A stretch of 64,000 bases of DNA from Embleya hyalina (GTDB lineage: Bacteria; Actinomycetota; Actinomycetes; Streptomycetales; Streptomycetaceae): assembly GCF_003967355.1 (NCBI RefSeq), contig NZ_BIFH01000013.1, positions 1 through 64,000 of the forward strand, given 5' to 3'. The notes under the pieces are model-generated. The model did no database searches. It was given only the letters and a program-made list of their open reading frames with translations, and had not been told where the DNA came from. A program made the translations under genes and the position numbers. Positions 1 through 64,000 of the stretch are shown piece after piece; the stretch's first letter is position 1, and every line of letters begins with the position of its first letter.

Positions 1-420
1 AAGGCCCCTCGGCGGACTGACCCGACCACCCTCCCCGCCCGCCGCTGCCAGCCGGTTTTCGCCGAGCAACACCCCCGCCTCGTCGGGAAGCCCGACTCTC
101 GGAGCCCCGAACGCCGGGTGCGGCCCACCCCGCGAGCCGGACCGACCCCGCACCCGGCCACCCGCCACCACAAACGCAACGCCCGCCGAACACACCCGAC
201 CCCCTCCGCAAGGCACCCGGAGAACCCGACCCGACCACCCTCTCCGTCCCCGCTGCCGGCCGGTTTTCGCCGACCAACACCCCCGCCTGGCCAGGAGCTT
301 CGAGCCACGGAGCCCCGAGCGCCGGTGGCGGCTCACCCCGCGAACCGGGTCGGCCCCGGGCCGACCCCGCCGCCACGAGCGCAGCGGTGCCGTCGAGGGT
401 GCCCGGTTCGCTCGGGTTGG
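1..420. repeat. Two copies of a ~210 bp dispersed tandem repeat (cluster A)
   Basis: Two head-to-tail units, period about 208 bp. Each carries the conserved core CCGGTTTTCGCCGA(G/C)CAA (52-69 and 260-277), preceded by a GACCCGACCACCC segment and followed by GGAGCCCCGA(A/G)CGCCGG. The first unit is cut by the window edge and the right boundary near 420 is approximate. The same unit occurs three times at 59867-60510. No coding capacity is convincing in any frame. The segment 421-619 to its right is GT-rich and I see nothing further in it. Confidence 0.8.
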
Positions 421-619
421 CCCCGGGCGGCTCGGCGCGGGTGCTGGCCCTCTCCGTCGTCGTGCTGCGGGTCGGTGGCGATTCGGTGAGTCGTGTCGTT
501 GGGGCGGTGTCGGGTTCGGCTCGCCTGGGGGTGGTGAGCGTTTCGGTGTCGTGCGTGTTCGGGAGTCGGTTCGGGTGGGCTTGGGTGTTGGGAGCCTGTC
601 GGGTGGGGCGTCGCGCCGG

Positions 620-1069
620 TCAGTTCGGGGTCGGGGTCGTGGTGGCGTCGCTGTCGTCGACCCGGCGGACCTCCGGGGTGGGCCACTCCTCGAGGGAGTA
701 GCAGACGGCGAAGTCGTCCACGTCCATCCAGCCCACCGCGTGGCGGGGGTCGTCCTCGGCGTCGGCGATCAGGATCGCCGCCGTGCCGTCGCGCGGATGG
801 GTGCCGTGTGCGTGGCGGACGCCGAGCACCAGGACCAGGTGTGGTGAGAAGTCGGCGTTCGGCTCGAATTCGTCGCGTAGTCGCCAGGTTTGGCCCGGTG
901 CGGCGATCAGCCACGGCGAGAGGTCGGCGACACGGTCGCACGCCACCCGGGTGGCCGCGGCTCGGTCGAGGTGGTCGTCGGTGATCAGGGCATCGATCCA
1001 GGCGTTGACGAGAGCTCCGGCGCCGAAGGCTCCGAGGAGGTGGTCGATGCGCTTGTCGTTGGGGTTCAT
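620..1069 (-). CDS. Hypothetical protein, 149 aa
   Basis: The 149-residue product is acidic and has an even amino-acid composition unlike the proline/arginine-rich shadow frames around it. It starts with ATG at 1069. The N-terminal half (to about residue 55) looks helical; the middle contains HLVLVLGVRHAHGTHPRD and a run of hydrophobic and acidic residues (AAILIADAEDDP), followed by a Thr/Pro tail. I see no signal peptide, membrane segment or catalytic motif and do not recognise the family. It stands alone, transcribed leftward toward the repeat cluster at 1-420. Confidence 0.6.
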   Translation of the reverse strand: MNPNDKRIDHLLGAFGAGALVNAWIDALITDDHLDRAAATRVACDRVADLSPWLIAAPGQTWRLRDEFEPNADFSPHLVLVLGVRHAHGTHPRDGTAAILIADAEDDPRHAVGWMDVDDFAVCYSLEEWPTPEVRRVDDSDATTTPTPN

Positions 1070-1703
1070 TGTCAGAACCCACGAGTGTGGACGGGGGATT
1101 GGTTCTCGTCGGACCGGTTGGAGGTGGGATCGGGATTCTGATGGGTGGTACGAGTGGTGTACATGAGGCTCGGCGCTCCCTGTGGGGTCGGTCGACGGCG
1201 GGTGGACGGCCGGGCGGACGATCGTGGACGTCCTCCGTGGGTGTGAACCGGAACGGGCGCCCGGGTATGCCGGGGTGGGGCGACGCGATGATGCGGATGT
1301 CGTCCGCGCGTGGTTCGCGCGCGGTCCGTGTGTGACCGGCGTGCGACCCGCGTGCGTGTGCGGTGGCGACGGACGGCCCGATCACGAGCGGTTTGTGACG
1401 ACCCGGCCACGTATGGCCGGCCACCGCGGCCACGGCGGCCACCCATGGTGGTGCATGGTTCGCCCACGAGTACGCAATACGAGGCGATTTGCTGATTTAC
1501 CTGACGAACTGCCCATGGTGGTGTCAAGCTTGAGGGTCCGAGTGGAGGCGTACCGACGACTTGGCGGGGGATCCGATGGGTGAGTGGTCGCAGCGTGTGG
1601 AAGTCGGCGCGATCCTGTCGGTGGCGAGCGAGGACGGTGCCGGCGTGAGTGCCGGTACGCGGTCCGTCGAGCGGGCGTGATCCCGGAACCGCGGAGGGCC
1701 GAG
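1070..1703. other. Intergenic region between divergent genes; possible short ORF
   Basis: 634 bp separating the leftward 620-1069 gene from the rightward 1704 gene. The stretch 1465-1530 is less GC-rich and is where a promoter would be expected, but I cannot fix -35/-10 boxes. CCCATGGTGGTG occurs twice (1442-1453 and 1512-1523). A 34-codon frame from ATG 1576 to 1680, preceded by a GGGGGA stretch, could encode a small leader protein; the evidence is weak. Confidence 0.4.
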
Positions 1704-3035
1704 GTGCTTGACTCGACCCCCGCCCGAGACGCCGCCCCGGACACCGGCTCGACCCCGGCGAGCCGCGCCCCACGGCCGGCGGACAACGGCGCCGGCCGCC
1801 CCGACGACGCGCCCGCGCCCGCCCGGCGCCGACTGCTCCAGGTGCTCACCCTGGCCGAGCTGGGCCTGGAACGTCTCGACCGCCAAGGCCCCCTCCGGGA
1901 GTCGCCGGCCCGCCCCGACGCCGACCGCGGCGCGGCCGAGCAGTTCGTCGTGGAGACCGCCCGCCTCGTGCTGATCGCCAACCGGATCCCGCACTCCGCA
2001 CCGGAGATCCGATCCGCGCTCCACCGCATCGCGATCCTGCTGGCCCCGCTCGCCCGCACCCCGGAACGCACCGCGCTGCTCGTCCGACACCCGCGCACCG
2101 CCGTGCCGTTCGGCATCACGCACCTCGCCCTGGAGCAACTCGGCCTCCCCGACCCCCGCTTCGCGGCCACGCTGCGTCGCGCCTTCGCCACCGGCCACGT
2201 CGACGCCGTCGAACGGCCGCCGCACCGCCGCCTCGAGGCGGCCTGGCTGCGAGCCCAGTGCGGCGGCGAACCGGTCGACCACACCGCACACCGCCCGGGT
2301 TCGATCCTGGCCGCCCATCCGCACCCGCTGCACATGAGCCTCGCCGACCTGCACGCGCTCACCCACACCCTGTTCCACCTCACCGACTTCGGCCGCCGCG
2401 AACTTCCCGACGGAGCCGACCCGATCGAACTGCGCCGTATCCTCGACGCCTGCCTGCTCTGGCACCTCTTCGAGGAAAACGTGGACCTGGTGGCGGAGTT
2501 GCTGACCGCCGTGCTGCTCCTGCCGGGCCCGGTGTCGCGCACCGCGCTGCTGTGTCGGGACGCGCTCGACGCGTTGTGGACCGAGGTGGGGTTCCTGCCC
2601 GGTCCCGGTCCCGGCGGGCGGCCGAAGCTCTTCGGCACGCTCACCGGTGCGGAACGCGAGACCTCCGCGTTCCGGCACGACTTCCACACGATGTACGCCG
2701 CCGGCCTGACGCACGCGGTGGCCCTCGGCCGCGCGCCGCACGACGTGTGGGCACGGCCCGGGGCGCCGGCCGACCCGACGCGGGTCGGCGTGCGCTCGGA
2801 CCGATGGCCGCTGTGGATTCGCCTCGTCACGCGCGACGGGCCGGGCCTGCCCGTCGCGTTGGCCGCCGAAGCGGCGATCATCCGGGCCGGGCGCAACGGC
2901 GCGTACGCCGAGATGGAGAACGCCCTCCTGTCGGCCCCCGCGCACGGCGTCTCCCCGCTCACCGTCGCCCACGCCCGCGACCTGCTCGACCGCCACCTCA
3001 CGAGCGACCGACCCGACGTCGACGCGCGGAGATGA
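1704..3035 (+). CDS. DUF6895-like protein, 443 aa
   Basis: The start is taken as GTG 1704, with GGAGGG at 1693-1698; the open frame extends upstream but without a better ribosome-binding site. After a Pro/Ala-rich disordered N-terminus (~45 residues) the protein is helical, with a central segment THTLFHLTDFGRRELPDG followed by a Leu-rich stretch (LLWHLFEENVDLVAELL). This resembles actinobacterial DUF6895 proteins, which carry a similar T-H-T-x-F-x-L-T-D-F-G motif; function unknown. The family assignment is from memory of that motif. No secretion signal or membrane segment. It converges with the 3178-4701 gene across a 16 bp tandem repeat. Confidence 0.7.
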   Translation: MLDSTPARDAAPDTGSTPASRAPRPADNGAGRPDDAPAPARRRLLQVLTLAELGLERLDRQGPLRESPARPDADRGAAEQFVVETARLVLIANRIPHSAPEIRSALHRIAILLAPLARTPERTALLVRHPRTAVPFGITHLALEQLGLPDPRFAATLRRAFATGHVDAVERPPHRRLEAAWLRAQCGGEPVDHTAHRPGSILAAHPHPLHMSLADLHALTHTLFHLTDFGRRELPDGADPIELRRILDACLLWHLFEENVDLVAELLTAVLLLPGPVSRTALLCRDALDALWTEVGFLPGPGPGGRPKLFGTLTGAERETSAFRHDFHTMYAAGLTHAVALGRAPHDVWARPGAPADPTRVGVRSDRWPLWIRLVTRDGPGLPVALAAEAAIIRAGRNGAYAEMENALLSAPAHGVSPLTVAHARDLLDRHLTSDRPDVDARR

Positions 3036-3042
3036 CGACACA

Positions 3043-3153
3043 AGAGGTGACCAAGCACGGAGGTGACCGCGCACGGAGGTGACCGCGCACAGAAGTGACC
3101 GCGCACGGAAGTGACCACGCGCAGAGGTGACCACACGCAGAGGTGCCCGCGCC
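3043..3153. repeat. 16-bp tandem repeat, 7 units
   Basis: Seven consecutive 16 bp units with consensus (A/G)GA(A/G)GTGACCGCGCAC start at 3043, 3059, 3075, 3091, 3107, 3123 and 3139. The middle units are near-perfect and both ends decay, the last being 15 bp. The array begins 8 bp after the stop of the 1704-3035 gene and ends 24 bp before the stop of the convergent oxidoreductase gene. Confidence 0.9.
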
Positions 3154-3177
3154 GTGACCCCGCCGCCGGCACAGCCG

Positions 3178-4701
3178 CTACCGCGCGACCGGACCCGCGT
3201 CCGTCGGTGATTCCGGTGTCGTGGTCGCGTCGTGCGCGCGCGCCAGGGCGTCGACCGGTAGCGGCTTCACCGGTGGACGGGCGGTGAAGGCGCCGATCGT
3301 CTCCCTCGGCAAGCCGGTTTCCCGGTGCAGGAGTTCGAGCAGGGCCGGGCCGCACATCCGGCCCTGGCAGGGGCCCATGCCGGCGCGGGTGAGCAGTTTG
3401 ACCGCGTCGGCGGTGTCCAGGCCCGGGTTGTCCGCCAGCGTGTGGCGGACTTGGCCGAAGGTGATCTCCTCGCAGCGGCACAGCACGGTGTCGTCGTCGG
3501 CGAGCGCGTGCAGCCCGGCCCGGTGGGGTGCGCACGTGTGGTCCAGGAACGCCGCCATCCGCCCGGTGGCGGCCAACTCGGTCTCCACAGACCGTAGTTC
3601 CCGATCATGTGCGGCGGATTCGAGCAGGCCCAGGCTGCGGCCGATGTCGAGGCCGGCGCGGCGTCCGGTGGCCACGGCGTGTTCGGCGCCGGCCACGCCG
3701 GTGAGTTCGCCGGCCGCCCAGATGTGCGGCAGCGAGGTGCGCATCGCGTCGTCGTGGTCGAGCACCCAGCCGCCGGCCGGGCCGTTCCAGTGTGCCGCGC
3801 AGCCCGCCTGGCGGGCCAGTTCGGTGGAGGGGACGAAGCCGTAGCCGGTGCCCACGGTGTCGCAGGCGACGGTACGGGCGCTGCCCGGGACGGGTCGCCA
3901 GTCCTGGTCGACGCGGGCCAACACGGCGGCGGTGACGTGCTGTTCGCCCTCGGCCCGCAGCAGCAGTGTGCGGGTGTGCACCGGTACGCCCGCCCGACGC
4001 AGCGTGCGCAGCGCGGCCAGGCCCTCGGCGACCTTGGCCCGGTTGCCCGGCAGCGCGGCGACGGCGCGGATCAGGTCGGCGGGGGCGGGCAGGTGCTGGG
4101 CGAAGGCGACTTCGGCCACGTCGGCGCCCGCGCGCACCAGTTGCGCGGCGGCGATCAGCAGCAGCGGATGCGCGCCGGCCAGCACGATCCGCCGACCGGC
4201 GAGCGTGCGGTGGCCCTTGAGCAGGGCCTGGATGCCGCCGACGGTGAGAAAGCCCGGGAGGGTCCAGCCCGGGAGCGGCACCGGCAGGTCGTAGGCGCCG
4301 GCGGTGAGCAACAGGGCGCGTGGCAGCAGGACTTCGACCCCCTCGGGGCCGTGCACCGCGACTCGGGGCCCGGCCGGGACGGGTGTGCCGGGCGGCGCGG
4401 CCCAGCCGTCGGGCGCGGTGCGGGTGGCGAACACGCCCCAGGCGGTGGTGTGGTGGGCGAAGTCGATGCCCGGATGCGCGGCGGCGCGGGTGAGCAGCGC
4501 GCGGCCGGCCGCGTACGCGGGGGCGGAGAGCGGGTCCGGGCCGGGGTTGCCCGGGTCGGGGCGGCGCCAGATCTGGCCGCCGGCGCGCGGCTGTTCGTCG
4601 ACGACCAGGACCCGGGCGCCGTGCGTGGCGGCGGTGACGGCGGCGGCCAGCCCGGCGGGACCGGCGCCGACGACGAGCAGGTCGGGAGTGGTGGTGTTCA
4701 T
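3178..4701 (-). CDS. FAD-dependent oxidoreductase, D-hydroxyproline dehydrogenase alpha-subunit type (HcnB/LhpE-like)
   Basis: 507 aa from ATG 4701, which overlaps the stop of the upstream 2Fe-2S subunit gene by 4 bp (ATGA). The N-terminus has a Rossmann FAD site (VVGAGPAGLAAAV, residues ~9-22) and DEQPRAGGQIWRR. A second nucleotide-binding region is present, and a C-terminal BFD-type iron-sulfur segment has Cys residues in VLCRCEEIT and GMGPCQGRMC. This is the NAD(P)/FAD alpha subunit of heterotrimeric amino-acid dehydrogenases (hydrogen cyanide synthase HcnB, opine oxidase, D-hydroxyproline dehydrogenase). The adjoining gamma and beta subunits and a DapA-type enzyme favour D-hydroxyproline dehydrogenase, feeding electrons from imino-acid oxidation to the respiratory chain. 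An opine-type substrate cannot be excluded. Confidence 0.85.
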   Translation of the reverse strand: MNTTTPDLLVVGAGPAGLAAAVTAATHGARVLVVDEQPRAGGQIWRRPDPGNPGPDPLSAPAYAAGRALLTRAAAHPGIDFAHHTTAWGVFATRTAPDGWAAPPGTPVPAGPRVAVHGPEGVEVLLPRALLLTAGAYDLPVPLPGWTLPGFLTVGGIQALLKGHRTLAGRRIVLAGAHPLLLIAAAQLVRAGADVAEVAFAQHLPAPADLIRAVAALPGNRAKVAEGLAALRTLRRAGVPVHTRTLLLRAEGEQHVTAAVLARVDQDWRPVPGSARTVACDTVGTGYGFVPSTELARQAGCAAHWNGPAGGWVLDHDDAMRTSLPHIWAAGELTGVAGAEHAVATGRRAGLDIGRSLGLLESAAHDRELRSVETELAATGRMAAFLDHTCAPHRAGLHALADDDTVLCRCEEITFGQVRHTLADNPGLDTADAVKLLTRAGMGPCQGRMCGPALLELLHRETGLPRETIGAFTARPPVKPLPVDALARAHDATTTPESPTDAGPVAR

Positions 4702-4982
4702 CGGGCTTCCTCGCCGGTGGTGTCCACGGTCATGCCGGCGCGTACGGGTTCCTGGCAGGAGCGGATCAGGGGCGCGCCGTCGACGGTGACGGCGCACTCG
4801 AAGCACACGCCCATCCCGCAGTAGGCCGCGCGCGGCCGGCCGGCGCGGTCGTGCCGTGTGACGGGTTCGTCGATCGCGATCAGCGCGGCGGCGAGCGAGC
4901 GACCGCCCGGCACCTCGCGCGGGACGCCGTCGAGGGTGATGGTCACCTGCCCCGGACGGTCGGAGGGGGAGTGGTCAGACAA
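4698..4982 (-). CDS. (2Fe-2S)-binding subunit (HcnA/LhpF-like)
   Basis: 94 aa, the small ferredoxin-like gamma subunit. Its plant-type 2Fe-2S cysteines lie in YCGMGVCFEC with a distal RSCQEPV cysteine. The length and pattern match the Fer2_4 proteins that accompany HcnB/HcnC-type subunits. It overlaps the beta-subunit gene upstream by 8 bp and the alpha-subunit gene downstream by 4 bp, so the three subunits should be translationally coupled and made in similar amounts. It probably passes electrons between the two flavoproteins. Confidence 0.88.
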   Translation of the reverse strand: MSDHSPSDRPGQVTITLDGVPREVPGGRSLAAALIAIDEPVTRHDRAGRPRAAYCGMGVCFECAVTVDGAPLIRSCQEPVRAGMTVDTTGEEAR

Positions 4983-6144
4983 AGTTCAACGCTCCGAACC
5001 GTGCGGGGGAGTAGTCGTCCAGGGGCAGGGCGGTGCTTCCGGTCAGGATCTGTTCGGCGAGCAGGCGGCTGTAGGTGGGGCCGAGGGTGAAGCCGGATCC
5101 GCCGGTGGCGACGTACAGGTCGGGGCGGCGCGGAACGGCGCCGAGCAGCGGGAGTTGGTCGGGGGCGAGCGAGGTGGCGCCGGACCACACGCGCAGCACG
5201 GGCAGCCGCTGCACCGCCGGTACCACGCGGGCGGCGTCGGCGCCGGCGAAGACCGAGTCCAGGCGCAGTTCGGGGCGGGCGTCCAGGTCCAGGGTGCCGG
5301 CCTGCTGGACGAACTTGGCCGCCCGGCCGCCGCCGATCAGGATGTTGCCCTCCGCGCTCTGCTTGAGCGAGAGCCGCCGGCCGGCGTGTTGCACCAGGTG
5401 CGGAACCAGCGGCCGGGTGGCGGCGGTGACGGTCATGGTCAGCGCGACGGGCACCACGGGCAGTCGGATGTCGGCCATCGCGGCGACCTCGGCGGTCCAC
5501 ACGCCGGCGGCGACGACCACGGCGCGGGCGCTCAGGCGCGGTCCGGCGGCGGTGTCGGCGAGCCAGTGCCGGCCGTCGTGGCGCAGCGCGGTCAGCCGTA
5601 CGCCGGTCTCGATCCGCGCGCCGAGCCGCCGCGCGGCACGGGCGTAGGCGTGCGTGACCAGCCGGGGGTCGGCCTTGCCCTCGCCGGGGCACCACGCGGC
5701 GCCGACGACCCGCTCGGACAGGTACGGGGCCAACTCGTGCGTGGCGCGGGCGTCGAGCAGTTCGACGTCGAGGCCGTGGGTGTGCTCCAGGTGCGTCTTG
5801 TGCGCGAGCAGGGCCAGGTCCTCGGGGGACTCGGCGAGCATCAGGCCGCCGCCGCGGCGCACGCCGCACGGTTCGCCGAGTTCGTCCTCCAGTCCCGCCC
5901 ACGAGTTCATCGCGTCCAGGTGCAGCGGCAGCGCCTCGGCGGCGCGGGCGGCGACGGCGTGGCCGTGTTGGATCATCCGGTATTCGAGCTGGAAGTGCAG
6001 GCTGCCGGCGTTCTGGCCGGACGCGTGCCGGTTCAGCTGATCCTTCTCGATCAGATGCACGCCGGCGCCGCCGCGGGCGAGGTGGTAGGCCACCGCGCAG
6101 CCGAGCAACCCGCCGCCGATGACCAGGACTTCGGTGCGTTCCAT
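4975..6144 (-). CDS. FAD-dependent D-amino-acid/hydroxyproline dehydrogenase beta subunit (DAO family, HcnC/LhpB-like)
   Basis: 389 aa from ATG 6144, overlapping the stop of the upstream DapA-like gene by one base. An N-terminal dinucleotide-binding motif (VLVIGGGLLGCAVAYHLA), the glutamate-ending second strand LIEKD and a C-terminal GGSGFTLGPTYSRLLAEQIL define the D-amino-acid oxidase/glycine oxidase fold. In heterotrimeric dehydrogenases of this kind the subunit binds the amino-acid substrate and oxidises the C-N bond. For D-hydroxyproline the product is 1-pyrroline-4-hydroxy-2-carboxylate, the substrate of the DapA-family enzyme encoded just upstream. The substrate is inferred from context. 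Confidence 0.87.
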   Translation of the reverse strand: MERTEVLVIGGGLLGCAVAYHLARGGAGVHLIEKDQLNRHASGQNAGSLHFQLEYRMIQHGHAVAARAAEALPLHLDAMNSWAGLEDELGEPCGVRRGGGLMLAESPEDLALLAHKTHLEHTHGLDVELLDARATHELAPYLSERVVGAAWCPGEGKADPRLVTHAYARAARRLGARIETGVRLTALRHDGRHWLADTAAGPRLSARAVVVAAGVWTAEVAAMADIRLPVVPVALTMTVTAATRPLVPHLVQHAGRRLSLKQSAEGNILIGGGRAAKFVQQAGTLDLDARPELRLDSVFAGADAARVVPAVQRLPVLRVWSGATSLAPDQLPLLGAVPRRPDLYVATGGSGFTLGPTYSRLLAEQILTGSTALPLDDYSPARFGALNFV

Positions 6145-7064
6145 CAGGAGACGAGTCCCAACTCGGCGAGGGTGGCGTGGACCTGGTCGGCCTCGGCGAC
6201 GGTGAGCGGCAGCAGTGGACGGCGCGGGTGTCCGGCGGGCACGCCGCGCAGGGTGAGGGCGTGCTTGAGGATGGCGGGGGCGCTGGCGAAGCGCGGCCCG
6301 TAGTCGCGGGTGAACCACGCCCGCATCAGCACCCGGTCGCGGGCGCCGACGGCCAGTGCCGCGGCCTCGTCGCCGGCGGCGAGGTGGGTGAAGAAGGCGG
6401 GGTGGTCGCGGCCGAGCACGGCGCCGGCGCCCATCAGGCCGTCGCCGCCGATGCCGCGCATCAGCGCGGCGCCGACCGCGTCGGTGGTGATGCCGAAGTA
6501 GCGCACCCGCTCGTGCAGGGCGACCAGGCCGCGGACGAAGCCGCCGAAGTCGCCGGTGGAGTTCTTGATCGCCACCACGGTGGGCAGGTCGGCGAGCGCG
6601 GTCAGCGTGTCGGTGTCCAGGTCGACGCCGGTGCCGCGCGGCCAGTTGTACACGCACAGCGGGATGTCGACGGCGGTGGACACCTCCTCGTAGAAGGCGA
6701 TGGTCTCGCGCGCGTTGGGCACCACGTACGGCGGCGGGGTGAGCAGGATGCCGTCGAGGCCGGCGGCCCGGGCGGCGCGGGCGTGGCCGATCGCGGCGGC
6801 GGCGGTGTAGGCGTTGCAGCCGCCGAGCAGGGTGTATCGGCCGCGGACCCGGCGGGCGGCGTGGGTGAACAGGGTGGCGCGTTCGGTCGCGGTGAGCGTG
6901 TACCACTCGCCGGTGGTGCCGGCGATGACCACGCCGTCCAGGCCCTCGGCGGCGAACCATTCCAGTTGTTCGTCCCAGGCGGCCAGGTCGAGGTCGCCCT
7001 GGGAGGTGAAGGGAGTGGTCACGGCCGGTATGTAGCCGTGCCAGTCGACGGTGGTGCGGTCCAT
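6144..7064 (-). CDS. DapA-family lyase/deaminase, candidate 1-pyrroline-4-hydroxy-2-carboxylate deaminase
   Basis: 306 aa, the normal length for the dihydrodipicolinate synthase/N-acetylneuraminate lyase family. GTTGEWYTL (residues ~49-57) is the GTTGE active-site loop, the catalytic Tyr lies in CVYNWP, and the Schiff-base Lys is in VAIKNSTG. First gene of a four-gene leftward operon (deaminase, beta, gamma, alpha subunits). In bacterial hydroxyproline catabolism a DapA-family enzyme deaminates the pyrroline to 2-oxoglutarate semialdehyde, so the position fits exactly. The epimerase and the semialdehyde dehydrogenase of that route are not in this window. A generic 2-keto-acid aldolase is the main alternative. 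Confidence 0.87.
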   Translation of the reverse strand: MDRTTVDWHGYIPAVTTPFTSQGDLDLAAWDEQLEWFAAEGLDGVVIAGTTGEWYTLTATERATLFTHAARRVRGRYTLLGGCNAYTAAAAIGHARAARAAGLDGILLTPPPYVVPNARETIAFYEEVSTAVDIPLCVYNWPRGTGVDLDTDTLTALADLPTVVAIKNSTGDFGGFVRGLVALHERVRYFGITTDAVGAALMRGIGGDGLMGAGAVLGRDHPAFFTHLAAGDEAAALAVGARDRVLMRAWFTRDYGPRFASAPAILKHALTLRGVPAGHPRRPLLPLTVAEADQVHATLAELGLVS

Positions 7065-7158
7065 GCCCTCGATCCTTTCGGGGACACAAACCCGGGATCC
7101 GACTCACGCGGGCCGTTCGGCACCGGTGGGCCTCGTACCTGCGGCACGCTCCGGCCGT

Positions 7159-7232
7159 GCGGCGTGGTCGGCTCGCGCGTCCGGGATGTGGGGGAGCGAC
7201 CACACCCCGGACGCGCGAGCCGACCACGCCGC
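7159..7232. terminator. Long inverted repeat, 33-bp arms
   Basis: Arms 7159-7191 and 7200-7232 are complementary over 33 bp with one mismatch, around an 8-base loop (7192-7199). It sits between the end of the XRE-cupin gene (7397, leftward) and the start of the DapA-like gene (7064, leftward). It could terminate the regulator transcript, act as an attenuator for the catabolic operon, or be a mobile hairpin. There is no T-run, as is usual for actinomycete terminators. Nothing else is visible in 7065-7396. Confidence 0.7.
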
Positions 7233-7396
7233 GATGCCCGGAGCCCGCGCGTCATGGGGACGCGGGGCCCGCACGTCGCGGGGCATCGAGGGGACCCGCG
7301 CCTACGGCGACGGGTGTACCCGTGACCATCCGGCCCGTCCGCCGCGCGGCGGCGTGGGACGTACCCGCGTCGCAACGCCTCGGGCGCGCCCGCGCC

Positions 7397-7933
7397 TCAC
7401 GGCATCGGTGGCGTGACCGCGACCAGTAGCCGTGCCGGGGCGTCGGAGTTGTTGACGAACCGGTGCGGCAGACGCGAGTCGAACGTGATCGCGTCGCCCT
7501 CGTGCAGGTGGTGGACGCGACCGTCCACCTCGACGTCGAGTTCTCCGGCGAGTACCGTGGCGCATTCCGTGGAGGGATGGCTGTACGGCTCGTCGGAGGA
7601 GGCCTGGCCCGGCTCGATGTCCGCTTCCAGCACTTCCAGATCGCCCGTTCCGGGGGTGAGCCTGGAGTAGGTGATGTGCTGACGGGCGGCACCGAGCCGC
7701 ATGCGCCGCTCACGCGTGGTGACAGCCACACGCGGTACGTCGGGGTCGTCGAACAGGGTGGCGATGGAGGTGTCGAAGACGCGGGCGAGCTTGCGCAACG
7801 TGCTCAGACTCGGTTCCGCGGCGCCGTTCTCCAACTGGCTGAGCATGCCCGCCGAAATACCGGCTGCGGCGGCCAACTGACGCAAGGTCAGATCGTGCGC
7901 CTGCCGTAGTTCGCGCAGTCGGTCACCCAGCAT
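7397..7933 (-). CDS. XRE-family regulator with C-terminal cupin domain
   Basis: 178 aa from ATG 7933. An N-terminal helix-turn-helix (RQLAAAAGISAGMLSQLENG, residues ~18-37) is followed by a cupin_2 sensor barrel with PSTECATVLAGELDVEVDG and HRFVNNSDAPARLL. The PuuR-like architecture is common for repressors of amine and amino-acid catabolism that bind a small ligand in the cupin. It lies between the imino-acid dehydrogenase operon (leftward) and the peptide ABC transporter operon (rightward), so it probably controls both. A palindrome GTTCAA-N5-TTGAAC 69 bp upstream of its start is the obvious candidate operator. Confidence 0.88.
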   Translation of the reverse strand: MLGDRLRELRQAHDLTLRQLAAAAGISAGMLSQLENGAAEPSLSTLRKLARVFDTSIATLFDDPDVPRVAVTTRERRMRLGAARQHITYSRLTPGTGDLEVLEADIEPGQASSDEPYSHPSTECATVLAGELDVEVDGRVHHLHEGDAITFDSRLPHRFVNNSDAPARLLVAVTPPMP

Positions 7934-8001
7934 GGTCCGATCCCGTTCGTTTTGCTGCCGAGTACCCTCGACTCGTGGATCCTGGCTTGTGCTATCGACT
8001 T

Positions 8002-8018
8002 GTTCAACGTGATTGAAC
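8002..8018. promoter_or_regulatory. Palindromic candidate operator GTTCAA-N5-TTGAAC
   Basis: A perfect 6-bp dyad with a 5-base spacer in the divergent intergenic region. It is the likely binding site of the XRE-cupin regulator encoded at 7397-7933. Assignment is by position and symmetry only. Confidence 0.55.
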
Positions 8019-8187
8019 GCTTCGGGGCGAAGATAAGCACGGTGCCGACCCCCCGTCAAGATCGATTGGCTCGGTGTGCGGCCGAAGCACGCCCTCCCGA
8101 CGCACCGCGAGGGAAGTGGGCGGCGGCGAAAGCGGGTTCCCCCACCCCCGGTCGCCACTGTTGGCATTTGTCCCCGACAACGCCCGT

Positions 8188-8220
8188 GAGCAGTCATCGA
8201 GCAGTCGTCGAGCAGTCATC
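8188..8220. repeat. Three tandem 11-bp repeats
   Basis: GAGCAGTCATC, GAGCAGTCGTC, GAGCAGTCATC in direct succession, with a looser fourth element (AAAGCGTTATC) following. The 11 bp period is one helical turn, which suits cooperative regulator binding upstream of the peptide-transport operon. Confidence 0.7.
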
Positions 8221-8421
8221 AAAGCGTTATCAAAGCGGAGAACGATCGCTCCATGTGGATCTTTGATCACCAAACATAAATTTTTGGTCCCACATGTCGA
8301 GATGTGGAAAAAAGTCATTGACCGCCACCTCTGCCCGCGCCTACTTTCGAGCCCACCGTTCAGCCAGATCAAACACTCGGTTCCGTCATCGGCCGATCGG
8401 GTGCCTTGAGAAAGGTGCGCC

Positions 8422-10092
8422 ATGCAGGGCAATCAAGCCATCGGGGACAACAGCGGCAGCACGACCGCGGGCAGGTCGGCAGGCAGCAGATCCGCCCGGC
8501 GCCGGGCCGTGCGACGCGCCGCCGCGCCCGTCGCGGTCACCGTGGCCGCCGCCATGATGCTCGCCGCGTGCGGCGGCGCCAAGAAGAACACCGACGACAA
8601 GGGGGAGGGCGGCGGGGGCACCCTCGTGGTCGACACCTCCTTCAGCCTCAAGACCGCCGACCCGGGCCGCACCTTCGAGCCCACCGGCATCATGGTCACC
8701 CGGCCCGTCTACGACACGCTGCTCACCTTCGCCAACGGCGATGTGACCAAGCCCGTGCCGTTGCTCGCCTCCTCCTACGAGGCCTCGCCCGACGCGAAGA
8801 CCTTCACGTTCCCGCTGCGCTCGGAGGCCAAGTTCTCCGACGGCACCCCGGTCACCGCGAAGGATGTCGTCTTCTCCTTCAACCGGGTCAAGAACCTCAA
8901 GGGCAACCCGGCCTTCCTGCTCGACGGCGTGACCGCCACCGCCAAGGACGAGCACACGGTGGTGCTGACCACCGCGGCCGCCGACCCCGCGCTGCCCTTC
9001 CGCATCGCGACCCCGGCGCTCGGCGTGGTCAACTCCAAGACCGTCGCCGCGCACGGCGGTTCCGACGCGGCCGGCGCCGACCAGGGTGACAAGGCCGAGC
9101 AGTTCCTCAACGGCGACTCGCAGGGCAGCGGTCCGTACAAGATCACCAAGTACGACGTGTCCACCGAGGTCATCCTCACCCGCAACGAGAACTACTGGGG
9201 CACCAAGCCCAAGTACGCCAAGGTCGTGGTGCGCAACGTGCCCGCGAACACCCAGCAGTTGAACGTGCTCAGCGGCGAGAGCCAGATCTCCCTCGACATG
9301 TCGCCCGACCAGGCGGTCAAGGTCAAGGGCCAGGCCCAGGTGCTGCAACAGCCCACGCCCACCACCGCGTTCCTGTTCACGAACGACAACCCGGCGATCT
9401 CGCCGACGACCTCCAACAAGGACTTCCAGGAGGCCGTGCGCTACGGCCTGGACTACAAGAGCCTGTTGGACGTGGCCGGCGCCGGATCCGCCCAGGCGGC
9501 CGGGATCGTGCCCAGCTTCTTCACCGGCGCGCTCGACCCGGGCAAGGCCATCCAGCGCGATGTCCCGCGCGCCAAGGCCGCGTTGGCCAAGGCCGGGCTG
9601 AACAACCCGAGCGTCGACCTGTACTACGCGTCCGACGTGACGATCAACGGCATCAACTTCGGCGACCTCGCCGCCCGGGTGCAGGCCAACCTCAAGGAGG
9701 TCGGCATCAACATCAACCTCAAGCCGGCCCCCACCCAGACCGCGCTCGACTCGTACCGCAACGGCTCCGAGGCGATGGGCCTCTGGTGGTGGCAGGCCGA
9801 CTACCCGGACGCCAGCGACTACCTCGCCTTCACCCCCGGCGAGCTGGTCAGCCTGCGCGCCGGCTGGAAGGCCGAGGCCAACCCCGAGGTGTCCGGCCTG
9901 GCACAGAAGGCCAAGACGGCCACGTCCGACACGGAACGTGTGACCGCCTACAAGCAACTGCAGGAGGCGATGAACAAGACCGGCCCGTTCATGCCCCTGC
10001 TCCAGCCCGCACAGGTGATCGCCGCGAACAACTCGGTCAAGAACCTGCGCTACAACCCGATCTGGTACATCGATGTCGACAAGCTCGGCTGA
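8422..10092 (+). CDS. Peptide ABC transporter substrate-binding lipoprotein (SBP family 5)
   Basis: 556 aa, typical DppA/OppA length. A basic n-region is followed by MMLAACGG, a lipobox placing the lipidated Cys near residue 51. The fold signatures of family 5 are present: PVYDTLLTF, SDGTPVTAKDVVFSF and GSGPYKITKYD. It should be anchored outside the membrane and capture di- or oligopeptides for the permeases encoded immediately downstream. First gene of the rightward operon to about 15.9 kb. The next gene overlaps its last 20 bp. Confidence 0.92.
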   Translation: MQGNQAIGDNSGSTTAGRSAGSRSARRRAVRRAAAPVAVTVAAAMMLAACGGAKKNTDDKGEGGGGTLVVDTSFSLKTADPGRTFEPTGIMVTRPVYDTLLTFANGDVTKPVPLLASSYEASPDAKTFTFPLRSEAKFSDGTPVTAKDVVFSFNRVKNLKGNPAFLLDGVTATAKDEHTVVLTTAAADPALPFRIATPALGVVNSKTVAAHGGSDAAGADQGDKAEQFLNGDSQGSGPYKITKYDVSTEVILTRNENYWGTKPKYAKVVVRNVPANTQQLNVLSGESQISLDMSPDQAVKVKGQAQVLQQPTPTTAFLFTNDNPAISPTTSNKDFQEAVRYGLDYKSLLDVAGAGSAQAAGIVPSFFTGALDPGKAIQRDVPRAKAALAKAGLNNPSVDLYYASDVTINGINFGDLAARVQANLKEVGININLKPAPTQTALDSYRNGSEAMGLWWWQADYPDASDYLAFTPGELVSLRAGWKAEANPEVSGLAQKAKTATSDTERVTAYKQLQEAMNKTGPFMPLLQPAQVIAANNSVKNLRYNPIWYIDVDKLG

Positions 10093-11197
10093 TCCCACCG
10101 CCCGACCCGGCACTCCCCGGGCGGCCGCATCCCCCAAGGGGGGTGCGGCCCCCGGGCCCCGGGCCGCGCGCGGCTCCCACCCCTTCGCCAGGTTCGTCCT
10201 GGTGCGCCTGTCCATCGGTCTGCTGCTGTGCGTGGGCATCACCGTCCTGGCCTTCGTGCTGACCCACTCCGTGCCCGGCGACCCGGTCGCCGCGAACCTC
10301 GGCGACCGGGCCCAGAACGACCCGGCCGCGGTCGCCGCGTTCAAGGAGAAGAACGGGCTCAACGACTCGCTGCCCTCGCAATACTTCACCTACCTGGGCA
10401 ACCTGCTGCACGGCGACATGGGCACCTCCCAGCAGACCCACCGACCCGTCTGGGACGACCTGGCCGACAAGGTCCCCGCCAGCGTCGAACTCGCCCTGTT
10501 CGCCATCGTGTTGGCCCTGGTGATCGGCGTCGGCCTGGGTATCGTCGCGGCCGTCACCCGCAACGGGTGGCCGGACCGGGTGATCCGGGTGGTCAGCCTC
10601 GCGGGCGTGTCCATGCCGGTCTTCTGGCTCGCCCAAGTCGCCTTCTACGTCTTCTCGTTCAAGCTCGGCTGGATCCAGGCGGGCGGTCGGCTCTCGCCCG
10701 GCGCGATCCCCCCGGACGAGATCACCGGCCTCTACACGCTCGACTCGCTCCTGGTCGGCGACACCGGCACATTCGGTGAGGCATTCTCCCGGATGATCCT
10801 GCCCGCCTGCGTACTGGCCGCCTTCAACATCGGCGTACTCACCCGCTTCACCCGCGCCGCCGTACTCGAAGCCCTCGGCAACGACTACGTGCGCGCCGCC
10901 CGGGCCAAGGGACTTCCCGAGAGCACGGTCATCCGTCGGCACGTGTTGCGCCCCGCGCTCACCTCGATCCTGACCGTCGCCGGACTCACCTTCGGTGGCA
11001 TGCTCGCCGGTACCGTGCTCGTCGAGAACGTGCTGTCCTGGCCCGGATTGGGCCAGTACGCCTACAAGAGCGCGCTCAACCTGGACCTGCCGTCCATCAT
11101 GGGCGTCTGCCTGTTCGTCGCGGTCGTCTACGTCGTGATCAACCTCCTCGTGGACCTGCTCTACGGGGTCATCGACCCGAGGATTCGCCTCTCGTGA
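10073..11197 (+). CDS. Peptide ABC transporter permease (DppB type)
   Basis: 374 aa. After a ~40-residue hydrophilic N-terminus there are six predicted membrane segments, starting at LVRLSIGLLLCVGITVLAFVL. The inner-membrane EAA loop appears as EALGNDYVRAARAKGLPES. The start ATG 10073 lies inside the end of the substrate-binding gene and has no clear Shine-Dalgarno, so translation may be coupled or begin slightly later. It forms the import channel with the next gene's product. Confidence 0.9.
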   Translation: MSTSSADPTARPGTPRAAASPKGGAAPGPRAARGSHPFARFVLVRLSIGLLLCVGITVLAFVLTHSVPGDPVAANLGDRAQNDPAAVAAFKEKNGLNDSLPSQYFTYLGNLLHGDMGTSQQTHRPVWDDLADKVPASVELALFAIVLALVIGVGLGIVAAVTRNGWPDRVIRVVSLAGVSMPVFWLAQVAFYVFSFKLGWIQAGGRLSPGAIPPDEITGLYTLDSLLVGDTGTFGEAFSRMILPACVLAAFNIGVLTRFTRAAVLEALGNDYVRAARAKGLPESTVIRRHVLRPALTSILTVAGLTFGGMLAGTVLVENVLSWPGLGQYAYKSALNLDLPSIMGVCLFVAVVYVVINLLVDLLYGVIDPRIRLS

Positions 11198-12114
11198 ACG
11201 CCACGCGCCTGTTCCTCGGCGATCGGCTCGGAGCCGACCGCACCCCCAGCCCGGACGACGACGCCCCCCGGCGCAAGCCCCGGCGCGCCGGGAAGTCGCC
11301 CTGGCGCAGCCCGTTGGCCGTCACCGGCCTCGCCATCATCGGCGTCTTCCTGATCGCCGCCGTGTTCGCCTCGCTGATCTCCCCCGAGGACCCCCTCGCG
11401 CAGAAGTGGCCGAAGTACCAGTCCCCCTCCGGGGACCACTGGTTCGGCACCGATCAACTCGGCCGCGACATCCTGTCCCGGGTCATCCACGGCACCCGGA
11501 TCTCGCTGCCGCTGGCACTGCTCCTGGTGGTCCTGGCGATGGTCATCGGTACCGTCCTGGGCGCCGTCGCCGGATACTTCGGCGGCTGGATCGACATGGT
11601 CGTCATGCGCTGCGCCGACCTGGTGCTCGCGTTCCCGGCGATCATCCTGGCCATGGCCGTGGTCGCCGCGCTCGGGCCGAACCTGACGAACGCCGTCCTC
11701 GCCGTGGTGATCGTCAGTTGGCCGACCTACGCCCGCGTGGTGCGCGGCCTGGTACTGACGCTGCGGCAATCGGACTTCGTCCAGGCCGACCGCCTCCTCG
11801 GCGCCTCCGGGTGGCGCGTACTCGCCGTGGACCTGCGGCCCAACCTGGCCGGGCCGGTCGCCGTGCTCGCCGCGCTCGACCTGGGCAACGCGGTACTGCT
11901 GCTGTCCGGACTGTCCTTCCTCGGCCTGGGCGCGCAACCGCCCGCCGCCGAGTGGGGCGCCATGGTCAACGCCGGATCGGCGAACTTCGACGCGTGGTGG
12001 GTCGCGGTCTTCCCCGGCGCGGCCATCCTGCTCTCGGTGCTCGCCTTCAACTTCCTGGGCGACACCCTGCGCGACGCGCTCGACCCGCGTACGGCCCGGG
12101 CGATCCGAAAGTGA
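11194..12114 (+). CDS. Peptide ABC transporter permease (DppC type)
   Basis: 306 aa from GTG 11194, overlapping the dppB-like stop (GTGA). An N-terminal membrane helix (VTGLAIIGVFLIAAVFASLI) is followed by the characteristic HWFGTDQLGRDILSRVIHG. The C-terminal BPD_transp_1 domain contains LTLRQSDFVQADRLLGAS as its EAA-type loop. Pairs with the preceding permease as the heterodimeric channel of a di/oligopeptide importer. Confidence 0.92.
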   Translation: MNATRLFLGDRLGADRTPSPDDDAPRRKPRRAGKSPWRSPLAVTGLAIIGVFLIAAVFASLISPEDPLAQKWPKYQSPSGDHWFGTDQLGRDILSRVIHGTRISLPLALLLVVLAMVIGTVLGAVAGYFGGWIDMVVMRCADLVLAFPAIILAMAVVAALGPNLTNAVLAVVIVSWPTYARVVRGLVLTLRQSDFVQADRLLGASGWRVLAVDLRPNLAGPVAVLAALDLGNAVLLLSGLSFLGLGAQPPAAEWGAMVNAGSANFDAWWVAVFPGAAILLSVLAFNFLGDTLRDALDPRTARAIRK

Positions 12115-13187
12115 CTCCGAAAGTGACGGAGATGAACGAGAACCCCGCTTCGACGCCCGACACCTCGACCCGCGAGAAGTCGACACCCGGCGCGGAACCC
12201 GTGCTGGCGATCCGCGATCTGGTCGTCGAACTGCCCGGCCCCGACGGGAGTCCGCTGCGCGCCATCGACGGCGTCGACCTCACCGTCGGGCGCGGCGAGA
12301 TCGTCGGCCTCGCCGGCGAGAGCGGTTCCGGCAAGACGATGACCGCGCTCGCCCTGCTCGGCCTGCTGCCGCAGGGCGGCACCGCCGCCGGGCAGATGCT
12401 CGTCGAGGGCGACGACGTACTGAAGATGACCCCGCGTCAGGTCCGCGACCTGCGCGGCAACCGGGTCGCGATGGTCTTCCAGGACCCGATGACCTCGCTG
12501 CACCCGATGCTCAGCGTCGGCAAGCAGCTCACGGAACACCTGCGCCACCACAAGAAGTTGGACAAGCGCGCGGCCAACGCCCGCGCGGTGGAACTGCTCG
12601 CCACGGTGCGCATCCCCGACCCCGAACGGGCGCTCGGCCGCTACCCGCACCAGTTCTCCGGCGGCATGCGCCAGCGCATCGCGATCGCCATCGCGCTCGC
12701 CTGCGACCCGGCGCTGCTGCTCGCCGACGAGCCCACCACGGCCCTGGACGTCACCGTCCAGGCGGGCATCCTGCGCCTGCTGGACCGACTGCGCCGGGAG
12801 AACGGCCTGTCCGTGCTGATCATCACGCACGACCTCGGCGTGATGTCCGCCCTCGCCGACCGGGTCAGCGTGATGTACGCGGGCCGCATCGTGGAGAGCG
12901 GGCCGCGCGCCGACGTGCTGCGCGAACCGCGACACCCGTACACCCGGGGCCTGTTGGACGCGCTGCCGCACCCGGACGGGGGCAACGCCGCGCTGGTGCC
13001 GATCGTCGGCTCGCCACCCAAGCTCGGCCAGGCGCCCAGCGGTTGCGCGTTCCACCCGCGCTGCCCGCACGCGGTGGCCGGTTGCGCCGAGGAGCGGCCG
13101 AACCTGCTCGCGTTGACCCCCACCCACGCCGGGGCCTGCCCGATCGACCCCCTGGCCGTCACCGCCTCGAAGGTGGGTACCCCATGA
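12111..13187 (+). CDS. Peptide ABC transporter ATP-binding protein (DppD type)
   Basis: About 358 aa. GTG 12111 overlaps the preceding stop (GTGA); GTG 12123 and ATG 12132 are in-frame alternatives and none has a good ribosome-binding site. Walker A GESGSGKT, signature FSGGMRQR, Walker [13 protein letters not shown] and the H-loop ITHD are intact. The C-terminal oligopeptide-transporter extension has [14 protein letters not shown]. Energises the importer together with the next ATPase. Confidence 0.92.
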
Positions 13188-14188
13188 CCGCGCTCTCCGG
13201 CACCTCCAATCTCACCGTCACCAGCAAGGACGTCGGCCTGCGGCTGCACGACCTGTCCGTGACCTACCGCTCGCCGGGCCGCCCCCTGGTGCGCGCGGTG
13301 GCCGGGGTGAGTCTGGCGGTGGCCCCGGGGCAGGTGGTCGGCCTGGTCGGCGAATCCGGCTGCGGCAAGTCGACCCTCGGCAAGGCCGCGGTCGGGCTGC
13401 TCAAGCCGGCCGGCGGCCGGGTCACCTTCAACGGCCGGGCGGTCGACACGCTGGGCCTGCGACCGCGGCCGAGCGACCAGCGCGGCCTGCAGATGGTCTT
13501 CCAGGACCCCTACGCCTCGCTCAACCCGCGCCGCCGGATCGGCGAACAGATCTCCGACGCGGTGGTGTTGGCCGGCGGCACCCGCGAACGCGGCCGTGAG
13601 ACGGCCCGCGAACTCCTCGAACGAGTCGGCCTGGCCGCCGAGTTCGTCGACCGCTTCCCGCACGAGTTCTCCGGCGGACAGCGGCAGCGCATCGCCATCG
13701 CCCGGGTGTTGGCCGCCGAGCCGTCGTGCATCGTCGCCGACGAGCCGATCGCCGCCCTGGACGCCTCCGCGCAGGCGTCGGTGGCCAACCTGTTGCTCGA
13801 CCTGGCCCGGGAGCGCAACGTCGGCCTGCTGTTCATCTCGCACGACCTGTCCATCGTGCGGCAGATCGCCGACACCGTCGCGGTGATGTACCTGGGCACC
13901 GTGGTCGAGAGCGGCCCCACCGCCCAGGTCTGGGACGACCCGCGCCACCCGTACAGCAAGGCGCTGATCTCCGCGGTGCCGCGCGCCGACGGCAGCGGCG
14001 AGTTGCCCGTCGACCTCCCCGGCGACGTCCCCGACCCCGCCTTCCCGCCCACCGGCTGCCGGTTCCACCCGCGCTGCCCGATCGCCACCGACGCCTGCGA
14101 GGTCGACGAGCCCGCACTGGTGGAATTCCTCCCGGAGCGCAGGGCCGCCTGTTCGGTCCTCGCTCCCGCTCTCACGAAAGTCGGGTGA
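13184..14188 (+). CDS. Peptide ABC transporter ATP-binding protein (DppF type)
   Basis: 334 aa from ATG 13184, overlapping the upstream stop by 4 bp (ATGA). Walker [10 protein letters not shown], signature FSGGQRQR, Walker [13 protein letters not shown] and the C-terminal [14 protein letters not shown] element are all present. Fifth gene of the importer operon. The presence of all five components indicates a complete functional transporter. Confidence 0.92.
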
Positions 14189-14196
14189 CCCCACCC

Positions 14197-15378
14197 ATGT
14201 GGTTGACCAACTGTCACGTCGTCGACGTCGTCACCGGCGAGGTCCTGCGCGATCGCAGCGTGCACGTCGACAACGGTGTCATCGTCGAGGTGGCCGCCGC
14301 CGCGCCGGCGGACGCGGACGTCCACGACCTGGGCGGGCGGCACCTGCTGCCCGGGCTGATCACGTGCCACTCGCACATGTCGATCGTCTTCCCCTTCTCC
14401 GAGACGCGCGAGGACGAACCGGCCGAACTGACCGCGTTCCGCGCCGCCCAGCGGGCCGCCGACGCGCTGCACGCCGGGGTGACCACGATGCGGTGCGTGC
14501 ACGAGCAGAACCGGATCGACTTCGTGCTGCGCGAGGCGCGCGCCCGGGGCTGGATCCGCGCCCCGCGCGTATTCGGCGCCGGTCGCGCGCTGTCCACCCC
14601 CGGCGGCCACGGCGAGGGCTCGGACTGTGTCTACGTCAAGGGCGCGGACGCCTTCTACCACGCGGCCCTGGGCGAACTCGAGGCCGGCGCCGACCACATC
14701 AAGATCTTCATCAACTCCGGCCTGGCCCGCGAGGGCGAGGACTTCGAGCACGCGGAGATGACCGACGCGGAGATCGCCGCCACCGTCAAGGCCGCCGACG
14801 AGCACGGCGCCTACGTCGTCGCGCACGCCGGCGAGTCCGCCGCGATCCGGCAGGCCGTCGAGTTGGGCGTGCGCTCGTTCGAGCACATCTACGCCCTCGA
14901 CGCGGAGACCGCGCGCCTGCTCGCCGAGCGGGAAGCGTTCGTCACCCCGACGCTGTGCGTGACCAACTCGCTGGGCTGGATGCGGGACAACCACTTCGAC
15001 GAGGGCTCGGTCGTCAACGCCAAGAACGCCATCGCGCCGCACCAGGAGAGCTTCCGGCGCGCGGTCGAGGCGGGCGTACAGGTGGTCAACGGCACCGACG
15101 TGCCGCCCGGCGATCGGGTCGACGGGGTGTCCGCCGTCGTGCACGAGATGTACCTGATGGCCAAGGGCGGCCTGGACAACCTGCGCGTGCTCCAGGCGGC
15201 CACCGTCACCGCGGCCCGGCTGATCCGGGCCGAGGACCGGCTCGGACGGATCGCCCCCGGCTACGCGGCCGACCTGATCGCCGTCGACGGCGACCCGCTG
15301 AACGACCTCGGCGCGATGGGCCGGATGTCGTTCGTCATGCTGGAGGGCGAGGTCGTCCGCGAGGACGTACCGGTCTGA
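14197..15378 (+). CDS. Metal-dependent amidohydrolase, prolidase-like (COG1228 type)
   Basis: 393 aa from ATG 14197, 8 bp after the ATPase gene. The complete binuclear-metal ligand set of the amidohydrolase superfamily is visible: HSH (CHSHMS, residues ~62-67), the carboxylatable Lys in HIKIFINSG, His in VVAHAGES, His in SFEHIY and Asp in NGTDVPPG. Members of this group include Xaa-Pro and other Xaa dipeptidases as well as imidazolonepropionase-like enzymes. Being the first gene after a peptide importer suggests an intracellular dipeptidase acting on imported peptides. With the hydroxyproline-type operon next door, X-Pro or X-Hyp dipeptides are an attractive but inferred substrate. Confidence 0.87.
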
Positions 15379-15424
15379 CCCCCCGCGTGCCGCCCGCCCG
15401 CCCTCTCCGATAGGACCCGCACCG

Positions 15425-15871
15425 ATGACCACCCCTTCCACCTCCCGCGACGCCCACCGCCCCGCCGGGTCGGCCGAGGACCGCGCCGCCGTGTGGAGCG
15501 CCCTGCTCGACATCTACGCCGGCTTCACGGCCGGCGACCGGGAGCGGATCGACCGCCGGATCCACCCCGAGGCCACCATCTGGGACTCGGCCGCCCCCGA
15601 ACTCCTCTTCGGGCGCGCCGACCTGGACCGCATCCGGGCGGAGCGCCCGGTCGGCCCCGACGCCCCGGTGGTCACCGGGATCCACGCGAGCGACGAGGTG
15701 ATCGACATCTGGGACGACACCGCCCTCGCCCGCTACAGCCTGCGCGTCGACTTCGCGCCGGCCGCCGACGGCACGGTCCAGCCCTCGGAACACATCCGCA
15801 ACACCGCCGTGGCCCGCCGGTTCCCCGAGGGCTGGCTCGTCGTCCACAACCACGAGGACGTCCTCGCGTAG
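15425..15871 (+). CDS. NTF2/SnoaL-like protein
   Basis: 148 aa. The pattern (helix with WSALLDIYAGFTAGD, then HPEATIWD, and a C-terminal FPEGWLVVHNHED strand) fits the DUF4440/SnoaL-like cone fold used by small hydrolases, isomerases and binding proteins. Last gene of the transporter operon, 46 bp after the amidohydrolase, and followed by a strong hairpin. No catalytic role can be read from the sequence. Confidence 0.75.
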   Translation: MTTPSTSRDAHRPAGSAEDRAAVWSALLDIYAGFTAGDRERIDRRIHPEATIWDSAAPELLFGRADLDRIRAERPVGPDAPVVTGIHASDEVIDIWDDTALARYSLRVDFAPAADGTVQPSEHIRNTAVARRFPEGWLVVHNHEDVLA

Positions 15872-15887
15872 CCCCGGACACCCGACC

Positions 15888-15912
15888 CGGGCGGGGGATC
15901 GGGCCCCGCCCG
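15888..15912 (+). terminator. Hairpin terminator of the peptide-transport operon
   Basis: A perfect 9-bp stem CGGGCGGGG / CCCCGCCCG with a 7-base loop begins 17 bp after the stop of the NTF2-like gene. No T-tract, as is common in actinomycetes. Confidence 0.7.
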
Positions 15913-16059
15913 TCTCGGGGCTTCGTCGCCGGTTCGGGCGGCACGGGTGGGGCGGGACTTGCTAGGGTGTGCGATTGCTCAATCCGCGCAGACGCGAGGA
16001 GCATGCCTCGGCGTGCGCCGGTTCCGGCCGGGCACGGCGCGCGGGAAGGACGTGGAGCG

Positions 16060-16218
16060 GTGAGCACACCCCGGTACGAAAAGAAGGCCGAGTTCTTCGA
16101 GACACCCGGTCGTCCCGCCCGCGTCCGGGACCCGCTCGAAGATCCGCGCGCGGCGGCGCCGGCGTCCGCGGCGACGGCCGGCACCCCGGCCGACGGATCC
16201 GGGAGCCTGCCGTGCTGA
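16060..16218 (+). CDS. Small protein, 52 aa, upstream of malic-enzyme-like gene
   Basis: GTG 16060 is preceded by GGAAGGA (16044-16050). The product begins MSTPRYEKKAEFFETPG and is followed by an Ala/Pro-rich tail. Its stop (16216-16218) overlaps the GTG start of the next gene, a typical coupling arrangement. I do not recognise the sequence. The alternative is an untranslated leader. Confidence 0.4.
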   Translation: MSTPRYEKKAEFFETPGRPARVRDPLEDPRAAAPASAATAGTPADGSGSLPC

Positions 16219-17468
16219 GTCGGGGGCAGGGCGGCGCGGAACGGCCCGCGCCCAATCCCGCCTACAGCGTCCGGATCCACATCCCGCCCGACGCCGACGC
16301 GATCGTGGAGAGCGTGCTCGCCGACGCACCCGGCACGGTCGCCCGCCGGGCGGACGAACCGGACGTGACGGGCGCGCGGCGGATCACCCTGGACGCCGAC
16401 GGCCCGCACACCCTCGCCTGGCTCACCCGCACCCTCGCGCGCCGCCTGGGCGCCGACCTGCTGCACGCCCAGGACCCCGTCTTCACCGCCGCCTCCACCG
16501 GCAAACTCACCCTGCGCGTATGCGCGGCCACCAGCACCGGACACGACGTCGCGCTCCTGGACGCGGACGCCGACCGCCGGGTGGTCTCCCACCTGGCCGC
16601 ACACCCGGAACAGATCGACCGCTACACCGGACGCGGCCACCGCGTCGCGCTGATCAGCGACGCGAGCGCCGTCCTGGGCTTCGAGGAACTGCCCGCCGAC
16701 GCGGTCCTGCCCGCCCTCGAATCGCAGGCCGTGCACCTGCGCCGGGCCACCGGACTCGACGTCTTCCCGCTGCCCGTGGCCACCCCCGACGTCACCGACA
16801 TCGCCCGCGCGGTGCGCATCCTGGCCCCCGGCTTCGCCGCCGCGGTGCTGGTACACACCCGCCTGGACCGGGTCACCGTCACGCACGCCGCGCTCGGCCC
16901 GACCCCGCCGGTGCTGCTCCTGGACACGATCAACGACGGCCTGGCGCCGGCCACCGCCGCCGCCACGGTCAACGCCCTCGTCAATCGTGGCCTCAACCCG
17001 CTCTCCGCCCGGGTGATCGTGGTCGACCCCGCCGCCGGCGGCGACCTCGCCGGACTGCTGATCGCCTGCGGCATCGCCGACCTGACCCTGTTCGACCCGT
17101 TCACCCACAGTGCCGACGCGCTGCACACGATCGCCGACGGCGCGGACCTGATCGTCGACCTCACCGCCTTCGCCACCCCGCCCCCGGGCGTCCCGGTCCT
17201 GCGCGCCCGCCCCGACACCCCGCCCGCCTTCGGTGCCACCACCACCGGGCCACGCCCCCTGCACGCCCTCCCGGGCCTGCTCACCGCGGCCACCGCCACC
17301 CGCCGCCCGATCACCGGCCACGCCCGGGTCGCCGCCGTGTACGCGCTGATCGAGAACACCCCGCGCAACGCGCTCCTGCCCCCGACCGACCAACCCGGAC
17401 TCACCGCCGTCGTCGCCGCGGCGGCCACCCGGGCGCTCGACAACGACCCGGACCCGGACCGGGGCTGA
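16212..17468 (+). CDS. Malic-enzyme homologue lacking catalytic residues (pseudoenzyme)
   Basis: 418 aa from GTG 16212. An ACT-like N-terminus (AYSVRIHIPP) is followed by segments alignable to bacterial malic enzymes: YTGRGHRVALISDASAVLG, the VMEGK(A)-loop replaced by ALESQAVHLRR, APGF, and a C-terminal Rossmann-like region (VIVVDPAAGGDLAGLLIACG). The active-site Lys of the V-M-E-G-K motif is Gln here; the metal-binding N-L-E-D segment is replaced by AVLVHTRL and F-H-D-D-Q-H-G-T by LLLDTINDGLAPAT. The enzyme should therefore not decarboxylate malate. It is uninterrupted and retains coding bias, suggesting a maintained regulatory or binding role. Function unknown. Confidence 0.75.
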   Translation: MLSRGQGGAERPAPNPAYSVRIHIPPDADAIVESVLADAPGTVARRADEPDVTGARRITLDADGPHTLAWLTRTLARRLGADLLHAQDPVFTAASTGKLTLRVCAATSTGHDVALLDADADRRVVSHLAAHPEQIDRYTGRGHRVALISDASAVLGFEELPADAVLPALESQAVHLRRATGLDVFPLPVATPDVTDIARAVRILAPGFAAAVLVHTRLDRVTVTHAALGPTPPVLLLDTINDGLAPATAAATVNALVNRGLNPLSARVIVVDPAAGGDLAGLLIACGIADLTLFDPFTHSADALHTIADGADLIVDLTAFATPPPGVPVLRARPDTPPAFGATTTGPRPLHALPGLLTAATATRRPITGHARVAAVYALIENTPRNALLPPTDQPGLTAVVAAAATRALDNDPDPDRG

Positions 17469-17803
17469 CACCCGGATCGAGACCGGGAGCCGGTCGCGAC
17501 GCCCCTTCCGTCACCCAAGGGCATGATCCGGCCACGGCATCGGCCGATACGCCGACCGCCCCGCGGTTCGCCGGCCGCGCCGAGGCACCGGACCGGTTGA
17601 ACGATGTCGGCCAAGGGCGTCGCCCACCCGGCCGACCGGACCCCGGTACGCCGAGTCGGGCCGCTTCGGCGGAGCGGTATCGGTGGCTTCGAGCCAAGTT
17701 TGGTCAAGTGGGCTTCGTCGGAGGGCGGCTGTGTCCAGGATGACCCCGTACGCGCCGCGCGCCGGCAGGGCGACCGGCACATCTCTCGGAAAGCGGGGTC
17801 GCG
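17469..17803. other. Intergenic region, 335 bp
   Basis: Separates the malic-enzyme-like gene from the lipase gene. Composition shifts to slightly lower GC around 17690-17740, where a promoter for the lipase gene is likely. I see no repeat, strong hairpin or credible small gene. Confidence 0.4.
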
Positions 17804-19009
17804 ATGACCGCACCCGAACGGGTCGTACCGCCGGAGGGCGACGACTTCTACGTCCCGCCCGTCCCGCTGCCGCCGGGGGAGTACGGGGACGTGATCCGAT
17901 CCCGCCCGCTCACCGGCGTGGCCGCGCTCCGCTCGGCGAGCCACAACGAATTGGTGCTCTACCGTTCGGAAGCCGTCGACGGCACGCCGATCGCGGTGTC
18001 CGGCATCGTCGCGCTGCCGCCCACGCCCGTGCCCGACGGCGGTTATCCGCTGATCGGTTGGGCGCACGGCACCCTCGGACTGGGCGACAAGTGCGCGCCC
18101 TCGCGCGACAACGAGGAGATCGCGGCCGAACTCCCCGAGCACCACGAGATCAACCAGTCGCCGCATGTGCTGCTGAACGCGCTGCTCGAAGCCGGCTGGG
18201 CGGTCGCGATGACCGACTACGAGGGCATGGGCACACCCGGCCCGCACCCGTTCCTGCTGGGCCGCTCCGAGGCGCACGGCGTGCTCGACCTGGCCCGCGC
18301 GGCTCGCCGGCTGTACCCGGTGATCTCCGACCGGTTCGCCCTCGTCGGCCACTCCCAGGGCGGCCAGGGAGCGCTGTTCGCCGCCCACCACGCCGACCGG
18401 ATCCCGGAGTTCACCCTGCTCGGCGTGGCGGCCCTGGCCCCGGCCTCGCACATCGTCGAGGACCTGATCGCCGGGAGCGACTACGACGGCTACACCGGTG
18501 GCCTCGCCTTCACGCCCCTGCTGCTCACCGGCGCGATCATCGGCTCCCGGGCGGAGGCCACGGAGGAGCGGCCGGCCATCGACGCGCTGGAGGTGCTGAG
18601 CACCGAGGCGTACACGCTGTTCACCGCCGCCGACGACCGGTGCCGGGTGGAGTTGTCCGCGTGCGAGGCGTGGGGCGGCATCAAGGGCAACGCCCAGTTC
18701 CGGGGCAGCCTCACCCAGGATCCCAACCCGCATCAGCGGGAGTTCCTGCGCCAGGTCGAACACACCAACCCCGCCCTGTCCATCCCGGTGCCGATCCGCG
18801 TCTCGCACGCACAGCGCGACGAGCGGGTGAAGATCGCGTACAGCACCAGACTGGTGGCCGAACTCGGCGAGTTGGGCAACGACGTCCTCTACCGGATCCA
18901 TGCGCGGGTCGCCGACGGCGGCAGCCTGGGGGCGCACTTCGGGCTGATCGAGACCGATGTCCCGGAACTGCTCGCCTGGTTGCGCGACCTGGAGCGAGCG
19001 AAGCACTGA
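17804..19009 (+). CDS. Alpha/beta-hydrolase, secretory-lipase-like
   Basis: 401 aa. Nucleophile elbow GHSQGGQGA (Ser ~ residue 183) and an upstream WAHGTLGLGDKCAPS segment that forms the oxyanion region in the LIP/secretory lipase family (PF03583-like). A later SHAQRDERVK carries the likely Asp region and AHFG a candidate His. Unlike most family members it has no N-terminal signal sequence, so it is probably cytoplasmic or released by an unrecognised route. Likely an esterase/lipase; substrate unknown. Converges with the 829-aa gene across a strong terminator. Confidence 0.83.
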   Translation: MTAPERVVPPEGDDFYVPPVPLPPGEYGDVIRSRPLTGVAALRSASHNELVLYRSEAVDGTPIAVSGIVALPPTPVPDGGYPLIGWAHGTLGLGDKCAPSRDNEEIAAELPEHHEINQSPHVLLNALLEAGWAVAMTDYEGMGTPGPHPFLLGRSEAHGVLDLARAARRLYPVISDRFALVGHSQGGQGALFAAHHADRIPEFTLLGVAALAPASHIVEDLIAGSDYDGYTGGLAFTPLLLTGAIIGSRAEATEERPAIDALEVLSTEAYTLFTAADDRCRVELSACEAWGGIKGNAQFRGSLTQDPNPHQREFLRQVEHTNPALSIPVPIRVSHAQRDERVKIAYSTRLVAELGELGNDVLYRIHARVADGGSLGAHFGLIETDVPELLAWLRDLERAKH

Positions 19010-19021
19010 CGCGGCGCCCGG

Positions 19022-19055
19022 GTCGGGGCCGGACCGGGTTCGGTCCGGCCCCGAT
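19022..19055. terminator. Bidirectional terminator between convergent genes
   Basis: A 13-bp perfect stem (arms 19023-19035 and 19042-19054; TCGGGGCCGGACC and its complement) plus a closing G-T pair, with a 6-base loop. It fills the 48 bp between the lipase stop and the stop of the leftward 829-aa gene and should serve both. Confidence 0.85.
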
Positions 19056-19057
19056 GC

Positions 19058-21547
19058 CTACGTGCCGGTCGCCGCGCGGGCGGTGGACAGCAGCTCGGAC
19101 ACCGTGCCGGTGAAGTCGGGCAGCATCGCGTACACGGTCGTCCACGCGTCCGGGCGGCCCGCCAGGTGGGTGTCGACGAGCAGGTCCAGGGCGTCGTCGA
19201 CCGCCCGGGGGACGACCCCGTGGGGCGCCTCGGTCAACGTGCGCAGCACGATGCGGGCGGGTCGGCCGTGCCGGAGCCACTGCTCGGGGTCGACCGAGCC
19301 GTCGGTGAGCGCGTCCGTGATCAACCCGGGCCGATCGCCGGCCGATCGGCGCCGGTCGAGGAACGGGTACACGGCGCGCAGAAGATCGCGCGCGAGGGGC
19401 CAGGCATGCCGCGCGAGTTCGGCCAGGTCGCAGTACTCACCGGCGTGTTCGGCCAATGCCCGGGTCGGTTCCTCGGGGAGGTCCGGCCGGGCGTCGGCGA
19501 GTACTTCGAGCGCCTTGACGGAGAGCGGCTCGGCGCGGTGCGCGGCGAGGATCGTCGACCAGCCGGGGTCGGCGACGGTCTCCAGGAAGCCGCGTGCGCC
19601 CAGGCTCGGCAACAGCGCGACCACGCCGCCCGCCCGGGCTCGCTCCTCCCAGTCGGCGATGGTTTCCGCCAGGAGCCGGTCGGCGTCGGCGGGTGTCGCC
19701 CGGTCCGCCCGGGCGACCACCGCGCTCGGGTCCGTGCCGAGGCTTTCACCGGCGTGGTCGGCGCCGTCCGGGTGCAGAGTGTTCCGGGCGAGGATGGCGG
19801 TGACACGCGCGTCTCCGTCGGCCAGTGCCGCGCGGTACGCGTGCAGTGCCTCGTGGACGGTTGCCCGGTAGTGGTCGCGATAGTGCCGGGACGGCCGTGT
19901 GGTCGGGTCTTCGACGGCGATGGCGATCAGTGTCCGGCGCAGCGCGGGCAGCCGCGCCGGGTCGCGGAGCAACCGCTCCCGAACCCGCGGCGATGTGCGC
20001 GGCCGGGTGAAGATTCCCACGTCGATCGCGGGAGCGCCGGCGGCGAGCAGCGCGGCGTCGACGTCGGCGCCGCCGGGACGGCCGTACAGGTCGGCGGTGA
20101 ACTCGGGCGGCAGATGGGCGGCGACGCGCGCGATGGTGTCCGGGGCGGTCTCGCGCAACAGTCGGCACAGGGCGGCGTGGCGTTGCCGGCCGGAGTTGTG
20201 GCTGCCGGGCCGGAGGTAGTCGGCCCAGATCGGCGGGGCGGGGTCCGGGCCGTCGGCGGCCGCCACGGCCGCGTCGAGGAGGTCGGGCAGGGTGCCGGGG
20301 TGCTCCGGGCCGAGCCGGGCCAGGTGCAGCCATTTGGGGACGTCGTCGCCGAGCCGGTCGCGGACGAGTCGGGCCAGTTCGGCGTCGACGAGGGCGAAAC
20401 GCTCCCGTCGGCGTCGCTGCGTCGCCGGTCGCGCCGCGGCCTGGACGTAGTTCTCCAGGAACGCCCACGCCGGAGCGGCCTCGGTGACCACGTCGGCCGC
20501 GGCCGGGGCGTCGGCGGTACGGGTGGGCTCGCACGCGTCCAACAGGGCGCCGGTGAGGTCGCCGTCGTCGATGCCCTCGACCGCGGGCCACCGGGTCAGC
20601 CGCGGCCGGCCGTCGGGATCGACGCCGACCAGTGCCCGCAGCGCGGCGTGGTCGAGCCCGTACCGACGCACGAGGCAGACCACGTCGTCGGAGAACAGGG
20701 GCGACCGGTGGTGGGCGTCGAGGACCGGGCCCCATTCGAAGGTGTGCGGGGCGACCATGACCCGGTTCACCGCCGGGGACAGGCGGGAGCGCGATGGCTC
20801 CTCGATCGCTCGCAACCGCCGGACGAAGCCCTCCGGTCGGGCCGCGTCGAGGATGGTGGTCTCCACATCGGCCCGGACCTTGGGCCGGTCGAGGGCTTCG
20901 CGCATCTGCCGGTGCAGTCCCCGATAGGCGCCGTCGAGGTCGCGCGTCCACGGCCGCACGGCGTCCGCTCCCTCCAGGTCCCACAACCGCAGCAGGGCCA
21001 GGGCCCGTTCGGCGCGGGTGAGCCGACCGTCGGCGCCGAGTGTGTGCAGCGTGTGCCGGACCAGGTCGGGATCGGCCGCGACCACGGCGGGTGCGAGCAC
21101 GGTGTACTCGGTCGTCGCGAGCAGGCGGGCGCGCAGCGCGGGATGCACGGGTACCGGTCCGACCGGCACGAGCCCGGCCGTCACCCGTTCGGTCGGCGGC
21201 AGGCATCCGGGTGGACTGCCGGCCAGGATCAGCCGGCACATCAGCGGCGAATCGGTGTGGTGGAGAAGGAGGTTCATCTCCGGGTCGTCGCGGCGGTACA
21301 GGTCCCACAGCGGACTGTCGTAGCGGGTGAGTCGCCCCGGTTCGGCACGGAACTCCAGATCGCCGGCCAGCCCGATCCGGTCGATGTCGTCGCCGTGCGC
21401 GTACATCCAGTCGAGGAAGGCGTCGGGGCTGCCGAGTGCCCCGGCCACGAGCCGACCGCGGGCCGCGGCGCCCATCCGCTCGGCCACCGCCTCCACTTCG
21501 GCGGCGTCGGCGTGGCACAACAAACGGATGAACGCCGCCTCCGCCAT
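19058..21547 (-). CDS. Large hypothetical protein, 829 aa
   Basis: Start ATG 21547 (MAEAAFIRLLCHADAAEVEA). An alpha-helical, Arg/Leu/Ala-rich protein throughout, with repeated 30-40-residue helical hairpins (for example ALRALVGVDPDGRPRL, DLLDAAVAAADGPD and RTLIAIAVEDPTT) suggesting a HEAT/ARM-like solenoid. No signal peptide, membrane segment, nucleotide-binding or catalytic motif. I recall similar uncharacterised proteins of about this size in Streptomyces but cannot name a family. A scaffold or adaptor role is possible. It is monocistronic, facing a secreted metalloprotease gene across a 378 bp gap. Confidence 0.75.
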   Translation of the reverse strand: MAEAAFIRLLCHADAAEVEAVAERMGAAARGRLVAGALGSPDAFLDWMYAHGDDIDRIGLAGDLEFRAEPGRLTRYDSPLWDLYRRDDPEMNLLLHHTDSPLMCRLILAGSPPGCLPPTERVTAGLVPVGPVPVHPALRARLLATTEYTVLAPAVVAADPDLVRHTLHTLGADGRLTRAERALALLRLWDLEGADAVRPWTRDLDGAYRGLHRQMREALDRPKVRADVETTILDAARPEGFVRRLRAIEEPSRSRLSPAVNRVMVAPHTFEWGPVLDAHHRSPLFSDDVVCLVRRYGLDHAALRALVGVDPDGRPRLTRWPAVEGIDDGDLTGALLDACEPTRTADAPAAADVVTEAAPAWAFLENYVQAAARPATQRRRRERFALVDAELARLVRDRLGDDVPKWLHLARLGPEHPGTLPDLLDAAVAAADGPDPAPPIWADYLRPGSHNSGRQRHAALCRLLRETAPDTIARVAAHLPPEFTADLYGRPGGADVDAALLAAGAPAIDVGIFTRPRTSPRVRERLLRDPARLPALRRTLIAIAVEDPTTRPSRHYRDHYRATVHEALHAYRAALADGDARVTAILARNTLHPDGADHAGESLGTDPSAVVARADRATPADADRLLAETIADWEERARAGGVVALLPSLGARGFLETVADPGWSTILAAHRAEPLSVKALEVLADARPDLPEEPTRALAEHAGEYCDLAELARHAWPLARDLLRAVYPFLDRRRSAGDRPGLITDALTDGSVDPEQWLRHGRPARIVLRTLTEAPHGVVPRAVDDALDLLVDTHLAGRPDAWTTVYAMLPDFTGTVSELLSTARAATGT

Positions 21548-21925
21548 GCCGTGCCTTTTCTCTCGTGCGCGCGCCGGCCGGTCGCCCGCCGACGGTACGC
21601 GCCTCCGCCGGGGACACTCCACCCAATCATCCGCCGTCGGTCAGTCGCGGACGGGGTCGCCCGCAGGCGCTTCCGGCGCCCGCGCGCGGCGTGAACGCCC
21701 GCCGGGGCGGCCGGATTTCCCGGACGGGAGAGCGCCCGGACGGCCCCATGCGCCGGTGGCGTTCGCGGCGCTGTCGGGTGCCCGGTGACGCGCGGGAGTC
21801 CGGCGGGAACGGCCTTTCCCAAGTAGGGATCTCTCGCGCAATTCGCCGTGTACCGTTGCTTCCCGGTCGAGCTGTGCGCACAGTGTTGTCAGGCCATTAC
21901 ATCGAGTGATCAGGGGGTTGGGGAC
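21548..21925. other. Divergent intergenic region, 378 bp
   Basis: Lies between the leftward 829-aa gene and the rightward metalloprotease-lectin gene. The right part (21820-21910) is less GC-rich and should contain the promoter of the secreted protein; no clear -35/-10 pair can be fixed. No repeats or small genes stand out. Confidence 0.4.
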
Positions 21926-23182
21926 GTGAAGACTTCTGGTGCGCGCCGGGCCACATGGGCCGGCGCATTCGCCGCAGTGGCGCTGATCGTGGCCGGACTG
22001 CCGCTGTCCGGCTCGGCGTTCGGCGATCAGGACGGCGCCGAGGCATCGACCGTGCGGTCCGCGACGGGCGGCGAAACACCCGATCCGGCACCGCCGCCGC
22101 CGGGTTCGGCCCGGCTCCGGAACGCCCCGGCCCTGTCCGGGCCGGGCTGGATGTCGGGCGGAGCCACCCGGCTGCTCGCCGGCGGCTACATGATCCGGTT
22201 CCTCGACCGCAGGGCGGCCGAGTGGTTGGGCCCCTATGTCCGGGCGTCGGCGGCCGAGTTGGCCCGGATCACCGGGCTGGCGATCACCGTCGACCCCGAA
22301 CCGGCGGGCTACCCGTTTCCCCGGAGCAGGGGCGAGATCGTGGTCGGCGCGCTGGCCAACCCGTGCGTGGTGCCCGCCGACGGCGGCGCGTGGCGGGCGG
22401 TCACCGACGGCTCCGGTACCCCGGGCTGGAGTTGCGGGTTCCACGCGCGCGGCCTGCCGGACACGGTGACCGGCGGCCACGCGTACATCGACACGTCCTT
22501 CTTCACCGCCGACGGCAGGCCGATCGCCCGCCTCGGCGAGGCCGGGATGCGCAACCACGTCAGCCACGAACTGGGCCACACCCTGGGTCTGGGGCACCCG
22601 GACGACGCGCCCGGTGGCTGCCTCCGGGGTACCGACTCGGGCGAGGCGCCGGTGATGTGCACGGTGTCCAACGGCTATCAGGACTCCCGCGCCGGCCAGT
22701 ACGTCCAGCAGTTCGACGTCCAGGGCCTGCGGGCGTTCGCCGAGGCCGCCGGGGCGCCGGTGCCGCCGCAGGGGAGGGTGACCGGGCTCGACGGCCGATG
22801 CCTCGGCGTGGAGGGCGGCCGGCCCGCGAACGGCACGCCGATCCGACTCCGCGACTGCGACGCGGGGGTGGGGCAGTCCTGGATCGTGGAGAAGGACGGC
22901 ACCCTGCGGGCGATGGGCAAGTGCCTGGACGCCCCGGGCGACGGCGCCGCCGACGGCACCCGGATCGACCTGTTCGACTGCAACGGCACGGCCGCCCAGA
23001 AGTGGGCGGTCGACGCGCGCGGACGCCTGGTCCACCTCGCCGGCGGCAAGGTCCTGGACCTCGCCGCCGGCGGCCCGACCGACGACAGGGCGGTGGTCCT
23101 GAACACCCCGGGGCAGGGTCGGGGGCAACTCTGGACCGTCCCGAAGCAGCCGCCCGCGGCCGGTCGAGTCACCGCCGTGTGA
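21926..23182 (+). CDS. Secreted zinc metalloprotease-like protein with C-terminal ricin-type lectin domain
   Basis: 418 aa from GTG 21926. A signal peptide (hydrophobic core WAGAFAAVALIVAGLPLSG) precedes a catalytic region containing HELGHTLGLGH, a complete HExxHxxGxxH zinc motif of the metzincin class (residues ~213-223), with Cys residues nearby that could pair. The last ~130 residues form an R-type (ricin B) lectin domain with GKCLD and QKWAVD/QSWIVE repeats. Likely an extracellular protease tethered to glycans or cell-wall polymer. I cannot see the usual met-turn with certainty, so the exact protease family is open. Confidence 0.83.
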   Translation: MKTSGARRATWAGAFAAVALIVAGLPLSGSAFGDQDGAEASTVRSATGGETPDPAPPPPGSARLRNAPALSGPGWMSGGATRLLAGGYMIRFLDRRAAEWLGPYVRASAAELARITGLAITVDPEPAGYPFPRSRGEIVVGALANPCVVPADGGAWRAVTDGSGTPGWSCGFHARGLPDTVTGGHAYIDTSFFTADGRPIARLGEAGMRNHVSHELGHTLGLGHPDDAPGGCLRGTDSGEAPVMCTVSNGYQDSRAGQYVQQFDVQGLRAFAEAAGAPVPPQGRVTGLDGRCLGVEGGRPANGTPIRLRDCDAGVGQSWIVEKDGTLRAMGKCLDAPGDGAADGTRIDLFDCNGTAAQKWAVDARGRLVHLAGGKVLDLAAGGPTDDRAVVLNTPGQGRGQLWTVPKQPPAAGRVTAV

Positions 23183-23273
23183 CCCGGATCTCCACGGGAT
23201 CCCGATGAGTTCCCGATGGGCCCGCGGTCCTATCCTTCGACGGCATCGGAACGACCGCGTGAGGAATACGGAC

Positions 23274-23489
23274 ATGAGCGACAAGCCGAACGGCCCGGCG
23301 GGCTACTTCCCCTCGATCGAGAAGAAGTACGGGCGGCCGATCGAGGAGTGGTTGGACCTGGTTCGCTCCTCGCCGCTGACCAGGCACATGGAGTTGGTCT
23401 CCTGGCTCAAGACCGAGCACGGCCTGGGTCACGGCCACGCCAACGCGCTGGTCGCCCACGTGCGCGCCGAGCAGTCGGATGCCGGGTAG
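23274..23489 (+). CDS. DUF4287-type small protein
   Basis: 71 aa, starting MSDKPNGPAGYFPSIEKKYG. The segment PIEEWLDLVRSS, then WLKTEHGLGHGHANALVAH, matches the short DUF4287 domain found alone or fused in many actinobacteria. GAGG at 23261-23264 serves the ATG at 23274. Function unknown; the fold is a compact helical DNA-binding-like bundle by homology. Convergent with the XRE-cupin gene that follows. Confidence 0.85.
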   Translation: MSDKPNGPAGYFPSIEKKYGRPIEEWLDLVRSSPLTRHMELVSWLKTEHGLGHGHANALVAHVRAEQSDAG

Positions 23490-23510
23490 TCGTCGGTCGT
23501 CGCGCCGGGG

Positions 23511-24113
23511 TCAGGCGCTCCCCGCCGGCGTCGTCGTGGTGGGGCGGGCGCGCAGGTGGGCGCGCTCGCCCTGGGTACCGAACAGGCTGAGGAATTCCAC
23601 CGGGCGGGCGTCGACCGCGTCGAACCAGTGCGGTACGCGGGTGTCGAACTCGGCCGCCTCGCCGGGCGCGAGCACCAGATCCTGCTCGCCCAGGATCAGC
23701 CGCAGCCGCCCGTTGAGCACGTACAGCCACTCGTAGCCCTCGTGGGTCTGCGGGTCGGGTTCCCCGCGCAGGCCGCCGGCGGAGATGACCAGCTTGTACG
23801 CCTGGATGCCGCCCGCCCGTCGGGTCAGCGGCACCATGGTCATGCCGAAGCGGGTGATCGGACGCAGATGGATGCGCGGGTCGCCGGTCGGCGGCGCGTC
23901 GACGAGTTCGTCGAGGGTGACCCCGTGTGCCCGGGCCAGCGGGAGCAGCAGTTCGAGGTTGGGGCGGCGGGAGCCGGATTCCAGGCGGGACAGCGTGCTC
24001 ACCGAGATGCCGGTGGCCGCCGCCAGGTCACCCAGGGTGATCTGGCGATCGCGGCGCAGTGCGCGCAGGCGTGGGCCGACCGCGGTGAGGGCGGAGTCGA
24101 GATCGTCGTCCAT
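23511..24113 (-). CDS. XRE-family regulator with cupin domain
   Basis: 200 aa from ATG 24113. Helix-turn-helix LGDLAAATGISVSTLSRLES (residues ~27-46), then a cupin barrel with HEGYEWLYVLNGRLRLILG and VPHWFDAVDARPVEFLSLFG. It is divergent from a flavin-dependent disulfide-reductase-like gene 80 bp away and probably represses it. A TTGCC-N5-GGCAA palindrome in the gap is the likely operator. Confidence 0.88.
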   Translation of the reverse strand: MDDDLDSALTAVGPRLRALRRDRQITLGDLAAATGISVSTLSRLESGSRRPNLELLLPLARAHGVTLDELVDAPPTGDPRIHLRPITRFGMTMVPLTRRAGGIQAYKLVISAGGLRGEPDPQTHEGYEWLYVLNGRLRLILGEQDLVLAPGEAAEFDTRVPHWFDAVDARPVEFLSLFGTQGERAHLRARPTTTTPAGSA

Positions 24114-24123
24114 GCCGTCGAGT

Positions 24124-24138
24124 TTGCCATATCGGCAA
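24124..24138. promoter_or_regulatory. Candidate operator TTGCCATATCGGCAA
   Basis: A 5-bp dyad with a 5-base AT-rich spacer, 10 bp from the start codon of the XRE-cupin gene. A third half-site-like TTGCC follows at 24145-24149. Probably the autoregulatory and divergent operator. Confidence 0.5.
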
Positions 24139-24193
24139 GTAATGTTGCCGGAATCGTGGATGCGTCGCATGGTCGTGATCGGAGGTGGTCGCG

Positions 24194-25213
24194 ATGACCG
24201 ATCGGCTGATGGACGGCTATGACGTGGTGGTGATCGGTGGCGGTGCCGCCGGACTGAACGGGGCGCTGATGCTGGCCCGGGCGCGGCGCTCGGTGGTGGT
24301 GATCGACGCGGGCGCGCCCCGCAACGCCCCGGCCGAGGGGGTGCACGGATTGCTGGCCCGGGAGGGCATGCCGCCGGCCGAACTGGTCGAGCGGGGTCGG
24401 GCGGAGGTGCGCGGATACGGGGGCCATGTGGTCACCGGCGAGGTGGACTCGGTGGCCCGGGAGGCCGACGGGTTCACGGTGGCGCTGGCCGACGGGCGTA
24501 CCGTGCGGGCCCGGCGGCTGCTGGTGACCACGGGACTGGTGGACGAACTGCCGGAGGTCCCCGGGCTGCGCGAGCGGTGGGGGCGGGACGTGCTGCACTG
24601 CCCGTACTGCCACGGCTGGGAGGTGCGCGACGGGGCGATCGGCGTGCTGGCGAGCGGGCCGATGTCGATGCACCAGGTGTTGCTGTTCCGGCAGTGGAGC
24701 GACGACATCACCTTCTTCCCGCACACCATGGCGCCGCCGACGGAGGAGGAGGCCGAGCAGTTGGCGGCCCGGGGGATTCGGGTGGTGGCCGGCGAGGTGG
24801 CGTCGGTGGAGGTCGTCGACGACCGGCTGGCGGGTGTGCGGCTCGCGGACGGGACGCTGATCGAGCGCGACGCGCTGGCGGTGGCCACGCGGATGGTGGC
24901 GCGCGCCGACTTCCTGGCCGGCCTCGGCCTGCGGGCGGTGGCGCATCCCTCGGGGGTGGGCGAGCACGTCCCCGCCGACCCGACGGGACGCAGCGAGGTG
25001 CCCGGGGTCTGGGTCGCGGGCAACGTCACCGACCTGATGGCCCAGGTCGGTGCCGCGGCGGCCGGGGGCGCGGCGGCGGGCGCGCAGATCAACGCCGACC
25101 TGGTCGCCGAGGACACCCGGCGGGCGGTCGCCGCGTACCGGGACGTGTTCTCGGCCGCGAACGAGGCACGGGTGTGCGAGAAGGTGCTGGGGGAGCGTCG
25201 GCACGGGCTGTGA
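24194..25213 (+). CDS. FAD/NAD(P)-dependent oxidoreductase, thioredoxin-reductase-like
   Basis: 339 aa. The start is ATG 24194, served by GGAGG at 24181-24185. FAD motif VVVIGGGAAGLNGALMLARA (residues ~11-30) and a C-P-Y-C active-site pair in HCPYCHGWEVRDG (~138). Closing motif VWVAGNVTD near residue 278. It resembles the TrxR/AhpF-like two-domain fold, in particular the disulfide oxidases/reductases of actinomycete small-molecule metabolism. The redox-active CxxC argues for dithiol chemistry. Partner and substrate unknown; the divergent XRE-cupin gene is its likely regulator. Confidence 0.87.
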   Translation: MTDRLMDGYDVVVIGGGAAGLNGALMLARARRSVVVIDAGAPRNAPAEGVHGLLAREGMPPAELVERGRAEVRGYGGHVVTGEVDSVAREADGFTVALADGRTVRARRLLVTTGLVDELPEVPGLRERWGRDVLHCPYCHGWEVRDGAIGVLASGPMSMHQVLLFRQWSDDITFFPHTMAPPTEEEAEQLAARGIRVVAGEVASVEVVDDRLAGVRLADGTLIERDALAVATRMVARADFLAGLGLRAVAHPSGVGEHVPADPTGRSEVPGVWVAGNVTDLMAQVGAAAAGGAAAGAQINADLVAEDTRRAVAAYRDVFSAANEARVCEKVLGERRHGL

Positions 25214-25316
25214 CGGCCGGGGTGTCGGTGCCGCCCGTGACGATCGGGGGCATCGGCCCGGCTCGGAGTGTCGATCCGGCCCGTGACGGTCGGAGCCCGG
25301 GCCGGCACCGTGCCGG

Positions 25317-26276
25317 TCAGGGGCGCCGGTCCGGTACCTCACGCGGTGTCGGGTCGGTGCCCCAACTGGCCAGCAGGCGCAGGTTTTCCGCGGCGATCGG
25401 GTCGGCCGGGACGTGATGGATCGTCAGGCACTTTTCGGGGTCGTCGGGCAGCCGCAGGGTCTCGAACGGGAGGGTCAGCTCGCCGACCACGGGGTGGTGC
25501 AGGCGCCGGCTGCCGTGGCTCTGCTCCCGGACGTCGTGTCGGGCCCACAACCGGCGGAACTCCTCGCTCCCGGCCGAGAGTTCGTCCACCAGCGCGATGA
25601 GACGCGGGTCGTCGGGATAGCAGCCGGCGTCCAGGCGCAGGGTGCCGACGACGTCCGCCGCCTTCGACTCCCAGTCCACGAACAGGCGGCGGTACCCGGG
25701 GTTCAGGAAGACCAGCCGGCCCCAGTTGCGCTCCCGGTCCGCAAGTTCGTCCCAGTCGCCGAACAGGGCCGCCGCCGGGCGATTCCAGGCGAGGATGTCC
25801 AGCCGCCGACCGGTGACGTACGCGGGCATCGTGTCCATGGCGGTCAGCAGTGCCCGCAGGCCCGGGCGCACCTGCTGACGCCGCGGCGCGGTGTAGCGCC
25901 GGTGCGGCTGGTGCCGGCACTTGGACAGGTGCGTGAGGTGGGCGTGCTCGGTCTCGGTCAGCCGCAGCGCCCGGGCGATGGCGTCGATCACCTCGGTCGA
26001 CACGTTGTGGCCCTTGCCCTGTTCGAGCCGGGTCAGGTAGGCGACCGACACGCCCGCCAGTCGGGCCAGCTCCTCGCGGCGCAGCCCCGGTACGCGCCGG
26101 TGCCGCCCGGACACGGGCAGCCCGACGTCCTGCGGGCCGAGCCGGGCTCGTCGGGTGCGCAGGAACTCGCCGATCCCGTCGCGCGGATCGATCGGCCGCC
26201 CGCCGCCGCTGGGGCGCGCGGCCTCGTCCGTACCGATGCGCTCGTGGACGCCGTTCATGCCGTTCATGTCGTTCAT
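25317..26276 (-). CDS. XRE-family regulator with MmyB-like ligand-binding domain
   Basis: 319 aa. Helix-turn-helix around REELARLAGVSVAYLTRLEQ (residues ~71-90), followed by the MmyB-type domain: VTGRRLDILAWNRPAAALFG, NPGYRRLFVDWESKAAD, VGELTLPFETLRLPDD and a C-terminal LTIHHVPAD. Such regulators usually sit divergently to a single oxidoreductase they control. Here the divergent gene is reduced to the last ~50 codons of an Old Yellow Enzyme, so this regulator has lost its likely target. Several in-frame ATGs near the start make the exact N-terminus uncertain. Confidence 0.87.
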   Translation of the reverse strand: MNDMNGMNGVHERIGTDEAARPSGGGRPIDPRDGIGEFLRTRRARLGPQDVGLPVSGRHRRVPGLRREELARLAGVSVAYLTRLEQGKGHNVSTEVIDAIARALRLTETEHAHLTHLSKCRHQPHRRYTAPRRQQVRPGLRALLTAMDTMPAYVTGRRLDILAWNRPAAALFGDWDELADRERNWGRLVFLNPGYRRLFVDWESKAADVVGTLRLDAGCYPDDPRLIALVDELSAGSEEFRRLWARHDVREQSHGSRRLHHPVVGELTLPFETLRLPDDPEKCLTIHHVPADPIAAENLRLLASWGTDPTPREVPDRRP

Positions 26277-26310
26277 TCTCCATGGCCGGGCGGGCGATCG
26301 TGGGGCCGAG

Positions 26311-26325
26311 ACTGACCCTGTCAGT
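26311..26325. promoter_or_regulatory. Candidate operator ACTGACCCTGTCAGT
   Basis: A perfect 6-bp dyad with a 3-base spacer between the MmyB-type regulator and the truncated ene-reductase. Probably the binding site of the regulator encoded at 25317-26276, surviving although its target has been deleted. Confidence 0.5.
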
Positions 26326-26338
26326 GGTAGGAACCGGC

Positions 26339-26485
26339 GTGTACGCCTTCGGTCGACTGTTCCTGGCCAACCCCGACCTGCCGCGACGCCTCGCGGTCGG
26401 CGCCGGGTTCAACCGGCCGCCGCGGACCGGCCGCTGCGGCGGCGGTGCCGAGGGCTACCCGGACCATCCGCGCCCGGACGGGTGA
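26339..26485 (+). pseudogene. C-terminal remnant of an Old Yellow Enzyme (ene-reductase)
   Basis: About 48 codons encode AFGRLFLANPDLPRRLA and CGGGAEGYPDHP, the family's end motifs (G-R-x-F-[IL]-A-N-P-D-L and G-G-x-E-G-Y-T-D-[YH]-P). The roughly 310 preceding residues of a normal enzyme, including the FMN barrel, are missing. The stop follows at the expected place, so this is a 5'-deleted gene. It directly follows the divergent regulator and its operator. Confidence 0.8.
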
Positions 26486-26579
26486 TCGGGGTCGGTCCCG
26501 GCCCGGGACGGCGGCGATTCCCGGAGTCGGGCGCGGGGGAGGATTCCGGGCATGACCGACTCCGGCGGCGGGATCCGCC

Positions 26580-26868
26580 ACCAACACCGTGCCCGACGCG
26601 GCGACGCTGTCCGTGGACGTACGCGCTTGGACCCGCGCCGAACTCGACCGCGTGGCACGGCACATGCGCGAGCCGGGCCCGACGCCGTCCGCTCCGGCGG
26701 TGGCTCCGACGGCAATTTCACCGGCGCGCTCGGCATCCCCACCCTCGACGGCATGGGCGCGGTCGGCGGACACCCGCACGCCCGGGACGAGTTCGTGGAC
26801 CCGACCCGTCTGCCCGGCCGAACCGCGCTGCCGGCGGCGGTACTCGATCGGTTGTGCGCGCACCGATC
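26580..26868 (+). pseudogene. Remnant of an M20-family metallopeptidase
   Basis: Two pieces of a peptidase M20/CPG2-type gene lie in different frames. The first (from 26580) reads NTVPDAATLSVDVRAWT, the start of the dimerisation domain. The second reads GGGSDGNFTGALGIPTLDGM and GAVGGHPHARDEFVD, the catalytic C-terminal segment. The intervening ~80 codons are deleted and the frame changes near 26670-26690; the N-terminal catalytic half is absent. The rest of the gap up to 27024 shows no recognisable gene. Confidence 0.75.
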
Positions 26869-27024
26869 GAGCCCGACGGGGATTCGAGGACACGGCCCGG
26901 GACCGGTTGTGGTTTCGGACACTTCGCCGACTCGGACCCCGCGCCGGCCGCGCGCCGATTAGCGTCGGACGGGGAGTCCGTCGGCCCGGTCGGCGGCCGG
27001 CGGCCGCACAGGAGAGAGCATGCG

Positions 27025-27117
27025 ATGAGGACGCAGTCCCACTTACCGCTCGACGCGCGATCCCGCTTGTCGGTCGACGCGCAACCACGTGCGGTGGCCG
27101 GGGCGTTCCGGCGATGA
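27025..27117 (+). CDS. Possible 30-codon leader ORF
   Basis: ATG 27025 lies 8 bp after GGAGAG (27011-27016); the product would be a basic 30-residue peptide starting MRTQSHLPLDARSR. Its stop overlaps the ATG of the next gene by 4 bp. This may be a leader peptide coupling translation, or the ribosome-binding site may be fortuitous. Confidence 0.35.
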   Translation: MRTQSHLPLDARSRLSVDAQPRAVAGAFRR

Positions 27118-27683
27118 GCGAGGAGTCGCGGCGGCCGATGATCAGTCGGGAGCAGGCCGTCGCGTGTCTGCGCGTGCTGGGCGTGGAGGTACCGGAACCG
27201 GCGGACGACCCCGATCCGATGTCGCGACCGATGGCGCTCGGGCTGTTGCTGTTCCTGATCGAGGCCGCCGCGGCCGGCGACGTGGACCGGCTCGATCAGG
27301 AGGTGTTGCGCAGCGGCTACCAGTCGGGCGCGCGCTCGGCGGCGGCCGACCATCCTCGGGCCGACGACGCGTGGGTGACCACGTTCGTCTGGACGCGGGC
27401 GATCGAGGATCGCCTGCGCCGGACCGCGCTCGACCTCGCCGACACCGCGGTACCGACCCAGGAGGGGGTGTGGGGCGCCGCGCCGGCGATCACCCACGGC
27501 CTGGACGCGGTGTTGGCGCTGCTCGCCTCCACCAGCCCTCCCGACCCGCACGCCCTCGGCCAGGCCGAGGTGGTCGAGATCGTCCGGGGGAGCCTGCGCA
27601 GCGCCGACGCGCATCTGGTGGCCGCCCGGGCCCAGATCGAGAAGGGCCGCGCGGCGATCCGCGAATTGGGCTACGAGCCCTGA
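27114..27683 (+). CDS. Hypothetical protein, 189 aa
   Basis: Starts MSEESRRPMISREQAVACLR. Predominantly helical, with a hydrophobic stretch MALGLLLFLIEAAAAGD that is not long enough for a clear membrane segment. It has a Trp-rich middle (DDAWVTTFVWTRAIED) and a C-terminal amphipathic helix (ADAHLVAARAQIEKGRAAIR). Family not recognised. Ends 24 bp before the stop of the convergent MerR gene. Confidence 0.7.
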   Translation: MSEESRRPMISREQAVACLRVLGVEVPEPADDPDPMSRPMALGLLLFLIEAAAAGDVDRLDQEVLRSGYQSGARSAAADHPRADDAWVTTFVWTRAIEDRLRRTALDLADTAVPTQEGVWGAAPAITHGLDAVLALLASTSPPDPHALGQAEVVEIVRGSLRSADAHLVAARAQIEKGRAAIRELGYEP

Positions 27684-27707
27684 GCCCGCCCGCCGACGGC
27701 CGGGCCG

Positions 27708-28073
27708 TCAGCGCGGCGCGCCGGCCCGTTCGGAGGCGTCGAGGTAGGTGTGCAGCGCCCGGCGGGTGTGGGTGAGCGCGTCGATGCGCTGGTCCAGTCC
27801 GTCCAGGCGGGTGCGCAGGAAGTCGGTGAGTTCGCCGCAGGGGGCGAACTCGGGGGCCGCGCCGATCGCGCAGGGCAGCAGATACGCGATGTCCTCGGTG
27901 GAGAGCCCGGCTTCGAGCAGGCTGCGGATCTGGGTGACCGTGAGCACGGCGTCGGCGTCGTACTCGCGATAGCCGTTGGCGCCGCGCGCGGGTTCGAGCA
28001 GGCCCTGGGCCTCGTAGTAACGCAGTTGGTGGGTGTGTACCCCGGTCCGTCGACTCAGTTCCCCGATCAGCAC
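27708..28073 (-). CDS. MerR-family transcriptional regulator
   Basis: 121 aa. N-terminal winged helix-turn-helix MLIGELSRRTGVHTHQLRYY with YEAQGLLEPARGANGYREYD, then a coiled-coil dimerisation helix. Two Cys (PCAIGAAPEFAPC) occur where metal-sensing MerR proteins carry theirs, but the pattern is not diagnostic. Divergent from an imine-reductase-like gene whose promoter has the stretched spacer typical of MerR activation. Confidence 0.9.
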   Translation of the reverse strand: MLIGELSRRTGVHTHQLRYYEAQGLLEPARGANGYREYDADAVLTVTQIRSLLEAGLSTEDIAYLLPCAIGAAPEFAPCGELTDFLRTRLDGLDQRIDALTHTRRALHTYLDASERAGAPR

Positions 28074-28087
28074 GTGTGCGCTCCTGG

Positions 28088-28119
28088 TTGACCTTCATAC
28101 CGGTGTGAACGTCGATGAT
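28088..28119 (+). promoter_or_regulatory. MerR-type promoter with palindromic operator in the spacer
   Basis: -35 TTGACC at 28088-28093 and -10 GATGAT at 28114-28119 are separated by 20 bp. The spacer carries TTCATACCGGTGTGAA (28094-28109), an 8+8 dyad with one mismatched pair. A dyad in an over-long spacer is the hallmark of MerR-activated promoters; this one points at the imine-reductase-like gene. Confidence 0.65.
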
Positions 28120-28155
28120 CCTGCCACAGGCATCGCGTCACACGAAGGAGCCACG

Positions 28156-29055
28156 ATGGGAACGCACGACGTCGACCGCACACCCGTGACGGTCATCGGT
28201 CTGGGGCACATGGGCCGGGCGCTGGCCGACACCCTCCTGCGCGAGGGATACCCCACCACGGTGTGGAACCGCTCGCCGGCCAAGGCCGACGACCTCGTCG
28301 CGCGGGGCGCGCGGCTCGCCCCGTCGGTCGCGGACGCGGTCGCGGCCGGGGCGCTCGTGATCGTCTGCGTCACGGACTACGCCGCGGTGCGCGAACTGCT
28401 CGACCCGCCGGCCGGGACGTTGTCCGGTCGGACCCTGGTCAACCTGACCACGGGCACCTCGCAGGAGGCCCGGGATACCGCCGCGTGGGCCGCCGGGCAC
28501 GGCGCCGAATACCTCGACGGCGCGATCCTGGGCGCGCCGACCGCGATCGGTACGCCCGAGGGGGTGATCCTGTACAGCGGCCCGCCCGCCGCCTTCGAAC
28601 GGCACGAGGCGGCGCTGCGGAGCCTGGGCGGCGGGACCGCGTACCTCGGCGCGGACCAGGGGCTGTCCGCGCTCTACGACGCGTCCATGCTCGGTCTGAT
28701 GTGGGGCATCCTGAACGGCTTCCTCCAGGGGGCCGCACTGCTCGACACCGCCGGGGTGAGCGCACGCACGTTCGCGCCGGTGGCCCGGCAGGGGCTGGCT
28801 ACGGTGACCGAGTGGCTGGCCGGCTACGCCGCGCAGATCGACGAGGGGAACTATCCGGTGCTCGACGCCAGTATCGACACGCACCTCGCCGCGATGGAGC
28901 ACCTGGTGCACGAGAGCGAATCGCTGGGCGTCGACGCCGCGTTCCCGAGGCTGGTCCGGGCCCTGGCCGGGCGGGCGGTGGCCGACGGACACGGCGGCAG
29001 CGGCTACGCGGCCCTGATCGAACAGCTCCGTGCGCCGGCCGGAAGCCGCCCGTGA
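28156..29055 (+). CDS. NAD(P)-dependent oxidoreductase, imine-reductase-like
   Basis: 299 aa; ATG 28156 with GAAGGAG at 28144-28150. N-terminal Rossmann motif VTVIGLGHMGRALADTL and VWNRSPAKA; a C-terminal all-helical dimerisation domain contains ALYDASMLGLMWG. In imine reductases an Asp (or Tyr) at this point in the interdomain helix is the proton donor; Asp is present. The family belongs to the beta-hydroxyacid-dehydrogenase superfamily, so an imine or a 3-hydroxyacid substrate is possible. Likely activated by the divergent MerR protein. Confidence 0.85.
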   Translation: MGTHDVDRTPVTVIGLGHMGRALADTLLREGYPTTVWNRSPAKADDLVARGARLAPSVADAVAAGALVIVCVTDYAAVRELLDPPAGTLSGRTLVNLTTGTSQEARDTAAWAAGHGAEYLDGAILGAPTAIGTPEGVILYSGPPAAFERHEAALRSLGGGTAYLGADQGLSALYDASMLGLMWGILNGFLQGAALLDTAGVSARTFAPVARQGLATVTEWLAGYAAQIDEGNYPVLDASIDTHLAAMEHLVHESESLGVDAAFPRLVRALAGRAVADGHGGSGYAALIEQLRAPAGSRP

Positions 29056-29116
29056 TCGGCGACCGGGCCCGGCGCCGGGGGAATACCCGGCGCCTGATCG
29101 GGAATTGGGCCCTGAC

Positions 29117-29548
29117 ATGACCACCTCATCGTTCGACCCGCGTTCGCTGCTCGCGCAGAGCCGCCTCGGCGTGCTCGCGACCATCAAGGCGGACGGCCGC
29201 CCCCAGTTGTCCCCCGTGATGCCCTTCTACGATCGGGCGGCCGGCGTGCTGCACGTCTCGATGACCGAGGGCCGGGCCAAGACCGCCAACCTGCGCCGCG
29301 ACCCGCGCGCGACACTCGAGGTCACCGGCTCGGACGGCGGCTCCTGGGCCACCGCCGAGGGTGTCGCGACCCTGATCGGACCGGGTACCGACCCGGACGG
29401 TCCCGAGGTCGACGCGTTGGTGGACTACTACCGCGCGGCGGCCGGGGAGCACCCTGACTGGGCGGAATACCGGTCGGTGATGGTGTCCGACCGTCGCGTG
29501 CTGATGACGATGACCGTCGACCACGTCTACGGGGCCAGGATCCGCTGA
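29117..29548 (+). CDS. PPOX-class F420-dependent oxidoreductase
   Basis: 143 aa, a split-barrel protein of the pyridoxamine-5'-phosphate-oxidase-like (flavin/deazaflavin reductase) group. Typical elements: RLGVLATIKADGRPQLSPVM, LHVSMTEGRAKTANLRRDP and a C-terminal VLMTMTVDHVYG. Acts in the cytoplasm, probably reducing small substrates with F420H2. It lies 61 bp after the imine-reductase-like gene and may be co-transcribed with it under MerR control. Confidence 0.85.
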   Translation: MTTSSFDPRSLLAQSRLGVLATIKADGRPQLSPVMPFYDRAAGVLHVSMTEGRAKTANLRRDPRATLEVTGSDGGSWATAEGVATLIGPGTDPDGPEVDALVDYYRAAAGEHPDWAEYRSVMVSDRRVLMTMTVDHVYGARIR

Positions 29549-29572
29549 CCCGTCGGCCTGTCGACCGGGTCG

Positions 29573-29612
29573 CCCGTTCACCCGTTCACCCGTTCACCCG
29601 TTCACCCGTTCA
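29573..29612. repeat. 8-bp tandem repeat, 5 perfect units
   Basis: CCCGTTCA is repeated five times without error, followed by a degenerate sixth unit (CCCGTCGA, to 29620). On the minus strand the array supplies the stop codon and last residues of the truncated LLM oxidoreductase. Confidence 0.9.
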
Positions 29613-30196
29613 CCCGTCGAGCGTGACCACGCGGTTCCGGTGGGACCCGCGTGGATCACCTCGACGGGTCGGGGTCGGGCGCGGTGGCGGGCGACGGTCT
29701 CGCGGACGGCGGGGGCGATCTCGACCGCCCGGCGGTGATATGGGGCGGGGTCGTCCGCCTCCGTGCCGAAGACGAGGGTGTCCATGCCGAACTCTACGGC
29801 CGGTTCGGTGAGTTCGTCGGTCCACTGGCGCGGCGGTCCGGTCAGGAAGCCGCCGGAGGGGCCGTCGGTGACGGTGCCGAACACGTTGCGGACGCGGCGC
29901 ACCGTGGCGGGTTCGCGGCCGACCTCGGCGGCGCCCTCGTCGATCCGGCCCATCGGATGCACCGGACGCGGCCCGGGATGGACCCCGGCGAGATGGTAGT
30001 GCCGGCCGGCGTGGCGCACGGAACGTTCGTCGGACCACATCGGCCGGATGACGTCGACGGCCTCCTCCAACGCACTCGCGGCCTCGCCGGGCGTCCGCGA
30101 GGGACCGCCCATCGCCTCGATCGCGGCCCGGAACGCGCCCGCGCCCAGACCGAGTTCGCACCGTCCGCCGGAGAGTATGTCCGGACCGGCGGCGGA
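29594..30196 (-). pseudogene. Truncated LLM-class (luciferase-like) F420-dependent oxidoreductase
   Basis: The readable part runs from PDILSGGRCELGLGAGAF (near 30190) through MGGPSRTPGEAASALEEA and VIRPMW to a C-terminus ending in the 8 bp repeat. The N-terminal ~100 residues of the TIM barrel, including the start, are missing. An internal segment of about 50 residues (between HPGPRPVHPMG and RIDEGAAEVGREPATVR) is also deleted, removing cofactor-binding strands. Frame is otherwise kept, so decay is by deletion. It lies immediately downstream of the 669-aa gene. Confidence 0.75.
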
Positions 30197-30208
30197 TCCC
30201 CCGATGGG

Positions 30209-32218
30209 TCAGCGGGGGCCGTTGCCCTGTTCGACCCGCTCCCAGGCGTCGGCGAACAGTTCCGGCAGGGTCCGGTCGATGTCGGCACGGAAGTGGATGG
30301 TGAGGCTGTCGGACACGAGACGGATGCCGAGGAAGGTCGCCTTCCAGGTCTCCATCGAGTGGTATTCCGGCTTGTCCGCCTCCGCCCACGGGCCCGGCAG
30401 GAAGATGCCCCGGCGGGCCCGGGAGCGTTTGTCGGCCACCGCCAGGCCCGCGTCGACCAGGGCCGTCGCGGCCTTGCGATGGCGGGTCGGGGTCCAGCCG
30501 TTCCAGGTGCGCACCCTGCGGTCCGTCGGTGCCTCCAGGGCCAGCAGTTGCAGGTACAGGGCCGCCGCGTCGGGCGGCAGGGTCAGCGACGCGGCGACCC
30601 GGTCGACCAGTTCCGGGACGCTCGCGGCGGGGTTCGTCTCGTACGCGCCCGGGGGCAGCGCGCCGGAACGCAGCCGCTCGACCACGCGGGTGAAGTGGTC
30701 GCCGCGGATGCGCCGGACGTGGTCGACGGCGCCCGTCCCGTAGAAGCCGCGGCGCCGGTCGGCGAGTCGCTTCGTGCGCTCGGCGTCGACATCCAACAGG
30801 GCGGGACGGAAGCACAGTTGGGGCGCGTGCTTGTGCCGGCCGTGGAACGACGGCGGCGGTGCCCCGATCGCCACGGTCAGCCCGTCGTCGAACGCCACCG
30901 CGGTCAACGGCTCCGGGCCCGTGTAGGGATCCGGGCCGAAAAGCGCGCGCACGTCGTCGTCCGTGACCTCCCGCAGGGCGTTGCCGCCGTGGAGCAGCAG
31001 CCCGGGGTGGGCCAGGCGCGCGCGAAGTCCCTCGATCAGGGTCGGCAGACTCTCCCGGATCGGGTCCCCGGCGGGCAGTTCGGCGTACACGGTCGGTACG
31101 AGCATCGCCACATCCTGGAGCAGGTGCGCCAGGCGCCGGGGTTCGTCGCCCCGGCCCGAGGCGTCGACCAGCCCGATAGAGGTCTCCGTGGCGTGTGGAC
31201 GGGTGTCCAGGTCCTCGGCGACCAGCGGATCGTCGGCGGGGTGGGCGAGGGCCGCGCAGATCTCGGCGACCGGTGTCCGGGGCTTCAGCGCGGCGATCAG
31301 CGCCCGTGAGGTCTCCGGGATCGGGGCGTGCCGACCGAACCGGGCCCGCCAGGCGACGGCGATCCGGCCGGCGAGCTCGCGCGGGCCGGTCGGCGACCAC
31401 AACTCGGCGGGGTCCGCCGGCAGCGCGTGGGCGAACAGATCGAGCCGGTCGATGTCGCTCAGCGGTGCCAATTCGGCCTCGGCGGGCTTGGCCTCGGTGG
31501 TGGTCAGGCCCAGGGCGTGGCGCTCCTCGCGCGCCGGGAACGGGTCGGGGGACGACCGCGTCCCGGGGTTGGCGGCCAGCAGGAGGGCGGCCGCGGCGCG
31601 GGACATCCCGGTGGCGTCGACGAGCACGGCGACCGCCTCGGGATCCCACGGCATCGGCCCGCGGGTCCGGACCAGGTCGACCAGTTCGCGAATCTGTCCG
31701 GCACTGCCCCAGGCGCCACGCGGCACCTCGGCGACGTCGGTCATCGGGCCCGACTCGGGTGCCGCGGCGTCCCCGCGCCGGAACTCCAGGACGCGGACGC
31801 CCTTCCAGACGTGGAACAGCTTGATGGCGGCCCCGTGTTCGTCGCGTATCCCGGGCACGAACACGCTCGGTTCGGAAACCGTTCCGGTACGCCATCGGGC
31901 GTCGGCGTCGACGAACACGGTTGTGGACCAGACCTCCAACAGGGCGAGCAGGCGCTCGCGGGCCTGCTCCGGGGCCGACGGCGCCGCGGCGCGCAACGCG
32001 ATCGCGCCGATCCGGCCGATCAGCGCCGCCCACTCGCCGTGACCGACGGGCTCGGGAGCGTGCCGCCCGGCGGGCGGATCCCACGTGCCGGCCAGGTATT
32101 CGCCGATACGTTCGAGGCCGGCGAGCGAGGCGCCCCGCCAACTTCCGCCCGTTCGGAGCAATCCGGTGACGGCCGTGGCCACACCCTCGTCGTCGATCGC
32201 CTGAAAGTTGTGTGCCAT
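30209..32218 (-). CDS. Large hypothetical protein, 669 aa
   Basis: ATG 32218, beginning MAHNFQAIDDEGVATAVTGL. Soluble, no signal or membrane segment. The C-terminal third has FYGTGAVDHVRRIRGDHF and WNGWTPTRHRKAATALVDAG followed by RSRARRGIFLPGPW, which reads like a winged-helix module, so nucleic-acid binding is conceivable. I do not recognise the family; similar uncharacterised proteins probably exist in related actinomycetes. The start is supported by the end of coding bias upstream and the 206 bp gap to the divergent glycosyltransferase gene. Confidence 0.72.
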   Translation of the reverse strand: MAHNFQAIDDEGVATAVTGLLRTGGSWRGASLAGLERIGEYLAGTWDPPAGRHAPEPVGHGEWAALIGRIGAIALRAAAPSAPEQARERLLALLEVWSTTVFVDADARWRTGTVSEPSVFVPGIRDEHGAAIKLFHVWKGVRVLEFRRGDAAAPESGPMTDVAEVPRGAWGSAGQIRELVDLVRTRGPMPWDPEAVAVLVDATGMSRAAAALLLAANPGTRSSPDPFPAREERHALGLTTTEAKPAEAELAPLSDIDRLDLFAHALPADPAELWSPTGPRELAGRIAVAWRARFGRHAPIPETSRALIAALKPRTPVAEICAALAHPADDPLVAEDLDTRPHATETSIGLVDASGRGDEPRRLAHLLQDVAMLVPTVYAELPAGDPIRESLPTLIEGLRARLAHPGLLLHGGNALREVTDDDVRALFGPDPYTGPEPLTAVAFDDGLTVAIGAPPPSFHGRHKHAPQLCFRPALLDVDAERTKRLADRRRGFYGTGAVDHVRRIRGDHFTRVVERLRSGALPPGAYETNPAASVPELVDRVAASLTLPPDAAALYLQLLALEAPTDRRVRTWNGWTPTRHRKAATALVDAGLAVADKRSRARRGIFLPGPWAEADKPEYHSMETWKATFLGIRLVSDSLTIHFRADIDRTLPELFADAWERVEQGNGPR

Positions 32219-32424
32219 GGCCCATTTCTAGACCGCCGCCCGGACAGCGCGGCCGGCGGACGGATTCGTCGCGCGTTTTCAGGCCGGGGCAGGCAGGGGG
32301 ACTTGCGGCAAGCCCCCCGCACGGGCCCACAATGCCGACTCACGGTGATCGTGTACCGGCTGATCGTGACCACGACGGTGTCGCGGCGGCCGGGTCCGAG
32401 GTCGCCGTGGGAGAGGGAGTTTCG

Positions 32425-33645
32425 ATGCGTGTGTTGTTGTCGACGATCGGGTCGCGGGGCGATGTGCAACCGATCGTCGCGTTGGCGCTGGAGTTGCGCG
32501 ACCTCGGGGAGGACGTGCGGGTGTGCGCGCCGCCGGACTTCCGGGCCTGGCTTGAAGGACTCGGGATCGAGTTCGTGCCGATCGGTCCCGAAGTGGCCGG
32601 GACCGGGAAGGCCGACCCGGCGGCGGGTCCGCCCACGCCCGAGCAGCGGCGGCGGCTGATCGAGGGCACGGTGGCGACCCAGTTCGACACCCTTCCGGCG
32701 GCGGCCGCGGACTGCGATGTCGTCGTGGCGGCCACGGCCCTGCAGATCGCGGCGCGTTCGGTGGCGGAGTCGATGGGAATCCGCTACGTCTACGCGAGCT
32801 ATTGTCCGATCGCCCTGCCGTCCACGCGGCACGCGCCGCCCCCGATGCCGGGATGGCCGCCGAGCGAGGCCGGCGCCGACCACGCCGCGCTGTGGGCCGA
32901 GGACGCGCGGCGCCTGAACGACCTCTGGGGACCGGCCCTCGACGCGTGTCGCGCCGGCCTCGGACTGGGCCCGGTCGACGATGTACGCGGCCACATGTTC
33001 ACCGAACGGCCGTGGTTGGCCGCCGATCCGACACTGGCGCCGTGGCCCGGGCCGGCGGATTCCGGTGTCGTGCAGACCGGCGCCTGGATCCTGCCCGACG
33101 AACGCCCGCTCGCCGCCGAGGTGGAGGCCTTTCTCGACGCCGGCGAACCACCCGTGTACTTCGGCTTCGGCAGCGCCCGCGCCCCGCACGACCTCGGCAA
33201 GAGCGTGATCGAGGCGGCCCGGGCGCTCGGCCGCCGCGCGATCGTGCTCCGCGGCTGGGCCGAACTCGCGCTCCCGGACCGGGAATCCGACTGCCTGTCG
33301 ATCGGCGAGGTGAACCAGCAGGCGCTGTTTCGCCGGGTGGCGGCCGTCGTGCACCACGGCGGCGCCGGCACCACCACGGCGGCCGCTCGGGCGGGCGCGC
33401 CGCAGGTGATCGTCCCGCGGCACTACGACCAGCACTACTTCGCCCGGCGCGTGGCCGAACTCGGCGTCGGACGCGCGCACGCCTCCGGGACGCCGACCAC
33501 CGACTCGCTGGTCGCGGCGCTCGACGGCGCCCTCGGCCCCGAGCCCGCCGAGCGCGCCGCGGCGGTCGCCGGCGAGGTACGGGCCGACGGGGCGCGTGTC
33601 GCGGCGCTGCGCCTGCTCGCGGACGAGCGCCAGGGGCCGTGCTGA
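32425..33645 (+). CDS. Glycosyltransferase, UGT/MGT type (GT1/GT28-like)
   Basis: 406 aa; ATG 32425 with GAGAGGGAG just upstream. N-terminal acceptor domain signature MRVLLSTIGSRGDVQPIVAL; C-terminal donor-binding motif HHGGAGTTTAAARAGAPQV followed by PRHYDQHYFARRVAELG. The pattern matches actinomycete natural-product glycosyltransferases of the GtfA/GtfB group and sterol-type glucosyltransferases. No aglycone biosynthetic genes lie nearby, so it may glycosylate (and inactivate) an imported compound or act in an unlinked pathway. Cytoplasmic. Confidence 0.9.
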   Translation: MRVLLSTIGSRGDVQPIVALALELRDLGEDVRVCAPPDFRAWLEGLGIEFVPIGPEVAGTGKADPAAGPPTPEQRRRLIEGTVATQFDTLPAAAADCDVVVAATALQIAARSVAESMGIRYVYASYCPIALPSTRHAPPPMPGWPPSEAGADHAALWAEDARRLNDLWGPALDACRAGLGLGPVDDVRGHMFTERPWLAADPTLAPWPGPADSGVVQTGAWILPDERPLAAEVEAFLDAGEPPVYFGFGSARAPHDLGKSVIEAARALGRRAIVLRGWAELALPDRESDCLSIGEVNQQALFRRVAAVVHHGGAGTTTAAARAGAPQVIVPRHYDQHYFARRVAELGVGRAHASGTPTTDSLVAALDGALGPEPAERAAAVAGEVRADGARVAALRLLADERQGPC

Positions 33646-33684
33646 CCTTGCCGCCGGACACGTCGACCGGCCCACCCGCGTCGG

Positions 33685-34695
33685 CTAGTCGACGCCCGGG
33701 TAGCGCACCCCGATGTGTTCGCGGACGGTGTCCAGTGTGCGCATCACGGCCAGCGTGCCCGCCAGTGGCACCAGCGGGGATTCGGTCTCGCCCGCACGCA
33801 GGGAGCGCATCACCTCGATCGCCTCGTGCCGCATCGTGCCGCGTTCGGGATCGTCGGTGACGTCCGCGAGCAGCACGGTCCGCGGCTCCTCGCCCCGGCG
33901 GTGCACGACGAATCGGTCCGGGTAGAAGAAGCCGTCGGCGAACTCGATCCGCCCCAGGGTGCCGGCGATGGTCGCGGGCGCCTCGGTGTCGGCCGTCATG
34001 GAGCAGCTCAGGGTGGCCACGGCACCGCTGTTCCAGCCCAGGACGATGCCGGTGTTCGCGTCCACCCCCTCGGGGGTCAGCCGGGCCCAGGCCCGGACCG
34101 TGTCGGGCTCGCCGAGCACCGACTGGGCGAGGGAGACCGGGTAGACGCCGAGATCGAGCAGCGCGCCGCCACCCTGCGCCGGGTCGCGCAGCCGGTGCTC
34201 GGGCGGGAGGTCCCAGGCGAAGCCGAAGGCGGCGGACACGCTGCGTACCTCTCCGATGACGCCCTCGCGGACCAGTTCACGCATCCGGCGGATCAGCGGG
34301 TGGCAGTACATCCACATCGCCTCCATCAGGAACAACCCGCGCTCCCGGGCCAGTTCGACCAGTTCGCGGGCCTCGCGCGCGTTCAGCGCGAACGCCTTCT
34401 CGCACAGCACCGCCCGCCCGGCCGCCAGACACAGCCCCGCCGCCTCACGATGCGCCGCGTGCGGGGTGGCGACATAGACGATGTCGACGTCGTCGTCGGC
34501 GGCCAATTCGGCCCAACTGCCGTACGCCCGCGGGATCTCGTGCCGCTCGGCGAAGGCCTTCGCGCTCGCCGTGCCGCGCGACCCGACCGCGATCACCTCG
34601 GTGTCCGGCAGGCCGCGCAACGCCTCGGTGAACTCGGCGGCGATCCCGCCGGTCGCCAGGATGCCCCAGCGAATGGTCCGTACGGCAGCGCTCAT
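33685..34695 (-). CDS. Gfo/Idh/MocA-family oxidoreductase
   Basis: 336 aa. NAD(P)-binding N-terminus RWGILATGGIAAEFTEAL, the conserved E-K-x motif as LCEKAFALNAREA, and a C-terminal alpha/beta domain with DLGVYPVSLAQSVLG carrying the catalytic-type Asp. Members oxidise or reduce sugars, inositols and dihydrodiols; this one looks closest to the trans-dihydrodiol/glucose-fructose-oxidoreductase-like group (MEAMWMYCHPLIR). Monocistronic and convergent with the glycosyltransferase gene. Confidence 0.88.
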   Translation of the reverse strand: MSAAVRTIRWGILATGGIAAEFTEALRGLPDTEVIAVGSRGTASAKAFAERHEIPRAYGSWAELAADDDVDIVYVATPHAAHREAAGLCLAAGRAVLCEKAFALNAREARELVELARERGLFLMEAMWMYCHPLIRRMRELVREGVIGEVRSVSAAFGFAWDLPPEHRLRDPAQGGGALLDLGVYPVSLAQSVLGEPDTVRAWARLTPEGVDANTGIVLGWNSGAVATLSCSMTADTEAPATIAGTLGRIEFADGFFYPDRFVVHRRGEEPRTVLLADVTDDPERGTMRHEAIEVMRSLRAGETESPLVPLAGTLAVMRTLDTVREHIGVRYPGVD

Positions 34696-35102
34696 CGTCG
34701 CACCTCACCCTTGGTTCCGGCCGCCCCGTCCCCGCCAGGATAGGCAGCCCCCGGCACCGCGACCGACGGGGGAGCGGCCGGCGGCGTGCGCGGCGGTTCG
34801 GGCCCGAAGGCGAGGGGGGTCGTTCGTCGCGCGTCACCCCGGCCGGCCGATGCGCCTCCCCGGCGCGCCCGGCGCGCGATGCGCTCGATCGGGCGACGGC
34901 GCGTGTCGTGGGGTGTCCGGCGCCGATCGGTCGGCGGGGCAGGGCAGCGAATCGTTTGGTCGAGCGCCCGTTCGAGGCGCCCGATCCGGCTCCGCGCCTC
35001 GCTCTCACACCGGTGCGCTCTGCCGGGGTGTCACCCCACCGCACCAGCATTGGCGGACGCTCCGCCGAGCGATCCCACTCCGCACGATCGGAAGGCGCCG
35101 TC
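34696..35102. other. Divergent intergenic region, 407 bp
   Basis: Between the Gfo/Idh/MocA gene and the ABC exporter gene. It contains a 13-bp perfect dyad GGGGTGTCACCCC at 35025-35037, 66 bp before the exporter start, which could be an operator. No gene is credible here. Confidence 0.45.
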
Positions 35103-37214
35103 GTGACCCCGAAACCCGCCGGAGAAGATCCCACCCCGCCGGCCGACGCCCGCTCGAAACCCGGGCCGAACGCCATCCCGCACCAGAGCGCCACCACTCC
35201 CGAGGTCCCCACCGCGACCTCGCCCGAGGCCCCCGCCGAAGTCCCGCCCCGAGTCCCCGCCGAAGTCCCGATCGAAGACCCCGCCAAGGATCCCGCCAAG
35301 GGCCCCACCAAGGACCCCACCGAAGCCCCGCCCGCAGACGAACGCCCCGACCAGGAACTGGCGTTCGCGCCCCCGGGCCGGGACACCGCCGTCGCGCTGA
35401 CGAAGATCACCACCCGCGCGATGGCCGCCCGCCTGCCGCACCTGCTCGTGCGCGCCATGCGCCTCGCGTGGAAGGCCGATCCGCGGGCCCTGGTCGCGCT
35501 GATGGTATGTCAGGTCCTGGCCGGAGTACTGGAAGCCGGCGGACTGCTCGCGACCACCGGAACGATCACCGCGCTGATCTCTTCGGGCGACGTCGCCGAC
35601 CGCTTGCGCGACGCGCTGCCCTCGATCCTGCTGCTGAGCGTGGCGGTCGGGGTGCGCGCGGTGCTCGGCATCGCCGTCGTGGCGCTGTCCGCGCGGGTGA
35701 CCCCGCGGCTGACCCGCGAATCCGAGTGGCTGCTGCTCCAGGCGGCCTCCCGGGCCGAGTTGGCCGCCTACAACCACCCCGGCTATCAGGACCGGTGGGA
35801 CGCCGCCGACCGGGGCTTGCAATCGATGCGCGGCCTGATGCCGCAGTCCCAGGACGTGATCGCCGCCTGCGCGTCGCTGATCGCCGCCGCGTCCGTACTC
35901 ACCCTCCTGCACCCGGTGCTGCTGCCCCTGCTGCTCCTGGGCGCCCTGCCGCGTGGCGTGGCGGCGGTGCGCGGCGCGCGGGTCGAATACCTGACCACGC
36001 TGCACACCCAGGACGAGCGGCGGCTGCTCAACATGCTGCGCTGGCACATCTCCGACCAGCGCTGGGCCGACCAGCTCCGGGCCGGCACCATGGCGCCGTT
36101 CCTGCTCGGTCGCTACGCCGTCGCGGCCGATCGGGTGCAGCGGGTCACCCAGTCCGGCGCCTGGACCACCGCCAAGATCGGCCTGGTCGGCGCCGCCGTC
36201 GGCGGGCTGGCGGCAAGCCTGGTGTGGGCCGCGCTGGCATACCTGCTGTCCACCGACCGGATGTCGGTGGCCGCGGCCGGCACCGCGGTGATCGCGCTGC
36301 GCACGGTCGGTACGGCCCTCGGCGGCCTGGTGGTCTCCGGCAGTCGGCTCTACAGCGTCGGCCTGTACCTCGACGACTGGGCCCGCTTCCTCGACGAGGC
36401 CGGCGGCCACGCGATGACGCGCGGCGACCTCGTCCCGAAGCCGCCCGTCGTGGTCCGCGCCGAGAACGTCACCTACCGCTACCCCGGCAAGACCGCACCC
36501 GCCGTCGCCGACATCGACCTGGAACTGCGCAGGGGCACCATCCTGGCCCTGGTGGGGGAGAACGGCTCCGGCAAGTCGACCCTGTCCCGCCTGCTGTGCG
36601 GCCTGTACCTGGCCCACGAGGGCCGGGTCACCTGGAACGGCGACGACGTGGGCGACCTCGACCCGCACGCGGCCTGGTCCCACGTCGGCTACGTTCCGCA
36701 GGAGATCGCCCGCTGGCCGCTGTCCGCCCGACTGAACATCAACCTCGGCCAACCCCGCGAGGACGACGACGAAGCGATCGGGCGCGCGGCCGGCGCCTCG
36801 GGCGCGGACGACGTGATCGCCGGCCTCCCCCGCGGCCTCGGCACCCTCCTGGCCCGCGAATGGTGGGGCGGCGTCGACCCGTCCGTGGGCCAGTGGCAAC
36901 GATTCGGCATCGCCCGTGCCCTGTACGGCGAGCCGGGGCTGATCTGCCTGGACGAACCCACCTCGGCCCTCGATCCCCGAGCCGAACACCGCATCTTCGC
37001 GGGCCTTCGCGAGATCGCCCGGGACAGCGCCGTCGTCCTGGTCACCCACCGATTGGCCAACGTCGCGGTCGCGGACCACATCGTGGTGATGGACTCGGGG
37101 CGGGTGATCCAGCAGGGCACGTTCGACGAACTCCTCGCGCAACAGCACGGGTTGTTCGCCGAACTGTGGCGGCTGCAACAGGACCGGGGCGCCGAATCCG
37201 CGCCGCGCGCGTAG
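35103..37214 (+). CDS. ABC exporter, fused membrane and ATPase domains
   Basis: 703 aa from GTG 35103, with GGAAGG at 35091-35096. An ~80-residue Pro/Lys/Asp/Glu-rich N-terminal tail built from PAEVP/PAKDP-like repeats precedes a six-helix transmembrane domain (ALMVCQVLAGVLEAGGLLA onward), then the ATPase: Walker A GENGSGKST, Walker B LICLDEPTSALD, H-loop VLVTHR. The signature is DPSVGQWQRFG instead of canonical LSGGQ, a variant related to the SGGQWQ form common in lanthipeptide/peptide exporters. Likely exports a peptide or small molecule. No precursor peptide gene is evident next to it. Confidence 0.85.
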   Translation: MTPKPAGEDPTPPADARSKPGPNAIPHQSATTPEVPTATSPEAPAEVPPRVPAEVPIEDPAKDPAKGPTKDPTEAPPADERPDQELAFAPPGRDTAVALTKITTRAMAARLPHLLVRAMRLAWKADPRALVALMVCQVLAGVLEAGGLLATTGTITALISSGDVADRLRDALPSILLLSVAVGVRAVLGIAVVALSARVTPRLTRESEWLLLQAASRAELAAYNHPGYQDRWDAADRGLQSMRGLMPQSQDVIAACASLIAAASVLTLLHPVLLPLLLLGALPRGVAAVRGARVEYLTTLHTQDERRLLNMLRWHISDQRWADQLRAGTMAPFLLGRYAVAADRVQRVTQSGAWTTAKIGLVGAAVGGLAASLVWAALAYLLSTDRMSVAAAGTAVIALRTVGTALGGLVVSGSRLYSVGLYLDDWARFLDEAGGHAMTRGDLVPKPPVVVRAENVTYRYPGKTAPAVADIDLELRRGTILALVGENGSGKSTLSRLLCGLYLAHEGRVTWNGDDVGDLDPHAAWSHVGYVPQEIARWPLSARLNINLGQPREDDDEAIGRAAGASGADDVIAGLPRGLGTLLAREWWGGVDPSVGQWQRFGIARALYGEPGLICLDEPTSALDPRAEHRIFAGLREIARDSAVVLVTHRLANVAVADHIVVMDSGRVIQQGTFDELLAQQHGLFAELWRLQQDRGAESAPRA

Positions 37215-37242
37215 TCGGCCCGCCCGGACGGAGGAACATCCC

Positions 37243-37443
37243 ATGGACATCGGTACCAAGGTCGAAGCGGTCGCGGATCTGGGCGGCGGCCTCACCCAAT
37301 CCGTTCCGGCCGGCGCCAGGGGCGTCGTCGTGCACCGCCGGTTCGACGGCCGACTGGAGGTCGCGTTCACCCTGGCGGGCCTCCTCGGCGGCACCCGGTC
37401 GGTGACGGTTGCGGTCGCGCCGAACGAGGTGAAGCCACTGTGA
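37243..37443 (+). CDS. Small hypothetical protein, 66 aa
   Basis: ATG 37243 has GGAGG at 37230-37234. The sequence (MDIGTKVEAVADLGGGLTQS, then VPAGARGVVVHRRFDGRLEV) has the alternating pattern of a small SH3-like beta barrel. It follows the ABC exporter by 28 bp and is probably in its operon. Function unknown. Confidence 0.75.
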   Translation: MDIGTKVEAVADLGGGLTQSVPAGARGVVVHRRFDGRLEVAFTLAGLLGGTRSVTVAVAPNEVKPL

Positions 37444-37498
37444 GGGGAGCCGGGGCGATCGAGAACACCCGCCACACCGGGGCGTAGGGCCTGCGGAC

Positions 37499-37990
37499 CT
37501 ACCGGGGCTCGTCCTCGGGCTCCGGCCGGTCCGCCGCCGGGCTGCCGAGCAGGCGCAGTGCCTGCTCGGTGGCGCCGCCCGGCTCCGCCCGGTAGACCAC
37601 CAACTGCCGCCCCGGCGCGCTGTTCACCGTCAACGACTCGCAGGACACGTTTGGCCTCGGTGCTCTCCCGGCGCACCTCGTGCCGGGCCCACAGTCGGGC
37701 GAAGTCCTGGCTGCGCAGCGACAGTTCGCCCACCGGAGAGGCCGGCACCGGGTCGCCGGGATCGTCGCCCACGCACGAGCGCAGCGACGCGACGGTGTTG
37801 CGCGCCCCTTGGTCCCAGTCCGGGTCGAGGAAGAGCAGCCTGAGCAGGTTGCGCTCGGGCCCGTCGAACAGCGCCGCGCCCAGCGTGTTCGCGGCCGGGA
37901 TGTCCAAGTAGCCGCCCAGCACAACGGCCGGCTGCCGATCCCAGGACTGCGTCATGCGCACCAACAGCGGCCTGACCCGCTCGGCGCGCC
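37499..37990 (-). pseudogene. Remnant of an MmyB-type XRE regulator
   Basis: The ligand-binding half of an MmyB-type regulator survives in two frames. AANTLGAALFDGPERNLLRL, LFLDPDWDQGARNTVASLR and DFARLWARHEVRRESTEAKR lie in one; ESLTVNSAPGRQLVVYRAEP and the C-terminus lie in another. About 13 codons are missing at the frame change near 37645, and the ~90-residue DNA-binding half is absent. It is divergent from an equally damaged SDR gene, so the pair decayed together. Confidence 0.75.
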
Positions 37991-38068
37991 GCACCGGGTA
38001 CGCCGTCGCCGCGCCGGCGCACGTCGACCTCGCGGAACTGCTCCCGGTGCCGACGGGTCGCCACTCCC

Positions 38069-38846
38069 GTCCGGTTCGTCACCGGCTGTTCGTCCGGCCC
38101 GGTGCGGGCGATCGCGCCGCACGCCCTCGACCGCGGTGATCACGTCGTGCTGACCGCCCGCGATCCGGGTGCCGTCGCCGAGGCGGTCGGCGCGTACGGC
38201 GATCGGGCGCTCGTGCTCCCGCTCGACGTCACCGACGCCGAGGCGACCGAGGTCGCCGCAGCCGCCGCCGAGGCCACGTTCGGCCGTATCGACGTGCTGG
38301 TCGACAACGCGGGCCACGGATATCCGGCGGCCGTCGAGGAGGGTGAGGACGACGAGATACGGCGGCTGTTCGATACCAACGTCCTCGGTGTCGCCGCCGT
38401 CATGCGGGCCGTGTTGCCCGGCATGCGCGCCCGGCGGTCCCGCCACGTGGTCACCATCGGCTCGATCGGGGGACTGGTCGCGTTCGGCTCGACCGGCCGA
38501 GGTCGCGCCGCTGGGGATCCGGGTGACCATCGTGGAGCCGGCCGCGTTCCGGACGAACCGGTCCGGCCCCTCGATGCGGGAGTCCGCCGTCCGCATCGCC
38601 GACTACGCGGACACCGCCGGCGCCCGCCGGGCCGCGACGCGGGCGACGTACGGCCGGCAGCCCGGCGACTCGGACCGCGCCGCTGCCGCGATCGCCGCCG
38701 TGGTCGACGCCCCCGGACCCCCGTTGCGGCTGTTGCTCGGCGAGGGGGCGGTGCAGATCGTCGATGCCCGACTGGACGTGCTGCGCGATGGGTTCGCGGT
38801 GTGGGGACAGGTGGGCCTGGACGCGGACTTTCCGCCGGGGACGTGA
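38069..38846 (+). pseudogene. Short-chain dehydrogenase with deleted catalytic motif
   Basis: The cofactor-binding part reads VRFVTGCSSGPVRAIA, DVLVDNAGHGYPAAVEEGE and VVTIGSIGGLVAFGSTG in one frame to about 38494. It then jumps to EVAPLGIRVTIVEPAAFRTN in another frame, continuing to the stop at 38846. The junction removes the Y-x3-K catalytic segment and the following helix (about 22-25 codons). Only the extreme N-terminus is also lost. The gene cannot make an active SDR. Confidence 0.8.
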
Positions 38847-38945
38847 CGTGGACGGGGGCCCGGGCCGGGGTCGGGCGGGGTGCGGTCGATGCCCGGCCCC
38901 GGGTGCGGGTGTGGCGGTTTTCCGGTGGCCGGGTACATTCCTGCC

Positions 38946-39905
38946 ATGCACGTCGTCGCCATTCTCGCCCTGGACGGGGTGATCCCGTTCGATCTGGCCA
39001 CCCCGATCGGGGTCTTCACCCTCTCCCGGCTTCCGGACGGTCGGCCCGGCTACGACGTGCGGGTGTGCGCCGAGCAGCCGGAGGTCGACGCCGGCCTGTT
39101 CACCCTGCGCGCGCCGTGGGGGCTGGACGCGCTGGTGGGCGCGGACACGATCATCGTGCCCGGGATCGCCGACCCGCTGACCCCGCTCAGCCCCGCCGTG
39201 CGCGAGGCGCTGCGCACGGCGGCGCGGAACGGGACCCGGATCGCGTCGATCTGCGTGGGCACTTTCCCCCTGGCCGCGACGGGGCTGTTGGACGGCCTGC
39301 GCGCCACCACGCACTGGATCGCGGCCGACCTCCTGGCCGAGCGCCACCCGTCCGTCGAGGTCGACCCGGACGTGTTGTACGTGGACAACGACCGCATCCT
39401 CACCTCGGCCGGCGCCGCCGCCGGGATGGACCTGTGTCTGCACATGATCCGCCGCGACTACGGTTCGGCGGTCGCCGCCGACGCCGCCCGGCTGTCCGTC
39501 ATGCCGCTGGAACGCGAGGGCGGGCAGGCGCAGTTCATCGTGCACGACTACGCCCCGACACCTCAGGGTTCGACCCTGGAGCCGCTGCTCGCGTGGTTGC
39601 AGGACAACCTGGGCGCCGAACTCACCCTCGCCGACATCGCCGCCCGGGCGGGAACCAGCACCCGGACCCTGATCCGTCGGTTCCGCGAGCACACCGGCAC
39701 CACGCCGTTGCAATGGCTGCACCGTGCGCGCATCCGCCGGGCCCAGCACCTCCTGGAGACCACCAGCCACCCGGTCGAACGCATCGGTGCCGAGGTCGGG
39801 TTCGGCTCACCCACCGCCTTCCGCGACCGCTTCAAGAAGACCACCGGCGTCAGCCCCCACACCTACCGCCGCACCTTCGGCTCGGCACTGCCGGCATGCC
39901 CGTGA
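38946..39905 (+). CDS. GlxA-type regulator (DJ-1/PfpI domain + AraC helix-turn-helix)
   Basis: 319 aa. N-terminal DJ-1/PfpI-like domain (MHVVAILALDGVIPFDLATP) with the nucleophile-elbow Cys in IASICVGTFPLAATG. The C-terminal AraC domain has two helix-turn-helices (LADIAARAGTSTRTLIRRFR and PVERIGAEVGFGSPTAFRDR). Such proteins are transcriptional activators; the amidase-like domain is thought to sense a small ligand. The start ATG 38946 is close to the end of the SDR remnant. Its 3' end overlaps the convergent regulator gene by 43 bp. Confidence 0.9.
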   Translation: MHVVAILALDGVIPFDLATPIGVFTLSRLPDGRPGYDVRVCAEQPEVDAGLFTLRAPWGLDALVGADTIIVPGIADPLTPLSPAVREALRTAARNGTRIASICVGTFPLAATGLLDGLRATTHWIAADLLAERHPSVEVDPDVLYVDNDRILTSAGAAAGMDLCLHMIRRDYGSAVAADAARLSVMPLEREGGQAQFIVHDYAPTPQGSTLEPLLAWLQDNLGAELTLADIAARAGTSTRTLIRRFREHTGTTPLQWLHRARIRRAQHLLETTSHPVERIGAEVGFGSPTAFRDRFKKTTGVSPHTYRRTFGSALPACP

Positions 39906-40753
39906 CCCCGCCCGTCGTCCGGCCCCGGGCCGCGTATCGCGGCTCGGCACGGCCGGGACTCGACCGCCGGGAGCATGGCCAGCAGGTGCCGGCCGTCGGT
40001 GTCCTCGTGGTGCAGGAACACCACCTCGCAGGTGCCGAACACCCGTAGCCGTACGTGGTGGCGCGGGCGCGGACTGGACGGCAGTACGCACTGGTGCCAG
40101 CGGGTCGCGGCGGCCGGATGGGCCAGCAGGGTCCGCACCAGTGCGGCGACCGTCGGGTCGTCGCCGTAGCGCACGTAGGTGAGTTGCGCGGTGGTGACCG
40201 CGTCGCAGCGGACCGCGTCGATGTCGGCGAAGGTCGCCGCGGCCTCGTCGCCGAAGATCCAGTCCAGCACGTTCGGCGGGCCCGCCGGCGTCCTGCGGTG
40301 GTGCAGCGCGGGGAAGCAGGCGAACACCATGTCGTTGGCGGCGAGCACGTTCCAGGCGTGATCGGTGAGGATCGCCGGGTTGGGGGACAACCGGCACAGG
40401 GTCTCGCGGTCGTCGTGCGACACGTCCGGGTCCGGTCTGGGGACGGGCCGGGGGAACACCGTCGAGTCGGGTCCCGTGGCCAGCAGGTGCAGCAGGCCGC
40501 GCTCCCGGTGCGGGACGCGCAACGTGTCCGCGACCCGGGCGAGCCGATGCGGGTCGAAGGCGACCCGGTCGCCCCGTTCGAGATGCCCGTACCAGCGCAG
40601 ACTCACCCGGGCCTGGCCGGCGACGTCCTCCTGGCGCGGGACCCGGTTCGCCGCGCCGGCGAAGCCGAGCCCGGGTGCGGCCGGGACCAGCCGGGTGCGA
40701 TATCCGATCAGCATGCGGTGCAGGAGGGCGCGCCGAAGTGCCTCGTGATCCAC
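39863..40753 (-). CDS. XRE-family regulator with MmyB-like domain, divergent HTH
   Basis: 296 aa from GTG 40753, chosen because GGGAGG stands 6 bp upstream. The HTH is degenerate but recognisable: RQEDVAGQARVSLRWYGHLE and RGDRVAFDPHRLARVADTLR. An MmyB-like domain follows (NPAILTDHAWNVLAANDMVF, WIFGDEAAATFADIDAV and a C-terminal VRLRVFGTCEVVFLHHEDTD). It converges with and overlaps the glxA-type gene by 43 bp. No divergent partner gene lies upstream. Confidence 0.82.
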   Translation of the reverse strand: MDHEALRRALLHRMLIGYRTRLVPAAPGLGFAGAANRVPRQEDVAGQARVSLRWYGHLERGDRVAFDPHRLARVADTLRVPHRERGLLHLLATGPDSTVFPRPVPRPDPDVSHDDRETLCRLSPNPAILTDHAWNVLAANDMVFACFPALHHRRTPAGPPNVLDWIFGDEAAATFADIDAVRCDAVTTAQLTYVRYGDDPTVAALVRTLLAHPAAATRWHQCVLPSSPRPRHHVRLRVFGTCEVVFLHHEDTDGRHLLAMLPAVESRPCRAAIRGPGPDDGRGHGHAGSAEPKVRR

Positions 40754-41027
40754 GATCGACCTCCCGAGCCGGGGCACGGCGACAAGACGGCAGCGGCGGA
40801 GACGGCATCACGGGTCGGCGCGGGAGGCACCCGAACGCCTCCCCCTCGCGATGAGTGCGACCATCAGACACGCCCACCCCCCAAGGTCACAACCCCTCGA
40901 CCACCCCCGACTCCGCGCCCCGGATCGCCCGCCGGTGTTCCACCCGTGGACGCGGACGCGGGCGGAGGTCGCCCGCCCCCGCCGTACTCCCTTGGGACGG
41001 GTGGCGCGGAGGGGGTTCGCGTGGAGG

Positions 41028-41858
41028 TCAGGCGGGGTCGCGGGTCGTGGTGAGGGTCAGCGTGTCGTAGGCGACGGGGACGTCGCCGCCCGCCGCGTCG
41101 ATCGCGGCGCCGAGGGCGGCCAGGAGTTCGGCCGAGACGTCGGGGGCGAGTCGGGTGTAGACGCCGATGGTGGGGACCTGGTCCAGCCACTCGTCCCGGG
41201 TGTAGGTGTGCCGCCAGTCGAGTCGCCACTGCTCCGGTTCGGCGAATCCGCCCGCCGTCCGGAGGCCGTCGGCGGCGTGCGCGCACATGGTCGAGTACGC
41301 CCGGTCGATGTCCGCCGGGGTCTGCAGGGCGGCGGGGGAGTCGGGCAGCAGTCGGCGGTGGATCTCGGCGAAGGAGGCGGCGAGTTCGGGCTCGGGGCGG
41401 GCGGCGTTCCAGAACAGGGCGAGTCGGCCGCCCGGACGCAGCACCCGCGCGGCCTTGGCCGCGCCCGCGACCGGGTCCACCCAGTGCCAGGCCTGGCCGC
41501 AGACGAGCGCGTCGAAGGTGCGTCCGGCCGGGTCCCAGCCCTCGAACGTGGCGACCTCGACGTCGAGTCCGCGTCCGCGCGCCCAGTCGGCCATGCGCGC
41601 GTCCGGGTCGACGCCGAGCACCGTACATCCGGCCGCCCGGAATCGTCGGCCGACGATGCCGGTGCCGCAACCGACGTCCAGGACGTCCGGGCCCGGGGCG
41701 GCGGCGACGATCCGGTCCACCAGGGCCTGCGGGTAGCGGGGGCGGGTCCGGTCGTAGCGCTCGGCGTCCACGCCGAACGACTCCGCCGTCTCGCGGTGAC
41801 GGTGGGGTTGGATCGGGGGTTCGGATCGGGGGGTGTGCCCCGACGGTATAGTGGGCAT
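41028..41858 (-). CDS. Class I SAM-dependent methyltransferase
   Basis: 276 aa. The methyltransferase core is clear: VLDVGCGTGIVGRRFRAAGC (motif I), VLGVDPDARMADWARGRG and the ALVCGQAWHWVDPVAGAAKA segment typical of the UbiE/Methyltransf_11 group; SFGVDAERYDRTRPRYP precedes it. The start ATG 41858 lies inside the first of two operator palindromes, so the mRNA may be leaderless or nearly so. Divergent TetR gene is the probable repressor. Substrate unknown. Confidence 0.88.
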   Translation of the reverse strand: MPTIPSGHTPRSEPPIQPHRHRETAESFGVDAERYDRTRPRYPQALVDRIVAAAPGPDVLDVGCGTGIVGRRFRAAGCTVLGVDPDARMADWARGRGLDVEVATFEGWDPAGRTFDALVCGQAWHWVDPVAGAAKAARVLRPGGRLALFWNAARPEPELAASFAEIHRRLLPDSPAALQTPADIDRAYSTMCAHAADGLRTAGGFAEPEQWRLDWRHTYTRDEWLDQVPTIGVYTRLAPDVSAELLAALGAAIDAAGGDVPVAYDTLTLTTTRDPA

Positions 41859-41886
41859 GTGCCCACTATGAATGGGCACCTGCCCA
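41850..41886. promoter_or_regulatory. Two tandem TGGGCA-N2-TGCCCA operators
   Basis: Site 1, AGTGGGCATGTGCCCACT at 41850-41867, and site 2, TGGGCACCTGCCCA at 41873-41886, have centres 21 bp apart, two helical turns on the same face of the DNA. They cover the start of the methyltransferase gene and lie 92 bp before the TetR gene. This is the pattern expected for cooperative binding of two TetR dimers. Confidence 0.7.
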
Positions 41887-41977
41887 CTCGTCAATCGCGT
41901 CGACACTCGTCGACCGCGGTGGGCGAGATGCCGCGCGCGGGGCGTGAGGCGCGGGACGATCGAGCCGGAAGGGGCGA

Positions 41978-42583
41978 GTGACGATGCCGACGGGAGTGGC
42001 CCTGCGCGACGTGCGGGAGCAACTGTTCGACGCGGCCGAGCGGGTCCTGCTCCGGGACGGGCCGAGCGCGCTGACCAGCCGGGCGGTGACCACCGAGGCG
42101 GGCTGCGCCAAGGGCGTCCTGCATCGGCACTTCGCCGACTTCGACGACTTCCTCGCCGAACTCGTCCGCGATCGGGTGGCCCGGATCGACGGCCGCGCGG
42201 CCGAGCTGCACGGCCTGGCCGGGGCGGGCGACGTCGCCGATCACCTCGCCGAGGCGCTGATCGACCTGTTCGGACCGGTCGCCGTGGCGATCGTCGGCCT
42301 GGTCGTCTCCCGCGACGAACTGCGTGCCCGGCTGCGCCGCACCACACCCACCGGCGTGCCGATCCTGACCGAGGCCACGGCGATGATCGCCGGCCATCTC
42401 GCCGCCGAGCGCGCCCTGGGCCGGCTCGTCCCGGACGCCGATCCCGACACGCTCGCGCCCATGCTGGTCGGCACCGGGCACCTGCTCTTCGCCGACCGGA
42501 AGGGCGCACCGCCCACGCCCGAGGCGGTGCGTCGGGCGGTGCGTACCTTGCTGGCGGGTGTGGTGTCGAAAGCCCCGTGCTGA
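41978..42583 (+). CDS. TetR-family transcriptional regulator
   Basis: 201 aa from GTG 41978 (an ATG six bases on is the alternative); GGAAGGGG precedes it. N-terminal HTH with TSRAVTTEAGCAKGVLHRHF and ADFDDFLAELVRDRVARI, followed by a ligand-binding helical domain. Likely represses itself and the divergent methyltransferase through the paired palindromes between them. Confidence 0.9.
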   Translation: MTMPTGVALRDVREQLFDAAERVLLRDGPSALTSRAVTTEAGCAKGVLHRHFADFDDFLAELVRDRVARIDGRAAELHGLAGAGDVADHLAEALIDLFGPVAVAIVGLVVSRDELRARLRRTTPTGVPILTEATAMIAGHLAAERALGRLVPDADPDTLAPMLVGTGHLLFADRKGAPPTPEAVRRAVRTLLAGVVSKAPC

Positions 42584-42598
42584 CCGTCGGCGCGCAAC

Positions 42599-42618
42599 TC
42601 CGGAAGAAGGGTTCCGGA
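42599..42618 (+). terminator. Hairpin after the TetR gene
   Basis: A 7-bp stem TCCGGAA / TTCCGGA with a 6-base loop, 15 bp after the TetR stop. Moderate strength, no T-tract; it could also be an operator for the STAS gene downstream. Confidence 0.45.
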
Positions 42619-42714
42619 ACTCATTGACGCAGGTTTCGGGGCGTCCGATGCTGGGAGCAGACCAACCCGACAGATGTCGATGAAACACGCATACGGTACG
42701 CAAGGGAGTCGGCC

Positions 42715-43167
42715 ATGTCTCGACGACCGCGTCGCCCCGAGCCCCGCGGCGGGGGTGGCTCCTCCGCGCCACCGCCGCGGCCGAGCCGACCCGAGCGGTA
42801 CCAGCAACCCGTGCCCGCCTCGGAACTGCTGCGCCTGTACGTCACCGCCGACGGGGAACCGGTCCTGCTCCGGGTCGCCGGCGAGATCGACGTGGCCACC
42901 GGTCCGCGACTGTGCCGGGCGCTCGGTCGGGTGCTCGACAGCGGCGCGGAGCACGTGCACGTCGACCTGGCGGACGTGACCTTCTGCGACAGCACGATCG
43001 TGCACGCGCTGTTGCACGCGCGCACCCGGGCCGGCGCGCGAGGCACCACGCTCACCCTGGACCCGGGCGAATGGGCCCGCCGCCTGCTCGACATCACCGG
43101 GACGACGCATCTGTTCACGCTGCGCCGACACCCCGACGCGCCGCGCTCCGAGACCTCCGGCTCCTGA
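42715..43167 (+). CDS. STAS-domain anti-sigma-factor antagonist-like protein
   Basis: 150 aa. A disordered Pro/Arg-rich N-terminus (~40 residues) precedes a STAS domain: LLRVAGEIDVATGPRLCRAL, VHVDLADVTFCDSTIVHALL and ARRLLDITGTTHLFTL. The Ser in FCDST sits at the phosphorylation site of SpoIIAA/RsbV-type antagonists. It would act by partner switching with an RsbW-type kinase not encoded here. Confidence 0.88.
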   Translation: MSRRPRRPEPRGGGGSSAPPPRPSRPERYQQPVPASELLRLYVTADGEPVLLRVAGEIDVATGPRLCRALGRVLDSGAEHVHVDLADVTFCDSTIVHALLHARTRAGARGTTLTLDPGEWARRLLDITGTTHLFTLRRHPDAPRSETSGS

Positions 43168-43189
43168 CCGCCTCGCGGCCTCGGTGGAC

Positions 43190-46100
43190 TCAGCCGCAAC
43201 AGCCGTCCCGTCGCAACTCCAGGGCGATGGCCAACCAGCCGTCGGCGGGCTCGGGTTCGGCTTCGGGGCGGGCGCGCCGGGTGGTGCCGGGCGGCATCAC
43301 GCGGGCCCGGCCGGCGGCGGGTGCGGAGGTGGTGGGCGCCGGGAAGGAGCGGACCAGGTCGTCCCGGTGGAAGGGGGTGCCGCCGCGCACCGCCGAGACG
43401 GTGCGGACCAGGGTGTCGAAGTCGGTGAACGGGTCGCCGTCCACGATGGTCAGGTCGGCCGCTCTGCCCGCCTCCAGTGTGCCCAGGTCGCGGTCCGCGG
43501 CGAAGAGTCGGGCCGGCAGCACCGTGGCGGTGCGCAGTGCCTGGGCGGGGGACAGGCCGTGCGCGTGCAGCGCGCGCAGTCCCAGGTGCAGGTGCAGACC
43601 CACCGGGACCAGGGGTGCGTCGGTGCCCAGGGCGACCCGGCCGCCGGCGGTCAGGATGCGGCGGTAGGTGTCCATCTCGGTGCCGAGCGCGGCCAGTTGG
43701 GCGGGCGTGGGCGGGCGGCCGGCGAGTTGGCGGACGAGTGCGGTGTGCCAGGGCGGCATCAGCACGGTGACCCGGTCGTCCGCGGCCAGGGCCGGGTCGG
43801 CGCCGATCAGGGGCAGTGCGGTGAACGGTGTGGCGATCATGGCGAAGCCGCCGGTGGTGTAGATCTCGTGCACGTCCTGGTACGAGTGGCCCGTCGCGGA
43901 GACGGCGCGGCCGAACTCGATGCGCTGGGTCGCGCTCAGATGGGTCGTCAGGTCCTGGCCCACCTCGATGCCGGGCGAACACAGGTGACTTCCGGCGGGT
44001 ACGCCCAACTCCTCGTGGGCGTACCGGGCCGCCTCGGCCATCAGCCACGTGGGGGCGCGCACGTACGTCTTCACGAAGTCCCAGTCGAGCGCGGCGGCCC
44101 GGGCCAGTGAACGGGTGAGCCCGGCCGGGGTGCGGTGGCTGCGGCCCATGCTGTAGGCCACCCGTGCCCCGTCCAGGAGTTCGCCGGTGCTCAGCAGGCG
44201 GGGGCCGGCCAGTTCGCCGGCGTCGATCGCCTCCTTGAGCCGGGCCTGTTCGTAGGCGAAGCCGCCGAGCGAGACGGCGGTGGTGATGCCGTAGGCGAGT
44301 TGGGTGGCGGTCTGCCGGCCGCCGAAGGTGTACTGCCACGGGTGGGTGTGCGCGTCCCACAGGCCGGGGAGCACGGTGCGCGCGGACGCGTCGAGGGGTG
44401 GGGCGGCGGACGGGCGGCCCGGGCGATGCGGCTCGATCGCGGTGATCCGGCCGCGGTGGACGAGGATGTCGACGTCGTCGCGGGTGCGCTCGCCGGTGCC
44501 GTCCCACAGGCGTCCGGCGTGTACGACGAGGTCGGCGGGGGTGGGGTGGCGGTGGTCCAGCGGCACCCGGACGGTACGGGCGGTGCCGGCGGCCACGTCG
44601 AACAGGCGCAGCCGCCCGGCGGACAGGTAGAGCAGTCGGCCGCCGTCGGCGGACCAGGACGGATGGTCGGCGGCCTCGGTGGTCAGCTGTCGCGCCGCTC
44701 CGTCCGGGGCACCGTCGGCGCGAACGGGCAGCAGCCACAGGGCGGATTCGACGATCACCGCCATCGAGCGCCCGTCGGGGGACCAGACCGGCCCCGAGTC
44801 GTAGCGGTCGGCGAGCGAGGTGTGCGGGGCGACCGCGTACAACCGGCTTGCGCCCGGCGCGTCGTGCGCGTCGCCGCCGGGCGCGTCGACGTCGATCACC
44901 CGGATGAGGTTGTAGCCCTCGCGGAAACGCCGGTTGAGCCGGTTGCGGTCGCACAGCGCCACCCGGCGGCCGTCGGGCGACCAACTGGGCCGCCCCGGCA
45001 GTCCGCCGCCCGACAGCGGCGGCGCGAGGACCCGCTCGGTGCCGCCGGCCGGGTCGGTCAGGACCAGGTTGCCGGACATGTCGAGGCTGACGAGCCGGCG
45101 GCCGTCGGGGGACAGGGCCGGGTGCGTGCGTCCGCCGGACGCCAGGACCGTTTCGGCGCCGGACGTCAGGTCGAGACGGCGTACCGCGTAGAGGCCGTCG
45201 CGGTCGTCGGCGAACACCAGGCCCCGGCCGTCGCCGGTCCAGGTCGGCGCCATGACGTAGCGCGTGGGCGCGGCGGCGAACACCCGGCGCGGCGTACCGC
45301 CACCCGAAGTCGAGGCGATCCAGAGGGAGTTCAGCGCCGCGAAGGCGACCTCGCGGCCGTCGGGGGACAGGGCCGGAAGGTGGATGCCACGTACCGGTCG
45401 CACCCGGTCGGTGTCGAACTCGCGGTGTTTGGCGTGGTATCGCGGTCGGACGCGCGGCAGGGTGGCGTCGAAGGCGAACTCGGCGGCCGTCGTGGGGTCC
45501 TCGGGGCGGAGCAGCCGGAACCGCCCGTCCACGTTGAGCAGCAGCTCGCCGCCCGCGCTCCAACGCGGCGGCACCGGCAGCAGGTCGCCGTCGATCGGGA
45601 TCCGCGCGCCGTCGACGATCAGGGCGCATTCCCCGTCGGGCCGTTCGTTGTCGGGCCCGCCCCTGGTGCGCAGATACGCCAACCGCCCGGAGGCGGACAG
45701 CGTCGGGGACATGATCTGCGTCCCGGGCGTGGTCTCGGTGTGCTCGACGGTCACCGCGCCGGTGCCGTCGGCGCGGACGGAGGCCACGGTGCGGGCGTCC
45801 GGAGACGGCCCGGCCGCGGCGGCCCGAACGAACAGGATCCGGGTGCCGTCGGGGGCCCAGGTCGGATCGAAGTCCTCCCACGGGCCGTCCTGGAACGGGC
45901 CGTCCTGGCCAGGCAGTCCGGTGATCCGGGTGAGGGCGCCGCCGCGCACGTCCAGGACCCAGAGGCGGTACGCGCTGCCCGTGATCGGGTCGCCGTCGCG
46001 TTCGGACGCGAACACCAGCCCGGCGCCGTCCGGGGACCAGGAGGGTGCGCGGTCGTCCCACGGGCCGTCGGTGAGTTGCCGAAGCCCGCCGCCGTCGGGG

Positions 46101-46507
46101 CGCATCGTCCAGACGTGGAATCGGCCGTCCCGATACGCCGAGAAGGCCAGGAGGCGGCCGTCGGGAGCGAACACCGGCCGGCCGGGCTCCAGTTCCGGGA
46201 CGGTCAGCGCGCGGGCCGGGCCGCCGCCGGGTGGGATCGCCCACAACACGCCCTGCACCTCGGCGACCAGGCCGCCGCCGACGGGGTCGAGGGTCGCGGC
46301 GCCGTTGGTGGCGGCGGTGAAGGACAGCGAGTCGCGACCGGCGGCGACCGCCGCGAACGGGTCCTGCGGGGACCGGGCGTCGGGCCCGATCGCGTCGCCG
46401 ATCGGTGCGCCGCCCACCGCGACGCCGCCGGCGGCGATCACGAACCGGCGCCGGGTGAGTCCCGAAGGGGACGAACGGCCTTCGTCGGCCGGGTCGATGG
46501 TGTGCAC
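43190..46507 (-). CDS. Tat-exported TolB-like propeller/amidohydrolase fusion, 1105 aa
   Basis: Start GTG 46507 with GGAGG a few bases upstream. A twin-arginine signal (LTRRRFVIAAGGVAVGG, residues ~17-33) is followed by about 650 residues of TolB/PD40-type beta-propeller repeats (many copies of WSPDG, APDG and LSPDGR). A C-terminal amidohydrolase has LWDAHTHPWQ as the HxH metal motif, KTYVRAP, GSHLCSPG and ALGTDAPLVPVG with the metal Asp. Lys and distal His ligands are present but not all certain. Fusions of this type are predicted extracellular peptidases or cyclic-amide hydrolases. Monocistronic. Confidence 0.85.
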   Translation of the reverse strand: MHTIDPADEGRSSPSGLTRRRFVIAAGGVAVGGAPIGDAIGPDARSPQDPFAAVAAGRDSLSFTAATNGAATLDPVGGGLVAEVQGVLWAIPPGGGPARALTVPELEPGRPVFAPDGRLLAFSAYRDGRFHVWTMRPDGGGLRQLTDGPWDDRAPSWSPDGAGLVFASERDGDPITGSAYRLWVLDVRGGALTRITGLPGQDGPFQDGPWEDFDPTWAPDGTRILFVRAAAAGPSPDARTVASVRADGTGAVTVEHTETTPGTQIMSPTLSASGRLAYLRTRGGPDNERPDGECALIVDGARIPIDGDLLPVPPRWSAGGELLLNVDGRFRLLRPEDPTTAAEFAFDATLPRVRPRYHAKHREFDTDRVRPVRGIHLPALSPDGREVAFAALNSLWIASTSGGGTPRRVFAAAPTRYVMAPTWTGDGRGLVFADDRDGLYAVRRLDLTSGAETVLASGGRTHPALSPDGRRLVSLDMSGNLVLTDPAGGTERVLAPPLSGGGLPGRPSWSPDGRRVALCDRNRLNRRFREGYNLIRVIDVDAPGGDAHDAPGASRLYAVAPHTSLADRYDSGPVWSPDGRSMAVIVESALWLLPVRADGAPDGAARQLTTEAADHPSWSADGGRLLYLSAGRLRLFDVAAGTARTVRVPLDHRHPTPADLVVHAGRLWDGTGERTRDDVDILVHRGRITAIEPHRPGRPSAAPPLDASARTVLPGLWDAHTHPWQYTFGGRQTATQLAYGITTAVSLGGFAYEQARLKEAIDAGELAGPRLLSTGELLDGARVAYSMGRSHRTPAGLTRSLARAAALDWDFVKTYVRAPTWLMAEAARYAHEELGVPAGSHLCSPGIEVGQDLTTHLSATQRIEFGRAVSATGHSYQDVHEIYTTGGFAMIATPFTALPLIGADPALAADDRVTVLMPPWHTALVRQLAGRPPTPAQLAALGTEMDTYRRILTAGGRVALGTDAPLVPVGLHLHLGLRALHAHGLSPAQALRTATVLPARLFAADRDLGTLEAGRAADLTIVDGDPFTDFDTLVRTVSAVRGGTPFHRDDLVRSFPAPTTSAPAAGRARVMPPGTTRRARPEAEPEPADGWLAIALELRRDGCCG

Positions 46508-46974
46508 GGAGCCTCCTGGTATACGACACGCGGGTCGGGAGGGCGGACTTCGGCAACGTATCGGTTTGTCCGGTATGGCGATCGTCGATGCGGCGCGGGA
46601 GGCCGAGGAAACCATCCCAACGGGTGAGTCGCGGCGTGTGGTCGCGGGCCCGATCGGTGCGTGCGGGCGAGCGGGCGTCGCATGGTCGGGTTACCCAATT
46701 GGGGGGCCGTGCAGCCGAGTTGGTTTGTGAACGGGGTCGTGGAACGGCCGCGCGGGCGGCCGGGCGGCCGGTCCGCCGGTTGCCCGCGCCGCCGGTGGTC
46801 GTCGACTCGCCCATGGCCGGAGGTCGACGGCGGGGGTGCTCGATATTGCGTTGGCGTCTCTTGTTAGGTAAGGCTAACCTAAGTGGACACTGCTCAATCC
46901 GTGCGGTCGGGTGGGCGCCGCGCGTGACGTGTCGAGGCCCGGACCGGCCGCAGTATCCGAGGACGGTGCATCCC
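46508..46974. promoter_or_regulatory. Divergent regulatory region with iron box
   Basis: 467 bp between the TolB-amidohydrolase gene and the salicylate synthase gene. Apart from the iron box at 46864-46882 and a likely -35-like TTGCGT at 46845-46860 for the rightward promoter, I see no further gene; the middle part is GC-rich and unremarkable. Confidence 0.6.
46864..46882. promoter_or_regulatory. Iron box (DmdR1/IdeR-type operator)
   Basis: TTAGGTAAGGCTAACCTAA matches the 19-bp actinobacterial iron-box consensus (TTAGGTTAGGCTAACCTAA) at 18 of 19 positions. It lies 92 bp upstream of the salicylate synthase ATG, over the presumed -10 region. Iron-loaded DmdR/IdeR should repress the gene and iron starvation induce it. 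Confidence 0.88.
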
Positions 46975-48369
46975 ATGACCATCGACTCCGCCGCCGCCAT
47001 CACCGCCGCCACCCCGCCCGCCGACGCCGCCGCCGCGACCCACCGGCGCCGACAGTGGGTGCGCCGGGAGGGGGAGTTCGATCCGCTCGATGTCGTGGTG
47101 CGGTTGGCCGAGGCCGGGGGGTTCGACGAGTCGGTCGTCTACGAGCGGGACGGGCGGTGGTGGTTCGCCGGCGGCGCCGTCGCGGAGGTGGTGGTGCGTG
47201 CCGACGCCGTGGTCGGCACGAGTGAGGGACGATGTACTCGGGTGGCGTGGGTGGGGTCGCCGGCGCGGGCGATCGAGGCGGTGTTGGCCGGGCTGCCGAT
47301 CGAGGACTGGCGGTTGTACGGGTGGGTCGGCTTCGAACTCGGGCGGGCCGTGGCCGGGTTGCCGGTCGGGGCGGATCTGCTCGGGCGGCTGACGGTGCCC
47401 CGGGTCGAGGTCGAGGTGGACGAGCGCGCGCTGACCGTGTGGGCGTGCGACGTCGAGGAGTTGCGGCGGGTGACGCGGATCGTGTCGGCCGGCGATCGGG
47501 CGACGGCCGCGCCGAGTTGGCCGGTGGACGTCGAGGACGACGATCCCGCGCCGTTCACGGCGGCCGTGGCGGCGACGGTGGGGCGGATTCGGGCGGGCGA
47601 GGCGGACAAGGTGGTGTTGTCCCGGCGGGTGGCCGTGCCGTATGCCGTCGACTTCCCGGCGACCTACCTGCGGGGGCGTCGGTCGAATACGCCGGCCCGG
47701 TCGTTCCTGCTGGATCTGCCGGGACTTCGGGCCGTCGGGTTCAGCCCGGAGACCGTGGTGGAGGTGGCCGGCGACCGGACCGTCACCGTGCGACCGCTCG
47801 CGGGCACGTGTCCGCGCGACGGCGACCCCGCCTTCGACGCCCGACGGCGCGGCGCGCTGTTGCGCGACGCCAAGGAGGTACACGAGCACGAACTGTCGGT
47901 CCACGCCGCCGAGGCCGAACTGCGGGCCCTGTGCGAGCCGGACAGCGTCGGCGTGGACGAGTTCATGGTGGTCCGGGAGCGGGGCAACGTGCACCACATC
48001 GGCTCGCGCCTGTCGGGCCGACTGGCGCGGCGGCACAGCCCCTGGGACGCGCTCGTCGCGACCACCCCCGGCCTGGCCGCGACCGGTGTCCCCCGGACGG
48101 CGGCCTACGCGGAGATCGCCGCCCACGAGCCGGGCCCGCGCGGGCTCTACGGCGGCGCCGTCATCCGGGCCACCCAGTCCGGGGAGTTGGACGCGACCCT
48201 GGCCCTGCGCATGATCCACACCCGTGACGACACCACCTGGCTCCAGGCCGGCGCCGGCATCGTCCGCGACTCCCGCCCGCCCCGCGAATACCGCGAGACC
48301 TGTCACCAACTGGCAACGACGGCGCCCCACATCGTCCCCCTGCCGAACGGCTCCGCGATGCCGGGCTGA
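46975..48369 (+). CDS. Salicylate synthase (MbtI/Irp9-type chorismate-utilising enzyme)
   Basis: 464 aa. Chorismate-binding core with LYGWVGFELGRA, ADKVVLSRRVAVPY (general-base Lys), VGFSPETVVEVAG, VRPLAGTCPRDGD, KEVHEHELSVHAAEA (catalytic/Mg-binding Glu), RGLYGGAV and LQAGAGIVRDSRPPREY. The Ala of the P-L-A-G-T segment is the residue found in enzymes that use water rather than ammonia, and the overall pattern is that of one-step salicylate synthases. With the upstream iron box this predicts salicylate for a siderophore under iron limitation. No salicyl-AMP ligase or NRPS is in the window. A pure isochorismate synthase is the alternative. Confidence 0.87.
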   Translation: MTIDSAAAITAATPPADAAAATHRRRQWVRREGEFDPLDVVVRLAEAGGFDESVVYERDGRWWFAGGAVAEVVVRADAVVGTSEGRCTRVAWVGSPARAIEAVLAGLPIEDWRLYGWVGFELGRAVAGLPVGADLLGRLTVPRVEVEVDERALTVWACDVEELRRVTRIVSAGDRATAAPSWPVDVEDDDPAPFTAAVAATVGRIRAGEADKVVLSRRVAVPYAVDFPATYLRGRRSNTPARSFLLDLPGLRAVGFSPETVVEVAGDRTVTVRPLAGTCPRDGDPAFDARRRGALLRDAKEVHEHELSVHAAEAELRALCEPDSVGVDEFMVVRERGNVHHIGSRLSGRLARRHSPWDALVATTPGLAATGVPRTAAYAEIAAHEPGPRGLYGGAVIRATQSGELDATLALRMIHTRDDTTWLQAGAGIVRDSRPPREYRETCHQLATTAPHIVPLPNGSAMPG

Positions 48370-48540
48370 CCCCTGCGTGTCCGCGCCCGCCGGTCCGTGG
48401 TGGATCGTGGTCTTCGTCACCCGGGAGGAACGGCGAGCGGTTTCGGGGCCGGTGGGGCCCGCGGCGCCGGGGCCTTGTGCGGATCGCCGAAGTCTCGGTT
48501 GCAGCATGTTCGGTCCGACCACTGTCCGTCGCGTGGGGAC

Positions 48541-49194
48541 ATGCCGGAGAATGTCCCCGAGCACTGGTTCGCGAGTCGGCGGGAGAGGAGCAGGTCGTTG
48601 ATCGGTTTCGCGCACCGCGCCAAGGGCGGGGCCGTCCTGGGGGCCGCTCCGGGCCACCACGGACCGTTCGGCGCCGACGCCCCGAGCGGTCCGGGCGACA
48701 TACGCCTCGTGCCGCGTCCCTACACGCATCCCGACACCCAGCGCCTGCTGCACGCGCTCTACGCCCAGCAGGTCGCGCTCTACGGCTTCGCCGACCACCC
48801 CGACACCACCGAGCCGCGCGATCTGGAGCCGCCCGAGGGCCTGTTGGTGGTGGCCTACGCCGGCACCGAGCCGATCGGCTGCGGCGGCTGGCGTACCCTG
48901 CCGAGCCGCACGGCGGAGATCAAGCGGCTGTACGTGGTGCCGGAACAGCGGGGCCGGGGTTGTGGTCGCCGCCTGCTGGCCACCCTGGAGCACACCGCCG
49001 CCGAGGCGGGGGCGCGGCGCCTGGTGGTGGAGACCGGCGCGCGCAACATCCGTGCGCTCGCGCTGTTCGCGGCCACCGGGTACACGCCCCGCATCCCGTA
49101 TGTCGAGGGCCGAGACCCGGCGATCAACCGGGCCATGACGAAGGAGTTGTTCCGCACCCTGGGAACCCGCCCCCTGTCGGCGCCTCCGCGCTGA
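48541..49194 (+). CDS. GNAT-family N-acetyltransferase
   Basis: 217 aa from ATG 48541. TTG 48598 with a strong GGAGAGGAG upstream is a serious alternative that would shorten it by 19 residues. The acetyl-CoA site is IKRLYVVPEQRGRGCGRRLL (Q/R-x-x-G-x-G/A), followed by ARRLVVETGARNIRALALFA and a Y-x-P segment. Acetylates an amine of unknown identity. Its last 71 bp overlap the convergent Sel1-like gene. Confidence 0.87.
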   Translation: MPENVPEHWFASRRERSRSLIGFAHRAKGGAVLGAAPGHHGPFGADAPSGPGDIRLVPRPYTHPDTQRLLHALYAQQVALYGFADHPDTTEPRDLEPPEGLLVVAYAGTEPIGCGGWRTLPSRTAEIKRLYVVPEQRGRGCGRRLLATLEHTAAEAGARRLVVETGARNIRALALFAATGYTPRIPYVEGRDPAINRAMTKELFRTLGTRPLSAPPR

Positions 49195-49972
49195 GCGGCG
49201 CCTCCGCGCCGGCTGGCGGCGCCCCGGTCCGGGGTCGGCGTCGGGGAGTCCCCCGGGCGGTGGCGACGGCGAGTTCGCGCGGGAGGGTGGGGTCGGGCAC
49301 GGGTACCTCGCCGAAGTCCGGCGCGGCCGCGTCCACCGGAAGGCCGTGGATGACCCGCTCGACGGCCGGCGGCAACCGAGGGTCGGCGCCGCGATGGCTG
49401 GCGGCGATCAACGCGTGCCGCACGGGATCGGTGAGCAGCGGGCGGGCGGCGCACGGCACTTCGCACGACGCGTCCGGGGCGGTCATGCGCTCGGCGCGCC
49501 GGCGCCAGTGCACGGCGTCGCGGGTCTGGCCGTGGCCGCGGTGCAGGAGGTACAGGCAGTGTGCGGCGGTGCGGTTGCCGCAGCCGGCCGCGACCTGCCA
49601 CCAGAAGCGGGCACCGTCCTCGTGGTGGGCCAGATACAGCAGCGAGGCGAACACCAGCGCGCCGTCCGGCCCGCCCTCGTGCAGTGTGGACAGCCGCTGG
49701 AGCGCGTCGGTGGCCTGGTCGGCGTTGAGCACGACGGCCGCGGCCAGGGCGAGTTCGTGGGCGGCGCGCTCGCGCACGGCCCGGGGGCCGGACTCGGCGT
49801 CGGCGTCCGTACCGGCCTCGGCCGGGGTCGGGGCACCGAACAGCGCGGCGGCGATGGCCCGTTCCGCGCCGGCGTGGTCGTAGTCGTCGTACTCGTGCGC
49901 GAGGACGCCTTCCGCGCCCAGCATCTCGTCGATGGTCGGCCGGTGTCCGCGACGGTCGGGGTGAGTGCTCAC
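49124..49972 (-). CDS. Sel1/TPR-like helical protein
   Basis: 282 aa from GTG 49972, which overlaps the stop of the sigma-like gene upstream (GTGA). Helix-hairpin repeats are seen in ALVFASLLYLAHHEDGARFW, WQVAAGCGNRTAAHCLYLLH and TRDAVHWRRRAERM, the pattern of the Sel1-like partner proteins often encoded next to streptomycete sigma-like regulators. Pro/Ala-rich C-terminal tail. Probably binds or modulates the product of the first gene of the pair. The 3' end overlaps the acetyltransferase gene. Confidence 0.72.
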   Translation of the reverse strand: MSTHPDRRGHRPTIDEMLGAEGVLAHEYDDYDHAGAERAIAAALFGAPTPAEAGTDADAESGPRAVRERAAHELALAAAVVLNADQATDALQRLSTLHEGGPDGALVFASLLYLAHHEDGARFWWQVAAGCGNRTAAHCLYLLHRGHGQTRDAVHWRRRAERMTAPDASCEVPCAARPLLTDPVRHALIAASHRGADPRLPPAVERVIHGLPVDAAAPDFGEVPVPDPTLPRELAVATARGTPRRRPRTGAPPAGAEAPLSAEAPTGGGFPGCGTTPSSWPG

Positions 49973-50445
49973 GGGATGTCCTCGCTGGGGTCGGTCGTGC
50001 CCGGATGGGTGGCCGATCGGCGCAGCGCCCAGCGCAGATCGCAGCGCACGCCGTCGGCGGTCGTACCGAGCAGGTCCGCGACCTGCTCCGCGGAGCAGCG
50101 CAGTCGGGTGCGCAGGATCAGTACGTCGTAGTGCCGCCCCGGGAGCGACGGGGTGTGCGGCGAGGTCGCGACGGCGATCCGCGCCGGGTGCGGGCTGTAC
50201 TCGTCCAGATGTCGCCGGAACAGGGCCCAGGCGTACGCGTGCACGTTGGGGCGGCGCAGCGCGTGCGCCCACGTGCGGGCGAGGTCGAGGAGTGCTCGGG
50301 CGACGAGGGTCCGGGCCCGGTCCGGGTCGTCGAGGTGCACGCGCGCGTAGTCGAGCCAGGTGGCCGCGTGTGCCTGACGGTAGGCGTGGAACGACACGGG
50401 CAGCGTGCGGGGTTCGCCGCCGATCGCGGCGTCGGTGGGGCTCAT
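49969..50445 (-). CDS. Sigma-70 region-4-like DNA-binding protein
   Basis: 158 aa from ATG 50445; the frame stays open upstream to 50649 but without a better start. The N-terminal part (FHAYRQAHAATWLDYARVHL ... LARTWAHAL) is homologous to that of the divergent protein at 51135. The C-terminal part is a sigma4-type HTH (LRTRLRCSAEQVADLLGTTA, DGVRCDLRWALRR). Region 2 for core RNA polymerase and -10 recognition is not evident, so it may be a sigma-like transcription factor rather than a true sigma factor. Co-transcribed with the Sel1-like gene. Confidence 0.7.
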   Translation of the reverse strand: MSPTDAAIGGEPRTLPVSFHAYRQAHAATWLDYARVHLDDPDRARTLVARALLDLARTWAHALRRPNVHAYAWALFRRHLDEYSPHPARIAVATSPHTPSLPGRHYDVLILRTRLRCSAEQVADLLGTTADGVRCDLRWALRRSATHPGTTDPSEDIP

Positions 50446-51134
50446 GGGCGGGTCGGAGGGGGACGGTCTGGGCGCCGATGGTCGCTCACGGGTGTCCTTG
50501 CCTGTTCGGGGCGCGTGTCGAGACCGGATCCGCAAGGTCGTCGATGCGGACATCGACAGGACTTCGGGATGCGCTCGAGGGGGCTTGACACACAGCCAAG
50601 CGGACGCGGAGGCCGTCTGTGCAAGTGCACGGGAAGTATTTTGTCCCATCCGGGGGGTTCGCCGTGCGGAACGGCGGATCCCGGCCCCGGGATGCGGGAC
50701 ACTCGGTACCCGCCCGGCGCAACCGTGTTCGCCGGGTCGTCCGACCGCCGGTGGTGGTCACCGGCTCGGCGTGCGATCGGTTCGCGACCGCGGCGCGGGC
50801 ACCGTGCGACGAGGTTCGTCGATCCCGGATAAATGATCGTAAACATGTTGAAACAAGGCCCGTTCGATCAACGGACAGCGAATACGTACTTACGTGCAGT
50901 TAGCCTTCATCTTGCACAACCGGGCTCTCCACCGGGTTTGCTGTGCCTGGGAGCGCGCCGCGCCCCGCATCGACGCCCCGGCCCACACGGGCCGGGGAGC
51001 CAACAGAGAGGTCTCCGTGTGGAGACGCAGAACCACCCTCTGCGGGTCCCCGAACCCGGCTCGCGGATGCCCCTCCCCGGGCCGGGGACGGGAGTTCCCC
51101 GCCGGACCCCACCGCACAACAGGAAGGACGGGGC
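50446..51134. other. Divergent intergenic region, 689 bp, between the two sigma-like genes
   Basis: No convincing gene. The segment 50825-50915 is distinctly AT-richer (around ATGATCGTAAACATGTTGAA and TACGTACTTACGTGCA) and should hold promoters for one or both sigma-like genes. No consensus -10/-35 pair is assignable. Confidence 0.45.
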
Positions 51135-51938
51135 GTGACGAACCCGGGGGAACGATCCGCCGAAGGCCAACTGCCGCCCGATTTCGTCCGGTTCCACCGC
51201 AAGCACGCCACGCTGTGGTTACGGGTCGCGCACCTGGAACTGGGCGCGCGCGAGCCGGCCGCGGAAACAGTCGAACAAAGCCTGATCGAACTGGCCACGG
51301 TATGGGAGCGCGCGTCGGGACCCGTGGAACCGCTCGCCTGGCGCATGTTGCGCCGGCACATCGTCCGCCACATGCAACGCACCGGCAAGACCTCGGCGTT
51401 CGTGTCCACCGCCGCCTTCGACCCGGCCGCCTTCGAGGCGCTGCGCCTGCCGCCGAAGGTATTCGACACCCTCGAACACCGCATCGCGCTGTTCACCGCC
51501 GTACACGAACTGCCCCGGGACCACCACGAGGTCTTCCTGCTCACCCGGGTCCTCGGACAGAGCAACCAGGACGCCGCCCGGCTGCTGGGCATCCGGGAGA
51601 AGACCGTGCGCGAGCTCCGGCGCGACGCGATCGCGCTGCTGATGCAGGGGTTGAGCGAGGACGACCCGGACACCGCGACGGCCGCCCGCCGCGTGCTGCA
51701 CCTGTCCCGCGACCAACTCGCCGAACTGGAGGGTCCCATCGGCCTGTTCCGGGCCATCGCCCGGCTGCCGGACCGGCAGTTCGAGGCGATGACGCTGCGC
51801 TACGTCCTGGAGTACTCCGACGAGACGGCCGGTCGCCTCCTGGGCATGACCGCCGCTACCGTGCGCTCGAACGTCCGCCACGCGAAGGAGACGATCGCCC
51901 GCACCCTGGGCCTGCCCGAGATGCCGGATCCCGACTGA
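51135..51938 (+). CDS. Sigma-like regulator with duplicated region-4 helix-turn-helix
   Basis: 267 aa from GTG 51135, with GGAAGGA at 51122-51128. The N-terminal ~70 residues (RFHRKHATLWLRVAHLELGA ... LIELATVWERA) match the divergent 158-aa protein. Two successive sigma4-type modules follow: LPRDHHEVFLLTRVLGQSNQ/DAARLLGIREKTVRELRRDA (~125-170) and LPDRQFEAMTLRYVLEYSDE/TAGRLLGMTAATVRSNVRHA (~205-250). A tandem sigma4 without an obvious sigma2 is unusual and suggests binding to two DNA sites or to a direct repeat. Confidence 0.8.
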   Translation: MTNPGERSAEGQLPPDFVRFHRKHATLWLRVAHLELGAREPAAETVEQSLIELATVWERASGPVEPLAWRMLRRHIVRHMQRTGKTSAFVSTAAFDPAAFEALRLPPKVFDTLEHRIALFTAVHELPRDHHEVFLLTRVLGQSNQDAARLLGIREKTVRELRRDAIALLMQGLSEDDPDTATAARRVLHLSRDQLAELEGPIGLFRAIARLPDRQFEAMTLRYVLEYSDETAGRLLGMTAATVRSNVRHAKETIARTLGLPEMPDPD

Positions 51939-52068
51939 CGCGCGATGCCGTCCCCCGAACGCGGGGAGTTCCCCGATGTGCCCCGCGGGCGGGGCCGGTT
52001 CGCGATGATCGGGCGGACGACAACCGGTACCGCGCGGAGGATCCGGTCGGCAACCAGGGGAGACGACG

Positions 52069-52890
52069 GTGGCGGACGAGCCCGGACGGGGCACGGACGG
52101 GTCCTTGGAGATCGGCATCGAACGAGCCCATCCGGCCCGGATGTACGACTACTACCTGGGCGGCAGGACCAACTTCGACCCCGACCGCGAGGCGGCCGAG
52201 GCGGCGCTCGCGGCCTTCCCCACCCTGCGGATCACCGCCGAGGAGAACCGCGGGTTCCTGCTGCGCGCGGTCGAGCACCTGGCCCGATCCGGGATCCGCC
52301 GGTTCGTCGACGTGGGCAGCGGCATCCCGGTCGCCGGCCGCAATACGCACGATGTGGCCCAGGCCGTCCGGGCCCGGGCCCGGGTGCTCTACGTGGACAA
52401 CGACCCCATCGTGCTCGCGCACGCCCAGGCCCTGCTCACCAGCGGGCCCCGGGGCCGCACCGCCTACCTCAACGCCGACCCGCGCAGGCCCGAAACGATC
52501 GTCGAGCACCCCGAGTTCGTGCGCTGGGTGGACTCCGACGAGCCGGTCGCGATGCTGCTCGTGGCGGTCCTGCACTTCGTCGCCGACCACCAGGACCCGC
52601 TCGACCTGCTGCGCCGGCTGACCCGGCGACTGCCCTCGGGCAGTCGGCTGGTGATCGCGCACGTGACCGGCGACTACGACCCCGAGGGCTGGGCCGGCCT
52701 GGTCCGCGCCTACGCCGACGCGGGCATCACCGTACGCCCGCGCAGCCGCGCCGAGGTGGCCGAACTCCTCGACGGGTGGGACGTGGAGGCGCCCGGCGTG
52801 GTCCCGGTGTCCCGATGGCACCCCACCGCCGAGCCGTCCGCCGAGCCCGCGCTCGTCTCCTGCTACGGGGCGGTGGCCCGCAAACCGTGA
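52069..52890 (+). CDS. SAM-dependent methyltransferase, DUF574/Methyltransf_19 family
   Basis: 273 aa from GTG 52069 with AGGGGAGA upstream. Family signature PARMYDYYLGGRTNFDPDRE near the N-terminus, then FVDVGSGIPVAGRNTHDVAQ (motif I) and VLYVDNDPIVLAHAQALL, ending VVPVSRWHP. Widespread in Streptomyces, often near sigma factors and regulators, with no known substrate. A paralogue occurs at 56243-57025. Confidence 0.9.
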   Translation: MADEPGRGTDGSLEIGIERAHPARMYDYYLGGRTNFDPDREAAEAALAAFPTLRITAEENRGFLLRAVEHLARSGIRRFVDVGSGIPVAGRNTHDVAQAVRARARVLYVDNDPIVLAHAQALLTSGPRGRTAYLNADPRRPETIVEHPEFVRWVDSDEPVAMLLVAVLHFVADHQDPLDLLRRLTRRLPSGSRLVIAHVTGDYDPEGWAGLVRAYADAGITVRPRSRAEVAELLDGWDVEAPGVVPVSRWHPTAEPSAEPALVSCYGAVARKP

Positions 52891-53576
52891 ACGGGCCGGA
52901 CCCGCACGCGACCCGGATCGCCCGGGCTCCGGGCGCTCCCGGAAGCCCGACGCGCTCGAACTCCCGGGCAGGTCGGCCCGACGAGGCGATCCGCCCGATG
53001 TTCGCCCGACACCACGACGCGGGTCGTTCGACGGGTCCGGGGCCGGCGTCGCACCGATACCGATGTGGAGCACGGCTCTCCCCTGTCGGTCGTCCGGCCG
53101 GCCCTTCCACGATGTGCGCCGCCGACGGCCCGTTCCAGTGCCGGCTACCGGCGCATCGGAGCATCCCGGCGTGCGGGGAACTGCCCTGCGCGCCGCGGGA
53201 GTCGGTGGCCGGAGGGCGTAATCCGGGCGAACGGATGGGGGTCGGCGGGCCGGTACGCACGCGTGAATTCCCTTACGGGGTACGGCCGGGCGCCCCGCGA
53301 GGCGGTGTCGTCCCTGCCGGTCGGTGACGGGGCACGGCACGGCCGATTCCGTCCGGCGCGCAGGATGGGCCACCGTGCTTCGGGACGCGGGCGCACCACC
53401 CCCGCGCGCCCTGCCGCCGACCCGTGGACGGATGTTGCACTGGCGGGGCGGCGGTGAGCCGAGCGGGCCGTTCCCGTCGTCGACCCCGCCCGCAGCGACA
53501 TCCCGGACAGCTGCCACGTCGGCGGCGGCGCCGCCCGTATACGGCCGGTCGGCGTCGCGCGGAACAGGAGTCGACG
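52891..53576. other. Intergenic region, 686 bp
   Basis: A terminator-like hairpin, CGCCCGG-GCT-CCGGGCG, at 52919-52935 closes the methyltransferase gene. The remainder up to the isochorismate synthase has no gene I can support. Unlike the salicylate synthase gene, no iron box is visible upstream of 53577. Confidence 0.5.
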
Positions 53577-54752
53577 ATGCCCCTCGGCCCGGCCCGCTTC
53601 CTGCTCGCCACCTCCCGATATCTGCTGCGCGCCCACCCCGGGCCGCCACTGCGGGTCCGGCCCGGCCCGGGCCAGTTCGCCCGCGTCGCGCAGACCGCCG
53701 AGCGGGCCCTGCGGCACGCCGGGCCCGGCCGGTGTGTGGTCGGCGCGCTCCCCTTCGACGAGAACACCCCCGCCGTGCTCGCCGTCGGCCGCATGTACAG
53801 CACCGCCCGCACCACCGTCGCGACCTGCGGAGCGGCACCGGCCCGGCGCGCCGGACCGTCCGCCGCCGACCCCGTCTACCTGGCCGCGGTCGCCGAGGTG
53901 GTGCGGCGACTGCGGGCCGGCGACGCGCGCAAGGTGGTGCTGGCCCGCAGCCTGACCCTGGCGGGCCGATTCGACCCGACGGTGACGCTGGATCGGCTGT
54001 ACCGCAACAACCCCGGCGGACACGTCTTCCGGCTCGACCTCGACTCCTGCGCGCCCGGACCCGACGCCCACCGCCCCGGCGTGCGCGGGCCCCGGCGGAC
54101 CCTGGTGGGGGCCTCGCCGGAACTGCTCCTGTCCCGACACGGCGACCGACTCCTGCTCAATCCGATGAGCGGCAGCGCGCCGCGACACCCCGATCGCGCA
54201 CTGGACCGCTCCCGGGCCGCCGAACTCCTGGGCTCGGCCAAGGATCGGCGCGAACACGCCCTGCTGGTGGACGAGCTGCGCCGGGTGCTGACCCCGCTGT
54301 GCACAAGCCTGGACATTCCCGGCCGGCCGGACGTGGTGGCCACCGCACGGGTGTGGCACCTGTCCACCCGGATCCAGGCCAGGCTGCGCCCACCGGTGCC
54401 CAGCGCGCTGGCGCTCGCGGCGCTGCTGCACCCGACCCCGGCGGTGTGCGGACTGCCGCGCGCGGCGGCCCGGACCCTGATCGACCACCTGGAGACCCAC
54501 CCGCGCGGCTACTACAGCGGACTCGTCGGCTGGATGGACCGGCACGGCGACGGCCGCTGGATCATCGCGCTGCGCTGCGCGGTGGTCGGCCGATACGGCA
54601 TCCGGCTGTGGGCGGGCGCGGGCATCCTGCCCGAATCCGATCCGGACGCCGAACTCGCGGAGACCAGCGCCAAGTTCGCCACCATGCTCGACGCCCTCGG
54701 CCCGCTCCCGGTGGAACACCGCCTGGTCCCGATGCCACCGCGCCACGCGTGA
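53577..54752 (+). CDS. Isochorismate synthase (EntC/DhbC type) with altered P-L-A-G segment
   Basis: 391 aa, ATG 53577 with AGGAG at 53566-53570. Diagnostic elements: DARKVVLARSLTLAG (general-base Lys), GASPELLLSRHGD, KDRREHALLVDELR (catalytic Glu region), HPTPAVCGLP, YYSGLVGWMDRHGDG and LWAGAGILPESDPDAE. The segment normally reading P-[LI]-A-G-[ST] is NPMSGSAPR, replacing the conserved Ala with Ser. Isochorismate would feed 2,3-dihydroxybenzoate, salicylate or menaquinone-type products. No DhbA/B/E partners are adjacent. Confidence 0.88.
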   Translation: MPLGPARFLLATSRYLLRAHPGPPLRVRPGPGQFARVAQTAERALRHAGPGRCVVGALPFDENTPAVLAVGRMYSTARTTVATCGAAPARRAGPSAADPVYLAAVAEVVRRLRAGDARKVVLARSLTLAGRFDPTVTLDRLYRNNPGGHVFRLDLDSCAPGPDAHRPGVRGPRRTLVGASPELLLSRHGDRLLLNPMSGSAPRHPDRALDRSRAAELLGSAKDRREHALLVDELRRVLTPLCTSLDIPGRPDVVATARVWHLSTRIQARLRPPVPSALALAALLHPTPAVCGLPRAAARTLIDHLETHPRGYYSGLVGWMDRHGDGRWIIALRCAVVGRYGIRLWAGAGILPESDPDAELAETSAKFATMLDALGPLPVEHRLVPMPPRHA

Positions 54753-54904
54753 ACGCACGCCGGCGCACGAGACACGCCCTCGTCCGGACGAACCGGTCGG
54801 TTGTGCCGTGACGGGGCGGTAGACCGGTCCCACGACCCGGCCCGCCCGGTTCCCGTGCCCCGGCCCTCCCGGGCGCCGCGACGACCCCGATTCGGAGATC
54901 CCGC

Positions 54905-55231
54905 ATGTACTCGCTGAAACGGTTGGGCCGGATGGCCGCGACCACCGGTGCCGCGCTCGTGCTCTGTACCGCGATGTCCACGAGCGGCGCGTACGCCGCC
55001 ACGGGCACGTTCGCCTACGACTCCCCGGAGTCGGGTGCGTTGACGATCGAGAACCCGGCGAACGGGGAGTGCCGGCTCCTGCTCCAAGGCGCGGTGCGGG
55101 CCGACAACCACACCGATACCGACGCCCGCCTGTTCCGGGACCAGGGCTGCGAGGAACCGCTGACCGTACTGGCGCCGGGCGAGTCGCGGGACTTCCGGGA
55201 GCCGATTCCGCACAGCGTGATGTTCGGCTGA
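54905..55231 (+). CDS. Small secreted protein, 108 aa
   Basis: A standard Sec signal (MYSLKRLGRMAATTGAALVL, cleavage after GAYA near residue 31) precedes a ~77-residue mature domain with two Cys (ECRLLL and QGCEEP) that could form a disulfide. Beta-rich; the family is not recognised, though small secreted proteins of this shape are common in Streptomyces. A strong hairpin lies 24 bp after the stop. Confidence 0.8.
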   Translation: MYSLKRLGRMAATTGAALVLCTAMSTSGAYAATGTFAYDSPESGALTIENPANGECRLLLQGAVRADNHTDTDARLFRDQGCEEPLTVLAPGESRDFREPIPHSVMFG

Positions 55232-55255
55232 GCGGATCGCCGGCGCGTTCGCCCG

Positions 55256-55284
55256 CGCCGAGGCGGGCGTGCGCCGCCTCGGCG
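55256..55284 (+). terminator. Hairpin terminator after the small secreted protein gene
   Basis: A perfect 11-bp stem CGCCGAGGCGG / CCGCCTCGGCG with a 7-base loop. Confidence 0.75.
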
Positions 55285-55362
55285 GCATCCGCCGGGTGTC
55301 GTTCGCGGTCCCGTTCGCGCAGGTCGTCGGGTATGTCGGCAACCGGCGGTAGCGTGTTCGGC

Positions 55363-55803
55363 ATGACTCCGGAAGAGCTGGCCGATCTGGCCCACCTGCG
55401 GCGTGCGCGGGACCTGATCGACCGGGACTACGCGCGACCGCTCGACGTGCCGACGATGGCCCGCCGGGCGCTCATGTCGCCGGCGCACTTCTCCCGGCGG
55501 TTCCGGGCCGCCTACGGCGAGACCCCGTACAGCTACCTCATGACCCGTCGGATAGAGCGGGCGATGGCGCTGCTGCGCGGCGGAATGACGGTGACCGAGG
55601 CGTGCATGGCCGTCGGCTGTACCTCGCTCGGCTCCTTCAGCTCACGCTTCACCGAGATCGTCGGCGAGACCCCGAGCGCCTACCGCGGCCGGGAACACCC
55701 GGCCGTGTTGGCCATGCCCGCGTGCGTGGCCAAGCTGCGGACCCGGCCGACCCGGAGCCGACCGAGCAGGATTCGAGAAGCGGGCCCCGACGACGCCGGC
55801 TAG
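55363..55803 (+). CDS. AraC-family regulator (DNA-binding domain only)
   Basis: 146 aa from ATG 55363 (ATG 55333 is in frame). Two HTH motifs: VPTMARRALMSPAHFSRRFR and VTEACMAVGCTSLGSFSSRF, with RRIERAMALLRGGM between them. No ligand-binding domain. It is 10 bp upstream of a VOC gene, a conserved arrangement in actinomycetes, so it probably regulates that gene. Confidence 0.88.
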   Translation: MTPEELADLAHLRRARDLIDRDYARPLDVPTMARRALMSPAHFSRRFRAAYGETPYSYLMTRRIERAMALLRGGMTVTEACMAVGCTSLGSFSSRFTEIVGETPSAYRGREHPAVLAMPACVAKLRTRPTRSRPSRIREAGPDDAG

Positions 55804-55813
55804 CGTTGAGCGC

Positions 55814-56221
55814 ATGAAGATCGCACTCCAGTACTGTCACATCACCGTCAACGACGTCGACGAGTCGCTCGGCTTCTACCGCGACGCGCTCGGCCTCGAA
55901 CTGCGCAACGACGTCGCCTCCGGCGACTTCCGCTGGGTCACCCTCGGCGGCGCCGCGCAGCCCGACCTCGAGATCGTGCTCTCCGAGCCGCACGCCGGCC
56001 GCTCCCAGGCCGACGGCGACGCCCTGCAGGAACTGCTCGTCAAGGGCATGCTGCCGATGACCGTCTTCAGCACCGACGACCTCGACGCGACCTTCGAGCG
56101 GGTCCGGGCGTCCGGCGCCGAGGTCCTGCAGGAGCCGATGGATCAGCCGTGGGGACCGCGCGACTCCGCGTTCCGCGACCCCTCGGGCAACACGGTCCGG
56201 ATCCAGCAGGCCAAGGAATAG
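55814..56221 (+). CDS. VOC-family (glyoxalase/bleomycin-resistance-like) protein
   Basis: 135 aa with two beta-alpha-beta-beta-beta modules: YCHITVNDVDESLGFYRDAL (metal-ligand His) and FRDPSGNTVRIQQ (metal-ligand region). Likely metal-dependent; may act as a dioxygenase/isomerase or bind and sequester a small molecule. Operon partner of the AraC gene just upstream. Confidence 0.9.
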   Translation: MKIALQYCHITVNDVDESLGFYRDALGLELRNDVASGDFRWVTLGGAAQPDLEIVLSEPHAGRSQADGDALQELLVKGMLPMTVFSTDDLDATFERVRASGAEVLQEPMDQPWGPRDSAFRDPSGNTVRIQQAKE

Positions 56222-56242
56222 CACCCGCTCGCCCCGGTCCGC

Positions 56243-57025
56243 TCAGCGCAGCCGGCCCACGCCCGCGAACATGTTGGTTTCCTCGACGCCGACCGGTTCC
56301 TCCCCGTCGACGGGGTGCCAGTGCTGCATCGGCACGACGCCCGGCTCGACGAGGTCGCACCGGTCGGCGAACAGGGCGGTCAACTCCTCCCGGGAGCGCA
56401 GATACATCGGTACGCCCCGGCGGTTGTACACCTCGGCCAGCGCGGTCGAGCCCTTGGCCAGGTCGGCCGTCGCGGCGGTGATGGCCAGGTAACTGCCGGG
56501 GGCCAGCGGCGCGGTCAGCTTCTCGATCAGCCCGGCGGCGTCCTCGACGAACTGCAACATCGCGATGACCGTCACCGCGACCGGTTGGCTCAGGTCGAGG
56601 GTGTCGCACAACTCGGGAGTGGAGAACAGCGCGTCGGGCTTGCGCATGTCGGCCTCGACGTACGAGGTGCGGCCCTCCGGGGAACTGCTCAGCAGCGCGC
56701 GGGCGTGCACGAGCACGATGGGGTCGTTGTCGACGTAGACCACCCGGGACTCCGGGGCGGTCTCCTGCACCACCTCGTGCAGGTTCGGCGAGGTGGGGAT
56801 GCCGGTGCCGACGTCGAGGAACTGGCGGATGCCGGCCTCGGCGGTCAACCAGTGCGCCATGCGGCGCATCACCGCCCGGTTGACCCGCATGCTCGTCCAC
56901 AACCCCGGCCACACCTTCAGGGCTTCCTCGGCGGCCTCCCGGTCGGCGAGGTAGTTGTCCTTGCCGCCGAGTACGTAGTCGTACATCCGTGCCGAGTGCG
57001 GCACCGTCGTATCCACCTGAACCAT
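56243..57025 (-). CDS. SAM-dependent methyltransferase, DUF574/Methyltransf_19 family (second copy)
   Basis: 260 aa from ATG 57025. Same signature as the 52069 protein: SARMYDYVLGGKDNYLADRE, FLDVGTGIPTSPNLHEVVQE and VVYVDNDPIVLVHARALL, ending GVVPMQHWHPVDG. The two share the family core but differ strongly elsewhere, so they are old paralogues rather than a recent duplication. Convergent with the VOC gene. Confidence 0.9.
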   Translation of the reverse strand: MVQVDTTVPHSARMYDYVLGGKDNYLADREAAEEALKVWPGLWTSMRVNRAVMRRMAHWLTAEAGIRQFLDVGTGIPTSPNLHEVVQETAPESRVVYVDNDPIVLVHARALLSSSPEGRTSYVEADMRKPDALFSTPELCDTLDLSQPVAVTVIAMLQFVEDAAGLIEKLTAPLAPGSYLAITAATADLAKGSTALAEVYNRRGVPMYLRSREELTALFADRCDLVEPGVVPMQHWHPVDGEEPVGVEETNMFAGVGRLR

Positions 57026-57179
57026 CCTCGGCCACTCCTGACTTCCGACTGGTAACGCGCTGGGGCCGATAGGCATACGATCCCGCATCACAGGAACGTA
57101 TAAGCGAGTTCCGAATCCGACAACCGCGACGGGTCGTTCGTCCGCTTTGCCGGCCCCGTCGGGCTCCGTCCGCCGTCGG

Positions 57180-57683
57180 TCAGCGGTGGTGGGCCGCCGG
57201 GTGCGGGTCGAGGGCGTCGTGCCAGAACCCGACCATGGCCTCGCAGGGGCCCGCCAGGCCGTCCGCCGCCACCCGGTCCTGGACACCGGACGGATACACG
57301 CGGCGGCCGTGCCGGCGGCGGACCCGAATGCGGCGGGTGAGGTAGTTCGGGGCAATGGCCCGGATCGAGATGTCGGTGACCTCGGCCCAGGGGACGAACC
57401 GGGCGCGGAAGAGGCCGCGGTCGGTGATGCCCTCGGGCGTGAGCCGGGTGCGCGCCACCACGCTGCGCACCAGCAGGGGCGGGACGAGCACGAGTACCAC
57501 CAGGCCCATCCAGATCGGGATGTGCCGGCGGCTGACGTCATCGGCGACCGAGCGGCGCAGGAAGTGCGCCCACCCCGCGTCCAGGGTCACCCACAGTGCC
57601 GCGGCGAGACCGACGCCGGCCGCGGCGGCGCCGGCGATCCACTCCTGTCGCCGAGGGGTGATCCGGTATTCGAGCGTGTCCAT
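57180..57683 (-). CDS. PH-domain membrane protein
   Basis: 167 aa. Two N-terminal transmembrane helices (WIAGAAAAGVGLAAALWVTL and WMGLVVLVLVPPLLVR) are followed by a short bacterial PH-like domain (ARTRLTPEGITDRGLFRARF, VPWAEVTDISIR). Such bPH proteins are membrane-attached and of unknown role. Monocistronic. Confidence 0.83.
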   Translation of the reverse strand: MDTLEYRITPRRQEWIAGAAAAGVGLAAALWVTLDAGWAHFLRRSVADDVSRRHIPIWMGLVVLVLVPPLLVRSVVARTRLTPEGITDRGLFRARFVPWAEVTDISIRAIAPNYLTRRIRVRRRHGRRVYPSGVQDRVAADGLAGPCEAMVGFWHDALDPHPAAHHR

Positions 57684-57789
57684 TCGCCCGGGTCAGGGGC
57701 CCGAAGCGGCCCTGTCGGCACGCATGGACGGGTGCCTGACAAGTCTTCCCACCTTCGGCAACGACGGGGCGCGCGACGTCGCCGGGATC

Positions 57790-58638
57790 TCAGGCGACGC
57801 GGCGGCAGTGGAAGATGCCCCAGCTCATCCGGCCGTCGCGGCAGGCGTCGACCCACAGCGGCAGGTTCTCCTGGAGGGTGGCCAGGTAGGTCGGGTCGAT
57901 CACGTCGCGGAGTTCGTCGGCGCGCCGGCGGGTCTCCTCGGTCAGGCGCAGGTAGTGGGTGAGCGCCTGGCCGCTGCGGTCGTCGAAGTCGATGTGGGTC
58001 AGGCCCAGCGCGGCGATCTCGCGCAGATAGAACGACGGCGTGGCGAACTCCGCCACCTCGAGCCGGGCCAGCACGGAGCGCAGCACCTCGGGCGGGGTGC
58101 CGTCGGCGGCCATCAGGTCGGTGAAGACGAGGTCCCCCTCCGGGGCCAGCACGCGCGCGGCCTCGGCCAGGAGTTGCCGCCGATCACCGCTGTGGCAGAA
58201 CGCCTCCTGCGACCACACCACGTCGAAACGCCCGGCCGGATAAGGGATGTCCTGGAACGACCCGGTGACGACCTCGATCAGCCCGTCGAGACCGGCCTCG
58301 ACGTTGGTGTCGCGATGCCGGACGTTCTGCGTCGGACTGATGTTGAGCGCAACCACCCGACAGCCGAACCGACCGGCCAGGTAGCGAGCCGGCCCACCGT
58401 ATCCCGAGCCCAGGTCCAACACCGTACGCCCCGGCCCGAGCCGACCGGCGACCCGATCCGCCGCCAACTCGACGGCGCGACGGGACGCGACCGCCACGGA
58501 TTCGTCGGCGCGGGCGTACACGCCGGTATGGATGTCCTCGCCGCCCCACACGGCCTGATAGAAACCGTCGACGTCGTCCGTGTCGTAGTAACGCCGCGCC
58601 GCCTCGGCGGCCGCGACCGCGCTCTCGTGACTCACCAC
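57790..58638 (-). CDS. SAM-dependent methyltransferase, sarcosine/dimethylglycine N-methyltransferase-like
   Basis: About 282 aa from GTG 58638 (GTG 58635 is equivalent). YYDTDDVDGFYQAVWGGEDI followed by HTGVYARADESVAVASRR matches the start of halophile sarcosine/dimethylglycine methyltransferases (glycine betaine synthesis). The SAM motif is VLDLGSGYGGPARYLAGRFG and GDLVFTDLMAADG follows. It might make an osmoprotectant, but the glycine/sarcosine methyltransferase partner is absent and related enzymes methylate other small amines. Substrate uncertain. Confidence 0.85.
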   Translation of the reverse strand: MVSHESAVAAAEAARRYYDTDDVDGFYQAVWGGEDIHTGVYARADESVAVASRRAVELAADRVAGRLGPGRTVLDLGSGYGGPARYLAGRFGCRVVALNISPTQNVRHRDTNVEAGLDGLIEVVTGSFQDIPYPAGRFDVVWSQEAFCHSGDRRQLLAEAARVLAPEGDLVFTDLMAADGTPPEVLRSVLARLEVAEFATPSFYLREIAALGLTHIDFDDRSGQALTHYLRLTEETRRRADELRDVIDPTYLATLQENLPLWVDACRDGRMSWGIFHCRRVA

Positions 58639-58917
58639 CGCCACCCTCGCCCTTCGCTCATGCCGCCGCCGGGGTTGCCCGACGACGGTTCCGCTCGGAT
58701 GTGCCGAATTCGACGTTAGTCGGCTTCGTCCACGATGGCCGGGATTCGGCAATCATCAGCCTTTTGGGCGTGCGCGGACCTCGGGGTGGTCGTGCACGGT
58801 GCCCGTGCGATTGCCGACGTGAAGCCCGGTTGTTCTCACGGGAGTTCGCGCTACGATCCAGCGATCATGGCGATGAGCGGGGGAAACGTGGGGCGTTGCG
58901 CCTGGTGGCGAACGGTG

Positions 58918-59334
58918 ATGTCGCGGGCCGTGCGCGGCACCACACCGGCTTTGGCAGCCGTCGTGACGATCTCCTGCTCGGTGCCGGGAGCCGACTTCGA
59001 CCGCCCGTGGCACGACACCACGCGCGACTACCTCCACGCGGTCGCCGCCGGCCGCCCGGCGACCGCGTTCCACGGCGCCTGCGACGGTGCGCGCGAGGAG
59101 GACACCCGCCGGGTGGTGGCGGGCGAGGGCGCCGACTTCACGTTCTCGTTCGTCGGTTCCACCCGCGAGGACGACCGGGCCACCGTGAACGTCTCGATCA
59201 CCGGCTCCGACCATTCCCCCTCGCCCTACTCGGTCGACCTGCGCCGAGAACACGGCAAATGGTTCGTCTGCCACCTGGCCACAGGCAACGTCGCCATCGA
59301 CGCCGGCCTCCCGGGAGACGCACCAATCGGCTGA
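58918..59334 (+). CDS. Predicted lipoprotein, 138 aa
   Basis: Starting at ATG 58918 gives a compact signal MSRAVRGTTPALAAVVTISC, whose lipobox T-I-S-C predicts a lipid-anchored protein; ATG 58867 upstream is in frame but adds a hydrophilic tail. The mature part has DYLHAVAAGRPATAFHGACD and HGKWFVCHLATG, resembling small DUF4878/NTF2-like extracytoplasmic domains, with two Cys that may pair. Function unknown. Confidence 0.7.
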   Translation: MSRAVRGTTPALAAVVTISCSVPGADFDRPWHDTTRDYLHAVAAGRPATAFHGACDGAREEDTRRVVAGEGADFTFSFVGSTREDDRATVNVSITGSDHSPSPYSVDLRREHGKWFVCHLATGNVAIDAGLPGDAPIG

Positions 59335-59866
59335 CCCCACCCGTGCGCTCCGGGGTCGGCCCCAACGGCGCACAACCACATCCCGATCCACCCGAAGGCA
59401 CCGTCCTCCCCACGCACCGAGACCCAACACCCCAGCCACCACCCCGACTTGCCGAACCACTGGCGATCCGAGCAGGCGAGACTCGGCGTCGGGTGACGTA
59501 CGCGGAACGGGCGGGTGGTCGAGCTCCCGGGCGTTTCCGACGGGCGGTGGCATGTGGGTGACGAAGATTCCCGAACCCGGATCGCGTGAGGGCTGTTGCC
59601 TCGGTACATGAGAAAGCCGCAGGTCAGCGCGGAGCAAGGGTCGTCTCGGGCGCCTCGGGATCCGGTTTCGGATCCCAGCGGGCACTTTCGGTCTCCGTCC
59701 CGGCCGTCGAGGGGGCAGCGCACACGAAACCGGCACTCGACGCCTGACTTTCCACCCCGACCCCACAAAACCGCAGGTCATCGAAGCTCGAAGCCCACAT
59801 CCACCCGCCGAGATCCGGTTTCGAACCAACTCCCCTCCAAACTCCCCGCCCCACTTGCCAAAGCTC

Positions 59867-60510
59867 CCCGGAGAACCCGACCCGACCACCCACCTCGTCC
59901 GCCGCTGCGGGCCGGTTTTCGCCGAGCAACACACACGTCTCGCCGAAAGCCCCCGGTCCCGGAGCCCCGTACGCCGGTGGCGGCCCATTACGCGTGTCGG
60001 TCGGCCCCGGACCAGCCGGCCCGCACCACAGGCGCAACGTGTGCCGGGGGGCGCCCGGCCCACTCGGGAAGGCCGCCCCGGGAACCCGACCCGACCACCC
60101 ACCCTGTCCGCCGCTGCGGGCCGGTTTTCGCCGAGCAAGGCACTCGTCTCGTCGGGAGCCCGGGGCCTCGAAGTCCCGTACGCCGGCGGCGGCCCCGGAC
60201 CCGCCACCCGCCACCCGCCACCCGCCACCCGCCACCCGCAACCCAGGGTGCAACGCCCGCCGAAAGTACCCGACCCACTCGGAGAGGCACCCCCGGGAAC
60301 CCGACCCGACCACCCGCCCTGTCCGCCGCTGCGGGCCGGTTTTCGCCGAGCAAGGCACCCGTCTCGTCGGGAGCCCGGAGCCTCGGAGCCCCCTACGCCG
60401 GCGGCGGCCCATCACGCGTGCCGGACCGGCCCCGGACCGGCTACCCGCAGCCCAAGGTGCAACGTCCGCCGGAAGCACCCGACGCATTCGGGAAGGTTCC
60501 CGTGGGGCTC
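59867..60510. repeat. Three tandem copies of the ~210 bp dispersed repeat (cluster B)
   Basis: The GAACCCGACCCGACCACCC segment begins at 59873, 60082 and 60297 (periods 209 and 215 bp), with the core CCGGTTTTCGCCGAGCAA at 59912, 60121 and 60336. Each unit ends in GCAACG-(4-5 nt)-GCCG-like sequence and CCCGAC-C/G-CA-C/T-TCGG; a fourth unit begins at ~60490 and breaks off. These units are more alike than those of cluster A at 1-420. On the minus strand they encode overlapping low-complexity frames (LLGENRPAAAD-like), which I regard as non-coding. Confidence 0.85.
60204..60238. repeat. 7-bp tandem repeat CCACCCG x5 (G4-capable on minus strand)
   Basis: Five perfect CCACCCG units inside the second ~210 bp repeat copy of cluster B, absent from the other copies. 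The complementary strand reads GGGTGGC repeated, giving at least four G3 runs with 4-base loops, a canonical G-quadruplex pattern. Confidence 0.8.
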
Positions 60511-60609
60511 TCGGCGCGTTCGTCCCCGCCACCCCCGCCCCCGGAGCCGCATGTGCGGGGGATACTCCCGGCGTAGAGTCCGACCACCTTCGGGAGGACC
60601 GGTGAGCTT

Positions 60610-60630
60610 GGGCGGAGGGCGGGTGGCGGG
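60610..60630 (+). other. Coding-strand G-quadruplex motif at the response-regulator start
   Basis: GGGCGGAGGGCGGGTGGCGGG has four G3 runs separated by 4, 1 and 4 bases. It overlaps the presumed ribosome-binding site (GGAGGG) and the GTG at 60630, so folding in the mRNA could limit translation. Confidence 0.5.
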
Positions 60631-61400
60631 TGGTGGATTCGGGGTTGGGCGGTGGGCGGGTGGTCGAGGGGGAGCGGGCCGAGGGGGCGCCTCGCGTGTT
60701 GGTTGTGGATGATGATCCTGCCATTCGGCGGGCCCTCGAACGGGGGCTGCGGTTGGCCGGGTATCGGGTGCAACTGGCCTCGGACGGAGCGGCGGCGCTG
60801 GCCGCGGTCGGGACCGGGGAGGGGCTCAGGGGACAGGCGGCACCGCAGGCGATCGTGCTGGACGTGGCCATGCCCGGGCTTACCGGGATCGAGGTGTGCG
60901 CCGCGTTGCGTGAGCGCGGGGTGGATACCCCGGTGCTGATGTTGTCCGCCCGGGACGAGACCGTCGATCGCATCACCGGGCTGGAATCGGGTGCCGACGA
61001 CTACCTGGTCAAGCCGTTCGATCTGCGCGAACTCGAACTCAGGCTACGTGCGCTGCTGCGCCGTCGACCGCCGGCCCCGGCGGGGGATCGGGTGCTGCGG
61101 GCGGGCGCGCTGACCCTGGACGGTGCCGCGTATCTGGCCACCTACGAGGGTGAGCCGGTGAACCTGACCGCTCGCGAGTTCGCGCTGCTCGACGTGTTCG
61201 TCCGCAATGCCGGGCTGGTCCTGACCCGGGACCAGTTGCTGGCCCGGGTGTGGGGCTACGACTTCGAGGTGCGGACCGATGTGGTCGACACCTTTGTGAG
61301 CTATCTGCGCCGCAAGTTGGAGGCCGGTGGCAGGCCGCGCCTGTTGCACACCGTGCGAGGAGTGGGCTTCGTGCTTCGGGTGTCGGACGGCCGGCGGTGA
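60630..61400 (+). CDS. Two-component response regulator, OmpR/PhoB family
   Basis: 256 aa if GTG 60630 is used; GTG 60660 is an alternative and the receiver itself begins at RVLVVDDDPAIRRALERGLR. Phospho-acceptor Asp in AIVLDVAMPGLTG, Thr/Ser switch in LMLSARD and Lys in YLVKPFDLREL. The C-terminal winged helix carries LTAREFALLDVFVRNAG and VVDTFVSYLRRKLE. Directly coupled to the histidine kinase gene (GTGA overlap). Resembles the PrrA/MprA-like regulators of actinobacteria. Confidence 0.92.
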   Translation: MVDSGLGGGRVVEGERAEGAPRVLVVDDDPAIRRALERGLRLAGYRVQLASDGAAALAAVGTGEGLRGQAAPQAIVLDVAMPGLTGIEVCAALRERGVDTPVLMLSARDETVDRITGLESGADDYLVKPFDLRELELRLRALLRRRPPAPAGDRVLRAGALTLDGAAYLATYEGEPVNLTAREFALLDVFVRNAGLVLTRDQLLARVWGYDFEVRTDVVDTFVSYLRRKLEAGGRPRLLHTVRGVGFVLRVSDGRR

Positions 61401-62998
61401 AAGCGGTGAAAGCGGTGGACGCGGCGGATGGGGGTCCACCGGCCGCCCCCCGCGCCGATACGTTCGTCGAGCCCGATCGCCGCCCCCCGGGTATCCCCTC
61501 CCCGGCCCGACTCCGGCCGCCGTCGATGCGGTTGTCCACCCGGATCGCGCTCGCCGTCGGCATCCTGGTTCCCCTCCTGGTGATCGCGGCCGGGAGTCTG
61601 GTCGTGCGGTGGGTCACCGCCGATGTGACTCACCGCCAGGACGTCACGTTGCGGCAGCGTGCCGACCGGCTCGCTCCGGATGCGCGGGCCCTCCTGCGCG
61701 CCGTCGAGAACGATCGGGAGAACGCCGTGCGGGCCCGGGAGACCAAACTGTTCGACGGGGCGCTCGACGTCGGGGTGCGCGTCGAACTGCCCGGCGGGCC
61801 GGTCGCCGCCGGGCCGCAACCGCCGCCCGACGTGGCGCTGCCGGAGAATCGGCGGTCCGGGCCGGTCACCGTGCGCTCCGGCGGCAAGGCCTGGCGCGTG
61901 ATCACCCGGCCGCTGGGCGCGACGCGTTCCGGGGCGCCCGCGACGCTTCGGGTGTTCCAGCCGACGGCGGAGACCGAGGCCCGTACCGCGCTGCTGCGCC
62001 GCCGGGTGTTCGTGGTCGCGCTGTTCGCCGTGCCGATCTCCGCCCTCGCCGGCCTGGTCGTCGCCGGCACGACCACCCGTTCGTTGCGGGCGCTGCGTCG
62101 ACGGGCGGCGGCGATCGAACCGGACGACCGGGAGCGGCCGGACGTACACGTCCCGTCGGGGGTGGCCGAGGTGGACGAGCTCGGTCGCACCCTCGCTGAC
62201 GTGCTCGGGCGCTACGACGTGCAGACCGCGCGGACCCGGGACGCCCTGGACACGGCGCGCGCGTTCGCCGCCACCGTCGACCACGAACTGCGCGGGCCGC
62301 TCACCGGGATGCGTACCGACCTCGACGTGCTCGTCGGCTACCCCGACCTGGCGGCGCACGAGCGCGTCGAGGTACTGGCCGACCTGACCGCCGGCCACGA
62401 GCGGATCCTGTCCCTGCTCGCCTCGCTGCGCGCACTCGCCCAGGGCGACCTGGCAGACGCGCAACCCTTCGAACGGGTGGACCTGGTCGAACTCGCCCAC
62501 GAGGCGGCCCACGACGCGCGCATCCGGCGGCCCGGCGCCGAGGTCGAGGTGGTCGGCTCCGGCGAGGTCCGGGTCGACGGCCTGCGTCCGGGACTGCGCC
62601 TGGTCGTGGACAACCTGATCGGCAACGCACTGGTGCACGGGCGCGACCCGCACGGGCCGACCCCGATCCGGGTCGTCGTCGAGGCGGTACCCGACGGTGC
62701 CCGGATCCGGGTGGACGACGCCGGCCCGGGGATTCCGGTCGACCGCCGCGCGGCGGTCTTCGAGCGGTTCCGCCGCGGACCGGACAGCCCGGGAGCCGGT
62801 CTGGGGCTGACCCTGGTCGCCCAGCAGGTCGAGCTGCACCGGGGCCGGGTCACGGTCGCCGACCCGCCCGAGGGCGTCGGTACGCGCGTCGAGGTCGTAC
62901 TGCCGCTGCGGCACCCGGCGGCGGACGCCGCCGGCGACGACGGGATCAGGCACGACTGGCTGACCCGCGAGCCGGGGGCGGTCGCCACCGCGGAGTGA
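61397..62998 (+). CDS. Sensor histidine kinase
   Basis: 533 aa from GTG 61397, overlapping the response-regulator stop; ATG 61526 is a possible later start. First transmembrane helix IALAVGILVPLLVIAAGSLV, a ~120-residue extracytoplasmic sensor region, second helix VFVVALFAVPISALAGLVVA and a HAMP-like linker. The H-box is FAATVDHELRGPLTGM, with the phospho-His near residue 296; the usual S-H-E-L-R-T-P is D-H-E-L-R-G-P here. N-box DNLIGNALVHG, G1 DDAGPGIP and G2 GAGLGLTLV are intact. Stimulus unknown. Confidence 0.92.
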   Translation: MKAVKAVDAADGGPPAAPRADTFVEPDRRPPGIPSPARLRPPSMRLSTRIALAVGILVPLLVIAAGSLVVRWVTADVTHRQDVTLRQRADRLAPDARALLRAVENDRENAVRARETKLFDGALDVGVRVELPGGPVAAGPQPPPDVALPENRRSGPVTVRSGGKAWRVITRPLGATRSGAPATLRVFQPTAETEARTALLRRRVFVVALFAVPISALAGLVVAGTTTRSLRALRRRAAAIEPDDRERPDVHVPSGVAEVDELGRTLADVLGRYDVQTARTRDALDTARAFAATVDHELRGPLTGMRTDLDVLVGYPDLAAHERVEVLADLTAGHERILSLLASLRALAQGDLADAQPFERVDLVELAHEAAHDARIRRPGAEVEVVGSGEVRVDGLRPGLRLVVDNLIGNALVHGRDPHGPTPIRVVVEAVPDGARIRVDDAGPGIPVDRRAAVFERFRRGPDSPGAGLGLTLVAQQVELHRGRVTVADPPEGVGTRVEVVLPLRHPAADAAGDDGIRHDWLTREPGAVATAE

Positions 62999-63035
62999 AC
63001 CTCGGGAAGCGCCGGAGACCGGGGGATCGGGCGAC

Positions 63036-63104
63036 TCCCGGCCGAGTCCGACCGCACATCCCGGCCGAATCCCGCTTCACATCCCGGCCGAGTCCGGCTT
63101 CACA
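63036..63104. repeat. Three 23-bp direct repeats
   Basis: Units beginning TCCCGGCCGA(A/G)TCC at 63036, 63059 and 63082, each 23 bp, directly downstream of the kinase gene. They end where the pair of promoter-proximal repeats starts. Confidence 0.85.
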
Positions 63105-63143
63105 AAAACCCCACAGACGGCTCACAAGAACCCCACAGATCGG
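63100..63143. promoter_or_regulatory. Paired direct repeats upstream of the secreted-protein gene
   Basis: TCACAA(A/G)AACCCCACAGA occurs at 63100-63117 and 63122-63139 with one mismatch, spaced 22 bp (two helical turns). OmpR-family regulators bind direct repeats of this geometry, so this is a candidate target of the response regulator encoded 2 kb upstream. Confidence 0.55.
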
Positions 63144-63208
63144 CGACCTACTCTCGCGGCACGCCACCCCGCAGCGGGGCGGTGAACCGTGAACTCGGGA
63201 GATCCACC

Positions 63209-63628
63209 ATGTCTCGCCGTACCACCACTTCGCGCGCCCGCGCGCCCAGGCGCCTCGCCACTCTGGGCGCCCTCGCCGCCCTGACCACCGTCGGCGCCCT
63301 GGTCTCGGCACCCGCCGCCCAGGCGGGCCCGATGCCCGCCGGCGACAAGCACAAGCCGGCCGTCTGCAAGCGTGTTCCGACCATCGACACGCGTCTGACC
63401 AAGGCGATCGAGCGGCTGGGCGGCGCCGCGACCGTCAAGGGGTCCATCGCACACCTGCAGGCGCGCGTCGCCGAGGCGGACAAACTCGACCGCCCGGCCG
63501 TGAAGACCTATCTGAACGACAAGTTGACGACGCGTCAGCGTCTGTTGCCGGAACTCAAGCAGCGCAAGGCCGATCTGGCGAACGTCAAGACGTGGTGCGA
63601 CACGCAGCCGTCGGCCGCGGGCAAGTGA
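63209..63628 (+). CDS. Secreted protein, 139 aa
   Basis: ATG 63209 with GGGAGA upstream. The signal peptide has core TLGALAALTTVGALVSAPAA and probable cleavage after AQA. The mature ~95-residue domain is Lys-rich and helical (RLTKAIERLGGAATVKGSIA, HLQARVAEADKLDRPAVKTY), with two Cys (PAVCKRV and KTWCDTQ) placed to pair. Family not recognised. First gene of a pair with the following lipoprotein. Confidence 0.82.
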   Translation: MSRRTTTSRARAPRRLATLGALAALTTVGALVSAPAAQAGPMPAGDKHKPAVCKRVPTIDTRLTKAIERLGGAATVKGSIAHLQARVAEADKLDRPAVKTYLNDKLTTRQRLLPELKQRKADLANVKTWCDTQPSAAGK

Positions 63629-63858
63629 CCGGCGCGCGCCGCCGGATCGGCGGACTCGTCGTGGCGACGCTCGTTTTCGGGGTCACCCTGACCGGGTGCG
63701 GCGGCTCCGACGGCGGCGACAACGGGTCGAAACCGACCGGCAGCCGGGCCACGCCCGCCGACGCGCCCTCGGAGATGGCCTCGGCGGTGGCCGAGGCGGA
63801 GAAGGCCGCCGACCGCGCCGACCAGGACGCCACGGCGGCCGAGGACCCGCCGGGCTGA
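63625..63858 (+). CDS. Small lipoprotein, 77 aa
   Basis: GTG 63625 overlaps the previous stop (GTGA). Signal GLVVATLVFGVTLTGCGG has lipobox L-T-G-C (Cys ~ residue 25). The short mature part is Asp/Ala/Glu-rich with an amphipathic helix (MASAVAEAEKAADRADQDA). Likely an envelope accessory of the preceding secreted protein and, with it, a target of the upstream two-component system. Confidence 0.78.
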   Translation: MTGARRRIGGLVVATLVFGVTLTGCGGSDGGDNGSKPTGSRATPADAPSEMASAVAEAEKAADRADQDATAAEDPPG

Positions 63859-63982
63859 CAACCTCGCCCAGACGCCGCGCCCTCGCCGGACCTCACGGGT
63901 CCGTCGGGACCACAGGGCCCCGGACCCATGAGCCCGGCCCATGGGCCCACCGACCCACGACGATCGGTACGTACACACCGGC

Positions 63983-64000
63983 GGGCCGCACGTGCGGCCC
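63983..64000. repeat. 18-bp perfect palindrome at the window edge
   Basis: GGGCCGCACGTGCGGCCC is its own reverse complement. It ends exactly at the window edge, so its full extent is unknown. A weaker CCCATG-N9-CATGGG hairpin lies at about 63926-63946 and could terminate the lipoprotein operon. Confidence 0.6.

Follow-up and report, generated by a model that had tools for sequence, protein, structure and literature searches.

Malic enzymes are the closest described relatives of the protein analysed here, in particular the ACT-domain NAD-type enzyme of the Streptomycetaceae (in the present genome at G000:C56:52538-53407) and the NADP-dependent MaeB (PRK12861), which carries a phosphotransacetylase-like C-terminal half. 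Further likenesses lie with SbtB-type PII-like regulators, with ACT domains and, for a linked gene, with the ArsR/SmtB family. SbtB works with a bicarbonate transporter, and the SulP proteins include bicarbonate transporters as well. In the window, i.e. the whole stretch of 64,000 nt of Embleya hyalina DNA that was analysed, one ORF encodes a protein of this background, for which we use the label pME (malic-enzyme-fold pseudoenzyme):

16212-17468, + strand: pME, malic-enzyme-fold pseudoenzyme, 418 aa (reading frame, profile, fold, residue alignment, codon model)
16254-16487, + strand: ACT/PII-like domain of pME, residues 15-92 (AlphaFold β-α-β-β-α-β; Foldseek matches to SbtB-type PII-like proteins and ACT domains)

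pME shares with the ACT-domain NAD-type malic enzyme its domain order, the fold of the catalytic half and an HMM-HMM alignment of 417 columns (pME family versus canonical ACT-type enzymes, E 1.3e-23), but it lacks the catalytic, metal and malate residues, is only about 27 % identical, sits in a different gene context and evolves faster, i.e. with 77 % versus 97 % identity between the same two genomes. MaeB and PRK12861 gave the best phmmer match in the PDB (6zn4 MaeB, E 1.2e-12) and the best NCBIfam match (partial, E 2.4e-11), respectively, but pME is without the phosphotransacetylase-like half and scores 42 bits against a cut-off of 1178. We read pME as a non-catalytic malic-enzyme pseudoenzyme kept as an effector of an ArsR/SulP module, probably with a ligand-sensing role, and give this whole reading a probability of roughly 0.55; that pME is a selected pseudoenzyme in an ArsR-linked module we hold much more firmly, and the sensing less so.

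The ORF opens with GTG and runs uninterrupted for 418 codons, with a GC content of 79, 56 and 94 % at codon positions 1, 2 and 3, i.e. the normal coding pattern expected for a genuine gene of this 12-Mb genome, as an earlier note on this DNA had stated for frame and codon use. The same note had the protein align with malic enzymes over its length, which holds at the level of profiles and fold, whereas single sequences match strongly only at residues ~95-295. The family profile recovered the malic enzyme 2a9f (E 1.9e-23), and the absence of any Pfam match to the protein at E≤1 shows its divergence. Structure prediction, which the note had named as a way to expose a different fold, returned that of malic enzymes: with the AlphaFold model (pLDDT 78.5), the best Foldseek matches in the PDB were malic enzymes (1vl6, E 4.3e-15, 361 columns, TM about 0.55-0.61), and the high rmsd of these matches probably reflects domain orientation. 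By fold and sequence homology, pME thus belongs with the malic enzyme family, but it has neither the catalytic Tyr and Lys, nor the metal ligands, nor the NAD(P)-binding GxGxxG that also characterize the family. It descends from the malic-enzyme fold, most likely with an ACT-bearing NAD-type enzyme as the source, this type being taken as its sister because of domain order and profile reach rather than a tree.

The N-terminal domain had been called ACT-like, which the predicted structure bears out by fold only. Folded alone, residues 15-96 gave β-α-β-β-α-β (pLDDT 81), the ferredoxin-like topology of ACT domains and also that of PII-like proteins. Foldseek matched SbtB-type PII-like proteins as well as the ACT domains of aspartokinase, phosphoglycerate dehydrogenase and acetohydroxyacid synthase, at weak E values (4e-4 to 4e-3) and 4-19 % identity; since the two classes share their topology, these matches cannot choose between them. 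Pfam returned no match for residues 15-96, so that membership of the ACT family has no sequence-profile counterpart, and the HMM-HMM comparison with the N-termini of ACT-type malic enzymes reached only E 0.058. Unlike the SbtB-type and ACT proteins matched, the pME domain is fused to a malic-enzyme body, and descent from an ACT-type malic enzyme favours ACT.

Residues were compared in an alignment of 11 full-length pME proteins from Embleya, Streptomyces and Frankia with 16 canonical malic enzymes, two of which come from this genome. The following codons of the window replace catalytic motifs:

16560-16562, + strand: D117, in place of the catalytic Tyr (Asp in 11/11 family members)
16719-16727, + strand: E170-S171-Q172, in place of E-G-K with the catalytic Lys (Glu retained in 11/11; Lys replaced by Q in seven and A in four)
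16854-16856, + strand: H215, where NLED has its metal Asp (His in 11/11)
16923-16931, + strand: D238-T239-I240, in place of H-D-D of HDDQHG (D238 invariant)

All 16 canonical enzymes retain the core Tyr, Lys and metal residues. In pME, the Tyr of YTPGVA is Asp throughout (D117 in the window), and the Lys of MEGKA is Q172 in the Embleya, Frankia and S. lanatus members, for which it is a marker, or A172 in the other Streptomyces members. The metal Glu of NLED has become V214 (V, M, I, A or S across the family), the Asp-Asp of HDDQHG T239/I240 (A, S or T, followed by I, L, T or V), and the malate-binding Asn of ANPxPE R331 (Arg or His), so that none of the NLED and HDDQHG metal ligands is kept in any member. 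The FPNQINN segment is deleted, and the GxGxxG Rossmann motif is mostly lost, with only its last Gly (G276) invariant; survivors are E170, the MEGK glutamate, and G97-K98 from GGK. The replacements that the earlier note had picked out in the window copy, i.e. MEGK to LESQ, NLED and DDQHG, are therefore real (Q172, V214/H215, T239/I240), all 11 full-length relatives compared share the losses, and orthologues with intact catalytic residues, which would have spoken against the note's reading, number 0/11. Judged by these residues, pME is a pseudoenzyme with respect to malic enzyme, for which malic-enzyme chemistry should be impossible; it combines the two marks of a pseudoenzyme, namely the loss of catalytic residues and selection that keeps the protein.

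Loss is accompanied by replacement. Thirty columns hold one and the same residue throughout both groups, and another 21 are fixed within each group, but for different residues, among them Y to D117, V to D121, G to S171, D to H215, H to D238, G to D316 and L to H351. Several fall within the former active-site motifs and, by homology, would cluster in space, which suggests a remodelled pocket and not simple decay. The new invariant charged residues D117, D121, H215 and D238 make such a pocket, or a new activity, a live alternative to ACT-like sensing alone. pME could accordingly be a neofunctionalised enzyme whose cleft was rebuilt as a new active or metal site (D117, E170, H215, D238, perhaps H351) for a different reaction: mere loss of function would leave such positions drifting, yet the replacing charged or polar residues D117, D121, H215, D238, D316 and H351 are invariant in 11/11 members. 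We nevertheless consider this somewhat unlikely, as the loss of most of GxGxxG leaves no clear candidate for a cofactor, the family varies (Q or A) where the catalytic Lys used to be, and the PDB matches, being to malic enzymes only, do not suggest another activity.

The gene neighbourhood argues for a regulatory setting. Recurrent neighbours of pME are ArsR-family regulators (HTH_5), SulP transporters with STAS, Pyridox_ox_2, HATPase, STAS and PhnA-like proteins, joined by a carbonic anhydrase in S. nojiriensis. The linked regulators resemble the ArsR/SmtB family in their Pfam HTH_5 domain, but no Cys occurs in any sequence read, so that they are not classic thiol metal sensors. arsR lies directly 5' of pME in E. 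scabrispora, Frankia californiensis and Parafrankia, overlaps it by 4 nt in F. nepalensis and is divergent from it across one intergenic region in S. lanatus. The order in Embleya NBC_00896 is arsR-sulP-pME with a sulP/pME overlap of 7 nt, and in the Streptomyces clade a Pyridox_ox_2 gene directly precedes pME. sulP is thus coupled to pME in NBC_00896 and near it in several loci, but not adjacent in E. scabrispora, F. nepalensis or the window. As far as the sequences tell, this context in an ArsR module, often near a SulP anion transporter, is new here. In three Embleya loci a small conserved protein (GPA-YFPSIEKKYGR) is encoded ~1-7 kb from pME (window 23259-23489; L019:18276-18488; L022:7292-7504).

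Malic enzymes are oligomeric, and pseudoenzymes are common as partners of active paralogues. pME might therefore be a regulatory subunit that forms heteromers with a canonical malic enzyme and tunes this active paralogue; the host genomes that were searched whole do carry canonical malic enzymes too. In none of the loci read, however, does pME adjoin a canonical malic-enzyme gene, its ties being to arsR and often sulP, and we regard this possibility as improbable.

A candidate operator was derived by reading the arsR promoters, i.e. the dyad TTGC-N8-GCAA:

15959-15974, unstranded: operator-like dyad TTGCTAGGGTGTGCGA, one mismatch from TTGC-N8-GCAA, overlapping a -10-like TAGGGT (15963-15968)

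The window dyad TTGCTAGGGTGTGCGA is positioned as TTGCTAAAGTCTGCAA is in E. scabrispora and TTGCTAAAGTAGTCAA in Embleya NBC_00896, in a putative promoter region. Of 12 Streptomycetaceae loci, nine carry a perfect dyad at most 650 bp in front of pME or its operon, and the other three carry one with a single mismatch. These three are all from Embleya, the window included, and as a match alone they are not significant (P 0.06-0.075; window P 0.06), so that the argument for them as operators is their place at the homologous promoter. Altogether, 24 sites occur in 308 kb of pME loci against about 1.8 in shuffles, a count from loci that are partly those that defined the motif. On a genome-wide scale we used the strict form TTGCYAANNTTRGCAA with at most one mismatch. 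In G102 (9.7 Mb) its only sites precede arsR and the pME operon, in the S. lanatus genome they lie between arsR and pME alone, and in the present genome there are just two, both before the sole intact arsR; this last result is independent, as the motif had been derived without that arsR. The strict form TTGCYAANNTTRGCAA is not present in the Frankia loci. Regulator gene and pME are thus preceded by a shared dyad, imperfect in the window, and the dyads are probably ArsR binding sites. A search for a DosR/OsdR box upstream of the window pME was negative; the OsdR paper makes no mention of ArsR, SulP or malic enzyme. Additional TTGC-N8-GCAA dyads were seen at L020:3172, 5219 and 7290, L025:7718 and 15636, and L026:6561. 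They lie close to arsR, carbonic anhydrase and other genes within the same islands, and suggest a broader regulon in some Streptomyces.

Between the dyad and pME, the window retains traces of the lost regulator gene:

16042-16127, + strand: remnant of the arsR 5' end, i.e. ribosome-binding region plus the ~23 initial codons (blastn identity 83.7 % over 86 bp)
16060-16218, + strand: leader ORF of 52 aa, MSTPRYEKKAEFFETPGRPARVR...GSLPC, overlapping the pME start by 7 nt

The blastn match of the remnant is to arsR of NBC_00896 and to the intact arsR of this genome, its local alignment scored 105 against a shuffled maximum of 45, and a stretch of ~21 bp in the arsR leader before the window pME is nearly identical to E. 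scabrispora. The stop-start overlap of leader ORF and pME equals that of sulP and pME in NBC_00896. Possibly, the leader ORF is a collapsed ArsR N-terminus fused to the C-terminus of a SulP, the latter part, which ends in -LPC-stop as SulP does, being suggested by a very short match. The intact arsR (G000:C13:904419-904778) is followed by sulP and lies on the same contig, ~888 kb from the window pME. After this sulP come ~15 codons that match the 5' end of pME and continue into a DUF6126 gene (L067:10649-10936; G000:C13, ~906.65-906.94 kb), a scar which indicates that the operon copy of pME was deleted and that the window pME is the only copy in this genome. The simplest history for the window would be that a deletion with one endpoint inside arsR and the other close to the sulP end left the small coupled leader ORF. 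Since the window dyad is imperfect and arsR has collapsed, regulation there would need the intact arsR ~888 kb away to act in trans. Embleya NBC_00888 (L019:12001-13263) has an arsR-type promoter before pME with no arsR called directly upstream, a second, independent-looking loss.

Despite this history, codon comparisons indicate that the window pME is under purifying selection, the constraint that the earlier note had proposed. Within Embleya, the NG86 dN/dS was 0.17-0.28, and with a GY94-type codon model written for this analysis the five-taxon tree gave ω=0.058; dS is near saturation, which makes ω approximate but leaves its direction. A free window branch took an ω of about 0.05 (0.046 versus a background of 0.062) with almost no gain in likelihood, i.e. 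it did not differ and showed no sign of the neutral drift that would have counted against the note, and fixing it at ω=1 cost 22 log units (2ΔlnL about 45), rejecting neutrality. In pairs with the window copy, third-position differences are 2.6-2.7 times the first-position ones, and the family-invariant residues are retained.

Relatives of pME, with 43-82 % identity, were found in four Embleya genomes (this one included), several Streptomyces lineages and Frankia/Parafrankia. The family is monophyletic (100/100) on a stem of more than two changes per site. It is rare: at E≤1e-20, 7 of the 200 Streptomycetaceae genomes sampled have it, the present one among them, and at E≤1e-35 a sample of 297 genomes from across the phylum yielded no further case; a scan of genome contigs gave nothing with a single protein query and ten loci with an alignment-based one. 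Broken copies comprise a frameshift in G040 and truncations in G093 and S. fildesensis, and in the draft assembly of Parafrankia the gene is split close to the N-terminal end. Rarity and several broken copies together mark pME as dispensable. Among the matches listed from a phage collection, coverage of the query was at most 30 % and identity below 40 %. The annotated S. nojiriensis relative is filed as hypothetical, and a literature search with most subscription journals outside its range found no described malic-enzyme pseudoenzyme. We class pME as a new family of pseudoenzymes that keeps a known fold and has a defined regulatory setting.

The broken copies, the collapsed arsR of the window and the deleted operon copy would also fit a decaying pseudogene that is still open by chance, yet with ω at 0.046, neutrality rejected by the codon test and family-invariant residues kept, we judge this very improbable. 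A divergent but working malic enzyme that carries out the same reaction by other residues has the shared fold and the retained E170 and GK in its favour but is barely credible, since the Tyr, the Lys, all metal ligands and the malate Asn are gone in every pME.

Lost catalytic residues, selection and an operator-like context together suggest that pME probably senses or regulates and does not catalyse. For a pseudoenzyme acting as effector of the ArsR/SulP module, we infer ArsR binding, ligand binding by pME and a partner as follows. The cysteine-free ArsR-type repressor would occupy the TTGC-N8-GCAA dyads that precede its own gene as well as pME or the pME operon until a signal releases it and pME is made, co-translated with SulP in some loci, with ArsR in others, or after the Pyridox_ox_2 protein. 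The ACT/PII-like domain of pME, the remodelled cleft (D117, E170, H215, D238) or both would then bind a small molecule, an anion or a metabolite, and the ligand state of pME would be passed to the partner. It is tempting to speculate that pME is a new type of signal transducer made from a metabolic enzyme, with an ACT/PII-like head on a malic-enzyme body, which reads bicarbonate, a C4-dicarboxylate or the like and controls SulP as SbtB controls SbtA, a version that we consider rather doubtful. Streptomyces SulP proteins have been proposed to move bicarbonate (PMC5489568), and an excerpt of PMC5703999 describes the Escherichia coli SulP protein DauA as moving C4-dicarboxylates and acting as a signal transducer; both precedents would fit a binding protein derived from a malic enzyme. 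The family-wide selected pseudoenzyme and the near-unique operator-like dyad provide a concrete regulator, target and partner for testing. If the sensing reading is true, an enzyme of core metabolism has been turned into a regulator in soil and symbiotic actinobacteria, possibly with a role in inorganic-carbon or organic-anion traffic.

Upstream of pME, the window holds an apparent operon (8509-15378) for a lipoprotein, permeases, two oligopeptide-type ABC ATPases and an amidohydrolase; a SnoaL-like protein (15425-15871) is encoded after it. On a plasmid of S. anthocyanicus, a malic-enzyme-like gene whose MEGK is intact (L021:4959-6170) lies beside DAHP synthase, isochorismatase and anthranilate synthase, in a neighbourhood that resembles a biosynthetic cluster.
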